A DNA stretch of 47,678 nt, taken from assembly GCA_036387335.1 (NCBI GenBank), contig DASVTZ010000151.1, forward strand, positions 1 through 47,678, read 5' to 3'. A program made the translations under genes and the position numbers. The notes beneath the pieces are model-generated. The model made no database searches, was not told the DNA's origin, and saw nothing but the letters and a program-made list of their open reading frames with translations. Below are positions 1-47,678 of this stretch, one piece after another; within the stretch, counting starts at the first letter, position 1; every line of letters begins with the position of its first letter. This stretch comes from Longimicrobium sp. Lineage in GTDB: Bacteria; Gemmatimonadota; Gemmatimonadetes; Longimicrobiales; Longimicrobiaceae.

Positions 1-143
1 ACGACTTAACCCATCTATGGCCGCTCCGGGCGCGTTGTACACGCTTTCGGGGCGGCTTTGTTGCATCTTCATGTAGGGCAACTGGTTACCGATCTGTGTC
101 AGCGACCACTGTCGAACCCCTACACAGAGACACAGAGGAAAAG
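1..143. other. Left-edge intergenic sequence, no gene seen
   Basis: No convincing coding frame is present. Bases 122-140 carry a lone arm of the cacagagacacagagg type used by the hairpin repeats elsewhere in the window, with no matching right arm nearby. The short string ggctttgttgcatc at 53-66 faintly resembles the end of an IS5/IS903-type element, but no transposase or partner end is visible, so I do not call an insertion sequence. Confidence 0.4.
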
Positions 144-221
144 GTCTCACGCAAAGGCGCGAAGGCGCAAAGAAAGGGTTTCCGTGTCTTTGCTTCGCGT
201 CTTTGCGCCTTTGCGTGAGAC
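144..221. repeat. Long imperfect hairpin repeat (A-type arms)
   Basis: An inverted repeat of about 33 bases per arm opens with GTCTCACGC and closes with GCGTGAGAC. The arms are low-complexity tracts built from gcgaagg/gcaaag units and differ from perfect pairing at a few places only. It lies beyond the terminator of the minus-strand Wzc-like gene. The same tips recur at 10545, 18389, 38719 and 47548. Confidence 0.8.
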
Positions 222-244
222 TTCGGTCAACGGCTTTGCACAAA

Positions 245-286
245 TAAAAATGCCTCCCCGCCGGTGTTGGCGGGGAGGCCTTTTTG
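245..286 (-). terminator. Bidirectional Rho-independent terminator
   Basis: A perfect 11-bp GC-rich stem (252-262 with 269-279, six-base loop) is flanked by an A-run on its left (246-250) and a T-run on its right (281-285), so it can terminate transcripts from either side. It lies just past the stop codon of the minus-strand Wzc-like gene and is the obvious end of that transcript. Confidence 0.88.
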
Positions 287-301
287 TACGACGGATGGCG
301 G

Positions 302-2647
302 CTAGACGAGGCGGCCGTTCAGCACGTCGTTGAGGAGCACGCCGGCGACGGGAGCGCGCGAGAGGCGGAGCTGCGCGAGGGCCTGCTCCAGCGCGTCGCG
401 GTCCGTCATGCCGGGGCGCACCACCAGGACGGTGGCGTCGACGGCCTTGCCCAGCACCGCGGCATCCGTGAGGCCCGAGAGCGCGGGGGCGTCAAAGATC
501 ACCACGTCGTACAGGGCACGCATCTCCTCCACTAGCGCCTGCATGCGCACCGAGCCCAGCAGCTCGGCCGGGTTGCGCGGCGGGGCGCCGGAGGGAAGGA
601 GGTAGAGCGGCACGTCGGATTCGTCGAGCGCCACCTCCAGCACCGCCTCCGAAAGCGGAGTGCGGCCCAGCAGCGCCTCGGCGAAGCCCGGCTCGGGGCG
701 CGCGCCGAAGAGCGCGTTCAGGCGCCCGGTGCGCAGGTCCGCGTCCACCAGCAGCGTGCGCGTGCCCTGCTGCGCCAGCGTCACCGCCAGGTTCGCGGCG
801 CTGGTGCTCTTTCCCTCGCCCGCGCGGGCGCTGGTGACCACCACCGTGCGCGGCGTCTCGTCCGTCGCCCCGTGGGCGAGCGAGGTGCGCAGGGCGCGGT
901 ACGCCTCGGAGGCGGGGTGGCGCGGATCGGAGCGGGCGATCAGCCGGTCCGGCACCGCGGAGACGAGCGCGCGCGGCATCCCCACGCTCACCGGCCGCCG
1001 CGGGATGGTGCGGATGCGCGGGATGGAGCCCAGCACCGCCAGCCCGCCCGTGGCCTCCGACGCATCGCGCGAGGAGCGCACGGTGGGGTCGGCGATGTCG
1101 CGCATGATGGCGCCCGCCACGCCCACCAGCAGCCCCAGCGCCACCGCCAGCGCCAGGTTCAGCAGCGGCTTGGGGTACTCCGGCTCGTACGCCACCAGGC
1201 CGTAGTCCACCACGTGCGCGGCGTCCTTGGTGGTGGCCTCGGTGATCTCCGCCTCCTTGAGGCGCGCCTGGAGCAGGAGGTACACGTCGTTCAGCATCTT
1301 GACGTCGCGCACCAGGCGGACGAACTGCATGTCCTGCGCGGGCATGGCGGCCATCCCCTCGCCCACCTTGGCGAGCGCCTGGTCGGCCGAGGCCAGGCGG
1401 AGCTCGATGGAGCGCAGGTAGTCCTCGGCGATGCGCAGGATCTGCCGCTCGGTGGCCGCGATGCGCGAGGTGAGGATGCGTACGTCGTCGTCCGCCTCCG
1501 TGCGCCGCGCCAGGAGCGCCGCGCGCTCGTTGTCGAGCGCGTTGAGCGTGTTCATGAGCGCCAGCACGTTGTGGTTGCCCAGGAACGACGGGTAGGTGCT
1601 GAGCTTGCGGTACGCGGCGGTGCCGGCTCCGGGCGGGGCGCTGCGGACCTCGGCCAGCAGCTGCTGGAGCGAGGCCCGCTCCACGCGCATGTCGTCGAAG
1701 CGCGTCTGCATCTCGGTGGAGCGCTTGATCTCCGCCTCCGCCTCCGCCTCGGGCGCCAGCACGCGCGAGCTCTCGCGGAAGTTGCGCAGGCGCTCCTCCG
1801 CCTCGGCCAGCTGGGTGCGGTAGGTCGCCACCTGCTCGCGCAGCACGGTGGCGCTGGTCTTGGACTCGGTGGTGCTGGTGGCGCGCTTGTAGGCGATGAA
1901 GCCGTCCGCCAGGCCGTTGACGACGGCCGCGGCCACGCGCGGGTCGCGGTTGCGGTACACCAGCTCCACCAGGCGCGAGCCGCTCTCCTGCCGGTCCACC
2001 TGGAGCTCGTCCTGCAGGTCGTCCACCGCCTCGCGGAACTGCAGGATCTCGAAGCGCACGCGCGCCGGCGGCTTGGCGCGGAGCGAAGGATTGAGCGCCA
2101 GCGTCACGCCGCCCATCGTAAAGGGGGCGCCGATCCGCACGCGCGCCGGAAGCGCGACGTGCTGCTTGCTCTTCTCCACCTTCATCGTGTAGCTGCCGTC
2201 GTCCTGCCGGTCCAGGCGGTAGACGCCCACGGCCCGGTCGCGCGGCGCGGAGATCACGCGCAGCACGTCGCTGCGCTCGCGGCGAGGCGAGAGCAGCTCC
2301 ACCTGCAGTCCGACCGATTCGGCCACCGGATCGGCGATGCGGCGGCTGCGCATGATGCCCAGGTCCGTGTCCAGGTCGTCGCTCCCCAGGCCGGTGAGGG
2401 CGCCCAGGTCCTCCAGCTCGCCCAGCTTCTCCAGCATTCCGCCGGAGGCGCTCTCCTCGGGAACGACGCGTACCGCGGCCTCGGACTCGTACACGGGCAT
2501 CATGTAGAAGCTGGCCGCCATCGTGAGCGCCACCACCGCCAGGGTGATCGCCGCCACCAGGCCGCGCCGCCTGCGGAGCGTGCTCCACAGGTCTCGCAAG
2601 CTGGTGTCCGCGGCGGCACGGGGGGGCGCGTGCGTCGGTTCGATCAT
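302..2647 (-). CDS. Wzc-like polysaccharide co-polymerase with BY-kinase-type ATPase domain
   Basis: An inner-membrane protein of 781 aa, predicted to set chain length of the surface polysaccharide and couple the inner-membrane machinery to the outer-membrane export protein. An N-terminal Wzz-type domain starts with a membrane helix at about residues 27-48. A long periplasmic coiled-coil/GNVR-type region and a second membrane helix near 530-550 follow, then a cytoplasmic P-loop domain. That domain has Walker A (ARAGEGKST, K613), Walker A' (LLVDADLR, about 632-639) and Walker B (VIFDAP, D719). The start chosen is the ATG giving MIEPTH, preceded by AGGGAA; a longer frame upstream would run into the promoter. 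Unlike classical Wzc or CpsD, there is no tyrosine cluster at the C-terminus, and no tyrosine at all after Walker B. ATPase or kinase activity is therefore likely, but autophosphorylation of a Tyr tail is not. Confidence 0.9.
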   Translation of the reverse strand: MIEPTHAPPRAAADTSLRDLWSTLRRRRGLVAAITLAVVALTMAASFYMMPVYESEAAVRVVPEESASGGMLEKLGELEDLGALTGLGSDDLDTDLGIMRSRRIADPVAESVGLQVELLSPRRERSDVLRVISAPRDRAVGVYRLDRQDDGSYTMKVEKSKQHVALPARVRIGAPFTMGGVTLALNPSLRAKPPARVRFEILQFREAVDDLQDELQVDRQESGSRLVELVYRNRDPRVAAAVVNGLADGFIAYKRATSTTESKTSATVLREQVATYRTQLAEAEERLRNFRESSRVLAPEAEAEAEIKRSTEMQTRFDDMRVERASLQQLLAEVRSAPPGAGTAAYRKLSTYPSFLGNHNVLALMNTLNALDNERAALLARRTEADDDVRILTSRIAATERQILRIAEDYLRSIELRLASADQALAKVGEGMAAMPAQDMQFVRLVRDVKMLNDVYLLLQARLKEAEITEATTKDAAHVVDYGLVAYEPEYPKPLLNLALAVALGLLVGVAGAIMRDIADPTVRSSRDASEATGGLAVLGSIPRIRTIPRRPVSVGMPRALVSAVPDRLIARSDPRHPASEAYRALRTSLAHGATDETPRTVVVTSARAGEGKSTSAANLAVTLAQQGTRTLLVDADLRTGRLNALFGARPEPGFAEALLGRTPLSEAVLEVALDESDVPLYLLPSGAPPRNPAELLGSVRMQALVEEMRALYDVVIFDAPALSGLTDAAVLGKAVDATVLVVRPGMTDRDALEQALAQLRLSRAPVAGVLLNDVLNGRLV

Positions 2648-2692
2648 GGATTCCCTGCGCGTGTCGGGTGGCGCATGTAATTGCAACCAACA

Positions 2693-2721
2693 AAGATAGG
2701 AGAGTTCCGGCGGGGCGGCAA
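2693..2721 (-). promoter_or_regulatory. Sigma70-like promoter of the Wzc-like gene
   Basis: Read on the minus strand, TTGCCG (2716-2721) and TATCTT (2693-2698) are separated by exactly 17 bases. They lie about 45 bases upstream of the ATG. The layout matches the promoters at 12931, 25220, 31177 and 42506. Confidence 0.65.
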
Positions 2722-2767
2722 CCCCGCGCGGCCCGCCGTACGGCCGTTTCTGGCGCGGGCACAAGGG

Positions 2768-2796
2768 CGCGGAGGGAGCACGGTGCCCCCTCCGCG
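2768..2796 (-). terminator. Possible terminator hairpin of the minus-strand wzi-like gene
   Basis: A 9-bp stem CGCGGAGGG/CCCTCCGCG (2768-2776 with 2788-2796) lies about 35 bases past the stop of the wzi-like gene and just before the promoter of the next minus-strand gene. No clear T-run follows it, so termination is only a suggestion. Confidence 0.4.
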
Positions 2797-2829
2797 GTCA
2801 TCGCCGTGGGTGGTTGGGGCCGGACGGGA

Positions 2830-4497
2830 TCAGCGGAGGGCGGGGCTCACCGAGAGGGAAAAGGACGAGACGTTCAGGTCCACCGCCTCGAAGTCGAAGA
2901 AGGAGCGGGCGGTGTTCTGGAAGAGCCAGTTGAGCCGGCGCCCGAACGAGTACTCGCCCGCCAGCTCCCATCCGCCGATGCGGCGCCCCGCCCGCAGCCC
3001 GGCCAGCCCCTGCGCGTCGTGCCCGCGCGGGTTGCGCGTATAGATGCGCTCCAGCGCGTCCTCGTCCCAGCGCGTGCGCTCCAGGAAGACGCCCAGCCGC
3101 CAGTCCGGCCGCAGGTAGTCCGCCGCCAGCCACTGCGCGGACGAGCCGGGCCCGATGGCGGCGCCCAGCACCTGGCCGCGGTGCGTGTACCCCTGCGGCA
3201 CGTTGAGGCTGGTGTAGAACGACTGTTGGCGCCTTCCTCGGACAGCGTCGTTCTGCTCCAGGCTGGTGAGCTCGGCCTGCAGGCGCATCCGCCCCCGCCG
3301 CTCGCCGGTGGCCACCCACTGCATCCCCAGGGTGTAGCCGGCGGTGGCGCCCGGGCGGCTCACCACCTCGCCCAGCGAGCCGAAGCCCTGCTGCCGCGCC
3401 CATTCGCCGTACACCTCGAAGCCGCTCGCCGGGAACACCCAGCGGCCGAAGAGCGAAAAGAGCTGGTCCGCCCGCGCGGCCGCCTGCTCCAGGCGCGGGG
3501 GGCGCGCGGCCTCGGGGTGGCTCACGATGGCGAAGACGTCGAGGAAGCGCAGCGGCGCCCCCCACCCGCTCCCCGTGCGGTACACGGCGCGGGTGAGGCC
3601 CAGCGTGAGCCCCGGGTCGCCGCGCGGCGTAAAGGCCAGCGCCACCCCGGCCAGCGTGCGCCCGTCGTCGTCCGCGTCCGAGTACGCCGACTCGCCCAGC
3701 GCGCCCGCCACCCACTCCCCCTGCAGCGTGCCGAAGCGCGTGCCGATCCCCTCCGGCCGGGTGCGCACGAAGAGGTGCGGAAAGCCGGACGCGTTGTTGC
3801 TCATCACCAGCGCGTTCCGGATCCCCGGCCCCCACCACAGGTTCTCGGTGGCCCCGCCGGCGGCGAACGACCCGAAGCGCGCCGTCACGGAGCTCTGCCC
3901 CAGCGAGACCTGCGTGTACGAGCGCGGGCCGAAGCGGAGCGGCGCGTCCAGCGGCGAGGCGGGTCCGTGGAAGGGGTGGGCGAACGAACTGCGGTCCGCG
4001 GACGGGTAGATGCGCTGGAACTCGCGGTTCTGCGCGTACGCCAGCTCCGGCGCCGCGATCACCGTCACCCGGCCGAAGCGGGCGCGGATGCCCGTGGTGA
4101 CGTAGAGCGTGCCCCCGCGCCCGTTCCACGCCAGGCCGTCGTTGGCGCCCATGGGAAGGTACGAGTTCCACACCCCGCGCACGTGCGGCCGCAGGAGCCG
4201 TGCGCCCTGCTCACCCTCCGGCGGCGCGGCGGACGACACGGAGCGGATCAGGAAGCCCGCGGTGGGCGCCTCGCCCAGCAGCTGCGCCGTGCGCAGGCGG
4301 TCCTCCGCCGGGGTGCCGATGGGGACCCACTCCGCGGCCTGGCGCGGGGGCGCGGCCGTGTCCGCGGCGGGCGCGGCGCGCAGGGAGTCCGCGGGCGGGC
4401 CGGCGGGGAGCTGGGCGCCCAGGGTGCGCGGCGCCGCGGCGAGCGCAAAGGCGAGAGCGGAGCACGCGGGCCAGACGGTCGATTTCTTCATTGCCAT
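2830..4497 (-). CDS. Wzi-like capsule assembly outer-membrane protein
   Basis: A 555-aa protein with an N-terminal signal peptide (MAMKKS, hydrophobic run, cleavage near LGAQ). Its body reads as alternating beta-strands of an outer-membrane barrel. Wzi-family hallmarks are visible: a GQSS segment, WWGPG, a SNNASGFPH stretch and many Y/W/F-flanked strands. Wzi proteins are known to hold capsule at the cell surface; a role in surface attachment or release is inferred. The start is placed at the ATG before the signal peptide; a longer open frame upstream is only shadow sequence crossing the divergent gene. It is transcribed alone, divergently from a second Wzi-like gene at 4750. The two share architecture but are not close copies. 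Confidence 0.8.
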   Translation of the reverse strand: MAMKKSTVWPACSALAFALAAAPRTLGAQLPAGPPADSLRAAPAADTAAPPRQAAEWVPIGTPAEDRLRTAQLLGEAPTAGFLIRSVSSAAPPEGEQGARLLRPHVRGVWNSYLPMGANDGLAWNGRGGTLYVTTGIRARFGRVTVIAAPELAYAQNREFQRIYPSADRSSFAHPFHGPASPLDAPLRFGPRSYTQVSLGQSSVTARFGSFAAGGATENLWWGPGIRNALVMSNNASGFPHLFVRTRPEGIGTRFGTLQGEWVAGALGESAYSDADDDGRTLAGVALAFTPRGDPGLTLGLTRAVYRTGSGWGAPLRFLDVFAIVSHPEAARPPRLEQAAARADQLFSLFGRWVFPASGFEVYGEWARQQGFGSLGEVVSRPGATAGYTLGMQWVATGERRGRMRLQAELTSLEQNDAVRGRRQQSFYTSLNVPQGYTHRGQVLGAAIGPGSSAQWLAADYLRPDWRLGVFLERTRWDEDALERIYTRNPRGHDAQGLAGLRAGRRIGGWELAGEYSFGRRLNWLFQNTARSFFDFEAVDLNVSSFSLSVSPALR

Positions 4498-4530
4498 GGG
4501 GTTGGGGCGCGGGCGGGGGCCGAGCCCTCT

Positions 4531-4577
4531 GGAATTGTTGGACGATAGAGGATAACATTCCGGCCTGCCGCGGTCCA
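4531..4577 (-). promoter_or_regulatory. Putative promoter with imperfect palindrome between divergent wzi-like genes
   Basis: On the minus strand, TGGACC (4572-4577) and TATCCT (4549-4554) are 17 bases apart, giving a plausible promoter for the minus-strand wzi-like gene. An imperfect inverted repeat, ggaattgtt (4531-4539) with aacattcc (4554-4561), overlaps the -10 element and could be an operator. No promoter of comparable quality was found for the plus-strand gene. Confidence 0.4.
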
Positions 4578-4749
4578 CCACGGCGGGCCGCGTAAGCACA
4601 AGCAGGATCAGCGCGACGGCGCGGCCCGGCCCCCGGGCGGAGTGACGCCGCGGGCGACCCATCGTCAAAAAACCGTACGGGCAGTCATGCTCCCGCGCCT
4701 GGGCGGCGGCGTGGCTGCTCCGGTTCTCCAAGAAGGACGGAAGCGCTTG

Positions 4750-6354
4750 ATGGCACGTGTCACCCCTCGCACGCCCCGCGGCCTGGCCGCGCCGCTGGCC
4801 GCCGCCCTGCTGGCGGCTGCGCCCGCGGCCGCGCAGGCCCCGCTCGACGTGCGCGGCGAGGTCTTCGTGGGATCGGAGGCGGAAAGCTACCTGCGCGTGC
4901 TGCAGGTGGCCGGCCGGGGCGGGCGCTACCCGTGGGCCATCCGCGGCTTCTCGCCCCGCGAGGTGACGCGCCTGGCGCCCGCCGATTCGGCGCACCCGTG
5001 GAAGGGGCGCTACCGCTTCGCGCCGGACAGCGCCGGCCGCGCCCGGGTGCGCTGGGTGAGGCCCGGCGCCCAGGCCATCGTCAACACCACCATGCCGTAC
5101 GGCGCCGAGGACGGCGCGGTGTGGGCCGGGCGGGGGCTGACGGTGGCGGCGGACGGGGGCGCGTCGCTGGAGTGGGGGGCGCTCTCGCTGACGGTCGCCC
5201 CCATGGCGTTCATCGCCCAGAACGCGGACTTCGACCTGGAGGAGACCGGCGAGGGGGGCGTGCTCGCGTTCAACGACCCCGACTTCCCCGGGAGCATCGA
5301 CCTCCCCCAGCGCTTCGGCGACGGCGCCTACGGCCGGGTGGATCCGGGGCAGAGCTCGCTGCGGCTGGACGCGTCGATCTTCGCCGCCGGGGTCTCCGCC
5401 GCCAACCAGCACTGGGGCCCCGCGGCCGACCTTCCGCTGATCCTGGGCCACAACGCGGGCGGCTTCGCGCACGCCTTCGCCGGCACCTCACGCCCGGTGA
5501 ACGTGGGGATCGGACGGCTCCACGGACGCCTGGTGTGGGGAAGGCTGGACCAGTCCGCCTACACCGTGATCGTGGAGCCGCGGCGCTTCATGTCCGGAGC
5601 GGTGGCGGTGTTCGTGCCGCGCGGGCTGCCGACGCTGGAGGTGGGGGGCACGCGCTTCTTCCACACCCCGTGGCCGGAAGGCGGGCTGACCGCGGCCAAC
5701 TTCACCAAGCCGCTGGAGGGGTTCATCAAGGTGGGGCTCGAGAACGGCGGCACCGGGGTGGAGGGCGGCGACGTGGACAACCAGCTCGCCTCCGTCTTCT
5801 TCCGCTGGTACCACCCCCGCAACGGGGTGGAGGCCTACGCCGAGTACGCGCGCGACGACCACAACGCCGACCGCCGCGACGTGCTGCTGGAGCCGGACCA
5901 CAACGCCGGGTACACCCTGGGGCTGCGGAGGGTGTGGTCGCGGACCGACGGCTCGCTGGTCTCGCTGCGCGGCGAGGTGCTGAACACGCGCATCTCGCAC
6001 CTGAACCTGGTGCGCCCGCAGAGCGCGTTCTACCGGCACACGGGCGCGCGGCAGGGGCACACGCAGCGGGGGCAGATCCTGGGCGCCAGCAGCGGCTACG
6101 CCGGCGGCGGGGCGGTGGTGGCGCTCGACCGCTACACCCCTGGCGGGCGCACCACGCTCACGTACACCCGCACCGTGCGCGACCGCCTGACCCCCGATCC
6201 CGAGGTGACGAACGGCGTGGGGGTGGAGGCACTGCGCTTCATGGGGCGCTTCGACGTGACCGCCGGCCTCACCGGCGCGTACCAGATGAACCGCCGGGAG
6301 GGCGGCAGCGCGTTCAACCTGAACACCGTATTCCGCGTGCGGCTGGGCATGTGA
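4750..6354 (+). CDS. Wzi-like capsule assembly outer-membrane protein (second copy type)
   Basis: A 534-aa protein with a signal peptide (MARVTPR, alanine/leucine-rich core, cleavage after AAAQA). A beta-barrel-like body follows. Family signatures include [19 protein letters not shown] and [11 protein letters not shown], the same order as in the divergent neighbour. The start is the ATG with AAGGA upstream, which also gives a proper signal peptide; a longer frame begins at 4642 but adds an unlikely leader. It heads an operon with a short OPX export protein 36 bases downstream and then the rhamnose genes. A role in anchoring or passing the polysaccharide at the outer membrane is inferred from the family and from the neighbouring export gene. 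Confidence 0.8.
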
Positions 6355-6390
6355 CGCGGCGCGGCTCGCATGAATCAGAAAGGGACTCCC

Positions 6391-7059
6391 GTGACGAACC
6401 CCATCCGATTCCGGCTCCTGGCGGTCCTGCTGGCCCTGGCGGCCGTTCAGGCGCCGGCGCGCGCTCAGACCACCGTGCCGGCGGACACCCTTCCCCCGCC
6501 CGTCGCGGCGCTGCCGGCCGGCCTTCCCCCGCTGATGCCGGGCGACCTGCTGCAGGTGCGCATCTGGAGGGAGCCCGACCTGAGCGGCGAGTTCCTGGTG
6601 GGCACCGACGGCACCGTGACGCTCCCCAAGATCGGCCAGCGCTTCGTGACGGGGATGCCGCTGGACGCGCTGCGCGAGCAGCTCCTGGCCCTGTACCGGG
6701 TGAGCCTGCGCAACCCGTCCATCAGCATCACGCCGCTGCGGCGGGTGCAGGTGCTGGGCTTCGTAAACCGGCCGGGGATCTTCAACGTGGACCCCACGCT
6801 CACCCTCAACGGGGTGCTGGCGCTGGCCGGCGGCGCCAACGTCAACGGCAACCTGCGCCGCATCCGCCTGGTGCGCGAGGGGCGCGTGCTGTACGAGCGG
6901 GTGACCGCGGGCTCCACGCTGGTGACGCTGGACGTGCGCTCCGGCGACCAGCTCTACGTGGGCGAGCGCTCCTGGGCCGACCGCAACAGCGGTGTGCTGG
7001 TGGCCGCCCTCATCTCCACCGCCACCACGATCGCGGTCACGATCGTCTCCAGGCTCTGA
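6391..7059 (+). CDS. Short Wza-like polysaccharide export (OPX) protein
   Basis: A 222-aa periplasmic/outer-membrane export protein. After a signal peptide (MTNPIRFR, hydrophobic core, cleavage near ARAQ) comes a poly-export domain opening with [11 protein letters not shown] and continuing through [13 protein letters not shown]. One SLBB-type domain ([13 protein letters not shown]) follows, then a C-terminal hydrophobic helix of about 20 residues like the helix with which Wza crosses the outer membrane. There is no lipobox cysteine, so it is not a classical lipoprotein. I prefer the GTG at 6391, with AAAGGGA six bases upstream, over the in-frame ATG at 6370, which has no ribosome site. It probably pairs with one of the Wzz/Wzc-like proteins. 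Confidence 0.85.
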
Positions 7060-7100
7060 GCGCGGCGAGCGCGCACGAGCGGCACCCCAGCCCCCATTCG

Positions 7101-8165
7101 ATGACCCGCGGCATTCTCGTGACCGGCGGCGCCGGCTTCATCGGCTCGGCCCTGGTGCGCCACCTCCTGGCCCGCACGGAGCACCGGGTGGTGAACGTGG
7201 ACAGCCTCACCTACGCCGGGAACCTGGATTCGCTCGCCCCCGTGCTCCCCCACCCGCGCCACGTGCTGGAGCGGGTGGACATCCGCGACGCGGACGAGGT
7301 GGCGCGGGTATTCGCGGAGCACCGTCCCGACGCCGTGATGCACCTGGCGGCCGAGTCGCACGTGGACCGGTCCATCGAGGGCGCGGCGCCCTTCATCCAG
7401 ACCAACGTGGTGGGGACGTACGTGCTGCTGGAGGCGGCCCGCCGGCACCGCGACTCGCTTGCCGGGGAGGAGCGCGAGCGCTTCCGCTTCCTGCACGTCT
7501 CCACCGACGAGGTGTTCGGGTCTCTCGGAGAGGAGGGGAAGTTCACCGAGGCGACCCCGTACCAGCCCAATTCGCCCTACTCGGCCAGCAAGGCGTCGTC
7601 CGACCACCTGGCGCGCGCCTGGCACCACACGTACGGGCTTCCCGTGCTGGTGACCAACTGCTCCAACAACTACGGGCCGTACCAGTTTCCGGAGAAGCTG
7701 ATCCCCGTGGTGGTGCTCAGCGCGCTGGCGGGGCGCCCCATTCCCGTGTACGGCACCGGCGGCAACGTGCGCGACTGGCTGTACGTGGAAGACCACGTGC
7801 GGGCGCTGCTGGCCGTGCTGGAGCGCGGGCGCCCGGGCGAGACGTACAACGTGGGCGGCGGCAGCGAGCGAAGCAACCTGCAGGTGGTGCGCGCCATCTG
7901 CGCCATCCTGGACGAGCTGGCGCCCGGCGCGGCGCCGTACGAATCACTCATCACCTTCGTGCAGGACCGGCCGGGGCACGACTGGCGCTACGCGGTGGAC
8001 ACGGCAAAGATCTCCGCCGAGCTGGGATGGGCGCCGGCGGAGACGTTCGAGAGCGGGCTGCGGAGGACGGTGGCGTGGTACCTGGAGAACGGCGAGTGGT
8101 GCAGGCGGGTGATGGACGGCTCGTACCAGCTGGAGCGGCTGGGCGTGGTGGGGGCGGGGGCATGA
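7101..8165 (+). CDS. rfbB: dTDP-glucose 4,6-dehydratase
   Basis: A 354-aa cytoplasmic enzyme that converts dTDP-glucose to dTDP-4-keto-6-deoxyglucose, the second step of dTDP-L-rhamnose synthesis. The sequence shows the N-terminal NAD-binding motif [46 protein letters not shown] and the catalytic Y-x3-K in [12 protein letters not shown] are all RmlB signatures, and the length is typical. The ATG at 7101 directly precedes the Rossmann strand. Its stop overlaps the start of rfbA by four bases, so the four rhamnose genes are translationally coupled. Confidence 0.96.
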
Positions 8166-9040
8166 AGGGGATCATCCTGGCCGGCGGCTCCGGCACGCGG
8201 CTGTACCCGATCACGCGGGTGGTGAGCAAGCAGCTCCTGCCCGTGTTCGACAAGCCGATGATCTACTACCCGCTCTCCACCCTGATGCTGGCGGGGATCC
8301 GCGAGATCCTGGTGATCTCCACCCCCGCCGACATCCCGCGCTTCCGCGAGCTCCTGGGCGACGGCGAGCAGTGGGGAGTGCGCTTCGAGTACGCCGAACA
8401 GCCGCGCCCCGAGGGGCTGGCGCAGGCGTTCACCATCGGGCGCGGCTTCGTGGGCGGCGACCGGGTGGCGCTGATCCTGGGCGACAACATCTTCTACGGC
8501 CACGGCCTCACCGAGCTGCTGCACGCGGCGGCGGAGCGGCCGGAGGGGGCCACCGTCTTCGGCTACCACGTGCGCGATCCCGAGCGCTACGGAGTGGCCG
8601 AAGTGGACGCGGGCGGGCGGGTGGTCTCCATCGAGGAGAAGCCGCTCGACCCGAAGTCGCCGTACGCGGTGACGGGGCTCTACTTCTTCGACAACGAGGT
8701 GCTGGAGATCGCCGCGGCGCTGCGGCCGTCGAAGCGCGGCGAGTACGAGATCACCGACGTGAACCTGGAGTACCTGCGCCGCGGTCAGCTGCACATGGAG
8801 CTGCTGGGGCGGGGGATGGCGTGGCTGGACACGGGGACGCACGAGTCGCTGCAGCAGGCCAGCAACTTCATCGAGACCATCGAGAAGCGGCAGGGGCTCA
8901 AGGTGGCGGCGCCCGAGGAGATCGCCTACCGGTCCGGCTTCATCGACGAGCCGCAGCTCCGCCGCCTGGCCGCGCCGCTGCTCAAGAGCGGCTACGGCGA
9001 GTACCTGCTGAGCCTGCTGGACGGGCGGCCGCACGGATGA
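8162..9040 (+). CDS. rfbA: Glucose-1-phosphate thymidylyltransferase
   Basis: A 292-aa enzyme that joins dTTP and glucose-1-phosphate to give dTDP-glucose, the first and regulated step of the rhamnose pathway (usually feedback-inhibited by dTDP-rhamnose). The signature [11 protein letters not shown] is at the N-terminus, followed by [27 protein letters not shown] and the metal/substrate segment LDTGTHESL. Full RmlA length. ATGA overlaps at both ends, with rfbB and rfbC. Confidence 0.96.
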
Positions 9041-9600
9041 CCGCCGAGGAAACGGCGCTTCCCGGCGTGCTCCTGCTGAAGCCCCCCGTCTTTCGCGACG
9101 AGCGCGGCTACTTTCGCGAGACGTGGCGGGCGGAGCGCTACGCGGCGGCGGGGATCCCCGACCGCTTCGTGCAGGACAACGTCTCCCTTTCCACGCGCGG
9201 AGTGCTGCGGGGGCTCCACTTTCAGGAGCCCAGCCCGCAGGGAAAGCTGGTGTCCGTGCTCCGCGGGGAGGTGTGGGACGTGGCGGTGGACGTGCGGGTG
9301 GGCTCCCCGACGTTCGGGCGCTGGGCGGGGTACACGCTGAGCGACGAGAACGGTTGGCAGCTCTGGGTGCCCGCGGGGTTCGCGCACGGTTTCCTGGTGA
9401 CCTCGGCCGAGGCGCTCTTCTCGTACAAGTGCACCGACGTGTACCGCCCCGAGGCCGAGTCGACCCTGCTGTGGAACGACCCCGACCTGGCGATCGAGTG
9501 GCCCGGCGCGGCGCCGCTGGTTTCGGCCAAGGACGAGGGCGGGGCGCGGCTCCGCGACCTGCCGCGCGAGCGGCTTCCGCGCTGGGGGGAGGGGGGGTGA
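9037..9600 (+). CDS. rfbC: dTDP-4-dehydrorhamnose 3,5-epimerase
   Basis: A 187-aa cupin-fold enzyme that epimerises dTDP-4-keto-6-deoxyglucose at C3 and C5. Recognisable RmlC elements are [31 protein letters not shown] (contains the catalytic histidine), [23 protein letters not shown] and SYKCTDVY with its active-site tyrosine. Length and order are normal for the family. The start overlaps rfbA by ATGA and its stop overlaps rfbD by GTGA. Confidence 0.95.
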
Positions 9601-10484
9601 TCCGGCCGCGCATCCTCCTCACCGGCGGCACGGGGCAGGTCGGGTGGGAGCTGGCCCGCGCGCTGGCCCCGGTGGCCGAGGTTGTGGCGCCGCCACGGAG
9701 CGCGCTGGACCTGGCGGACCCGGACTCCATCCGCCGCGGCTTCCGCCACGCGGCGCCCGCGCTGGTGGTGAACGCCGGCGCCCACACGGCGGTGGACCGC
9801 GCCGAGGAGGAACCGGAGCTGGCGCGCGCCCTGAACGCGGTGGCCCCCGGGATCCTGGCCGAGGAGGCCGCGCGGGCCGGCGTGCCGCTGGTGCACTTCT
9901 CCACGGACTACGTCTTCGACGGCTCCAAGGGCGCTCCGTACACGGAAGACGACCCCGCCGCGCCGTTGGGAGTGTACGGACGCACCAAGCGCGAGGGCGA
10001 GGAGGCGGTGGCGGCGGCCGGCGGGGCGCACCTGGTGCTGCGCACGAGCTGGGTGTACGGAACGCGCGGCCACAACTTCCTGCGCACCATGCTGCGCCTG
10101 GCGCACGAGCGCGACGAGCTGCGCGTGGTGGCGGACCAGGTGGGCGCCCCCACCTGGAGCCGCATGCTGGCCGAGGCGACGGCCGCCATCCTGGCGCCCT
10201 TTCGCGCCGGGCGCGGGTGGGAGATCCAGGAAGCCGCGGGCGGCATATACCACCTGGCGGCCGCGGGCGAGACGAGCTGGCACGGCTTCGCGGAAGCGAT
10301 CCTGGCCGCCGACCCCGCCCGCGAGCGGCAGCGGGCCCGCCGCGTGGTGCCCATCGCCACGGCGGAGTACCCCACGCCGGCCCCGCGCCCCCGCTACTCC
10401 GTGCTGGACAGCGGCCGCGCCGCCCGCGAGCTCCACGTGGCGCTCCCCCACTGGCGGGAGCAGCTTCGGCTCTGCATGGAGTGA
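9597..10484 (+). CDS. rfbD: dTDP-4-dehydrorhamnose reductase
   Basis: A 295-aa NAD(P)H-dependent reductase that completes dTDP-L-rhamnose. It shows the Rossmann motif GGTGQVGWELA, NAGAHTAVDRAE, the STDYVFDGSKGAPYTEDD segment, catalytic Y-x3-K in YGRTKREGE, and RTSWVYG. The GTG start overlaps the rfbC stop. It is the last gene of this operon; the 16 bases after its stop lead directly into nested hairpin repeats. Confidence 0.95.
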   Translation: MIRPRILLTGGTGQVGWELARALAPVAEVVAPPRSALDLADPDSIRRGFRHAAPALVVNAGAHTAVDRAEEEPELARALNAVAPGILAEEAARAGVPLVHFSTDYVFDGSKGAPYTEDDPAAPLGVYGRTKREGEEAVAAAGGAHLVLRTSWVYGTRGHNFLRTMLRLAHERDELRVVADQVGAPTWSRMLAEATAAILAPFRAGRGWEIQEAAGGIYHLAAAGETSWHGFAEAILAADPARERQRARRVVPIATAEYPTPAPRPRYSVLDSGRAARELHVALPHWREQLRLCME

Positions 10485-10499
10485 GGGCCGCCACGGATG

Positions 10500-10666
10500 C
10501 CTCACGCGGAGGGGGAGAACGAGGGCGTGGCATCGAAGGAAATGGTCTCACGCAAAGGCGCGAAGGCGCAAAGAAAGTGTTTCCGTCCTTTTCTTCGCGT
10601 CTTCGCGCCTTCGCGTGACATCCCTCTTGCTTTCCCCTCCGCGTCCTCCGCGCCTCCGCGTGAGAC
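10500..10666. repeat. Nested hairpin repeats after the rhamnose operon
   Basis: An inner A-type hairpin (10545-10620, opening GTCTCACGC, arms of gcgaagg/gcaaag units) sits between an outer pair of C-type arms: cctcacgcggagg near 10500-10513 and its partner cctccgcgtgagac ending at 10666. The set starts 16 bases after the rfbD stop. There is no T-run, so it is not a textbook terminator; it could protect or process the 3' end of the operon mRNA. Confidence 0.75.
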
Positions 10667-11036
10667 CAGCTGTTCTCCGGCACAGCGCAACGGGCTGTTC
10701 GCTGGGGTGCAAACCGCTTATCTTGTGCACCTTCGCGGCGGGCCGAGCGCTCCCCCAGCCCGGGCCCCCCCGGCGCCGAGGGAGACGGACACGGCACGGC
10801 GCGGTACGTGCAGCACCCCCGCGCCGCGCCGGGCGGGCACCTGGACAGTGTGACCCCCGGCCCCGCGCACGCGTCATGTGGTCTGGACGCATCGCCCCGC
10901 GCCTGCCCTGCCTGGCAGGGTTCCGTGCCCTCCGTGCACATCGGCGGACGTGATTCGTTCTTTGAGTTCTGGTTTGACGAGGATGCCCCCCTGCGGCTGC
11001 CCGGCCCCGGTGGAACGTCCCTTAGGCGATGGCTGA
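10667..11036 (+). other. 370-base gene-free leader upstream of the dehydratase gene
   Basis: No credible gene is seen. A -10-like TATCTT lies at 10719-10724, without a good -35 at 17 bases. A small perfect hairpin (CCCTGCC, one-base loop, GGCAGGG) lies at 10906-10920. If transcription starts near 10730, the 11037 gene would have an untranslated leader of about 300 bases. No ops/JUMPstart motif was found. Confidence 0.35.
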
Positions 11037-12923
11037 ATGCTCCCGACAATCCTCATCCGGTTCCGGCGTCCGCTGATCTTCGCGCTGCACCTGCTGCTCA
11101 TTCCCATCGCGTACCGGTTTGCCTTCGGCCTCCGCTTCGACCTGGGGGTGCCGAAGGAAATGGAAGTAATATTCTGGAACACCCTGCCGTTCGTGCTGGC
11201 CGGGCGCTTCGCCGCGTTCGGGGTCTTTGGGCTTTTCCGCGGGTGGTGGCGCCACGTGGGGATGCGCGACCTGATCGACCTGGTGCAGGCCGTCACCCTC
11301 AGCTCCGCCCTCCTGCTCGCTTCGCTCTTCTTCACCGGCATGCTGGACGGGTACCCGCGCTCCGTGGTCGCGCTGGACTGGATCAGCGCCATCCTGATGT
11401 TCGGCGGAGTGCGGTTCGGGGTGCGCGCCTTCCGAGAGGAGCGGCTGATCCCCTGGCGCCCGCGCCACGGCAAGCGCGCCCTCATCATCGGCGCCGGCGT
11501 GGGCGGCGAGCGCTTCGTGCGCGAGTGCCAGCGCGAGGGCGGCATCGACATCTTTCCCGTTGCCCTTGCCGACGACGACCTGGCCAAGCGCGGAATGCGG
11601 CTGCACGGCGTGCCGGTGCTGGGCTCCACCCGCGACATCAAGGACCTGGCGCTCAAGGTGGACGCGCAGCTCCTGGTGATCGCCATCCCCTCCGCCACGG
11701 GCGACGAGATCCGGCGGATCGTCAACGTGTGCCTTGACGCCGGGGTTGAGTTCAAGATCATCCCGTCCATGCGCGAGATGATCGAGGGGCACGCCCGCGT
11801 CACGCAGGTGCGCGACGTACAGATCGAGGACCTGCTGGGGCGCGAGACGGTGGACCTGCCGCTGGACGGCCGCAACCCCGACCTGGAAGGGCGCACCGTG
11901 ATGGTGACCGGCGGCGCCGGCTCCATCGGCTCGGAGCTGGCGCGGCAAATCGCGCGGCTGCAGCCCGCGCGCCTCATCGTGCTGGACCAGGCGGAGAGCC
12001 CGCTCTACTTCATCCACAACGAGCTCGCGGCCACCCACCCCACCCTCACGGTGATCCCCGTGGTGGCCGACGTCACGGACCAGGTGCGGATGGAGCGGAT
12101 CTTCAACCGCTACCGCCCGGAGTTCGTCTTTCACGCCGCCGCCTACAAGCACGTGCCGCTCATGGAGAGCAACGTGGTGGAGGCGGTGCGCAACAACATC
12201 TTCGGCACCCTGTACGTGGCCCAGTGCGCCGCCCGCTTCGGCGCGGAGCGCTTCGTACTGATCTCCACCGACAAGGCGGTCAACCCCTCCAGCGTGATGG
12301 GCGCCACCAAGCGCGTGGCCGAGCACCTGGTGCTGGGGTGGCCGGCGCTGCGCAGCTCCAACTGCGACTTCCGGGCGGTGCGCTTCGGAAACGTGCTGGG
12401 GTCTGACGGCAGCGTGATCCCGCTCTTCAAGCGCCAGCTGGCGGCGCAGGTGCCGCTCACGGTGACGCATCCGGACGTCACGCGCTACTTCATGACGATC
12501 CCCGAGGCGGTGCAGCTGGTGCTGCAGGCCGCGGCGCTCCCCGACGCCGCCGAGCGGATATGCATGCTGGAGATGGGCGAGCCGGTGCGCATCGTGGAGC
12601 TGGCGGAGAACCTGATCCGCCTCAGCGGGCTGGTGCCGTACCACGACGTGCAGATCGTCTTCACCGGCCTGCGCCCCGGCGAGAAGCTCCACGAGGAGCT
12701 GATGTCGGACTACGAGGCGACCATCCCCACCGAGGTGGAGAAGATCCGCATCGTGCAGAGCACCGAGCCGGACGTGGACGCCCTCACCCAGGGGCTCGAC
12801 CGCCTGGGCGCGGCGGCGGCGCTGGGGAGCACCGCCGATTCGCTGGAAGGGCTGCTGGCCCTGGTGCCCGAATGCGTTCCGCCGCTGGCGGCGCGCAGGC
12901 AGGGCGCCATGCGGGCCCGCTGA
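11037..12923 (+). CDS. Membrane-anchored UDP-HexNAc 4,6-dehydratase (CapD/PglF/WbpM type)
   Basis: A 628-aa inner-membrane enzyme. The N-terminal 120 or so residues hold four hydrophobic helices. A first nucleotide-binding segment follows (ALIIGAGVGGERFVRE), then the catalytic short-chain dehydrogenase domain from about residue 285, with VTGGAGSIGSELARQ, AAAYKHVPLME and STDKAVNPSSVMGATKR. The Y-x3-K of ordinary dehydratases is replaced by M421-x3-K425, the hallmark of the WbpM/PglF/FlaA1 group. These enzymes convert UDP-GlcNAc to a UDP-4-keto-6-deoxy sugar. Here the product would feed the PglE-like aminotransferase at 40036. The ATG at 11037 has a weak AGGCGA site. Confidence 0.9.
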   Translation: MLPTILIRFRRPLIFALHLLLIPIAYRFAFGLRFDLGVPKEMEVIFWNTLPFVLAGRFAAFGVFGLFRGWWRHVGMRDLIDLVQAVTLSSALLLASLFFTGMLDGYPRSVVALDWISAILMFGGVRFGVRAFREERLIPWRPRHGKRALIIGAGVGGERFVRECQREGGIDIFPVALADDDLAKRGMRLHGVPVLGSTRDIKDLALKVDAQLLVIAIPSATGDEIRRIVNVCLDAGVEFKIIPSMREMIEGHARVTQVRDVQIEDLLGRETVDLPLDGRNPDLEGRTVMVTGGAGSIGSELARQIARLQPARLIVLDQAESPLYFIHNELAATHPTLTVIPVVADVTDQVRMERIFNRYRPEFVFHAAAYKHVPLMESNVVEAVRNNIFGTLYVAQCAARFGAERFVLISTDKAVNPSSVMGATKRVAEHLVLGWPALRSSNCDFRAVRFGNVLGSDGSVIPLFKRQLAAQVPLTVTHPDVTRYFMTIPEAVQLVLQAAALPDAAERICMLEMGEPVRIVELAENLIRLSGLVPYHDVQIVFTGLRPGEKLHEELMSDYEATIPTEVEKIRIVQSTEPDVDALTQGLDRLGAAAALGSTADSLEGLLALVPECVPPLAARRQGAMRAR

Positions 12924-12930
12924 GCTCGGG

Positions 12931-12959
12931 TTGCCGTAAATTGGCCGCGCCGCTAAATT
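12931..12959 (+). promoter_or_regulatory. Sigma70-like promoter upstream of the UDP-HexNAc dehydrogenase gene
   Basis: TTGCCG (12931-12936) and TAAATT (12954-12959) are separated by 17 bases, starting eight bases after the stop of the dehydratase gene and ending 76 bases before the next ATG. It would start a transcript covering 13036 to the hairpin at 18389. Confidence 0.7.
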
Positions 12960-13035
12960 TGAGGTTTCCTCGCGGCTCCAGGAACGTGCACCGGCGGGGG
13001 GCTCCCGGCGCCTCTATCGGTATGAATACAGCAAT

Positions 13036-14442
13036 ATGAGCGCGGCGAAAGACCAGATCCTTGCGAGGATCGGCGACAATACGGCGGTGGTGGGAGTGGT
13101 GGGGCTGGGGTACGTGGGGCTGCCGCTGGCGGTGGAGCTCGCGCGCAACGGCTACCGCACCCTGGGCGTGGACGTGGCGGAGCGGGTGGTGGAGGGCGTG
13201 AACGCGCGCCGCAGCCACGTGCAGGACGTGCCCAGCGAGGTGCTGGCGGCGTTCGTGGGCGAGGGGCTCCTCTCGGCCACCACCGACCTTGCGCGGCTGG
13301 CGGAGTGCGACGCCATCTCCATCTGCGTTCCCACGCCGCTCAACAAGACCAAGGAGCCGGACCTCAGCTACGTCGTCTCCGCCGCGCAGGCGGTGCTCAA
13401 GACGCTGCGGCCCGGGCAGCTGGTGATCCTGGAGAGCACCACGTACCCGGGCACCACCCGCGACGTGCTGCTCCCCATCCTGGAGCAGAGCGGGCTGGCG
13501 GTGGGCGAGGACTTCTTCCTCTGCTTCTCGCCCGAGCGGGTGGATCCGGGGAACCCCGTGTGGCACACCCGCAACACGCCCAAGGTGATCGGCGGCGTGA
13601 CCGCGGCGTGCATGGAGGCCGGCACGGCGCTGTACGGCAACGTGTTCGACACGCTGGTCAAGGTGGAGAGCGCCGAGGCGGCCGAGCTGGTAAAGGTGTA
13701 CGAGAACACCTTTCGCATGATCAACATCGCGCTGGCCAACGAGCTGGCGCAGGCGTGCGACAAGCTGGGCGTGGACGTGTGGGGGGTGATCGACGCCGCG
13801 GCCACCAAGCCGTTCGGCTTCATGAAGTTCACCCCCGGCCCGGGGCTGGGCGGCCACTGCATTCCGCTGGACCCGCACTACCTGTCGTGGAAGATGCGCA
13901 CGCTGGAGTACAAGACGCGCATGATCGAGCTGGCCAGCGAGATCAACGCGGAGATGCCGGAGTACGTGGTGCGCAAGGTGGCGGATGCCCTGAACGGGGC
14001 GCGCAAGGCGGTGAACGGGAGCCGCGTGCTGGTCCTTGGCGTCGCCTACAAGCGCGACATCGACGACCTGCGCGAGAGCCCGGCGCTGGACGTGATCGGG
14101 CTGCTGCAGGCGCGCGGCGCAGAGGTGGTGTACCATGACCCCTTCTGCCCCGAGATCCGCGACGACGGGCACACCGGCCTGGCCGGGCTGCCCATGCGCA
14201 GCGCGGCGCTCACCGCCGAGCTGCTGCGCTCGGCCGACGCGGTGGTGGTGGTGACGGACCACAGCTCGGTGGACTATGCGCTCGTGGCCCGCGAGGCGCC
14301 GCTGGTGGTGGACACCCGCGGCATCATGCGCAGCGTGCGCGGGCCGGCGCGGGTGCTGGGGCTCTCCACCTCCGCCCGCCAGGAGGAGTTCGGAGAGCCG
14401 CTCGGCTTCGCCCACGCGGAGCCGCTGGCCAGGCAGGCGTAG
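13036..14442 (+). CDS. UDP-N-acetyl-hexosamine 6-dehydrogenase (WecC/WbpA/VipA family)
   Basis: A 468-aa NAD-dependent enzyme that oxidises C6 of a UDP-N-acetylhexosamine to the uronic acid in two steps. The N-terminal Rossmann motif GLGYVGLPLAVELA, the central NTFRMINIALANELAQ helix, the catalytic cysteine C275 in GPGLGGHCIPLDP and the C-terminal GVAYKRDIDDLRESPAL are the family signatures. GGHCIPxDP (rather than the GGSCFPKD of UDP-glucose dehydrogenase) places it with the UDP-GlcNAc/ManNAc dehydrogenases; which epimer is used cannot be read from sequence. No strong ribosome site precedes the ATG. Confidence 0.9.
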   Translation: MSAAKDQILARIGDNTAVVGVVGLGYVGLPLAVELARNGYRTLGVDVAERVVEGVNARRSHVQDVPSEVLAAFVGEGLLSATTDLARLAECDAISICVPTPLNKTKEPDLSYVVSAAQAVLKTLRPGQLVILESTTYPGTTRDVLLPILEQSGLAVGEDFFLCFSPERVDPGNPVWHTRNTPKVIGGVTAACMEAGTALYGNVFDTLVKVESAEAAELVKVYENTFRMINIALANELAQACDKLGVDVWGVIDAAATKPFGFMKFTPGPGLGGHCIPLDPHYLSWKMRTLEYKTRMIELASEINAEMPEYVVRKVADALNGARKAVNGSRVLVLGVAYKRDIDDLRESPALDVIGLLQARGAEVVYHDPFCPEIRDDGHTGLAGLPMRSAALTAELLRSADAVVVVTDHSSVDYALVAREAPLVVDTRGIMRSVRGPARVLGLSTSARQEEFGEPLGFAHAEPLARQA

Positions 14443-14623
14443 GCGCCGCTCTCCACGACAGCGGGTGTGACGGGCGGGTACCGGGACACGTCAAACGTTT
14501 CCCGGCTCGCCGTATTTCAGGACGACCAGCGGAAGACACGGTGCGGGCCCCGGCGGCGGAGATTCGCCACCACGGGCCGCCGATGTCCGCTTTCATGCAT
14601 ACACAGGTGGCACGGTTCACTCC

Positions 14624-16270
14624 ATGAATCAGTTTCGTTTGTTGGCCGCCGCCCTCTCGGGAGCCCTGCTCGCCGGCGGGGTGGCCCCGGTGTTGGCGCA
14701 GGACCCCGTGCGCGACAGCGTGCGGGTGGTCACCGGCATCCCGGGCGCGAACCCCAACCAGGGGAACAACAACCTCAACGGCATGGGCTGGTTTCCGGCG
14801 GCGCAGCCGCTGGACGCCCCCATCCGCCGCACCGAGTACGCGCTGGGGCCGGGCGACCTGGTGGACGTGTCGCTGTTCGGCGACGTGAACGTCACCCACT
14901 CGCTGGTGGTCACGCCGGAAGGGACGGTGGTGATCCCCGCCATCGGGGTGGTGCGGGTGCTGGGGCTGAACCTGGACCAGGCGCAGGCGCGCGCGCGCGC
15001 CGCCGTGCTGCGGCTCTACCGCAACGTGGAGGTCACCCTTTCGCTGGCGCAGGTGCGCTCGTTCAAGGTGTACCTGCTGGGCGACGTGCCGAACCCCGGG
15101 ATGCGGCTGGCCACCTCGGTCACGCGGCTGAGCGAGGTGCTGCCGGCGCCCCGCGGCTCGCGCACGCTGCAGCGCAACCTCCTGCTGCGCCGCGCGGAGG
15201 GCGATTCCGTCCGGGTGGACATGGCGCCCTTCTACATCTCCGGCGACCTGCGCGCCAACCCCACGCTGCGCGCAGGCGACGTGCTGGTGATCCCCGTGGT
15301 GGACCAGACGGTGGAGGCGTACGGGCGCGTCTTCTATCCGGGGTCGTTCCAGTTCAGGCGGGGTGAGTCGCTCGCCGAGTTCCTGGACCTCGTCAACGGC
15401 GGAGCCGGCTTTCCGTCCAACGCCGCCGACTCCGTCCGCGTCGCGCGCTTCGTGACGCCCCAGCAGCGGGAGTTCATCACTCTCTCACGGGCGGAGGCGA
15501 TCGGCGAGCGCGGACGTGCCCTGATCCTGCAGCCGACGGACGCCATCTACGTGTCGGAGGTGGCGAACTTCCAGCGGCAGCGCAGGGCGGTGGTGACGGG
15601 GCAGGTGAGATACCCGGGAACGTACCCGGTGCGGAACGACACCACCACCGTCCGCGAGCTGGTCGCGATGGCGGGCGGCTTCACGGAGCAGGCCTCGCTC
15701 ACCAGTGCCACGCTCCGCCGTGTTCCCGCCGGCGCGGAGACCCAGGGGCTAGGGGGCGTGCCCACCGATCTGCGCGGAGCACCGGCGGACAGCACCGCGC
15801 GCTTCGAGGAGCGCGAGATCCGGCGCATCCGCGCGCAGGGCGACGAGACCAACGTGGTGGTCGACTTCCAGCAGCTCTTCGCCAGCGGGCAGGACGCCTT
15901 CGACCAGACGGTGCGCGGCGGCGACGTGCTGAACGTGCCGGAGCGCCGCAACGACGTGGCCGTGCTGGGCGCGGTGCGCACGCCCGGGCTGGTGCAGTTC
16001 ACGCCGGGGCAGAAGCCGGAGCACTACATCCGCCTGGCCGGGTGGTACACGCGCCGCGCGGACTTCCGCGGCGCGGTGGTGCTGCGCGCCAAGCTGGGCA
16101 CGCCGCTCCAGGCCGAGGAGGTGCGGGCGCTGGAGGCGGGCGACGTCATCGTGGTGCCCTTCCGCCAGCGCCGCACCGTCATCGAGCGGCTCGCCAGCGT
16201 TCAGACGGTCGCGAGCATCGTTTCCGGGCTGATCCTCACCGTCGTCGCCATCACACAGATCGGAAAGTGA
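14624..16270 (+). CDS. Multi-SLBB polysaccharide export (OPX) protein
   Basis: A 548-aa exported protein with a signal peptide (MNQFRLLAAA, cleavage near VLAQ, no lipobox cysteine). A poly-export domain begins at YALGPGDLVDVSLFGD. A string of SLBB-type beta-grasp domains follows, recognisable from repeated VxGxVxxPGxY/F motifs (for example VLGAVRTPGLVQF and VVTGQVRYPGTYPV). A hydrophobic helix sits at the extreme C-terminus. It is predicted to form the periplasmic/outer-membrane conduit for the glycan. It is followed after 70 bases by a kinase-less Wzz/GumC-like gene, the usual partner. The window's second OPX (6391) is much shorter, so the two may serve different polymers or stack as partners. 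Confidence 0.87.
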   Translation: MNQFRLLAAALSGALLAGGVAPVLAQDPVRDSVRVVTGIPGANPNQGNNNLNGMGWFPAAQPLDAPIRRTEYALGPGDLVDVSLFGDVNVTHSLVVTPEGTVVIPAIGVVRVLGLNLDQAQARARAAVLRLYRNVEVTLSLAQVRSFKVYLLGDVPNPGMRLATSVTRLSEVLPAPRGSRTLQRNLLLRRAEGDSVRVDMAPFYISGDLRANPTLRAGDVLVIPVVDQTVEAYGRVFYPGSFQFRRGESLAEFLDLVNGGAGFPSNAADSVRVARFVTPQQREFITLSRAEAIGERGRALILQPTDAIYVSEVANFQRQRRAVVTGQVRYPGTYPVRNDTTTVRELVAMAGGFTEQASLTSATLRRVPAGAETQGLGGVPTDLRGAPADSTARFEEREIRRIRAQGDETNVVVDFQQLFASGQDAFDQTVRGGDVLNVPERRNDVAVLGAVRTPGLVQFTPGQKPEHYIRLAGWYTRRADFRGAVVLRAKLGTPLQAEEVRALEAGDVIVVPFRQRRTVIERLASVQTVASIVSGLILTVVAITQIGK

Positions 16271-16340
16271 TCTCCCCGCCACGGCCGGCGGAGCGCGCCC
16301 CGGCCGCCCGCCGCCCCCGAAGAGCCATGGATGGAAGCAG

Positions 16341-17567
16341 ATGAGCATTGAGAACGGCGGTTCCCCTCCGGGGGATGAGGTCCGCATCCTCGACCTGGGG
16401 GCGGTGCTGCTGCGGCGCTGGCGGCTGATCGTGTTCACCACGCTCGCGGCGATGCTCGTGGCCGGCGGGGTGGCCATGCTCCGCACCAAGAAGTACCAGG
16501 CCAGCGTGGTGCTGCTCGCCCCGCAGGAGCAGGGGGGCGGCCGCTCGTCGGACATGCTGGCGCGCCAGCTGGCCGGCGCGGGGATCCCCGGGATCGGCAA
16601 CGTCAGCAACCCCAACCAGCGGCTCATCGGGGTGCTGGCGCGCAGCCGCTCCTTCGCGGACTCCATGGTCGCCCGGCTGGCGGGGCCGCGCGCGGGGGGC
16701 GCCATGCAGGGCAAGCTCCGGCGGATGCTGGCGGCGGACACCGAGGTGAACCCCCGGCCCGACGGCTCCATCGCCATCCAGGTGGAGGGCGAGGACCCGC
16801 GGCTGGCGGCCAGGGTGGCCAACACCATCCCGGTGCTCCTCAACGAGATGTCCGCGCGGGTGGGGGTGGAGGCGGCGGTGCAGAAGCAGCACTTCCTGGA
16901 GACGCAGCTGCGCCGGGCACGCGCCGCGCTGGACCAGTCGGAGCAGCGGCTCGTCAACTTCCAGAAGCAGCGGAACGCTCCCGAGCTGAACGACCAGGCC
17001 ACCCGCACGGTGGACGCCGCCGCGCAGCTGCAGAGCCAGATCACGGAGCAGGAGGTGCGGGTCAGCGAGCTGCGCCGCACCGTGACGCCCAGCAACGCGC
17101 AGCTGCAGTCGGCCGAGGCCAGGCTGGGCACCCTGCGCGCGCAGCTCCGGCGGCTGACCGCCGGGGGCGGGGGCGGGCTCTTCGTGCCCTTCAACGAGTC
17201 GCCGGACCTGGCGGCCACGCTCACGCGGCTCAAGCGCGACTACGCGCGCGACGAGCAGGTGTACATCTCGCTGACGAACGCGATCGCGCAGTCGCAGATC
17301 GACGTCAACAACAACCTGCCCGTGGTGAGCGTGCTGGACCAGGCCACCGTGCCGGGCGCGCCCAGCGGCATCGGCGTCAAGCTGATCGTGCTGGTGGCCG
17401 CGGTGCTGGGGCTGGTGCTGGGGCTGGTGGCGGCGTTCGTGGTGGAGCACTTCGCCCGCGCGCGGCAGGACCCGGCCGCCGGCTCGTTCTTCGTGGCGTG
17501 GGAAGAATTCAAGCACGACGTGGTGCCGCTGCGGCGGCGCTCCACCCAGACCGCGGGCAGGCGGTAG
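16341..17567 (+). CDS. Wzz/GumC-like chain-length protein without kinase domain
   Basis: A 408-aa inner-membrane protein of the polysaccharide co-polymerase family. One membrane helix is at about residues 30-50, followed by a Wzz-type alpha/beta start (TKKYQASVVLLAP). A long coiled-coil periplasmic domain follows (many L/Q/E heptads, about 180-300), then a P-rich segment leading into the second helix at about 345-372 and a short cytoplasmic tail. There is no Walker motif, so any ATPase partner must be supplied in trans, possibly by the Wzc-like protein at 302. The ATG has GGAAG only three bases upstream. Likely role: chain-length control together with the OPX protein just upstream. Confidence 0.85.
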   Translation: MSIENGGSPPGDEVRILDLGAVLLRRWRLIVFTTLAAMLVAGGVAMLRTKKYQASVVLLAPQEQGGGRSSDMLARQLAGAGIPGIGNVSNPNQRLIGVLARSRSFADSMVARLAGPRAGGAMQGKLRRMLAADTEVNPRPDGSIAIQVEGEDPRLAARVANTIPVLLNEMSARVGVEAAVQKQHFLETQLRRARAALDQSEQRLVNFQKQRNAPELNDQATRTVDAAAQLQSQITEQEVRVSELRRTVTPSNAQLQSAEARLGTLRAQLRRLTAGGGGGLFVPFNESPDLAATLTRLKRDYARDEQVYISLTNAIAQSQIDVNNNLPVVSVLDQATVPGAPSGIGVKLIVLVAAVLGLVLGLVAAFVVEHFARARQDPAAGSFFVAWEEFKHDVVPLRRRSTQTAGRR

Positions 17568-17654
17568 CTCGCCCGCGGCACGCGCATATGGCGGACGGAT
17601 GGAGACGAGCTCTCCCCGGCCCATGAACCTTTAGACGTCCCGACTGGCCACAAG

Positions 17655-18386
17655 ATGTTCGAACCGAACGTGCAGGCGGTGCTCGACCGCATCAAACCCG
17701 GCGACCGGGTCCTCGACATCGGCGGATGGGCGCGGCCCTTCAACCGCGCCGACTACGTGCTGGACGCCGAGCCGTACGAGACGCGCGGCTACTACGGCGC
17801 GTCGCGGCCGCCGCAGGGGGGCGAGCGGGAGCACTTCACCCGCGACACGTGGCACGCGCGCGACATCTGCGAGCACACGCCCTTTCCGTTCGGCGACAAG
17901 GAGCTGGACTACGTCATCTGCTCGCACACGCTGGAAGACATCCGCGACCCGCTGTGGGTGTGCGCGGAGATGGTGCGCGTGGCGAAGGCGGGGTACCTGG
18001 AGGTGCCGTCGCGCGTGGCCGAGAGCTGCCGCGGCACCGAGCCGGGGATCGTGGGGTGGACGCACCACCGCTGGCTGATCGACATCGGCGACGCGCACGT
18101 GGACTTCCTGATGAAGTACCACATGATCCACTCGTCGCCCCGCTTCTCGCTCCCCAGGTCGTACCTGCACGGTCTGCCGGAGGAGCGGCAGGTGCAGTGG
18201 CTCTTCTGGACGGACTCGTTCACCTTCGCGGAGCGGACGATCCACGGCGTGGAGAACATCGCGGCGGAGCTGGAAGGGTACGTGAACAGGGTGTCGCCGC
18301 CGTCCGCCCTTCCGGGCAAGGTGGACGACGCGCTGTTCGAGGTGGCGCAGCTCGGCCGCCGCGCGGTGAACCGCCTGCGGCGCTGA
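17655..18386 (+). CDS. SAM-dependent methyltransferase
   Basis: A 243-aa soluble class I methyltransferase. Motif I is visible as RVLDIGGWARPF, and the post-motif segment around DYVICSHTLEDI resembles the Methyltransf_11 family. The substrate is not evident; in this setting a sugar hydroxyl or chain-end methylation is plausible. It is the last gene before a hairpin that begins only three bases after its stop codon, and it lies 149 bases upstream of the ABC exporter genes. No clear ribosome site precedes the ATG. Confidence 0.75.
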   Translation: MFEPNVQAVLDRIKPGDRVLDIGGWARPFNRADYVLDAEPYETRGYYGASRPPQGGEREHFTRDTWHARDICEHTPFPFGDKELDYVICSHTLEDIRDPLWVCAEMVRVAKAGYLEVPSRVAESCRGTEPGIVGWTHHRWLIDIGDAHVDFLMKYHMIHSSPRFSLPRSYLHGLPEERQVQWLFWTDSFTFAERTIHGVENIAAELEGYVNRVSPPSALPGKVDDALFEVAQLGRRAVNRLRR

Positions 18387-18388
18387 AA

Positions 18389-18481
18389 GCCTCACGCAGA
18401 CGCACGGAGAACAGCCGGCAGGAGCACGGAGAACCGTTTCCGTCGTTCTTCCAGTGCCCGCTCCGTGGCTCCGTGTGAGGC
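18389..18481. repeat. Hairpin repeat abutting the methyltransferase stop codon
   Basis: Outer arms gcctcacgcagacgcacgga and (right side, complementary) ccgtggctccgtgtgaggc pair well, with a looser centre. It begins three bases after the stop codon, has the family's CTCAC/GTGAG tips and has no following T-run. Confidence 0.7.
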
Positions 18482-18534
18482 CATCGTAAATCGGCGGGCG
18501 GCCCCGGGCCGGCCCGCAGGGATCATATAAGAGG

Positions 18535-19413
18535 ATGCAAACGGAGAGCAGCACGATGGCGATGGGCGGAGCCCTGGGCACCCAGGGCTCCATTCCCACG
18601 CTGGTCATACAGCCGGCGGGGCGCTTCGCCGCGATCGACTTTCGCGAGCTCTGGGCGTACCGGGGGCTCTTCTGGTTCCTGGTGTGGCGCGACATCAAGG
18701 TGCGCTACGCGCAGACCGTGCTGGGCGCGGGGTGGGCGGTGCTGCAGCCCCTGCTCACCACGCTGCTCTTCACCGTCATCTTTGGCACCTTCGCCAAGAT
18801 CCCGTCCGACGGGGTGCCGTACGCCGCCTTCGCCATCACGGCGCTGGTGCCGTGGACCTACTTCTCCACGGCGCTCACCGGGGCGAGCACCAGCCTGGTG
18901 GCGAGCACCAACCTGATCACCAAGGTGTACTTTCCGCGCCTGGTGATCCCCGCCGCGCCGGTGCTGGCCGGGCTGCTGGACTTCTTCATCGGCATGGTCA
19001 TCATCCTGGCGATGGTGGTGTTCTACGGCATCACCCCGTCGCCGCTGGCGCTGGTCATCGTCCCCATCGTGGTGGTGGTGATGGCGCTCACCGCGGCGGG
19101 GGTGGGGTCGTGGCTGGCCGCGCTCAACATCCAGTACCGCGACATCCGCTACGTGGTGCCCTTCCTGGTGCAGGTGTGGATGTACGCGTCGCCGGTGGTG
19201 TACCCCGCCTCGGTGGTGCCGGAGCGGTTCCGGCTGGTGTACGCGCTCAACCCCATGGTGGGCGTCATCGAGGGGCTGCGCGCCGCCTTCCTGAACACCG
19301 GCCAGGTGGGGTGGTCCACCATCGGGGTCTCCCTGGGGATGGGGTTGCTGCTCTTCGTGGGCGGGGTCCTCTACTTCCGGCGCGTGGAGCGCACCTTCGC
19401 TGACGTGGCGTGA
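18535..19413 (+). CDS. wzm: ABC-type polysaccharide exporter, permease (Wzm-like)
   Basis: A 292-aa inner-membrane protein of the ABC-2 transporter family. It opens with the amphipathic IDFRELWAYRGLFWFL segment and the RDIKVRYAQTVLGAGWAVLQP motif typical of KpsM/Wzm permeases, followed by about six membrane helices. It forms the channel through which the lipid-linked glycan crosses the inner membrane, powered by the ATPase encoded 23 bases downstream. The ATG at 18535 has AGAGG directly abutting it; the in-frame ATG at 18556, with GGAG nine bases upstream, may be the true start, which would remove seven residues. Confidence 0.92.
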   Translation: MQTESSTMAMGGALGTQGSIPTLVIQPAGRFAAIDFRELWAYRGLFWFLVWRDIKVRYAQTVLGAGWAVLQPLLTTLLFTVIFGTFAKIPSDGVPYAAFAITALVPWTYFSTALTGASTSLVASTNLITKVYFPRLVIPAAPVLAGLLDFFIGMVIILAMVVFYGITPSPLALVIVPIVVVVMALTAAGVGSWLAALNIQYRDIRYVVPFLVQVWMYASPVVYPASVVPERFRLVYALNPMVGVIEGLRAAFLNTGQVGWSTIGVSLGMGLLLFVGGVLYFRRVERTFADVA

Positions 19414-19436
19414 GCCATCGGAACCGCTGATCCTGG

Positions 19437-20807
19437 ATGTCGAACACCGCCATACGCGCCGAGCACCTCGGCAAGCAGTACCGGATCGGGGCCCGCGCCG
19501 AGCCGTACAAGACGGTCCGCGAGTCGCTGCAGCGCGCCGTCACCACGCCGGCGAGGCGCGCGGCGGGGCTGCTGCGCACGGGGAAGTGGGCGCGCGAGTC
19601 CGAGGGCGAGCTGGTGTGGGCGCTGCGCGACGTCTCGTTCGACGTGAAGCACGGCGAGGTGCTGGGCGTCATCGGCCGCAACGGGGCGGGCAAGAGCACG
19701 CTGCTCAAGATCCTCTCCCGCATCACGCCGCCCAGCGTGGGGCGCGCCGAAGTGCACGGCCGCATCGGCTCGCTGCTGGAGGTGGGCACCGGCTTCCACC
19801 CCGAGCTCACGGGGCGCGAGAACATCTTCCTGAACGGCGCCTTCCTGGGGATGGACCGCGCGTACATCACGCGCCGCATGGAAGAGATCGTGGAGTTCAG
19901 CGGGGTGGGGAAGTTCCTGGACACCCCGGTCAAGCGCTACTCCAGCGGGATGTACCTGCGCCTGGCCTTCGCCGTGGCGGCGCACCTGGAGCCGGAGATC
20001 CTGATCGTGGACGAGGTGCTCGCCGTGGGCGACACCGCCTTCCAGGAGAAGTGCGTGGCCCGCATGGGCACCGTGGCCCGCGAGGGGCGCACGGTGCTCT
20101 TCGTGAGCCACAACATGACGGCGGTGCACTCGCTGTGCACCCGCTGCGTGGTGATCCAGGAGGGGCGCGTGAAGTTCGACGGCGACACCGAGGAAGCGAT
20201 CCTGGAGTACCAGACCGCCGCGCACGGGAGCGACGAGGACGGCCCGCGCGGCGAGTGGGACTACTCCGGCCGCAGCCCGGCGAGCATACCGGCCGGCAAG
20301 CCGATCATCCGCAAGGTGATGCTGCAGGACGAGATGGGGCGCGTGACCGACACGCTCCCCGTGAGCCGCCCGGCGCGCATGGTGATCGAGGTGGACGGGC
20401 TGTCGGAGTACCCCAACCCCGTGGTGGGCGTGCTCTTCAAGTCGTACAACGACCAGAACATGCTGGGCTTCAACACCGCCATGCGCCCGCCCGTGATCCG
20501 CGGCCGGCGGCAGGGACGCGAGGAGCTGGTGCTGGAGATCCCCCGCGTCCCCTTTACCCCGGGCACGTACTGGATCGACATCGGCGTGGACGACGCGGGG
20601 GTGCGGCGGCTGGACTACGTGGACCACGCGGTGCGCATGGTGGTGGCCGAGTTCGACGTGTACGGCAGCGGCGTGGCCATCAAGGCGGAGCACGGCGTGG
20701 TGTACCTGGACGGCGAGTGGGAGCTGCGCCCCGCCCCGCCCGCGGACGGCGCCGCGGTCGGGCTGATCGAGCAGGTTGATTCCCCGGATGGAGTTTTCAC
20801 CGCATGA
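19437..20807 (+). CDS. wzt: ABC-type polysaccharide exporter, ATPase with carbohydrate-binding tail (Wzt-like)
   Basis: A 456-aa ATP-binding subunit of the exporter. The nucleotide-binding domain has Walker A GRNGAGKST (80-88), a signature written SSGMYLRLAFA (from 169), Walker B ILIVDEVLAVGD (from 188) and the H-loop SHN (H225). After about residue 265, a further 180 residues form a beta-rich Wzt_C-type domain. In known O-antigen exporters this tail recognises the modified non-reducing end of the finished chain. Its stop overlaps the start of a methyltransferase by ATGA, suggesting that a methyl cap could be the export signal; this is inference. Confidence 0.93.
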   Translation: MSNTAIRAEHLGKQYRIGARAEPYKTVRESLQRAVTTPARRAAGLLRTGKWARESEGELVWALRDVSFDVKHGEVLGVIGRNGAGKSTLLKILSRITPPSVGRAEVHGRIGSLLEVGTGFHPELTGRENIFLNGAFLGMDRAYITRRMEEIVEFSGVGKFLDTPVKRYSSGMYLRLAFAVAAHLEPEILIVDEVLAVGDTAFQEKCVARMGTVAREGRTVLFVSHNMTAVHSLCTRCVVIQEGRVKFDGDTEEAILEYQTAAHGSDEDGPRGEWDYSGRSPASIPAGKPIIRKVMLQDEMGRVTDTLPVSRPARMVIEVDGLSEYPNPVVGVLFKSYNDQNMLGFNTAMRPPVIRGRRQGREELVLEIPRVPFTPGTYWIDIGVDDAGVRRLDYVDHAVRMVVAEFDVYGSGVAIKAEHGVVYLDGEWELRPAPPADGAAVGLIEQVDSPDGVFTA

Positions 20808-21454
20808 AGCTGATCGTAGGGTGTGGTCCCAAGCCCGTGCCCGAGGGGTGGGTTGGGGTCGACGTGAACGAGGACTACCTGCGCAGGGCCCGGGAGATCT
20901 CTCCATCCACGGAAGTGTTCTACGGCGACGCCACGAACCTTCCCTTCGAGGACGACTCGGTGGACGAGCTGGTGTGCTGGGAGGTGCTGGAGCACATCGA
21001 GGACAAGGAGAAGGCGCTCAGCGAGTTCCACCGCGTCTCCAAGCCGGGGGCCAAGCTGACGCTCACCACTCCCATGCTGCACATAGAGCAGGAGCTGGGG
21101 CGGCGCTCGCGCAACTACCAGCAGAGCGTGGTGGACACGCAGCACCAGTTCTGCGTGCCGCCCGAGGAGACGCTGAGCCTCATCAAGCGCTACTACGACC
21201 TCAGCCGCGTGTGGTACGCGCCCGAGGCGTACGCCTACTGCCGCGCCATCGCGCCGCTGCTGGACGAGTACGACGTGCGCTTCAACGACGCGGGCGACCT
21301 GGTGGGCGAGAACGCGAAGCTGGTGCACGAGCTGGCGACGAAGAAGCAGCGCCGCACGTCGTGGTTCTGGCGGCTGGTGAACCGCGTGCGCCCCTACTCC
21401 GCCACCAAGTCGATCTGCATCGCGGGCGAGTGCCGGAAGCCGCTGGCCGCCTGA
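20804..21454 (+). CDS. SAM-dependent methyltransferase coupled to wzt
   Basis: A 216-aa class I methyltransferase. Motif I is at the extreme N-terminus (LIVGCGPKPVPEGW), followed by GVDVNEDYLRRA, the motif II/III region FYGDATNLPFEDDSVDELV and the WEVLEHIEDKEKAL helix. The C-terminal 70 residues are basic and less typical. Four-base overlap with wzt implies joint translation. Candidate chain-terminating or chain-modifying enzyme whose product would be read by the Wzt tail; the acceptor is unknown. Confidence 0.8.
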   Translation: MKLIVGCGPKPVPEGWVGVDVNEDYLRRAREISPSTEVFYGDATNLPFEDDSVDELVCWEVLEHIEDKEKALSEFHRVSKPGAKLTLTTPMLHIEQELGRRSRNYQQSVVDTQHQFCVPPEETLSLIKRYYDLSRVWYAPEAYAYCRAIAPLLDEYDVRFNDAGDLVGENAKLVHELATKKQRRTSWFWRLVNRVRPYSATKSICIAGECRKPLAA

Positions 21455-21470
21455 GCCGGGGGCCGGGCAG

Positions 21471-22664
21471 ATGACGGAGAGCGCGGGCGTGCGGCGGGCG
21501 CTGGCGAGCTGGACCTCGCTGCGCGCGGCCGCCGTGGCACTGTACGGCGCCGCCGCGGCCAACCGCCGGCTGGGGGGAGCGGGGCGGGGGAGCGTGCGCC
21601 GGGTGGTGCACGTCTCTCCCGCCTTCTTCGGCGGCGGGTCCATCATCGGCGGGGGCGAGCGCTACGCCGTGAGCCTGGCGCAGGCGATGGCCGGGCTGGT
21701 GGAGACCGTCTTCCTGAGCTTCGGGCCGGAGCGCCGCACGGAGCAGCACGGTGCGCTGCGGGTGGAGATCTTTCCCATCCTGGAGCTCAAGGACGGGGTG
21801 CCGTTCGACCCGGTGTCGTTCTCCTTTCTGCCGATGCTGCGCGGCTTCGACGTGGTGCACTGCCACCAGTACCGCACCATCGTCACGAACTTCGCGGCGC
21901 TGGCGGGCGCGGCGCTGGGGAAGCGGGTGTTCGTGACCGACCTGGGCGGCACGGGGCGCCACTTCACGCACGTGCTGCCGGTGGCGCGCGTGGTGACCGG
22001 CTTCCTGCCCATCTCCGAGTTCGGCGCGCGCGTGCTGCCGGACGGGGAGCACGGGACGGTGATCCACGGCGGCGTGGACGACAGCTTCCTGGAGATCCCC
22101 CCCGCCGCCGGCCCCAAGCCGCCCCGGGTGCTCTTCGTGGGCCGCCTGCTGCCGCACAAGGGGATCGACGACCTGGTCCGCGCGGTGGAGCCGGGGTGGG
22201 AGCTGGTGGTGATGGGAAGGCCGTACAGCCCGGAGTACTTTGCCCTCCTCCAGGAGCTGGCGGCGGGGAAGAACGTGCGCTTCGTGACCGACGCGAGCGA
22301 CGAGGAGCTGGTGCGCGCCTACCGCGAAGCCGCCGTCACGGTGCTCCCCTCCGTGTACCGCGACACGTACGGCGTGCACCACGAGATCCCCGAGCTCCTG
22401 GGGCTGGTGCTGCTGGAGAGCATGGCGTGCGGCACGCCGGCCATCTGCACCGACGTGGGGGGGATGCCGGAGTTCGTGGACGAGGGCGTGACCGGCTTCG
22501 TGGTGCCGCCCAACTCGCCCGATGCGCTCCGCGAGCGGATCGCCTTCCTGCTGGACAACCCGGCGGAGGCGGCGGCCATGGGGCAGCGCGGGCGCGAGAC
22601 GGTCGCGCGGCGCTTCACCTGGCGCGCGGTGGCGGAGCGCTGCCTGCGGGCGTACGGCGGTTGA
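21471..22664 (+). CDS. GT4-family glycosyltransferase
   Basis: A 397-aa GT-B-fold enzyme. A 40-residue alanine-rich leader precedes the N-domain (VVHVSPAFFGGGSIIGGGER). The C-domain opens at VLFVGRLLPHKGIDDLVRA, and the nucleotide-sugar/diphosphate motif E-x7-E appears as ELLGLVLLESMACGTPA. Retaining transferase with unknown donor and acceptor. First of three GT4 genes directly following the exporter and methyltransferase. Confidence 0.85.
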   Translation: MTESAGVRRALASWTSLRAAAVALYGAAAANRRLGGAGRGSVRRVVHVSPAFFGGGSIIGGGERYAVSLAQAMAGLVETVFLSFGPERRTEQHGALRVEIFPILELKDGVPFDPVSFSFLPMLRGFDVVHCHQYRTIVTNFAALAGAALGKRVFVTDLGGTGRHFTHVLPVARVVTGFLPISEFGARVLPDGEHGTVIHGGVDDSFLEIPPAAGPKPPRVLFVGRLLPHKGIDDLVRAVEPGWELVVMGRPYSPEYFALLQELAAGKNVRFVTDASDEELVRAYREAAVTVLPSVYRDTYGVHHEIPELLGLVLLESMACGTPAICTDVGGMPEFVDEGVTGFVVPPNSPDALRERIAFLLDNPAEAAAMGQRGRETVARRFTWRAVAERCLRAYGG

Positions 22665-22669
22665 CGCCG

Positions 22670-23881
22670 ATGCGCATCCTGGTGGTCTCCAACTTCTATC
22701 CACCCCACTTCATCGGCGGCTACGAGCTGGGCTGCGCCACGGCGGTGGAGGCGCTGCGCCTGCGCGGGCACCAGGTGGCGGTGCTCACCAGCACGTACGG
22801 CGGGAGCGGGCCGCGCAGCGAGGGCGAGGTGCACCGCTGGATGACGGGCGTGGGCCCCGAGCCCGCCCGCGCGTGGCGCCCGGCCCCCGTGCGGCGCCTG
22901 GCCACGCTGGCGCGGCTGGTGCGCAAGGAGCGGGGGAACTGGGCGGCGCTGCGCCGGCTGGCGGCGGAGTTCCGCCCGGACGTGGTGTACGTGTGGAACC
23001 CGGTGGGCACCTCCGTCTCGCTGGCCGCGGCGCTGCCGGCGCTGGGAATGCCCACGGCCTTCTACGTGTTCGACGAGTGGATGGCGCGTGGCGACGACCT
23101 GGTCCTCCGCTTCTGGAAGGGCGGCGGCGTCCCGGCGCGCGTGGCGGCGGCGGCGGGGATGCCGGCCGTGAGCGGCGGGGTGGCCTTTCGCAACGTGCAA
23201 TTCGGCAGCGCGTACCTGGCCGAGGCCGTGCGCGCCGCCGGCGTGCGCACCGAGGGCGCCCGCACCATCCACTGGGGGATCGATCCGGCCACCTTTCCCT
23301 TTCGCGCCGAGCCCCGTCCCGAGGTGCGCAGGCTGCTCTTCGTCGGGCAGGTGCTGCCGCACAAGGGGGTGCACACGGTGATCGAGGCGCTCGCCCTGCT
23401 CGAAGCGCCGGCCACCCTCACCATCGCGGGCGACGCGGACAATCCGTACGGGCACGAGCTGCGGCGGCGCGTGGGCGAGCTGGGGCTGGAGGAGGCGGTG
23501 AGCTTTCGCGGCCGGGTGCCACGCGCGGAGATCGTGGCGCTGTACCACGACCACGACGTGCTCGTCTTTCCCTCCGTGTGGAACGAGCCGTTCGGCATCA
23601 CGATCCTGGAGGCGATGGCGTGCGGCCTCCCCGTCGTCGCGACCGGCACCGGCGGCAGCGGCGAGATCGTGCGCGACGGCGAGAACGCGCTCGTCTTCGC
23701 GCCCGGCGACGCGGCGGCGTGCGCGCGGCAGGTCGGACGGCTGATGGAGGATGACGCGCTGTTCGAGCGCGTCCGGCGCAACGCGCGCGAGTCGGTGGAG
23801 CGCCACTTCACCCTCGAGCGCACGATCGAGCAGATCGAGGAAGGGCTGCGCGCGGCCGTCGCGGCCGGGAGCGCGGCGTGA
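22670..23881 (+). CDS. GT4-family glycosyltransferase
   Basis: A 403-aa GT-B enzyme starting at the ATG of MRILVVSNFYPPHFIGGYEL, a typical N-terminal GT4 opening with the glycine-rich acceptor/phosphate loop. The C-domain begins near RLLFVGQVLPHKGVHTVIEA, and the E-x7-E motif reads EPFGITILEAMACGLPVV. It starts five bases after the preceding stop and overlaps the next gene by GTGA. Donor sugar unknown. Confidence 0.87.
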   Translation: MRILVVSNFYPPHFIGGYELGCATAVEALRLRGHQVAVLTSTYGGSGPRSEGEVHRWMTGVGPEPARAWRPAPVRRLATLARLVRKERGNWAALRRLAAEFRPDVVYVWNPVGTSVSLAAALPALGMPTAFYVFDEWMARGDDLVLRFWKGGGVPARVAAAAGMPAVSGGVAFRNVQFGSAYLAEAVRAAGVRTEGARTIHWGIDPATFPFRAEPRPEVRRLLFVGQVLPHKGVHTVIEALALLEAPATLTIAGDADNPYGHELRRRVGELGLEEAVSFRGRVPRAEIVALYHDHDVLVFPSVWNEPFGITILEAMACGLPVVATGTGGSGEIVRDGENALVFAPGDAAACARQVGRLMEDDALFERVRRNARESVERHFTLERTIEQIEEGLRAAVAAGSAA

Positions 23882-25170
23882 CGCCGGGCGCGCCGCTGCG
23901 GGTGGTGTACGACGTGTCAATCCTGGGCGCTGGGCACCGGTCGCAGCTCAGCCGCACGGGCACCTACCGCGTGACGGAGCGGCTCGCGCACGGGCTGGCC
24001 GCCGCGCCGGAATGCGAGCTGCGCTTCGCGGCGGTGGAATCGGCGCGGGTGCGCGGGCTGGCGCGGGCGCACGTCGCCGAGGATGCGTCGCTGCGGCACG
24101 TGCCGCTGGTGGCGCCGCCGCGCGCGGGGCTGGTGGACGCGCTCGCGCACCCGCTGCTGCGTATGGACCTGCGCCCGTCAGACGCGAAGCACGTGCGCGT
24201 CGCGCGCGGCGTGATGGCGCGCGGGGTCAAGGCCGCCGAGGCCGCGCTGGGGCACCGCCGGCTGGGCGACTGGGTGGACGCCGACGTCTTCCACTCCCCC
24301 TCCGCGCCGCTGCCGCGCTGGGCGGGGCGGGGAAGGCCGCCCGCGCGCCTGCTCACCGTGCTCGACCTGATCCCGGTGCTCTTCCCCGAGCTGTTCGACG
24401 TCCACGTGCTGCGCCGCTTCCGGGCCGTGCTCGCCAGCCTGGACCGCGACGCGTGGGCGATCTGCATCTCCGCCTCCGGGCGCGACGACCTGTGCGAGCA
24501 CACGGGAATCGACCCGGCGCGGGTCTTCGTCACCCCGCTGGCCGCCGCGCCGGACCTCTTCCACCCCGTGACGGACGCGGAGCGGATCGCGGAGGTGAAG
24601 GCGCGCTACGGGATCCCCGACGCGCCGTACCTGCTGAGCCTCAACACGCTGGAGCCGCGAAAGAACATGGATCACGCGATCCGCTCGTTCGTCCGGCTGG
24701 TGCGCGACGAGGGGGTGCGTGACCTGTACTTCGTGCTCGCGGGGACGAAGGGGTGGCACCACGACGGGATCTTCGAGGCGATCTCCGGCGCCGGCGACTT
24801 GCGCGGGCGCATCATCCTTCCCGGCTTCGTGGCGGACGAGAACCTGGCCGCGCTCTACAGCGGCGCCACCGCGTTCGTCTACCCGTCGCTCTACGAGGGA
24901 TTCGGGCTGCCGCCGCTGGAGGCCATGCAGTGCGGCGTCCCCGTCATCACCTCCAACACCTCCTCGCTCCCTGAGGTCGTGGGCGACGCGGGCATCTTGC
25001 TCGACCCGCGCGACGGGGACGCGCTCTGCCAGGCGATGCTCGACGTCTACCGCACCCCCGCGCTGCGAGAGACGCTGCGCGAGCGGTCGCTGGCGCGCGC
25101 GCGGCACTTCAGCTGGGAGCGGTGCACCCGCGACACCATCGCCGCCTACCGCGCCGCCAGTGCGTCGTAA
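23878..25170 (+). CDS. GT4-family glycosyltransferase
   Basis: A 430-aa GT-B enzyme with a GTG start overlapping the previous stop. Features are VVYDVSILG at the N-terminus, a [14 protein letters not shown] segment shared with mannosyl/rhamnosyl-type GT4 enzymes, [18 protein letters not shown] at the start of the C-domain and the motif [18 protein letters not shown]. It closes this operon: about 50 bases later a new promoter begins. It resembles the 25315 gene in its central DLIP segment. Confidence 0.87.
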
Positions 25171-25219
25171 CACGTTGCGCGGGTGGAACTTGGGTGCTCC
25201 GTGCGGCCTCGCGGGGCCA

Positions 25220-25248
25220 TTGCAAAGGTGCGCGGGTTGCTCTAAATT
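25220..25248 (+). promoter_or_regulatory. Sigma70-like promoter of the second glycosyltransferase operon
   Basis: TTGCAA (25220-25225) and TAAATT (25243-25248) are spaced by 17 bases, 67 bases before the ATG at 25315. The -10 hexamer and the bases after it are nearly identical to the promoter at 12931. Confidence 0.7.
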
Positions 25249-25314
25249 CGGGATTCCAACGGAACGGGGCGCCCTCGGCCGGCGCGCGGAGCCAGACGGG
25301 GCGGAGGGATGACG

Positions 25315-26472
25315 ATGGCGGCGGATGGCACGGCAGGCCCGGGGCGCCGCATGACGCTGGGGATGGACGCGCGCGCGGTCCACAGCACCGGCGTGGGGCG
25401 CTACGTGCGGGAGGTGCTCGCCGCCCTCTTCGCGGACCCGCGCTTCGGCCGCCTGGTGCTGCTGGGCGAGCCGGACGAGCTCCACGCGCTGCTGGCGGAC
25501 TGGGGCGCGGAAGACCAGGCCACCGTCCTCCCCTTTCCGCGCAGCTGGAGCAGCCACCAGTCGCAGCTCGCCTGGGCCCGGATGGCGGCCCGCGGCCAGA
25601 CCCGCGCGGACGTGTGGCACTTCCCGTTTTCGGACGTGCCCCTGCTGCTGCACCCGCGCCGCAGCGTGGTGACGGTGCACGACCTGATCCCCATCAAGCT
25701 GCCGGGGCTGGTGCGCAGGCGCGAGCGGATCGCCTCCACCATCATCCTGCACGCGGGGGCCCGGCTCGCCTGGCGGATGATCGCCGACTCGGAGTCCACG
25801 CGGCGCGACATCGTGTCGTACGTGCCGGGCGCGGCGAAGAAGGTGGAGGTGGTGCCGCTGGGCGTGGGCCCCTCGTTCCGCCCGCTGGAGCCCGCCGAGG
25901 CCGCGCACTGCGCGCGCGCGCAGGGGCTGCGGCCGTACCTGTTCTGCGTGGGGAACCGCTTTCCGCACAAGAACCACGTGGCCGCCGTGGACACGCTGGC
26001 GCGGGTGCGGGCGGGGGGGAGCGCCATGCGGCTGGTGGTGGCCGGGGGCACGGCCAACGCCCACTGGCCCCAGGTGATGCGCCACGCCGAGGCGCTCGGG
26101 GTGGCGGACGCCGTGGTGGACCTGGGCAAGGTGAGCGAGACGGAGCTCCGCTGCCTGTACGCGCACTGCACGGCCTTCCTCTTTCCCTCGCTCTATGAGG
26201 GGTTCGGGCTCCCCGTGCTGGAGGCGATGGCGTGCGGCGCGCCGGTGATCGCCTCCAACCGCACGTCGGTTCCGGAGGTGATGGGCGAGGGCGGGCTCTC
26301 CGTGGACCCCGGCGACAGCCAGGCCATGGCGGACGCGGTGGCGCGGCTGGAGCGGGACCCCGGCCTGCGCGCCGAGTGGATACGAAAGGGGCGGGAGCAG
26401 GCGGCCCGCTTCACATGGGAGAGCACCACGCAGCGGACGATGGAGATCCTGTACCGCGCCGCGTGTTCGTGA
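25315..26472 (+). CDS. GT4-family glycosyltransferase
   Basis: A 385-aa GT-B enzyme. MTLGMDARAVHSTGVGRYVRE near the N-terminus is the common opening of mannosyltransferase-type GT4 proteins. TVHDLIPIKLPGL, CVGNRFPHKNHVAAVDTL and EGFGLPVLEAMACGAPVIAS follow. Two ATGs are six bases apart; GGAGG sits seven bases before the second (25315) but only one before the first (25309), so the second is preferred. First gene of its operon. Confidence 0.87.
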   Translation: MAADGTAGPGRRMTLGMDARAVHSTGVGRYVREVLAALFADPRFGRLVLLGEPDELHALLADWGAEDQATVLPFPRSWSSHQSQLAWARMAARGQTRADVWHFPFSDVPLLLHPRRSVVTVHDLIPIKLPGLVRRRERIASTIILHAGARLAWRMIADSESTRRDIVSYVPGAAKKVEVVPLGVGPSFRPLEPAEAAHCARAQGLRPYLFCVGNRFPHKNHVAAVDTLARVRAGGSAMRLVVAGGTANAHWPQVMRHAEALGVADAVVDLGKVSETELRCLYAHCTAFLFPSLYEGFGLPVLEAMACGAPVIASNRTSVPEVMGEGGLSVDPGDSQAMADAVARLERDPGLRAEWIRKGREQAARFTWESTTQRTMEILYRAACS

Positions 26473-26484
26473 ACCAGGGTGGGA

Positions 26485-27657
26485 ATGAAGCGCGTACTGA
26501 TGTACGATCCGTATCACGACTGTGCCTTCGGGGCGCAGCGTGCCATGATCACGCTGGCGGAAGGGATCCGCGAGCGTGGCTTCGAGCCGATCATCGCCAC
26601 CGGCAAGGAGGGGATGCTCACGCGGATCGCCCGTGAAGCGGGGCTGCGCGTGGAAGTCATCCCCGTACCCGCCACCCTGGACATCTTCGGCGGGGCCGCG
26701 CTCGCCGCGTCGGCGCCCCGCAAGGTGCTGATCTCCTTTTCGCTGCTGATGTACGCCATGCGCGTGCTGCGCCACGCCCGGCGGGTGGGGGCCGACATCC
26801 TGTACGCCAACGAGCTGCGCAGCGTCTTCTTCCTCACGCCCAGCAAGCTGCTCCTGCGCAAGCGGCTCTTCTGGACGATCCACGGCGGGCCGTCGTTCCG
26901 CGGGCTATCCGCGCTGGGCGCGTGGGCAGCGGACGAGATGATGATGGTGTCCAGGGCGGCGGCCAAGGCCCTCCCGCCCCGGGCCAGGGAGCGCGCGCGC
27001 GCCAAGCTCTCCGTCAACTACGCGGGGATCGACGCGTCGGGGTACGCGCCCGCCCCCAGCGACGAGGCGCGCCGCGAGCTCCGCCGCCGCTTCGGGCTTC
27101 CGGAAGAGGGGCTGCTGATCGCCACCGCCGGGTCGATCTGCCATCGCAAGGGGTACGACACCCTGCTCTCGGCGCTGGAGCGCGTGGTGCCCGGCGGCCC
27201 CGCGGTGCACCTGGCCATCGCGGGCGACCTGGCGCGCGAGACGGACGCGGAGTACATGGCCGCGCTGCGGCGCCAGGTGGAGGAGAAGCGCCTTCCCGTC
27301 ACCTTTTTGGGGTGGCGCGACGACCTGCCGGCGCTCCTTTCCGCCAGCGACATCTTCGTCCTCGCCTCGCGCGAGGAGGGGCTGGGGATCGTGACGCTGG
27401 AGGCGATGGCCACCCACCTGCCCGTCATCGTGACCTACGCGGGCGGCAGCGAGGAGACGGTGGTGGACGGCGAGAGCGGACTGATCGTGCAGCCGGACGA
27501 CCCCGAAGCGCTCGCCGGGCGGCTGCGCATGCTGATGGACGACGCCGGCCTCCGCGCCCGGCTGGGTGCCAGGGCGCGCGAGCGGTGCCTGGACGTCTTC
27601 GCCCAGACGCGCTACAAGGACCGCTTCGCCGCGCTCCTGCGCGGGGAGAGGGAGTAG
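26485..27657 (+). CDS. GT4-family glycosyltransferase
   Basis: A 390-aa GT-B enzyme. The N-domain opens MKRVLMYDPYHDCAFGAQRA, and the C-domain begins at LIATAGSICHRKGYDTLLSA. The E-x7-E motif is EGLGIVTLEAMATHLPVIV, with histidine in place of the usual CG before LPV. The ATG at 26485 follows AGGGTGGG; a GTG six bases earlier is in frame but lies inside that ribosome site. The next gene begins three bases after its stop. Confidence 0.86.
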   Translation: MKRVLMYDPYHDCAFGAQRAMITLAEGIRERGFEPIIATGKEGMLTRIAREAGLRVEVIPVPATLDIFGGAALAASAPRKVLISFSLLMYAMRVLRHARRVGADILYANELRSVFFLTPSKLLLRKRLFWTIHGGPSFRGLSALGAWAADEMMMVSRAAAKALPPRARERARAKLSVNYAGIDASGYAPAPSDEARRELRRRFGLPEEGLLIATAGSICHRKGYDTLLSALERVVPGGPAVHLAIAGDLARETDAEYMAALRRQVEEKRLPVTFLGWRDDLPALLSASDIFVLASREEGLGIVTLEAMATHLPVIVTYAGGSEETVVDGESGLIVQPDDPEALAGRLRMLMDDAGLRARLGARARERCLDVFAQTRYKDRFAALLRGERE

Positions 27658-27660
27658 CGC

Positions 27661-28920
27661 GTGGCCGGCCGTTCCGCCAACGGGCACCGCTTTTCGGCGG
27701 CGTGGTTCGGGGTCGCGCTCGCGGCCACCACCGCCACGCAGCTGCGCCTGGGCCCCGCCGGCCCCGGCGAGGTGATGCTGGTGCTTTGGCTGGCGTTCCG
27801 CTTCGCCACGCTGGCGGTGCAGCGCACCGTGGTCGTTCCGCGCGAGGCGCGCCCGCTCCTCTGGTTCTGGTGCCTCGTGCCCGCGTTCTTCGCGGCCGGG
27901 TGGCTCGCCAAGATCTTCATCGGCGTGCCGCAAAAGAACGCGGCGCTGTACGACACCTTCGCCTTCACCTTCACCGCCGTCACCATCATCACCTTTCTGC
28001 TGGAGGGCGACCTGCGCGAGCGGGTGCGCGGTGCGGCGGCGGGGATGCTGCTGATGGCGGTGATCCCCAACGCGCTGCTGGCGGTGGTCAGCCTGGGGGG
28101 GATCGGAACGGGGCCGGTGGACCCCTGGTACGGAGCGCGCTTCACCGGCTGGGCGGTCAACCCCAACCAGCTCGCCCTGCTGATGCTGGCCATGCCGCTG
28201 ATCGCGCTCCAGCTGCGCGCCGAGAGCGGGACCGCCAGGCGCAGGATGGCGTGGCTGGCGGTGGCGCTCGTGGCCACGGTGATGGGCGTGGGCACGCTCA
28301 GCGACAGCCTGATCCTGGCGTGGCAGCTCGGGGGCGCGCTGCTGGTCTGCGTCGCCTTCATGCGCGCGGCGTCCGTGAACACCGGCAACGTGGTGCGCGA
28401 GGGGATCGTGCGCGTGGTGATCCCGCTGATGCTGCTGGGGGCGGCCGGCGTGGCGGTGCCGCGCATCGTCGGCAAGGTGGTGGAGGAGGCCACCGACCTC
28501 TCCGGCTCCGACCAGGGCTCCGACCGGTTCACCCTGTGGGGGCACGGCTTCGAGGCGTTCCAGAGCTCGCCCGTGGTGGGGCTGGGGCCGGGGTCGCACG
28601 CCGGCCACGACAGGCCTTACGAGGGGTTCGAGTCGCACAACACCTACCTGGACTGGAGCACCAGCACGGGGATCGTGGGGCTCGTCGCGTACCTGGCGCT
28701 GCTCGCGTGGGCCGGCTGGCTGGCGCTGCGCGACCGCGCGCACTTCCGGCTGATCCTTCTCCTCTCGCTGATGCTGTTCAGCACCTTCCACTACGTGCTG
28801 CGCCAGCCCACCTTCTGGTTCACGCTGCTGGTGGTGGCCGTGGCGCCCGCGGGGAGCAGGCCCGCCCGCGCGCCGGCGGCACGGCGCGCGGAGCGGCTGG
28901 CGGAGGCGGCCCATGCGTAG
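27661..28920 (+). CDS. O-antigen ligase/polymerase-type membrane protein (Wzy_C family)
   Basis: A 419-aa inner-membrane protein with about ten hydrophobic helices. A large periplasmic loop near residues 275-325 carries the family motif FESHNTYLDW and a preceding VVGLGPGSH segment. Proteins of this family either polymerise repeat units (Wzy) or ligate finished glycan to lipid A core or another acceptor (WaaL); sequence alone does not separate them. Since an ABC exporter is present and no Wzx flippase is visible, a ligase role is at least as likely. GTG start; the stop overlaps the next glycosyltransferase by eight bases. Confidence 0.83.
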   Translation: MAGRSANGHRFSAAWFGVALAATTATQLRLGPAGPGEVMLVLWLAFRFATLAVQRTVVVPREARPLLWFWCLVPAFFAAGWLAKIFIGVPQKNAALYDTFAFTFTAVTIITFLLEGDLRERVRGAAAGMLLMAVIPNALLAVVSLGGIGTGPVDPWYGARFTGWAVNPNQLALLMLAMPLIALQLRAESGTARRRMAWLAVALVATVMGVGTLSDSLILAWQLGGALLVCVAFMRAASVNTGNVVREGIVRVVIPLMLLGAAGVAVPRIVGKVVEEATDLSGSDQGSDRFTLWGHGFEAFQSSPVVGLGPGSHAGHDRPYEGFESHNTYLDWSTSTGIVGLVAYLALLAWAGWLALRDRAHFRLILLLSLMLFSTFHYVLRQPTFWFTLLVVAVAPAGSRPARAPAARRAERLAEAAHA

Positions 28921-30097
28921 CGTGCGGGTGGCGCTCATCTCGCCGCTGGCCGAGGAGCAGTGGCACAGCATGGACCTGTGCGCGGAGATGCTGCTGGACA
29001 CGCTGCGCCGGCACCACGAGCCGCACATCCGCGCGGAGCGGGTGGTGCCGCGGCTGGTGCGCCGCTTCGAGCGCCTGCCGCGCGCGGGGCGTCACCGCAT
29101 CGCCGTGCGCGCGGACCGGCTGCTGAACCGCTTCGGCGACTTTCCGGGCCACCTGCTGCGCAGCCGCAAGCGCTTCGACCTGTTCCACCTGACGGAGCAC
29201 AGCTACGGCCAGCTCGCGCACGTCCTTCCGGCCAGGCGCACCATCGTCACCTGCCACGACCTGGAAGCGTTCCGCTGCCTGTTGGAGCCGGAAAAGGCGC
29301 CGCGCTCGTGGATGTACCGCGCCATGGCGCGGCAGCAGATGCACGCGGTGCGCTCCGCAGCCCGCGTCGTGTGCGACACCCACGCCGTGCGCGACGAGCT
29401 GCTGGCGTTCGGCCTGGCGAAGCCGGAGCGGGTGACGGTGGTGCACATCGGCACGCACCCCGCGTCGTCGCCTGACCCCGATCCCGTGGCGGACGCGAAG
29501 GCGGAGGCGTTGCTCGGCCCGGCGGGACTCACGGTGGACCTGCTGCACGTGGGGAGCCTGATGCCGCGCAAGCGCATCGACGTGCTCCTGCGCGTCTTCG
29601 CCGCGCTGCGCGAGCGGGTGCCGGGGGTGCGGCTCATCCGCGCGGGGGGCGGCTTCCTGCCCGAGCACCTGGAGCTGGTGCGCTCGCTGGGGCTGGAGGG
29701 CTCCATCCTGGTGCTCCCCTTCGTGGAGCGCGAGGTCCTTTCGGCCGTGTACCGCCGCGCCGCGCTGGCGCTGCAGCCCTCGGAGGTGGAGGGGTTCGGG
29801 ATGCCGGTGCCGGAGGCGATGGCCTGCGGCACCCCCGTGGTGGCCAGCGACATCCCCGTTCTGCGCGAGGTGGGCGGCTCGCTGGCGCGCTACTGCCCCG
29901 TGGGCGACGTGCCGGCCTGGACGGAGGCGGTCGTGGAGCTGCTGGAGGAGCGCCGCACGCAGCCGGAGCGGTGGCGGGCGCGCCGCGCGGCCAACGTGGA
30001 GCACGGCGCCCTCTTCAGCTGGCGGGTGCACGCGCGCAAGATGGTGGAGGTATACGAAGAGGTGCTGAGCGCCTCCAACCACCCGGTCCACGGGTGA
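28913..30097 (+). CDS. GT4-family glycosyltransferase
   Basis: A 394-aa GT-B enzyme. A basic N-domain (MRSVRVALISPLAEEQWHSM) leads to TCHDLEAFRCLLEP. The C-domain opens at LLHVGSLMPRKRIDVLLRV, with motif EGFGMPVPEAMACGTPVVAS. It overlaps the ligase/polymerase gene, so the two are probably co-translated. Donor and linkage unknown. Confidence 0.86.
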   Translation: MRSVRVALISPLAEEQWHSMDLCAEMLLDTLRRHHEPHIRAERVVPRLVRRFERLPRAGRHRIAVRADRLLNRFGDFPGHLLRSRKRFDLFHLTEHSYGQLAHVLPARRTIVTCHDLEAFRCLLEPEKAPRSWMYRAMARQQMHAVRSAARVVCDTHAVRDELLAFGLAKPERVTVVHIGTHPASSPDPDPVADAKAEALLGPAGLTVDLLHVGSLMPRKRIDVLLRVFAALRERVPGVRLIRAGGGFLPEHLELVRSLGLEGSILVLPFVEREVLSAVYRRAALALQPSEVEGFGMPVPEAMACGTPVVASDIPVLREVGGSLARYCPVGDVPAWTEAVVELLEERRTQPERWRARRAANVEHGALFSWRVHARKMVEVYEEVLSASNHPVHG

Positions 30098-30141
30098 GCG
30101 CGGCGGTGTCCGACTGACGAGAGAGCCAAGGCTACGTGCCG

Positions 30142-31164
30142 ATGAGATATGAGACGGTGAAGGAAGAGCTGCGCGCCGCGCCCCGCACCTGGCTGGTGAC
30201 GGGCGCGGCCGGGTTCATCGGCAGCGCCCTGGTGGAGGGGCTGCTGGGGCTGGGGCAGACGGTGGTGGGGCTGGACAACTTCGCCACCGGCCACCGCCGC
30301 AACCTGGACGACGTGCGCGCGCAGGCCGGCGACGGGGCGTGGGAGCGCTTCCGCTTCATCGACGGCGACATCCGCGACCTGGACACCTGCCACGATGCCT
30401 GCCGCGGGGTGGACTTCGTGCTGCACCAGGCGGCGCTGGGGAGCGTCCCCCGCTCGCTGGAGGACCCCATCGCCACGCACGCGGCCAACGTCACCGGGTT
30501 CCTCAACATCCTGGTGGCCGCGCGTGACGCAAAGGTGCGCCGGTTCGTCTTTGCGGCGTCCAGCAGCACCTACGGCGACCATCCCGCGCTCCCCAAGGTG
30601 GAGGACCGCATCGGCCGGCCGCTGTCGCCGTACGCCGTCACCAAGTACGTGGACGAGCTGTACGCCAGCGTCTTCGAGCGCAACTACGGCATCGAGACGG
30701 TGGGGCTGCGCTACTTCAACGTCTTCGGCCGCAGGCAGGACCCGGAGGGCGCCTACGCCGCCGTGATCCCGCGCTGGGTGGGAACGCTGCTGCGGGGCCA
30801 CGAGTGCGTCATCAACGGCGACGGCGAGACCTCGCGCGACTTCTGCTTCGTGGAGAACGTGGTGCAGGCCAACCTCCTGGCCGCCACCGCCACGGGCAAG
30901 GTGACGGACGAGGTGTACAACGTGGCGCTGGGCGGGCGCACCACGCTGAACCAGCTCTTCGAGTGGATCCGCGACGGCCTCGCCGCTTTCCGGCCCGGCG
31001 TGGCGGGCGCCGAGCCGAAGTACGCGCCCTTTCGCGCCGGCGACGTGCGCCACTCGCAGGCGGACATCACCAAGGCCCGCGAGCGGCTGGGCTACGAGCC
31101 TACGCACACGGCGGAGGAGGGGCTGCGCGAGACGCTGGAATGGTACGCGGCGCACGCCGGGTGA
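30142..31164 (+). CDS. UDP-N-acetylglucosamine 4-epimerase (WbpP-like)
   Basis: A 340-aa NAD-dependent epimerase. The opening [20 protein letters not shown] followed by [15 protein letters not shown] closely matches the WbpP/WbgU type, which interconverts UDP-GlcNAc/GalNAc and their uronates. [28 protein letters not shown]-x3-K in [11 protein letters not shown] and [16 protein letters not shown] are diagnostic. The ATG at 30142 matches the family start and has AAGG ten bases upstream; a GTG at 30136 is the alternative. With the dehydrogenase at 13036 it could give UDP-N-acetylgalactosaminuronate. Confidence 0.9.
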
Positions 31165-31176
31165 CGCCGTTTTCGC

Positions 31177-31205
31177 TTGCGGCGGATGGCCCCGGCGGGT
31201 AAGTT
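31177..31205 (+). promoter_or_regulatory. Sigma70-like promoter upstream of the asnB-like gene
   Basis: TTGCGG (31177-31182) and TAAGTT (31200-31205) lie 17 bases apart, thirteen bases after the epimerase stop. They imply a leader of about 165 bases before the asnB-like ATG; no gene or riboswitch was recognised in that leader. Confidence 0.65.
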
Positions 31206-31374
31206 GGCGGCCCATTTGGGGATCGGACGCCCCTTCAATGCCGCCTTCGCACGCGCGCTCCGGGCCGAGGCGCGCTCTGCGCTTTGAGGGCGGGCGGGTG
31301 CGGGTAGGGAGTGCGAAGGGAAGGGGTGCGGGGCGGCGTTCGCCCGCGCGCAGTCAACAGGAGATGTCCGGACC

Positions 31375-33351
31375 ATGTGCGGGATAGCGGGATTATTCGA
31401 CCAGAGGGGAGCTTCGTCCGCGGATGAGCTGGCCGCGGCGGCGACGCGGATGGCCGACTCGCTGCGCCACCGCGGGCCGGACGACGGCGGCGTGTGGGCC
31501 GATGCCGGCTGCGGCGTCGCCTTCGGGCACCGGCGGCTCTCCATCGTGGACCTCTCTCCCGACGGCCACCAGCCGATGGCCTCGGAGAGCGGCCGCTTCG
31601 TGCTCGCCTACAACGGGGAGGTGTACAACTTCCCCCACCTGAGGCGCGAGCTTGAGGCGGTCGGGCACCGCTTCCGCGGCCATTCGGACACCGAGATCCT
31701 GCTGGCGGCGTTCGAGGAGTGGGGGATCGACGGCGCGCTGGAGCGGTCGGCGGGGATGTTCGCCATGGGGATCTGGGACCGGCGCGACCGCCAGCTCCAC
31801 CTGGTGCGCGACCGGCTCGGCAAGAAGCCGCTCTACTACGGCTGGGCGGGCGACACCCTCCTCTTTGCCTCCGAGCTCAAGGCGTTCCACACCTTTCCCG
31901 GCTTCCGGCCGGAGATCGACCGCGGAGCGCTTGCGCTGCTGCTGCGGCACAACTGCGTGCCGGCGCCGCACACCATCTTTCGCGGCGTCTTCAAGCTCCG
32001 CCCCGGCACCCTCCTCACGCTGCGCGAGGGCGGCGCCCCGGCCTCCAGCACCGAGGGGGCGCAGGACCACGTGCGCACCTACTGGTCCGCCACGGCGGTG
32101 GCCGAGCAGGGAGCGCGCTCGCCGCTCGGCCTGACGGAAGAGGAAGCCGTCGACGAGCTCGAAGAGGTGCTGGGCCGCGCCGTGGGCGAGCGCATGCTGG
32201 CCGACGTGCCGCTCGGCGCGCTCCTCTCGGGCGGCATCGATTCATCCGCCGTGGTGGCGCTGATGCAGCGGCGGGCGGAGCGCCCGGTGAAGACCTTCAC
32301 CATCGGCCTCTTCGACCCGGTGCTGGACGAGGCGGTGGACGCGCGGCGCGTGGCGGAGCACCTGGGCACCGAGCACACCGAGCTGTACGTGACGCCCGAG
32401 GAGGCGCAGGCAGTCATCCCGCGCCTCCCCGACTTCTTCGACGAGCCGTTCGCCGACTCGTCGCAGATCCCCACCTTTCTGGTGTGCCAGCTCGCCCGGC
32501 GCGACGTGACGGTGGTGCTCTCCGGCGACGGCGGCGACGAGGTGTTCGGCGGCTACCAGCGGCACTTCCAGGCGGAGCGCCTGGCGCGCTACAACCGCGT
32601 GCCGCCGGTGATGCGCTCGGCCGCCGCGCGCCTCCTCACGGCACCCTCGCCCGAGGGGTGGGACCGCTTCTTCGACGCCGTGGCGCCGGTGCTGCCGGGC
32701 CGCGCGCGGCGAGCCCTGAGCGGCGACAAGGTGCACAAGTTCGCCGGGGTGCTGCCGGCGCGGGGGATGGAGGCGGCGTACCGCACCCTGACCTCGCACT
32801 GGCAGGAACCGCTCTCCGTGGTGCGCGGCGGCGGGCGCGAGCCGGTCACCGTGCTCACCGACCGCGCGCGCCGGCCGGACCTGCGCAGCTTCGCCCACGT
32901 GATGATGGTGCTGGACACGGTCAGCTACCTGCCGGACGACATCCTCACCAAGGTGGACCGCGCCAGCATGGCGGTGAGCCTGGAGGCCCGCGCGCCGCTC
33001 CTGGACCACCGCGTGGTGGAGTTCGCCTGGAAGCTCCCGCTGGGGATGAAGATCAGGGGGACGCAGGGAAAGTGGATCCTGCGGCAGCTCCTGGCCCGCC
33101 ACGTGCCGCGCGAGCTGTTCGAACGCCCCAAGCAGGGCTTCGGCGTGCCGATCGGCCCGTGGCTGCGCGGGCCGCTGCGCCCGTGGGCCGAGGCGCTCCT
33201 GGCCGAGGACCGCCTGCGCGACGAGGGCTTCTTCGCGGCCGAGCCCATCCGCCGCAAGTGGAGCGAGCACCTGGCCGGGCGCCGCAACTGGGCGTACGAC
33301 CTGTGGAACGTCCTGATGTTCCAGGCGTGGCGCGAGCGGTGGGCGCCCTGA
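31375..33351 (+). CDS. asnB: AsnB-like glutamine amidotransferase/asparagine synthase
   Basis: A 658-aa two-domain enzyme. The N-terminal Ntn glutaminase domain begins MCGIAGLF with Cys2 as nucleophile, and RHRGPDDGG, HRRLSIVDLS and YNGEVYNF follow. The synthetase domain has the PP-loop SGGIDSS (285-291) and SGDGGDEVFGGY. In cells it would transfer ammonia from glutamine to a carboxylate activated by ATP. Copies inside polysaccharide clusters are often thought to amidate uronic acids of the glycan rather than to make asparagine. Its neighbours here (PglA-like and PglC-like transferases) and the uronate genes at 42657-45968 support that reading, as inference. AGGAG lies eleven bases before the ATG. 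Confidence 0.92.
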   Translation: MCGIAGLFDQRGASSADELAAAATRMADSLRHRGPDDGGVWADAGCGVAFGHRRLSIVDLSPDGHQPMASESGRFVLAYNGEVYNFPHLRRELEAVGHRFRGHSDTEILLAAFEEWGIDGALERSAGMFAMGIWDRRDRQLHLVRDRLGKKPLYYGWAGDTLLFASELKAFHTFPGFRPEIDRGALALLLRHNCVPAPHTIFRGVFKLRPGTLLTLREGGAPASSTEGAQDHVRTYWSATAVAEQGARSPLGLTEEEAVDELEEVLGRAVGERMLADVPLGALLSGGIDSSAVVALMQRRAERPVKTFTIGLFDPVLDEAVDARRVAEHLGTEHTELYVTPEEAQAVIPRLPDFFDEPFADSSQIPTFLVCQLARRDVTVVLSGDGGDEVFGGYQRHFQAERLARYNRVPPVMRSAAARLLTAPSPEGWDRFFDAVAPVLPGRARRALSGDKVHKFAGVLPARGMEAAYRTLTSHWQEPLSVVRGGGREPVTVLTDRARRPDLRSFAHVMMVLDTVSYLPDDILTKVDRASMAVSLEARAPLLDHRVVEFAWKLPLGMKIRGTQGKWILRQLLARHVPRELFERPKQGFGVPIGPWLRGPLRPWAEALLAEDRLRDEGFFAAEPIRRKWSEHLAGRRNWAYDLWNVLMFQAWRERWAP

Positions 33352-34496
33352 GCTCCGCACCCACCACGGTGCTGGTGCTCGGTGGATACGCCCAGTCGCT
33401 GGTCACCTTTCGCGGGTCGCTGCTGCGCGCCATGGTCGAGCGGGGGCATCGCGTGGTCGCCTGCGCCCCCGCGGCCTCGCCGGAGATCGTGGAGGCGCTG
33501 GCGGGCATGGGGGTCACGTACCGCGACGTCCCCTTCAACCGCACCGGGCTGCGGCCGGACGAGGACCTGCGCACCCTGGCCGCGCTGGTGGCGCTCTTTC
33601 GCGAGGTGCGGCCGGACGTGATCCTGGGCTACACCATCAAGCCGGTGATCTGGGGGCTGCTGGCGGCACGGATCGCGCGGGTGCCGCGGCGCTTCGCCAT
33701 GATCACGGGGCTCGGCTACGCCTTCATGAGCGAGGGGCGCGAGGGAAGGGTGGTGCGGGCCCTGGCCCGGCGGCTCTACCGGCTCAGCCTGCGCGGCGCG
33801 GACCGCGTCTTCTTCCAGAACCCGGACGACCGCGCCACATTCGAGCGGCTGCGCCTCGTGCGCGACCCCGGGCAGGGAGTGATCGTCAACGGCAGCGGCG
33901 TGGAGACCGACCACTACACGCCGGTGCCGCTGCCAGAAGGGCCCGCCTCGTTCCTGCTGATGGCGCGCTTCCTGGCGGACAAGGGGATCCGCGAGTTCGT
34001 GGAGGCCGCGCGCATGGTCCGCGCGCGGCACCCGGAGGCGGTCTTCCGCATGGCGGGGTTCCGCGACGACGACAACCCCACCAGCATCTCGCAGGAGGAG
34101 CTGGACGCGTGGGGGCGCGAGGGGATCGTCGAGTTCCTGGGCTGGCTGCCGGACGTGCGTCCCACCATCGCCGGGACCACCGTGTACGTCCTCCCCTCCT
34201 ACGGCGAGGGGACGCCGCGCTCGGTGCTGGAGGCGATGGCGATGGGGCGCCCCATCGTGACCACCGACGCACCCGGCTGCCGCGAGACGGTGCGGGACGG
34301 CGTCAACGGCTTCCTGGTGCCCGTACGCGACGCCGCCGCGCTGGCCCGGGCCATGGAGGCGCTGGTGGTGGACCGCGCGCTGGTGGAGCGGATGGGGCGC
34401 GAGTCCCGCCGCATCGCCGAAGAGAAGTACGACGTCCACAAGGTAAACCGCGTCATCCTGGAGACGATGGGTCTGGCGGGCCCGGAGCCGGCGTGA
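33339..34496 (+). CDS. GT4-family glycosyltransferase, PglA-like
   Basis: A 385-aa GT-B enzyme. VTFRGSLLRAMVERGHRV, PFNRTGLRPDEDLRTL, YTIKPVIWGLLAARIARVP and RRFAMITGLGYAF follow the pattern of PglA/WbpX-like transferases that add the second sugar to an undecaprenyl-diphosphate-linked amino sugar. The C-domain motif is EGTPRSVLEAMAMGRPIVTT. The GTG at 33339 is in frame and overlaps the asnB stop by 13 bases; a CTG at 33348 is a possible alternative. It ends in a GTGA overlap with the PglC-like gene, so initiation and second-sugar addition are coupled. Confidence 0.85.
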   Translation: MGALSSAPTTVLVLGGYAQSLVTFRGSLLRAMVERGHRVVACAPAASPEIVEALAGMGVTYRDVPFNRTGLRPDEDLRTLAALVALFREVRPDVILGYTIKPVIWGLLAARIARVPRRFAMITGLGYAFMSEGREGRVVRALARRLYRLSLRGADRVFFQNPDDRATFERLRLVRDPGQGVIVNGSGVETDHYTPVPLPEGPASFLLMARFLADKGIREFVEAARMVRARHPEAVFRMAGFRDDDNPTSISQEELDAWGREGIVEFLGWLPDVRPTIAGTTVYVLPSYGEGTPRSVLEAMAMGRPIVTTDAPGCRETVRDGVNGFLVPVRDAAALARAMEALVVDRALVERMGRESRRIAEEKYDVHKVNRVILETMGLAGPEPA

Positions 34497-35116
34497 GCGC
34501 GGCCGTCAAGCGCCTGGTGGACGTGCTGGCGTCGGCGGGGGGGCTGCTGGTGCTCTCGCCCGTGCTCCTGGCCGTGGCGGTGGCGGTTCGCTGGTCGATG
34601 GGCTCGCCGGTCCTCTTCCGGCAGGTGCGCCCCGGGCGGCACGCGGTGCCGTTCGCGATGTACAAGTTCCGCACGATGCGCGACGCGCACGACGAGAACG
34701 GGAACCCGCTGCCCGACGGCGAGCGGCTGACGGCGGTGGGGCGCTTCCTGCGCAAGACCAGCCTCGACGAGCTGCCGGAGCTCATCAACGTGCTCCGCGG
34801 CGACATGAGCCTGGTGGGGCCGCGCCCTCTGCTGATGCGCTACCTGCCGTACTACACGCCGCGGGAGCAGCGCCGGCACGACGTACGGCCGGGGATCACC
34901 GGCTGGGCGCAGGTGAACGGCCGCAACACCGCCCGCTGGGCCGAGCGGCTGGAGATGGACGTGTGGTACGTGGAGCACCAGAGCCTCTGGCTCGACCTCA
35001 AGGTGCTCGCGCGCACGGCCGCCTCGCTGCTGGGGCAGAAGGGCGTGGTGGTGGACCCCCGCAGCGCCATGCTCAACCTGGACGAGGAGCGCTGGCCCGG
35101 CGGCGAGCCGCGGTGA
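34493..35116 (+). CDS. Undecaprenyl-phosphate phosphoglycosyl transferase, small PglC-like form
   Basis: A 207-aa monotopic membrane enzyme that transfers a phospho-sugar from a UDP-sugar to undecaprenyl phosphate, starting chain synthesis. One re-entrant hydrophobic segment is at about residues 6-30. The catalytic core of the bacterial sugar transferase family follows: MYKFRTM, TSLDELPELINVLRGDMS (contains the Asp-Glu dyad), VGPRPLL and RPGITGWAQVNGRN. It lacks the four extra helices of WbaP-type enzymes and matches PglC in size and order. A PglC-like enzyme prefers 6-deoxy diamino sugars such as UDP-bacillosamine, which fits the aminotransferase and acyltransferase genes downstream. Confidence 0.9.
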   Translation: MSAAVKRLVDVLASAGGLLVLSPVLLAVAVAVRWSMGSPVLFRQVRPGRHAVPFAMYKFRTMRDAHDENGNPLPDGERLTAVGRFLRKTSLDELPELINVLRGDMSLVGPRPLLMRYLPYYTPREQRRHDVRPGITGWAQVNGRNTARWAERLEMDVWYVEHQSLWLDLKVLARTAASLLGQKGVVVDPRSAMLNLDEERWPGGEPR

Positions 35117-35186
35117 AGTGCGCCCATGAATACGCGGCGAAGGGCCCCTCCGGGGGCGCTCGCCCGAACCTGGCTTCTGGAGCCGA

Positions 35187-36194
35187 TTGACCACTCTGCG
35201 CACCCCCGGCTTCGGGGCTCTGGTGATCTCGCTCGACTTCGAGCTGCACTGGGGTGTACGCGACCACAAGACGGCGGACGGACCGTACCGCGCGAACCTG
35301 CTGGGCGCGCGCGAGGCGGTGCTCCGCATGCTGGAGCTGTTCGGCGAGCTCGGGGTGGCGGCCACCTGGGCCACCGTGGGCTTCCTCTTCGCGCGCAGCC
35401 GCGACGAGCTGGAGCGCTTCTCGCCTGCCCTGCGCCCCGGCTACCGCGACGCCGCGCTCGATCCCTACGGCGAGCCGCTGGGCCAGGGCGAGGCGGACGA
35501 CCCGCTGCACTATGCGCCCAGCCTGGTGGACGCCATCCGCCGTGCGGACCGGCAGGAGCTGGCCAGCCACACCTTTTCGCACTACTACTGCCTGGAGCCG
35601 GGGCAGACGCGCGAGCAGTTCGCGGCCGACATGCGGAGCGCCGTGGAGATCGCGGCGCACCAGGGGGTGCGCATGCGCTCCATCATCTTTCCGCGCAACC
35701 AGCACAACCCTGCCTACTCCGGGGTGCTGCGCGACGCCGGGATCACCTGCTACCGCGGCAACCCGCCCGCGCGGATGTACCGGGCCACCCACTCCGCCGG
35801 GCTGCACCCCATAGCGCGCATGGCGGGGCTGGCCGACTCGTACCTGAACCTGGCGGGCACCGCCACGGCGCGGTGGGACGAGGTGGTGGAGCCGGACGGG
35901 CTCTGCAACGTGCCCGCGAGCCGCTTCCTGCGCCCCTACAATCCGCGCCGCCGCGCCCTGGAGCCGCTTCGGCTGCGGCGCATCGAGGGCGCGCTGCTGC
36001 ACGCCGCCCGCGAAGGGGAGATCTTCCACCTCTGGTGGCACCCGCACAACTTCGGCACGTACCTGGAAGAGAACATGGCCATCCTGCGCCGGATCCTGGA
36101 GTGCTACCGGCGGTGCAGCGACTCGCACGGAATGCGCTCGCTCACCATGGAAGAGGTGGCGGAGCAGGCGCTGGCGTGCGGAGCCCCCGCGTGA
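35187..36194 (+). CDS. Polysaccharide deacetylase (NodB-type)
   Basis: A 335-aa carbohydrate esterase-4-like enzyme. The metal/catalytic aspartate motif appears as ISLDFEL (D17), the HxxxH metal pair as SHTFSH (H128 and H132), and a later FPRNQHNP segment holds the third conserved region. It would remove N-acetyl groups from a sugar of the glycan or of a lipid-linked intermediate. There is no signal peptide, so a cytoplasmic substrate is likely. The TTG start at 35187 has TGGAG five bases upstream. It overlaps the formyltransferase by GTGA: deacetylation followed by formylation of the freed amine is an attractive pairing, as inference. Confidence 0.82.
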   Translation: MTTLRTPGFGALVISLDFELHWGVRDHKTADGPYRANLLGAREAVLRMLELFGELGVAATWATVGFLFARSRDELERFSPALRPGYRDAALDPYGEPLGQGEADDPLHYAPSLVDAIRRADRQELASHTFSHYYCLEPGQTREQFAADMRSAVEIAAHQGVRMRSIIFPRNQHNPAYSGVLRDAGITCYRGNPPARMYRATHSAGLHPIARMAGLADSYLNLAGTATARWDEVVEPDGLCNVPASRFLRPYNPRRRALEPLRLRRIEGALLHAAREGEIFHLWWHPHNFGTYLEENMAILRRILECYRRCSDSHGMRSLTMEEVAEQALACGAPA

Positions 36195-36964
36195 CCGCGT
36201 CGCGCAGGGTGGTGCTGCTGTGCGGCCCCGGCCCCTCCACCCACATCGTGCACCACGCGCTCACGCGCGAGCTGGGCCCCATCGACACCGTCATGGAAAC
36301 GGTGCCCACGCGCTGGTTCCTGCTGCGGCGCCGCGTCAAGAAGCTGGGGCTCGCCACGGTGGCGGGGCAGCTCCCCTTCCAGGCGGCGGTGGTTCCCCTC
36401 CTGCGCCGCGCCAGCGCCGGGCGCATCGAGGCGATCAAGCGCGAGCACGGGCTGGACGACTCCCCCATCCAGGGCCCCATCACCCACGTCCCCTCCGTCA
36501 ACACGGACGAGGCGCGCGAGGTGCTGCGGCGGCTGGACCCGGCGGTGGTAGTGGTCAACGGCACGCGCATCATCGCCCGCAAGACGCTGGACTGCGTGGC
36601 GGCGCCGTTCGTGAACATGCACGCCGGCATCACCCCCGCCTACCGCGGCGTGCACGGCGGCTACTGGGCGCTGGCGGAGGGGCGCCCCGAGCTGGCGGGC
36701 ACAACGATCCACTTCGTGGACGAGGGGATCGACACCGGCGGCATCATCGCGCAGGGCCGCTTCAGCGTGACGCCGGAGGACTCCTTCGCCACGTACCCCT
36801 ACCTGCACCTGGCCGCGGGTGTCCCGCTCCTGGTGCGCACCGTCCGCGGCATTCTGGACGGCAACCTCCAGCGCGACCCCATTCCGGAGGGGCTGGCCTC
36901 CCGCCTGCGCACGCACCCCACGCTCTGGGGGTACGCCGCGGCGCGCCTGCGCGGGGTGCGGTGA
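36191..36964 (+). CDS. Formyltransferase (sugar N-formyltransferase candidate)
   Basis: A 257-aa protein of the methionyl-tRNA-formyltransferase fold that uses N10-formyl-tetrahydrofolate. The catalytic triad is intact: N142 and H144 in VNMHAGITPAYRG, and D181 in DEGIDTGGII. It lacks the C-terminal tRNA-binding domain of Fmt. In sugar clusters such enzymes (for example those acting on dTDP- or GDP-4-amino sugars) formylate a 4- or 3-amino group. The open reading overlaps its neighbours on both sides by GTGA. Substrate not determinable from sequence; the PglE-like aminotransferase at 40036 is the likely source of the amine. Confidence 0.82.
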   Translation: MTASRRVVLLCGPGPSTHIVHHALTRELGPIDTVMETVPTRWFLLRRRVKKLGLATVAGQLPFQAAVVPLLRRASAGRIEAIKREHGLDDSPIQGPITHVPSVNTDEAREVLRRLDPAVVVVNGTRIIARKTLDCVAAPFVNMHAGITPAYRGVHGGYWALAEGRPELAGTTIHFVDEGIDTGGIIAQGRFSVTPEDSFATYPYLHLAAGVPLLVRTVRGILDGNLQRDPIPEGLASRLRTHPTLWGYAAARLRGVR

Positions 36965-37758
36965 GCGTGCGGGTGCGCCCCGCCACGGCGGACGACGCCG
37001 GGGCGATGGTGGCGGTGATCCGCGAGGGCTTCGCGCCCGAGCTGCTCGACGCCATGATCTACGGGTGCGCGGGGATGGACCGCTTCATCCGCGACGAGCT
37101 GGAGCTTCCCGCTGACCTCTGCGACCGCACGTACACCGTGGCGGAGCGGGACGGGCGCGTGCTGGGGTGCGTGGAGCTGCGCCGCCTGCCGGGCACGCTC
37201 ATCCTCAACTACATCGCGGTGGCCGCGGAGCTGCGCTCGTCGGGCGTCGCGCGACGGCTCCTGCTGGAGGCCATCGTGCAGGCGGGCGGCGAGCGCTACG
37301 GCACCCTGGCGCTGGACGTCTTCACCGACAACGACGTGGCGCGGGGCTGGTACCAGCGGCTGGGCCTCGCCGGGTCCGACCGCGCGGCGTGGTGGAGCGT
37401 GCCGATGCCGGACGCCGCCCCCGGTGCGCCGCACGCCGTCGTGAACGGCTTCCCACAGGCGCAGGCGTCGCAGCTCCGCTTCGGCTTCTCGCAGCTCGAC
37501 GTCGCCACGCCGGACGGCAGCTACGCCGTGGGCCGCATGGGAGCGAAGTGGTTCCGCCTGTCGCAGGCGGCCGCCCTGCGCGACCCCGCACTGCTCGCCA
37601 CGCTTCGGCTGCTGGACCCCGCGCGCGGGCTGCTCCTGATCCTTCCCGAAGGGCAGCTCCCCGCCGAGGCCGCCCCCGGCGCCGTCCGGCTGACGGAGAG
37701 CGTGCGGATGTCCATCGCCATCCCCGAGCTCCTCGGCCGGCTGCGGCAGGCCCGCTGA
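36961..37758 (+). CDS. GNAT-family N-acetyltransferase with C-terminal extension
   Basis: A 265-aa protein. The N-terminal 150 residues have a GNAT pattern: VRVRPATADDAGAMVAVI, then LNYIAVAAELRSSGVARRLL, which holds the acetyl-CoA loop. A further 110 residues (from about APHAVVNGFPQAQA) have no domain I recognise and read as a beta/alpha mixture with a GSYAVGRMGAKWFRL segment. Possible role: acetylation of an amino sugar in the same pathway as the adjacent formyltransferase and DegT-type gene. GTG start overlaps the upstream stop. Confidence 0.72.
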   Translation: MSVRVRPATADDAGAMVAVIREGFAPELLDAMIYGCAGMDRFIRDELELPADLCDRTYTVAERDGRVLGCVELRRLPGTLILNYIAVAAELRSSGVARRLLLEAIVQAGGERYGTLALDVFTDNDVARGWYQRLGLAGSDRAAWWSVPMPDAAPGAPHAVVNGFPQAQASQLRFGFSQLDVATPDGSYAVGRMGAKWFRLSQAAALRDPALLATLRLLDPARGLLLILPEGQLPAEAAPGAVRLTESVRMSIAIPELLGRLRQAR

Positions 37759-37770
37759 TTCCCCGTACCC

Positions 37771-38715
37771 GTGATCCCGGTGATCGAAAAGCTCGCGCGT
37801 GAGCAGCGGTTCCTGCGCCCCGTGCTCCCCTACGGAACGGCGCGCGAGGCGCAGCAGGTGTTCCTGGAAGCGGCGCGGCTGGCCGAGGACGAGGTGGTCC
37901 TCCTTCCGGCGTTCATCGGCTGGTCGGCGCGCGAGGGGTCCGGGCTGTTCGATCCCATCCAGAACCTGGGGCTGGCGTACCGCTTCTACCCGGTCACGGC
38001 CGACCTGCGCGTGGACGTCGATGCCTTCGCGGAGCTGCTGCGCAGGGAGCGAGTCGGCGTCGTGATCCTGGTGCACTACTTCGGCTACGTCGATCCCGCC
38101 TACCCCGTGCTGGTTGAGCTGGCGCGCGAGCACGGCGCTCGGCTGGTGCTGGAAGACGAGGCGCACGCCATGCTCAGCGACTGGGTGGGCGCCATCTGTG
38201 GGCGCGAGGGCGACGCGTGCATCGTGTCGCTCCACAAGCTGTTTCCCGTGGCCACGGGCGGCGCGCTCGTCTTCAACTCACCACGGCACGAGATGCTGGG
38301 CCGCATCGGAGCGCCCGCCGCGCCCGGTGCCCTCGATTTCGACTTTGCCGGCATCGCGCGGCGGCGGGTGCGCAACGCGGCATTGGTCGAGGAGCTGCTC
38401 CCGGAGCTTGCGGACGAGGTGGTCCCGCTCTGGCCGGGGCTCCCCGACGGTGTGGTGCCGCAGACCTACCCCGTGGTGATCCGGCGCGCGTCGCGGAACG
38501 ACCTCTACTTCCGCATGAACGAGGCGGGCTTCGGCGTCGTGAGCCTGTACCACACGCTGGTGAAGGAGCTGTCGGTGGACGACTTTCCCGCATCGCACCA
38601 GCTCGCGCGGCGGATCATGAACCTTCCCGTGCACCAGGATGCCGAGCCGCACCAGATCCGGGCGATGATGGAGGAGCTGGGCCGCCAGGTGAGGGCGCTC
38701 CCCCAGACGGACTGA
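37771..38715 (+). CDS. Divergent DegT/DnrJ-type PLP-dependent enzyme
   Basis: A 314-aa protein resembling sugar aminotransferases. VVLLPAFIGWSAREG, VVILVHYFGYVD, LVLEDEAHAML (PLP-pairing aspartate) and SLHKLFPVATGGALVF with the expected Schiff-base lysine K156 are recognisable. It is about 60 residues shorter than usual DegT proteins and lacks the N-terminal SGTAA-type phosphate-binding motif, so the activity may differ from classic sugar transamination. GTG start, 12 bases after the GNAT gene. It ends four bases before a long hairpin repeat. Confidence 0.75.
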   Translation: MIPVIEKLAREQRFLRPVLPYGTAREAQQVFLEAARLAEDEVVLLPAFIGWSAREGSGLFDPIQNLGLAYRFYPVTADLRVDVDAFAELLRRERVGVVILVHYFGYVDPAYPVLVELAREHGARLVLEDEAHAMLSDWVGAICGREGDACIVSLHKLFPVATGGALVFNSPRHEMLGRIGAPAAPGALDFDFAGIARRRVRNAALVEELLPELADEVVPLWPGLPDGVVPQTYPVVIRRASRNDLYFRMNEAGFGVVSLYHTLVKELSVDDFPASHQLARRIMNLPVHQDAEPHQIRAMMEELGRQVRALPQTD

Positions 38716-38718
38716 ATG

Positions 38719-38842
38719 GTCTCACACAGAGACACAGAGACACAGAGAGAGAACTTCAATCGATTTTCCTCTGTGTCTCTGTGTCTCTGTGTGAGCCATG
38801 CTGTTGCCGTTCTCCGCGGGTCGCCGCGCCTCCGCGTGAGAC
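38719..38842. repeat. Long hairpin repeat (B-type arms) plus an orphan C-type arm
   Basis: Left arm gtctcacacagagacacaga and onward pairs almost perfectly with a right arm ending tctctgtgtgagcc at 38796, around a 15-20-base AT-rich loop. Each arm is about 30 bases of gacacaga repeats. A separate right arm of the other type, cctccgcgtgagacc, ends at 38842 without a left partner. The hairpin begins four bases after the stop of the DegT-type gene. Confidence 0.82.
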
Positions 38843-38877
38843 CTTTCTGGCAGGTGGTGTGAGGTGCGGCGCCGCGC

Positions 38878-38883
38878 TATCTT
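38878..38883 (+). promoter_or_regulatory. Possible -10 element for the FemAB-like gene
   Basis: TATCTT, identical to the -10 of the Wzc-like gene, lies 43 bases before the ATG. The hexamer 17 bases upstream (TGGTGT) is a poor -35. Because a hairpin repeat separates this gene from the operon before it, its own promoter is expected here. Confidence 0.35.
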
Positions 38884-38926
38884 CCGCCGCTACTCTGCTG
38901 CCAGAGCAATCTTTCGCGGGGATCGG

Positions 38927-39997
38927 ATGAGCGACAGCGGTTTCACGGTTCTGGACGCGGCGGTCGAGGAAGAACGGCGGGAGTGGCTCGGGATGTGGGA
39001 GGCGTGGCCGCTGCGCGAGGTGTTCGCGCATCCGGACTACGTGGCGCTCTACGCGGAAGAGGGCACCGGGCGCGCGCGCTGCGCCGTCCTGCGCTCCGGC
39101 GGCGCGTCCGTGCTCTACCCGTTCGTCCAGCGCGACCTGCGCGGCGAGAAGTTCTGGGATCCGTCCGTGGGGCCCGCGAGCGACCTGATCAGCCCCTACG
39201 GCTACGGCGGCGCCTACGCGTGGGGCGACGCGCCCGCGGACCTCGCGGCCAACTTCTGGGTGCGCTTCGACGAATGGGCACGCGGGGAAAAGGTGGTGTC
39301 CGAGTTCGTCCGCTTCTCGCTCTTCCGGGAGATCCTGCTCGACTATCCCGGCACCCGCGAGGAGCGGCAGGACAACGTCGTCCGCTCGCTGGATCTGGAC
39401 GAGGAGCGGATGTGGATGGACTTCGAGCACAAGGTTCGCAAGAACGTCAAGCGGGCGCAGCGCAGCGGCGTAACCGTGGAGCTGGACCCGGACGGCGCGC
39501 GGCTCGGCGACTTCCTCCGCATCTACCAGTCGACGATGGACCGGCGGGAGGCCGATTCGCGCTACTACTTCCCGCGGAGCTACTTTGAGCGGCTCCAGCG
39601 CGGCCTGGCGGGGCAGTACATGTACTTCCACGCGCTGCTGGGCGGCGAGGTGGTCTCCACCGAGCTGGTGCTCGTGTCCGCGGAGAACGTGTACTCCTTT
39701 CTGGGCGGCACCGATCCGGAGGCGTTCGCCACGCGCCCCAACGACCTGCTCAAGCACGAGATCATCCGCTGGGCGGCGGGCGAGGGAAAGCGGCGCTTCG
39801 TGCTGGGGGGCGGCTATCAAAAGGATGATGGCATCTACCGGTACAAGCTGGCGTTCGCGCCCGGCGGGGCCACGCCGTACCACGTGGGATACCGCGTGCT
39901 GGACCCGGAGCTGTACGCCGCCCTGTCGCGCAACCGGCCGGGCGAGCCGGTGCCCGAAGCGTCCGCCGGCGGCTACTTTCCCGCGTACCGGGCCTAG
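38927..39997 (+). CDS. FemAB/BioF2-like acyltransferase (GNAT superfamily)
   Basis: A 356-aa cytoplasmic protein with two GNAT-like halves. An N-terminal region (VLYPFVQRDLRG, LISPYGYGG) is followed by the Acetyltransf_6-type core KVRKNVKRAQRSGV and a C-terminal half with YYFPRSYFERL and LGGGYQKDDGIYRYK. Relatives in polysaccharide and PEP-CTERM clusters are thought to add acyl or aminoacyl groups to sugars; FemAB proteins add amino acids to peptidoglycan precursors. The ATG at 38927 begins the conserved part; 21 extra codons upstream would overlap the presumed promoter. Likely paired with the aminotransferase 38 bases downstream, which could create the amine it acylates. Confidence 0.78.
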   Translation: MSDSGFTVLDAAVEEERREWLGMWEAWPLREVFAHPDYVALYAEEGTGRARCAVLRSGGASVLYPFVQRDLRGEKFWDPSVGPASDLISPYGYGGAYAWGDAPADLAANFWVRFDEWARGEKVVSEFVRFSLFREILLDYPGTREERQDNVVRSLDLDEERMWMDFEHKVRKNVKRAQRSGVTVELDPDGARLGDFLRIYQSTMDRREADSRYYFPRSYFERLQRGLAGQYMYFHALLGGEVVSTELVLVSAENVYSFLGGTDPEAFATRPNDLLKHEIIRWAAGEGKRRFVLGGGYQKDDGIYRYKLAFAPGGATPYHVGYRVLDPELYAALSRNRPGEPVPEASAGGYFPAYRA

Positions 39998-40035
39998 CGT
40001 TTTCCGCCCAGGCGGCTCTTACAGGTCATGACCGA

Positions 40036-41172
40036 ATGAACGAACCGCGAGAGCGTATCTATCTGTCGAGCCCCCACATGGGAGGCGCGGAGCAGGAGCT
40101 GGTCGCGGACGCGTTCGCGACCAACTGGATCGCGCCGCTCGGCCCGCACGTGGACGCATTCGAGCGCGAGTTCGCCGACATCGTGGGGAGCCCCCACGCC
40201 GCCGCGCTGAGCTCCGGCACCGCGGCCATCCACTTGGCGCTGATCCTGGCGGGGGTGGGCAGGGGCGACGAAGTGGTTGTGTCGTCGCTCACCTTCTCCG
40301 CGAGCGTGAACCCCATCCTGTACGTGGGCGCCACGCCGGTCTTCATCGATTGCGATCGCGCCTCGTGGAACATGGACCCCGCGCTCCTGGCGCAGGCGCT
40401 GCGCGACCGGGCACGCGCCGGGCGGCTGCCCAGGGCGGTGGTCGTGGTGCACCTGTACGGGCAGAGCGCGGACCTGGACCCCATCGTGGAGACGTGCCGC
40501 GAGCACGGCGTCACGCTGATCGAGGACGCGGCGGAGGCGCTCGGCGCCAGCTACAGGGGGCGCAGCCCGGGCACGCTGGGGCAGACGGGGATCTTTTCCT
40601 TCAACGGGAACAAGGTCATCACCACCTCCGGCGGCGGGATGCTGGTGTCGGACGACGCGGCGCTGATCGCCAAGGCGCGCAAGCTCGCCACGCAGGCGCG
40701 CGACCCGGCTCCGCACTACGAGCACTCCGAGATCGGCTACAACTACCGGCTCAGCAACGTGCTCGCGGCTATCGGGCGCGGGCAGCTACGCGTGCTGGCC
40801 GACCGCGTGGCCGCGCGGCGCCGCAACTTCGACTTCTACGCGCGAGAGCTGGGCGGCCTTCCCGGCGTGGAGCTCATGCCCGAGGCGCCGTGGGGCACGC
40901 ACAGCCGCTGGCTCACCTGCCTCACAATCGACCCCGCGGCCTTCGGCGCGGACCGCGAGGCGCTGCGGCTCGCCTTCGAGAACGAGAACATCGAGGCGCG
41001 CCCCGTGTGGAAGCCCATGCACCTGCAGCCCATCTTCGCCTCGCACGACAGCGTGGGCGGCGAAGTGGCCGCGGACCTCTTCGAGCGCGGGCTCTGCCTC
41101 CCCTCCGGCTCCAACCTGGAGACGAGCGACCTGGAACGGGTGTGCGACGTGGTGCGCCGGATGGCGCGCTAA
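40036..41172 (+). CDS. PglE-like UDP-4-keto-6-deoxy-sugar aminotransferase (DegT family)
   Basis: A 378-aa PLP-dependent enzyme. IYLSSPHMGGAEQELVADAF and NWIAPLGPHVDAFE are typical of the PglE/PseC-like LPS and bacillosamine aminotransferases. SSGTAAIHLAL binds the phosphate, LIEDAAEALGASY carries the PLP aspartate and SFNGNKVITTSGGGM the Schiff-base lysine K193. It would aminate C4 of the product of the 4,6-dehydratase at 11037, with glutamate as donor. Full length, so it is the true sugar aminotransferase, in contrast to the short relative at 37771. Confidence 0.9.
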   Translation: MNEPRERIYLSSPHMGGAEQELVADAFATNWIAPLGPHVDAFEREFADIVGSPHAAALSSGTAAIHLALILAGVGRGDEVVVSSLTFSASVNPILYVGATPVFIDCDRASWNMDPALLAQALRDRARAGRLPRAVVVVHLYGQSADLDPIVETCREHGVTLIEDAAEALGASYRGRSPGTLGQTGIFSFNGNKVITTSGGGMLVSDDAALIAKARKLATQARDPAPHYEHSEIGYNYRLSNVLAAIGRGQLRVLADRVAARRRNFDFYARELGGLPGVELMPEAPWGTHSRWLTCLTIDPAAFGADREALRLAFENENIEARPVWKPMHLQPIFASHDSVGGEVAADLFERGLCLPSGSNLETSDLERVCDVVRRMAR

Positions 41173-41466
41173 AACCGTGTCGAAAACCTCGCCTGCCGAA
41201 TGGTGCTCTACGCCGCACCCACGCAGCAGCGCGTTAACCCCGTCCATCTAGGCGTGCTCGGCAGTCTTCAGGTGCGCTACCGCCACAGGCGAGCAGCCTG
41301 GATCGCTCACTGCGAGATCATCTACTTATCTGGCGGTTCGTTTCGCAATACCAGCGCATGGCCCTGAGTTTGCGGCGGACGAGGCCCTAGACGGGAATGT
41401 CTGGCGTCGGAACGTGACGCGGGTTACCGTGTAGATTGTACGCCTCAGACACCTGGACGGTACAGA
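41173..41466. other. 294-base region without a supported gene, base composition shifts here
   Basis: Directly after the PglE-like gene, the strong G/C third-position bias ends and AT-richer words appear. One frame stays open for about 64 codons but matches nothing I recognise and has no good start. A weak -10-like TAGATT occurs at about 41431-41436, without a clear -35. This is the left edge of the small cassette that follows. Confidence 0.4.
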
Positions 41467-41694
41467 ATGCACACGTTGAAGCAACTGACGCAGACGCCGC
41501 TGTCGTTCCTTACGGGAATGGCACGCGCCCTGGATCTGGGTAACACGCTCGACGAGTACGACCTCTCCGCTGAGGACTTCGTGCGCCTTCCGACGGACGC
41601 CGAGATGTTGGCGTCTGACCGCGAAGCGCTTCGCGAGGACTGCTTCAACGCCTACTCTAGCGTGCTCGAAACCGTCGATGGGCAGACGCCATAA
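41467..41694 (+). CDS. Small acidic protein of unknown function (cassette gene 1)
   Basis: A 75-aa soluble protein, rich in Asp, Glu and Leu, with two predicted helices around LKQLTQTPLSFLTGMARALD and REALREDCFNAYSSVLE. No family recognised. GGACGG lies six bases before the ATG. It overlaps the DUF2335-like gene by 17 bases, so the two are almost certainly translated together. Codon usage is less GC-extreme than in the polysaccharide genes, which suggests separate origin. Confidence 0.6.
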   Translation: MHTLKQLTQTPLSFLTGMARALDLGNTLDEYDLSAEDFVRLPTDAEMLASDREALREDCFNAYSSVLETVDGQTP

Positions 41695-42145
41695 CCAGGT
41701 CACGCGTACGAACGCCGCTGGATCATCCCCGAACCAGAATTCACAGACCCAATCGGGCGGCTTTGTCGCCCGATTCGAGTCTCAGCAGGTCACGTACGAT
41801 AGTGTCCTCCCTCCCGCAGAGGAGCTGGAGCGGCTAGAGGCGTTGAGTCCGGGCACGATCGACTGGTTCAAGCAGCTCGCCGCCGAGGAGGCGCATTCTA
41901 GACGTGGCAGGATGGACCGAACGCTCGATCTCCAGTCGCGCCACCTCTGGTTCAGCGGACTCAATTCGACGCTGGGCGTAATGTTCGCGGGCACGATCGG
42001 GATCTGCGGGGTTGTGGGCGGCCTCTATGCGGCGGCGCAGGGGTATATCACGGATTGGGCGGGCGTGAGCACCGCTCTGGCATCGCTCGCTGCCCTTATG
42101 GGAGTGTTCGTCGTTGGTAAGACCAGGACCAACAAGAAGCCTTGA
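41678..42145 (+). CDS. DUF2335-like two-helix membrane protein (cassette gene 2)
   Basis: A 155-aa protein. A polar N-terminus of about 40 residues leads to LPPAEELERLEALSPGTIDW and a charged helix (KQLAAEEAHSRRGRMDRTLD). Two membrane helices, at about 90-113 and 127-146, are separated by a short loop, and a basic tail KTRTNKKP ends the protein. The order (LPPxEEL, PG, E-H-R helix, two helices, GVFVxG) is that of DUF2335 membrane proteins, whose function is not established. It overlaps genes on both sides (17 bases upstream, TTGA downstream). Confidence 0.7.
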   Translation: MGRRHNQVTRTNAAGSSPNQNSQTQSGGFVARFESQQVTYDSVLPPAEELERLEALSPGTIDWFKQLAAEEAHSRRGRMDRTLDLQSRHLWFSGLNSTLGVMFAGTIGICGVVGGLYAAAQGYITDWAGVSTALASLAALMGVFVVGKTRTNKKP

Positions 42146-42315
42146 GTCAAGATCACCCTGATTTCAAATTGAAACGAAAGCGGGGCCGGAGAGCGCGGCC
42201 AAGCTTGCCGGACTACCTGACGATCGTGAACGTGCCCGAGCACGGGCCTTTTAACACCGTGCGCGATGCGGAGGCGTTCGCGGACCGTCTTGCTCAGCGT
42301 GAAGGATACTCGTAG
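42142..42315 (+). CDS. 57-aa basic protein overlapping the DUF2335-like gene (cassette gene 3)
   Basis: A TTG start overlaps the preceding stop as TTGA, and the frame runs cleanly for 57 codons. The first 20 or so residues are strongly basic (FKLKRKRGRRARPS). A compact segment LPDYLTIVNVPEHGPFNT and a helix DAEAFADRLAQREGY follow, looking like a small folded or DNA/RNA- or membrane-surface-binding protein. No family recognised. The gene is short and has a weak ribosome site, so its reality rests on coupling to the upstream gene and sensible protein composition. Confidence 0.5.
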   Translation: MSQDHPDFKLKRKRGRRARPSLPDYLTIVNVPEHGPFNTVRDAEAFADRLAQREGYS

Positions 42316-42656
42316 CGTTGGAGTCGCTACTTCGGCGGGGCGCACGGAAAGCCCGACCCGCCTGCGCCTGATCGACTAAGATGTGAGATCAAGGAACGAT
42401 CCCATTGAAGTGGGGCGGTCTTAGTGGCCGCCCCACGGCCGTCTGTTGGCTGGCAATTCAATACACCGGCGGGCCGAATGGCACCCCCGGCACCCGGCCC
42501 CGAAGTTGCCAGGGGGCGCGGGTATGGCTAGAGTTAACGGCTTATCCGCGCGCGCGGCGGAGCCGCTAGAGCGGATCCGTTCAGTTGGCCTGTTCCCCCC
42601 GGCGAAGGCGAAGCGCCGCGCCGCGGACAGGTGAATTCTCAAGACCTCGGGACTTC
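42316..42656. other. Intergenic region with a perfect hairpin and the ugd promoter
   Basis: No gene supported in these 341 bases. A stem of 9 perfect pairs extending to 11 (GTGGGGCGGTC with GGCCGCCCCAC, loop TTAGT) at 42410-42436 could end the cassette transcript, although no T-run follows. The promoter at 42506-42534 serves the next operon. Confidence 0.55.
42506..42534 (+). promoter_or_regulatory. Sigma70-like promoter of the uronate operon
   Basis: TTGCCA (42506-42511) and TAGAGT (42529-42534) are spaced by 17 bases and lie 122 bases before the ATG of the UDP-glucose dehydrogenase gene. Same layout as the other promoters in the window. Confidence 0.65.
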
Positions 42657-44021
42657 ATGCATATCGCAGTCGTTGGAACGGGTTATGTGGGCCTGGTGGC
42701 CGGCGCGTGCCTCGCCGAGACGGGCAACGACGTGGTCTGCTGCGACATCGACGCGGGGAAGATCGACCGGCTGAACAACGGCGAGATCCCCATCTACGAG
42801 CCGGGCCTGGAGCCGCTGGTGGAGCGGAACCTCAAGGAAGGCCGCCTCACCTTCACCACCGACGTGGCGGGTGCCGCGGCGGAGGCCGAGGTCATCTTCA
42901 TCGCCGTGGGCACCCCCCCGGGCGAGGACGGCTCGGCGGACCTGCAGCACGTGCTGGCCGTGGCCGAGACCATCGGCCGCAACATGCCGGCCGACGGGCC
43001 GGAGAAGATCGTCATCACCAAGAGCACCGTGCCCGTGGGGACGGCCAACAAGGTGAGGGAGGCGATCGCCCGCCACACCGCGCGCCCCTTCCACGTCTGC
43101 TCCAACCCGGAGTTCCTCAAGGAAGGCGCCGCGGTGCAGGACTTCATGCGCCCGGACCGCGTGGTCGTCGGCGTGGACTCGGAGCACGCGCGCGCCCGCC
43201 TGGCGGAACTGTACGCGCCGTACGTGCGCTCGGGCAACCCGGTGCTCTTCATGGACATCGCGTCGGCCGAGATCACCAAGTACGCGGCCAACGCCATGCT
43301 GGCCACCCGCATCTCCTTCATGAACACCATCGCCGGGCTGTGCGAGGCGGTGGGCGCGGACGTGAGCCACGTGCGCAAGGGGATCGGCACGGACGAGCGC
43401 ATCGGGCCGGGGTTCCTCTTCGCGGGGATCGGCTACGGCGGCTCCTGCTTTCCCAAGGACGTGAAGGCGCTGGTGCACACCCTGCGCGAGACCGGGGTGG
43501 ACGCCGCGATCCTGGAAGGCGTGGAGCAGGTGAACGCGGCGCAGAAGCGGGTGCTGCTGGAGCGCGTGGTGGCCCAGTACGGCGACGACCTCACCGGCCG
43601 CCGCTTCGCCGTGTGGGGGCTCTCCTTCAAGCCCGAGACGGACGACATGCGCGAGGCGCCCAGCCTTACGGTGGTTCGCGGGCTGTGCGAGCGCGGCGCC
43701 ACGGTGAGCGCGCACGACCCCGAGGCGCGGCACGAAGCGGGGCGCTACTTCGCGGACCTGATCGCGACCGGCGCGCTCTCCCTGTGCGAGCACAACTACG
43801 ACTGCCTCAACGGGGCCGACGCGCTGCTGGTGCTCACCGAGTGGGGCCCGTACCGCACGCCGGACTTCGACCGCATCCGCTCCACCCTGGGCGAGCCGGT
43901 GGTCTTCGACGGGCGCAACCTGTGGGACCCGGCGCGCATGGCCGCCATGGGCTTCCGCTACCAGTCGATCGGCCGCCCGGCGCCCACCCCCGCGGCGGCG
44001 CCGGCCGCCGCCACCGCCTGA
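42657..44021 (+). CDS. ugd: UDP-glucose 6-dehydrogenase
   Basis: A 454-aa enzyme oxidising UDP-glucose to UDP-glucuronate with two NAD+. It opens [64 protein letters not shown] and the catalytic cysteine C264 in [11 protein letters not shown] follow, then [17 protein letters not shown] proline/alanine-rich tail ends the protein. The start is the ATG directly before the Rossmann strand; a longer frame upstream crosses the promoter. It supplies UDP-glucuronate to the next two genes. Confidence 0.95.
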
Positions 44022-44031
44022 GGAGCCGGCG

Positions 44032-44991
<960 letters not shown>

Positions 44992-44996
44992 GGCGC

Positions 44997-45968
44997 GTGA
45001 AGGTGCTCGTGACCGGTGGCGCCGGGTTCATCGGCGGCCACCTCTGCCAGCGCCTGCTGGACCGCGGCGACGAAGTGGTGTGCGTCGACAGCTTCGACAG
45101 CTTCTACGACCCGGCGATCAAGCGCGGGACCGCGGCCGCGCTGGCCCGGTCGCCGCGCTTCCGGCTGGTGGAGGGCGACATCCGCGACCTCGCCGGGCTG
45201 GAGCGCGAGCTCGCGGGCGAAGGCGTCGGCGCGATCGTGCACCTGGCCGCGCGCGCGGGGGTGCGGCCCTCCATCGAAGACCCCGTCCTCTACACGCAGG
45301 TCAACGTGGAGGGCACCGTCGCCATGCTGGAGCTGGCGCGGCGGCTGGGGGTGAAGCCGTTCGTCTTCGGCTCATCGTCCAGCGTGTACGGCGACACGTC
45401 GGCCGTGCCCTTTCGCGAGGACGAGCCCGCTGCCACCCCGATCTCGCCCTACGCGGCCAGCAAGCGCGCGGGCGAGCTGCTCTGCCACGCCTACGCGCAC
45501 CTGCACGGGCTGGCGGTGGTGTGCCTGCGCTTCTTTACCGTGTACGGCCCTCGGCAGCGCCCGGACCTGGCGATCCACAAGTTCGCGCGGCTGATGGCGG
45601 CGGGGGAGCCGATCCCCTTCTTCGGCGACGGCTCCACGCGGCGCGACTACACCTACGTAGACGACATCGTGCAGGGCATCGAGGGCGCCATCGCCTACGC
45701 CGCGGCGCGCGATGCCTCGTTCGAGGTCTTCAACCTGGGCGAGAGCGACACGGTGCCGCTGGCGCGCCTGGTGGAGCTGCTGGGCGCCGCCATGGGGGTG
45801 AGCCCCACCCTGCAGCGCCTCCCCGCCCAGCCCGGCGACGTGGAGCGGACCTACGCGGACATCTCGCGCGCGCGTGCCCTGCTGGGTTATACTCCGCGCG
45901 TTCCCATCGAGGAGGGGATCCCCCGCTTCGTGGAGTGGTTCCGGAGCGGGCAGGCCGCCGGGAGCTGA
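44997..45968 (+). CDS. UDP-glucuronate 4-epimerase-like enzyme
   Basis: A 323-aa NAD-dependent epimerase. [48 protein letters not shown] (the RAGVR segment typical of uronate 4-epimerases), SSSSVYGD, Y-x3-K in SPYAASKRAGE and RFFTVYGPRQRPDLA are visible. It would interconvert UDP-glucuronate and UDP-galacturonate. GTG start, five bases after the decarboxylase stop, so both enzymes draw on one UDP-glucuronate pool. Confidence 0.9.
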   Translation: MKVLVTGGAGFIGGHLCQRLLDRGDEVVCVDSFDSFYDPAIKRGTAAALARSPRFRLVEGDIRDLAGLERELAGEGVGAIVHLAARAGVRPSIEDPVLYTQVNVEGTVAMLELARRLGVKPFVFGSSSSVYGDTSAVPFREDEPAATPISPYAASKRAGELLCHAYAHLHGLAVVCLRFFTVYGPRQRPDLAIHKFARLMAAGEPIPFFGDGSTRRDYTYVDDIVQGIEGAIAYAAARDASFEVFNLGESDTVPLARLVELLGAAMGVSPTLQRLPAQPGDVERTYADISRARALLGYTPRVPIEEGIPRFVEWFRSGQAAGS

Positions 45969-46006
45969 CCGGCGCGAAAGCAACTGATTTCAAGATCGAA
46001 ACTTCC

Positions 46007-46378
46007 ATGACCGAGGCAAACGTGCACACCAACGCAGCTCCCCTCACGCAGCCCAAGATCGTCGACAAGCCCTGGGGGCGCGAAGTGTGGTACGCGCACG
46101 AAGAACGCTACGCCGGCAAGATCCTGGAGGTCACCCGCGGCCACGCGCTCTCGCTGCAGAAGCACGAGCGCAAGCAGGAGACGATGTACCTGCAGTCCGG
46201 GCGCCTGCTGTACCACTTCAACGGCGTCGACTTCGAGATGGAGCCGGGCCAGTGCATCACGGTGCGCCCCGGCGACGTGCACCGCATCGAGGCGCTGGAG
46301 GATGCCGTCATCCTCGAGGTCAGCACCCCCGAGCTGGACGACGTCATCCGCCTGGAAGACCGCTACGGCCGGGGCTGA
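46007..46378 (+). CDS. Single-domain cupin, mannose-6-phosphate-isomerase-like
   Basis: A 123-aa cupin resembling the C-terminal half of type II phosphomannose isomerases. KPWGREVWYA at the start, metal-binding motif 1 as SLQKHERKQETMYLQSG, and motif 2 as RPGDVHRIEAL with a conserved histidine. Standing alone without the nucleotidyltransferase half, it may isomerise a sugar phosphate or act as a sugar-binding/epimerase-like partner. No strong ribosome site at the ATG. Confidence 0.8.
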   Translation: MTEANVHTNAAPLTQPKIVDKPWGREVWYAHEERYAGKILEVTRGHALSLQKHERKQETMYLQSGRLLYHFNGVDFEMEPGQCITVRPGDVHRIEALEDAVILEVSTPELDDVIRLEDRYGRG

Positions 46379-46409
46379 GCGCGCCGCCGGGACGCTGCCC
46401 GGCTCCTCG

Positions 46410-47543
46410 ATGACACAACCCGCCGAGTCCGCCATCGACGGGGCCCTGCGGCTCCGCGGCTGGGCCCTGCACGTGCTCGCGTCCCCCGGCGCCCCTCCGC
46501 CGCTCCCGCCGGCCTCACCGGCCGCGTGGGAGCTCTTCCTGCGCGTGGAGCGGATGGCGATCCCGCTGGCGGACGCGCTGGATGCGCAGTCCCCCGGCGA
46601 AGAGCACGCGGCGGTGCTGCGCCGCGCGCGCATGACCGAGCTCCAGCGCGTGCTCTCTGCACGGGCGGCGCTGCAGCAGATCCGGTCCATCGCGCGGCGG
46701 CGGGGGCTCACGGTGGCGGTGATGAAGGGCGCGGTGGCCGTGCTGCGGCGCGGCGCCCCCGACCTGTCGGACGTGGACGTCTACGCGAGCGCCGCCGAGG
46801 CCGCGGTGCTGGCGGAGGAGATCGACGGCCTGGGCTACCGCGCGGTGGGCGCGCCGGGTGCCCACGCCCTGCGGCTGCGCGCGACGGACGACTCGCTCCC
46901 GGTCGAGGTCCACACCTCCATTCCGGGGACGCACGGAGCCCCGGAGCGGCGCCTGGTGCCGGCTCCCTCGCTGCCCGGGCTGTACGTCCTCCACCCGGCT
47001 GACCACCTCTGGTACGTTCTCCACCACGCCACCGAGCAGCACGCGGAGCGGCGCGGCGCCCTCCGCGACCTCCTGGTCCTCGCGGACGCCATGGACGCCT
47101 GCACGCCCGACGACCGCCGCGAGGTAGACCGCTGGACGGCCGAGCACTGGCGTCCCGAGCTCTTCCGCCGGGTGCTGCGGATGGCCGACGGGCTCCGCCG
47201 CCGCGAGGGCGCCCCCGCGGACCCGTTCCGCCTGGACGCCGCGGGCAGATACGTGGCCGTGGGATGGATGGCGCGCACGCCGGCGCACGAGACGCTGCGC
47301 ATCGTGCTGTCGCGCTCCATCATCGCGGGGGTCGCGCGCCGCGGCGGCTTTCCCTGCGACCAGGGAAGCGCCACGCTGGACCTCCCCTCCGGCTATCCCC
47401 TCCTCGCCTGGATGCGGCGCCGCGTGCCCCGGGCCGAGCGGCTCGCGCGCCTCGCCATCCGAATGGGCCCGGAGTGGGCGCTGTACCCGGTGGGCGCCGC
47501 CGCGGCCCGCGCCGCCGCGCGCGCCGTGCAGCGCGCGGGCTGA
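46410..47543 (+). CDS. Uncharacterised nucleotidyltransferase-like protein (NTP_transf_5 type)
   Basis: A 377-aa protein. A helical N-terminus precedes VAVMKGAVAVLRRGAPDLSDVDVYAS, which carries the K-G and D-x-D pattern of the minimal nucleotidyltransferase fold. GLGYRAVG, a VEVHTSIPG strand (third acidic position) and a helical C-terminal half with HLWYVLHHATEQH follow. Members are found in exopolysaccharide and lasso-peptide-like clusters, with no firmly known reaction. It is the last gene of the operon and ends five bases before a hairpin repeat. The ATG chosen starts the conserved part; a longer overlapping frame upstream is shadow. Confidence 0.7.
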   Translation: MTQPAESAIDGALRLRGWALHVLASPGAPPPLPPASPAAWELFLRVERMAIPLADALDAQSPGEEHAAVLRRARMTELQRVLSARAALQQIRSIARRRGLTVAVMKGAVAVLRRGAPDLSDVDVYASAAEAAVLAEEIDGLGYRAVGAPGAHALRLRATDDSLPVEVHTSIPGTHGAPERRLVPAPSLPGLYVLHPADHLWYVLHHATEQHAERRGALRDLLVLADAMDACTPDDRREVDRWTAEHWRPELFRRVLRMADGLRRREGAPADPFRLDAAGRYVAVGWMARTPAHETLRIVLSRSIIAGVARRGGFPCDQGSATLDLPSGYPLLAWMRRRVPRAERLARLAIRMGPEWALYPVGAAAARAAARAVQRAG

Positions 47544-47547
47544 AAAA

Positions 47548-47635
47548 GTCTCACGCGGAGGCGCGGAGGCGCAGAGAGAACAGATCAAGGCTTCCTCTGT
47601 GGCTTGTAGTTCTCTCCGTGTTCTCTGTGTGAGGC
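47548..47635. repeat. Hairpin repeat with mosaic arms at the cluster's right edge
   Basis: It opens GTCTCACGCGGAGGCGCGGA (C-type) but closes with a right arm of the other type, ctctccgtgttctctgtgtgaggc, so pairing is good at the tips and inner end and loose between. It begins five bases after the stop of the nucleotidyltransferase-like gene. No T-run. The remaining 43 bases of the window show nothing further. Confidence 0.7.
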
Positions 47636-47678
47636 TTTGCTGTAAACATCCGCGTCCGGCCCATGATGCTCTCTCTTC

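Follow-up and report, generated by a model that had tools for sequence, protein, structure and literature searches.

Two small overlapping genes inserted between sugar genes of a Longimicrobium sp. form a pair that recurs in temperate phages and across at least five bacterial phyla. The pair has the look of an uncharacterised membrane device, probably one related to phages. The pair lies in a contig stretch of 47,678 nucleotides that was analysed at its full length (hereafter the window). Its first gene encodes a small acidic protein, and its second encodes a two-helix membrane protein that homology places in DUF2335 (PF10097) as a divergent member. The two genes overlap, are conserved under purifying selection and are carried by phages. 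The reading that we favour, tentatively and at somewhat under even confidence, is of a mobile two-gene membrane module, borne by temperate phages and present in chromosomes as lone insertions, whose most likely role is superinfection exclusion or abortive infection. A third open reading frame (ORF) that overlaps the end of the pair does not recur with it.

A foreign block between sugar genes

The three ORFs and their overlaps of 17 nt (genes 1 and 2) and 4 nt (TTGA, genes 2 and 3) were found as an earlier note, made from the sequence alone, had described them (Table 1). Their acidic, membrane and basic character was likewise confirmed, with predicted pI values of 4.1, 9.4 and 9.8 for genes 1, 2 and 3, respectively, and two hydrophobic segments in gene 2. 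The same held for a composition unlike that of the neighbours. GC3 was 0.79, 0.74 and 0.67 in the three genes, as against 0.94 in the flanking aminotransferase gene, 0.96 in the flanking UDP-glucose dehydrogenase (UGD) gene and 0.94-0.97 in host genes. The 17-nt overlap suggests that translation of genes 1 and 2 is coupled.

The proposal that the genes had been inserted into a polysaccharide locus was supported by an empty site in a relative. In the congener G251, whose UGD is 99% identical, the sugar genes are the same and about 48 unrelated bp replace a 1281-bp block of the window; the alignment of the two runs at 93% over positions 32230-41166 and at 96% over 42448-45971. In a second congener, G285, the aminotransferase gene adjoins UGD and the block is again absent. 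The block is therefore an insertion, and its absence from G285 as well makes gain in the lineage of the window likelier than loss elsewhere. Terminal repeats marking a transposon were not found at the block, and its flanks are not repeated in the genome.

An 11-bp hairpin near the end of the block, within a segment (42385-42450) with a predicted folding energy of -31.3 kcal/mol (z -3.0), is probably where transcription of the inserted unit stops, immediately ahead of the UGD leader. A search of Rfam returned no match. The UGD leader itself (42448-42659) is a possible regulatory leader, being strongly conserved with G251 and containing a promoter-like site at 42506-42534, and likewise matched no Rfam family. 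Elsewhere in the window, positions 38711-38842 have matches at several sites in congeners, in both orientations, and resemble a small palindromic repeat family.

Table 1. Features of the inserted block and of a downstream gene in related phage copies (window positions unless a locus is named)
Feature	Position	Strand	Evidence or context
Inserted block, 1.28 kb, with module	41167..42447	.	blastn and global alignment against G251
Gene 1, 75-aa acidic protein	41467..41694	+	Profile matches upstream of DUF2335 genes; purifying selection in relatives; AlphaFold2 helices
Gene 2, 155-aa DUF2335-type membrane protein	41678..42145	+	phrog_3996 match; 11 aligned members match PF10097; AlphaFold2
Gene 1/gene 2 overlap, 17 nt	41678..41694	+	Similar overlaps in most other copies
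Conserved DUF2335 region (gene 2 residues 43-88), continuous with membrane helix 1	41804..41941	+	
Gene 2 membrane helix 1 (residues 98-116)	41969..42025	+	Hydropathy
Gene 2 membrane helix 2 (residues 128-146)	42059..42115	+	Hydropathy
Gene 3, 57-aa ORF, unsupported as conserved part	42142..42315	+	Homologue search, shuffles
11-bp hairpin	42410..42436	+	RNA fold
Gene for ~53-aa exported peptide	L057:4449-4610, L060:4436-4597, L113:4431-4589, L121:6937-7098		Enterobacterial phage copies

A DUF2335 protein and its constant upstream partner

The assignment of the middle gene to DUF2335, which the earlier note had offered from its motif order, proved sound. Against PF10097 the window protein scores 13.3 bits, under the Pfam cut-off of 25 bits, and on that score alone it would not bear the name DUF2335. 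It matches phrog_3996 at E 3e-13, its homologues share 31-40% identity, and all 11 members of a gene 2 alignment match PF10097 (best 5e-14; one row is misjoined at its start, outside the motif). The motif order of DUF2335/phrog_3996, GPxPPPxxLxxYExxLPGAADRIxxMAExQxxHRxxxE followed by two membrane helices, is common to gene 2, so that homology, conserved motif and helices all agree on membership. The window copy differs from the family in its divergence, and the family entries consulted do not mention a constant upstream partner.

AlphaFold2 predicted helices at residues 47-56, 60-120 and 128-153 of gene 2 (mean pLDDT 77), the second of which runs from the DUF2335 motif into the first membrane helix, and at residues 12-27 and 44-72 of gene 1; pTM was low (0.41-0.42) for both single-chain models. 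In gene 2, positive charges precede membrane helix 1 and follow membrane helix 2, a placement that suggests cytoplasmic ends on both sides. Searches of the PDB by sequence and by fold returned no match, and a viral fold search returned one, S5WJH0 (3.5e-4), which is nameless in the tables and gave no functional lead.

The gene 1 family is without a Pfam model. Its members show a pattern of a hydrophobic xFLxGxARALDLGG helix and then a D..A[LI]..DW..VG.DL..A helix, and no DNA-binding domain was recognisable in gene 1. A first profile, for which 12 upstream ORFs were used, was searched against 1821 ORFs, namely all those of the window and of 30 loci that carry DUF2335 or are candidates for it. 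It gave 21 matches below 0.01, in the window and in 20 loci, every one of them directly upstream of a DUF2335 gene, and no other ORF tested matched; 13 of the 20 matching loci lay outside the training set. Gemmatimonadota loci with a real gene 2 numbered 26, excluding the window, and 20 of these carry a match to the profile. The remaining six comprise three near-identical loci with a divergent look-alike, one locus with a weak match to a second profile, one that is frameshifted and one (L050) that has none. An overlap between genes 1 and 2 is usual and is mostly of 4 to 77 nt, as measured from starts chosen by the analyst.

On phages and plasmids of Spirochaetota, Pseudomonadota, Bacillota and Actinomycetota, 19 DUF2335 loci were examined, and each has a similar small ORF ahead of the DUF2335 gene. 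At E<0.01, 16 of the 19 pass the gene 1 profile, in a small search set and with five of the loci having contributed to the second profile. The pair was found in a Leptospira plasmid and phage and in records of Rahnella, Enterobacter, E. coli, Klebsiella, Pseudomonas, Alteromonas, Agrobacterium, Azospirillum, Streptococcus, Lactococcus, Lacticaseibacillus, Staphylococcus and Arthrobacter. In the Azospirillum, both Klebsiella and the Enterobacter cancerogenus records the small upstream gene is unannotated. Genes 1 and 2 recur together beside unrelated genes, a test that the earlier note had proposed for all three, both in Gemmatimonadota (20/26 loci) and on phages and plasmids (19/19). Gene 1 is under purifying selection (dN/dS 0.12-0.35 in enterobacterial pairs and one congener pair), and gene 2 under stronger purifying selection still, with dN/dS of 0.04 in the one pair that was not saturated.

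In Pseudomonas phage MD8, gp32 has been described as the only protein absent from other phages (PMC8508860). If its numbering follows the locus tags, gp32 is L136:3200-3439, which is homologous to gene 1 and lies upstream of the DUF2335 gene.

Phage carriage, gain and decay of the pair

In phages the neighbours of the pair are lysis, attachment-site or tail genes. In those of Streptococcus, Lactococcus and Staphylococcus the pair follows the endolysin gene, and in those of Staphylococcus and Arthrobacter and in Pseudomonas phage MD8 it is found beside the integrase gene. In the E. coli and Klebsiella BUCT711 phages it stands by itself in forward orientation, amid late genes that run the other way. 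Positions next to an endolysin or integrase gene, or isolated in the late region, are the usual sites of lysogenic-conversion genes. The PHROG class of phrog_3996 is 'moron', and the accessory position in temperate phages that marks a phage moron was found for the pair. Of 5426 complete E. coli genomes, 415 (~7.6%) contain DNA that matches one of the phage versions, the match covering at least 80% of the phage query in 66 of the 415. While tblastn of the window protein against phage and plasmid records gave no match, a more typical DUF2335 member used as query did match in such records. Single-protein scans of viral contigs and genome contigs gave no confirmed relatives.

In Gemmatimonadota, DUF2335 above the cut-off was found in 26 of 395 genomes, with a patchy distribution and with two or three copies in some. 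The neighbours of these copies are heterogeneous, being mostly ordinary metabolic and signalling genes, and tallies by family of 125 neighbours returned gene 1 as the only recurrent partner. One BREX-type gene, PIN domains and kinases are scattered near the copies. A defence-island setting was rejected for them, and defence islands, which the earlier note had named as an example of where to look, are not where the Gemmatimonadota copies mainly lie.

The genome of the window holds two further copies of the pair, on contigs C246 and C217. The former is absent from G251. The latter has a counterpart there (L131:8096-8758), in which gene 1 is open and gene 2 lacks about 66 residues, including the DUF2335 motif. 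Similarly, the orthologue in G311 (L011:1283-1863) of a G379 copy has kept gene 1 and lost the membrane half of gene 2. Loss of gene 2 with retention of gene 1, seen in these two cases, a small number, is what would be expected of a harmful effector with a neutralising partner. At the site of the window genome's third copy (L085:5698-6481), G251 carries about 585 bp of unrelated sequence (L133:3891-4475), and this may be a spot of repeated insertion.

Proposed function and rival readings

From where phages carry the pair, we infer an anti-phage role. Genes 1 and 2 would travel on temperate phages and persist as solitary chromosomal insertions. Gene 1, made just before gene 2 from the same message, would probably act as a small partner, located in the cytoplasm or at the membrane surface, which binds the DUF2335 helix and keeps gene 2 inactive or folded. 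Gene 2 would probably form an inner-membrane oligomer of two-helix hairpins with both ends cytoplasmic, as its charges suggest, and its long DUF2335 helix is predicted to pass from the cytoplasm into membrane helix 1. The pair would most likely shield the lysogen or host from other phages, either through superinfection exclusion or by damaging the membrane once infection has taken place. The fuller proposal, of an undescribed anti-phage module that spans phyla, that pairs a two-helix DUF2335 membrane effector with a small cytoplasmic protein as its gate, often overlooked in annotation, and that is carried by temperate phages and by several percent of E. coli genomes, is put forward with caution as a possibility short of an even balance. 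The earlier suggestion of a regulatory, stress or defence/toxin-like unit stands in part, in that the phage association makes a defence or toxin-like role plausible, whereas the Gemmatimonadota copies are not mainly in defence islands. PADLOC 2023 returned 0 families for both window proteins, with isolated weak matches in relatives.

RexA/RexB and other phage exclusion pairs are two-gene units of temperate phages that encode one membrane and one cytoplasmic protein, and genes 1 and 2 are arranged in the same way. However, gene 1 is far smaller than RexA, and the likeness drawn here is one of gene organisation. The SLATT/DUF4231 effectors of nucleotide-signal conflict systems share with gene 2 a long helix leading into a two-helix membrane hairpin, with very weak profile echoes. 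Gene 2 nevertheless scores far under the cut-off (12.2 bits against 41 for NCBIfam SLATT_1), and the family tallies of its neighbours showed no cyclase, SMODS, SLOG or further sensor gene that recurs beside it.

The pair could instead serve maintenance of a toxin-antitoxin type, with gene 2 as a membrane toxin and gene 1 as its neutraliser, persisting by addiction rather than by defence; we consider this doubtful, though deserving of some weight. Membrane-toxin modules are likewise small overlapping bicistrons, mobile and patchy in spread, and the small upstream partner, the several copies per genome, the lone insertions and the retention of gene 1 where gene 2 is lost would all suit such a module. 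However, genes 1 and 2 match no toxin or antitoxin family and gene 1 lacks a recognisable DNA-binding domain. Purifying selection as strong as that on gene 2 is no mark of toxins in particular, and the moron position suggests a benefit to lysogens.

A host function in the envelope or in signalling, unrelated to phages and built on a stress-sensing membrane protein with a small regulator, is unlikely. Histidine kinases or response regulators do occur among the neighbours, and a DUF2335 gene is listed among those affecting potato maceration in Dickeya zeae (PMC8809351). Yet presence is patchy and the neighbourhood is not conserved, phages carry the pair across phyla, and at the window locus the composition is foreign and the site empty in a relative. 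Another study uses the label 'DUF2335 (phospholipase)' (PMC6267618). In the full text of 5.39 million open papers the family is named in these two only, neither of them concerned with its mechanism, and no description of the two-gene module was found in the literature searched, mostly without subscription papers. The phospholipase label may, we assume, be a slip for DUF2235.

An accessory lysis or lysis-timing module of phages, holin/antiholin-like and domesticated in chromosomes, would fit the two membrane helices of gene 2 and the place of the pair beside the endolysin in several Gram-positive phages, but is improbable given that these phages carry their own annotated holins, that the E. coli, Klebsiella, Pseudomonas and Arthrobacter phages have the pair away from their lysis genes, that lone copies occur in Gemmatimonadota chromosomes, and that gene 2 has a long conserved cytoplasmic helix, which is atypical of holins.

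Gene 3 was rejected as a conserved partner. It has no convincing homologue in 395 genomes of the phylum or 10 of the genus, nor any in a collection of 84,980 species scanned by a method that detects close relatives only, and no downstream gene recurs in other copies of the pair. The trio of the earlier note, which was to be given up if the 57-aa frame proved not to be conserved at the protein level, is thus really a duo. Likewise, an arrangement beyond chance holds for genes 1 and 2 and fails for gene 3: in 18% of dinucleotide shuffles, an ORF of 57 aa or more begins equally near the gene 2 stop. Gene 3, which is basic mainly at its N-terminus, could be a chance ORF; its weak codon periodicity (a dip in GC at the second codon position, p 0.014) leaves it a possible lineage-specific gene. 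That it is the basic partner in a true three-gene unit of this lineage would accord with the TTGA overlap, this GC dip and the hairpin that it precedes, but the lack of homologues, the lack of a recurrent downstream gene and the frequency of such ORFs by chance make this very unlikely. The enterobacterial phage copies have a common third gene of their own downstream, encoding an exported peptide of about 53 aa (MKKAFAALFVLLSL..QAFAGRCQHDSDTAADGSRCGGRSADSRPGG) that is unrelated to gene 3 of the window.

With a constant partner across five phyla and on many temperate phages, DUF2335 changes from an orphan membrane family into a defined two-component module, one whose partner gene has been missed in several annotations. 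If the pair does exclude phages, it would represent a widespread defence that is missing from the PADLOC catalogue searched.
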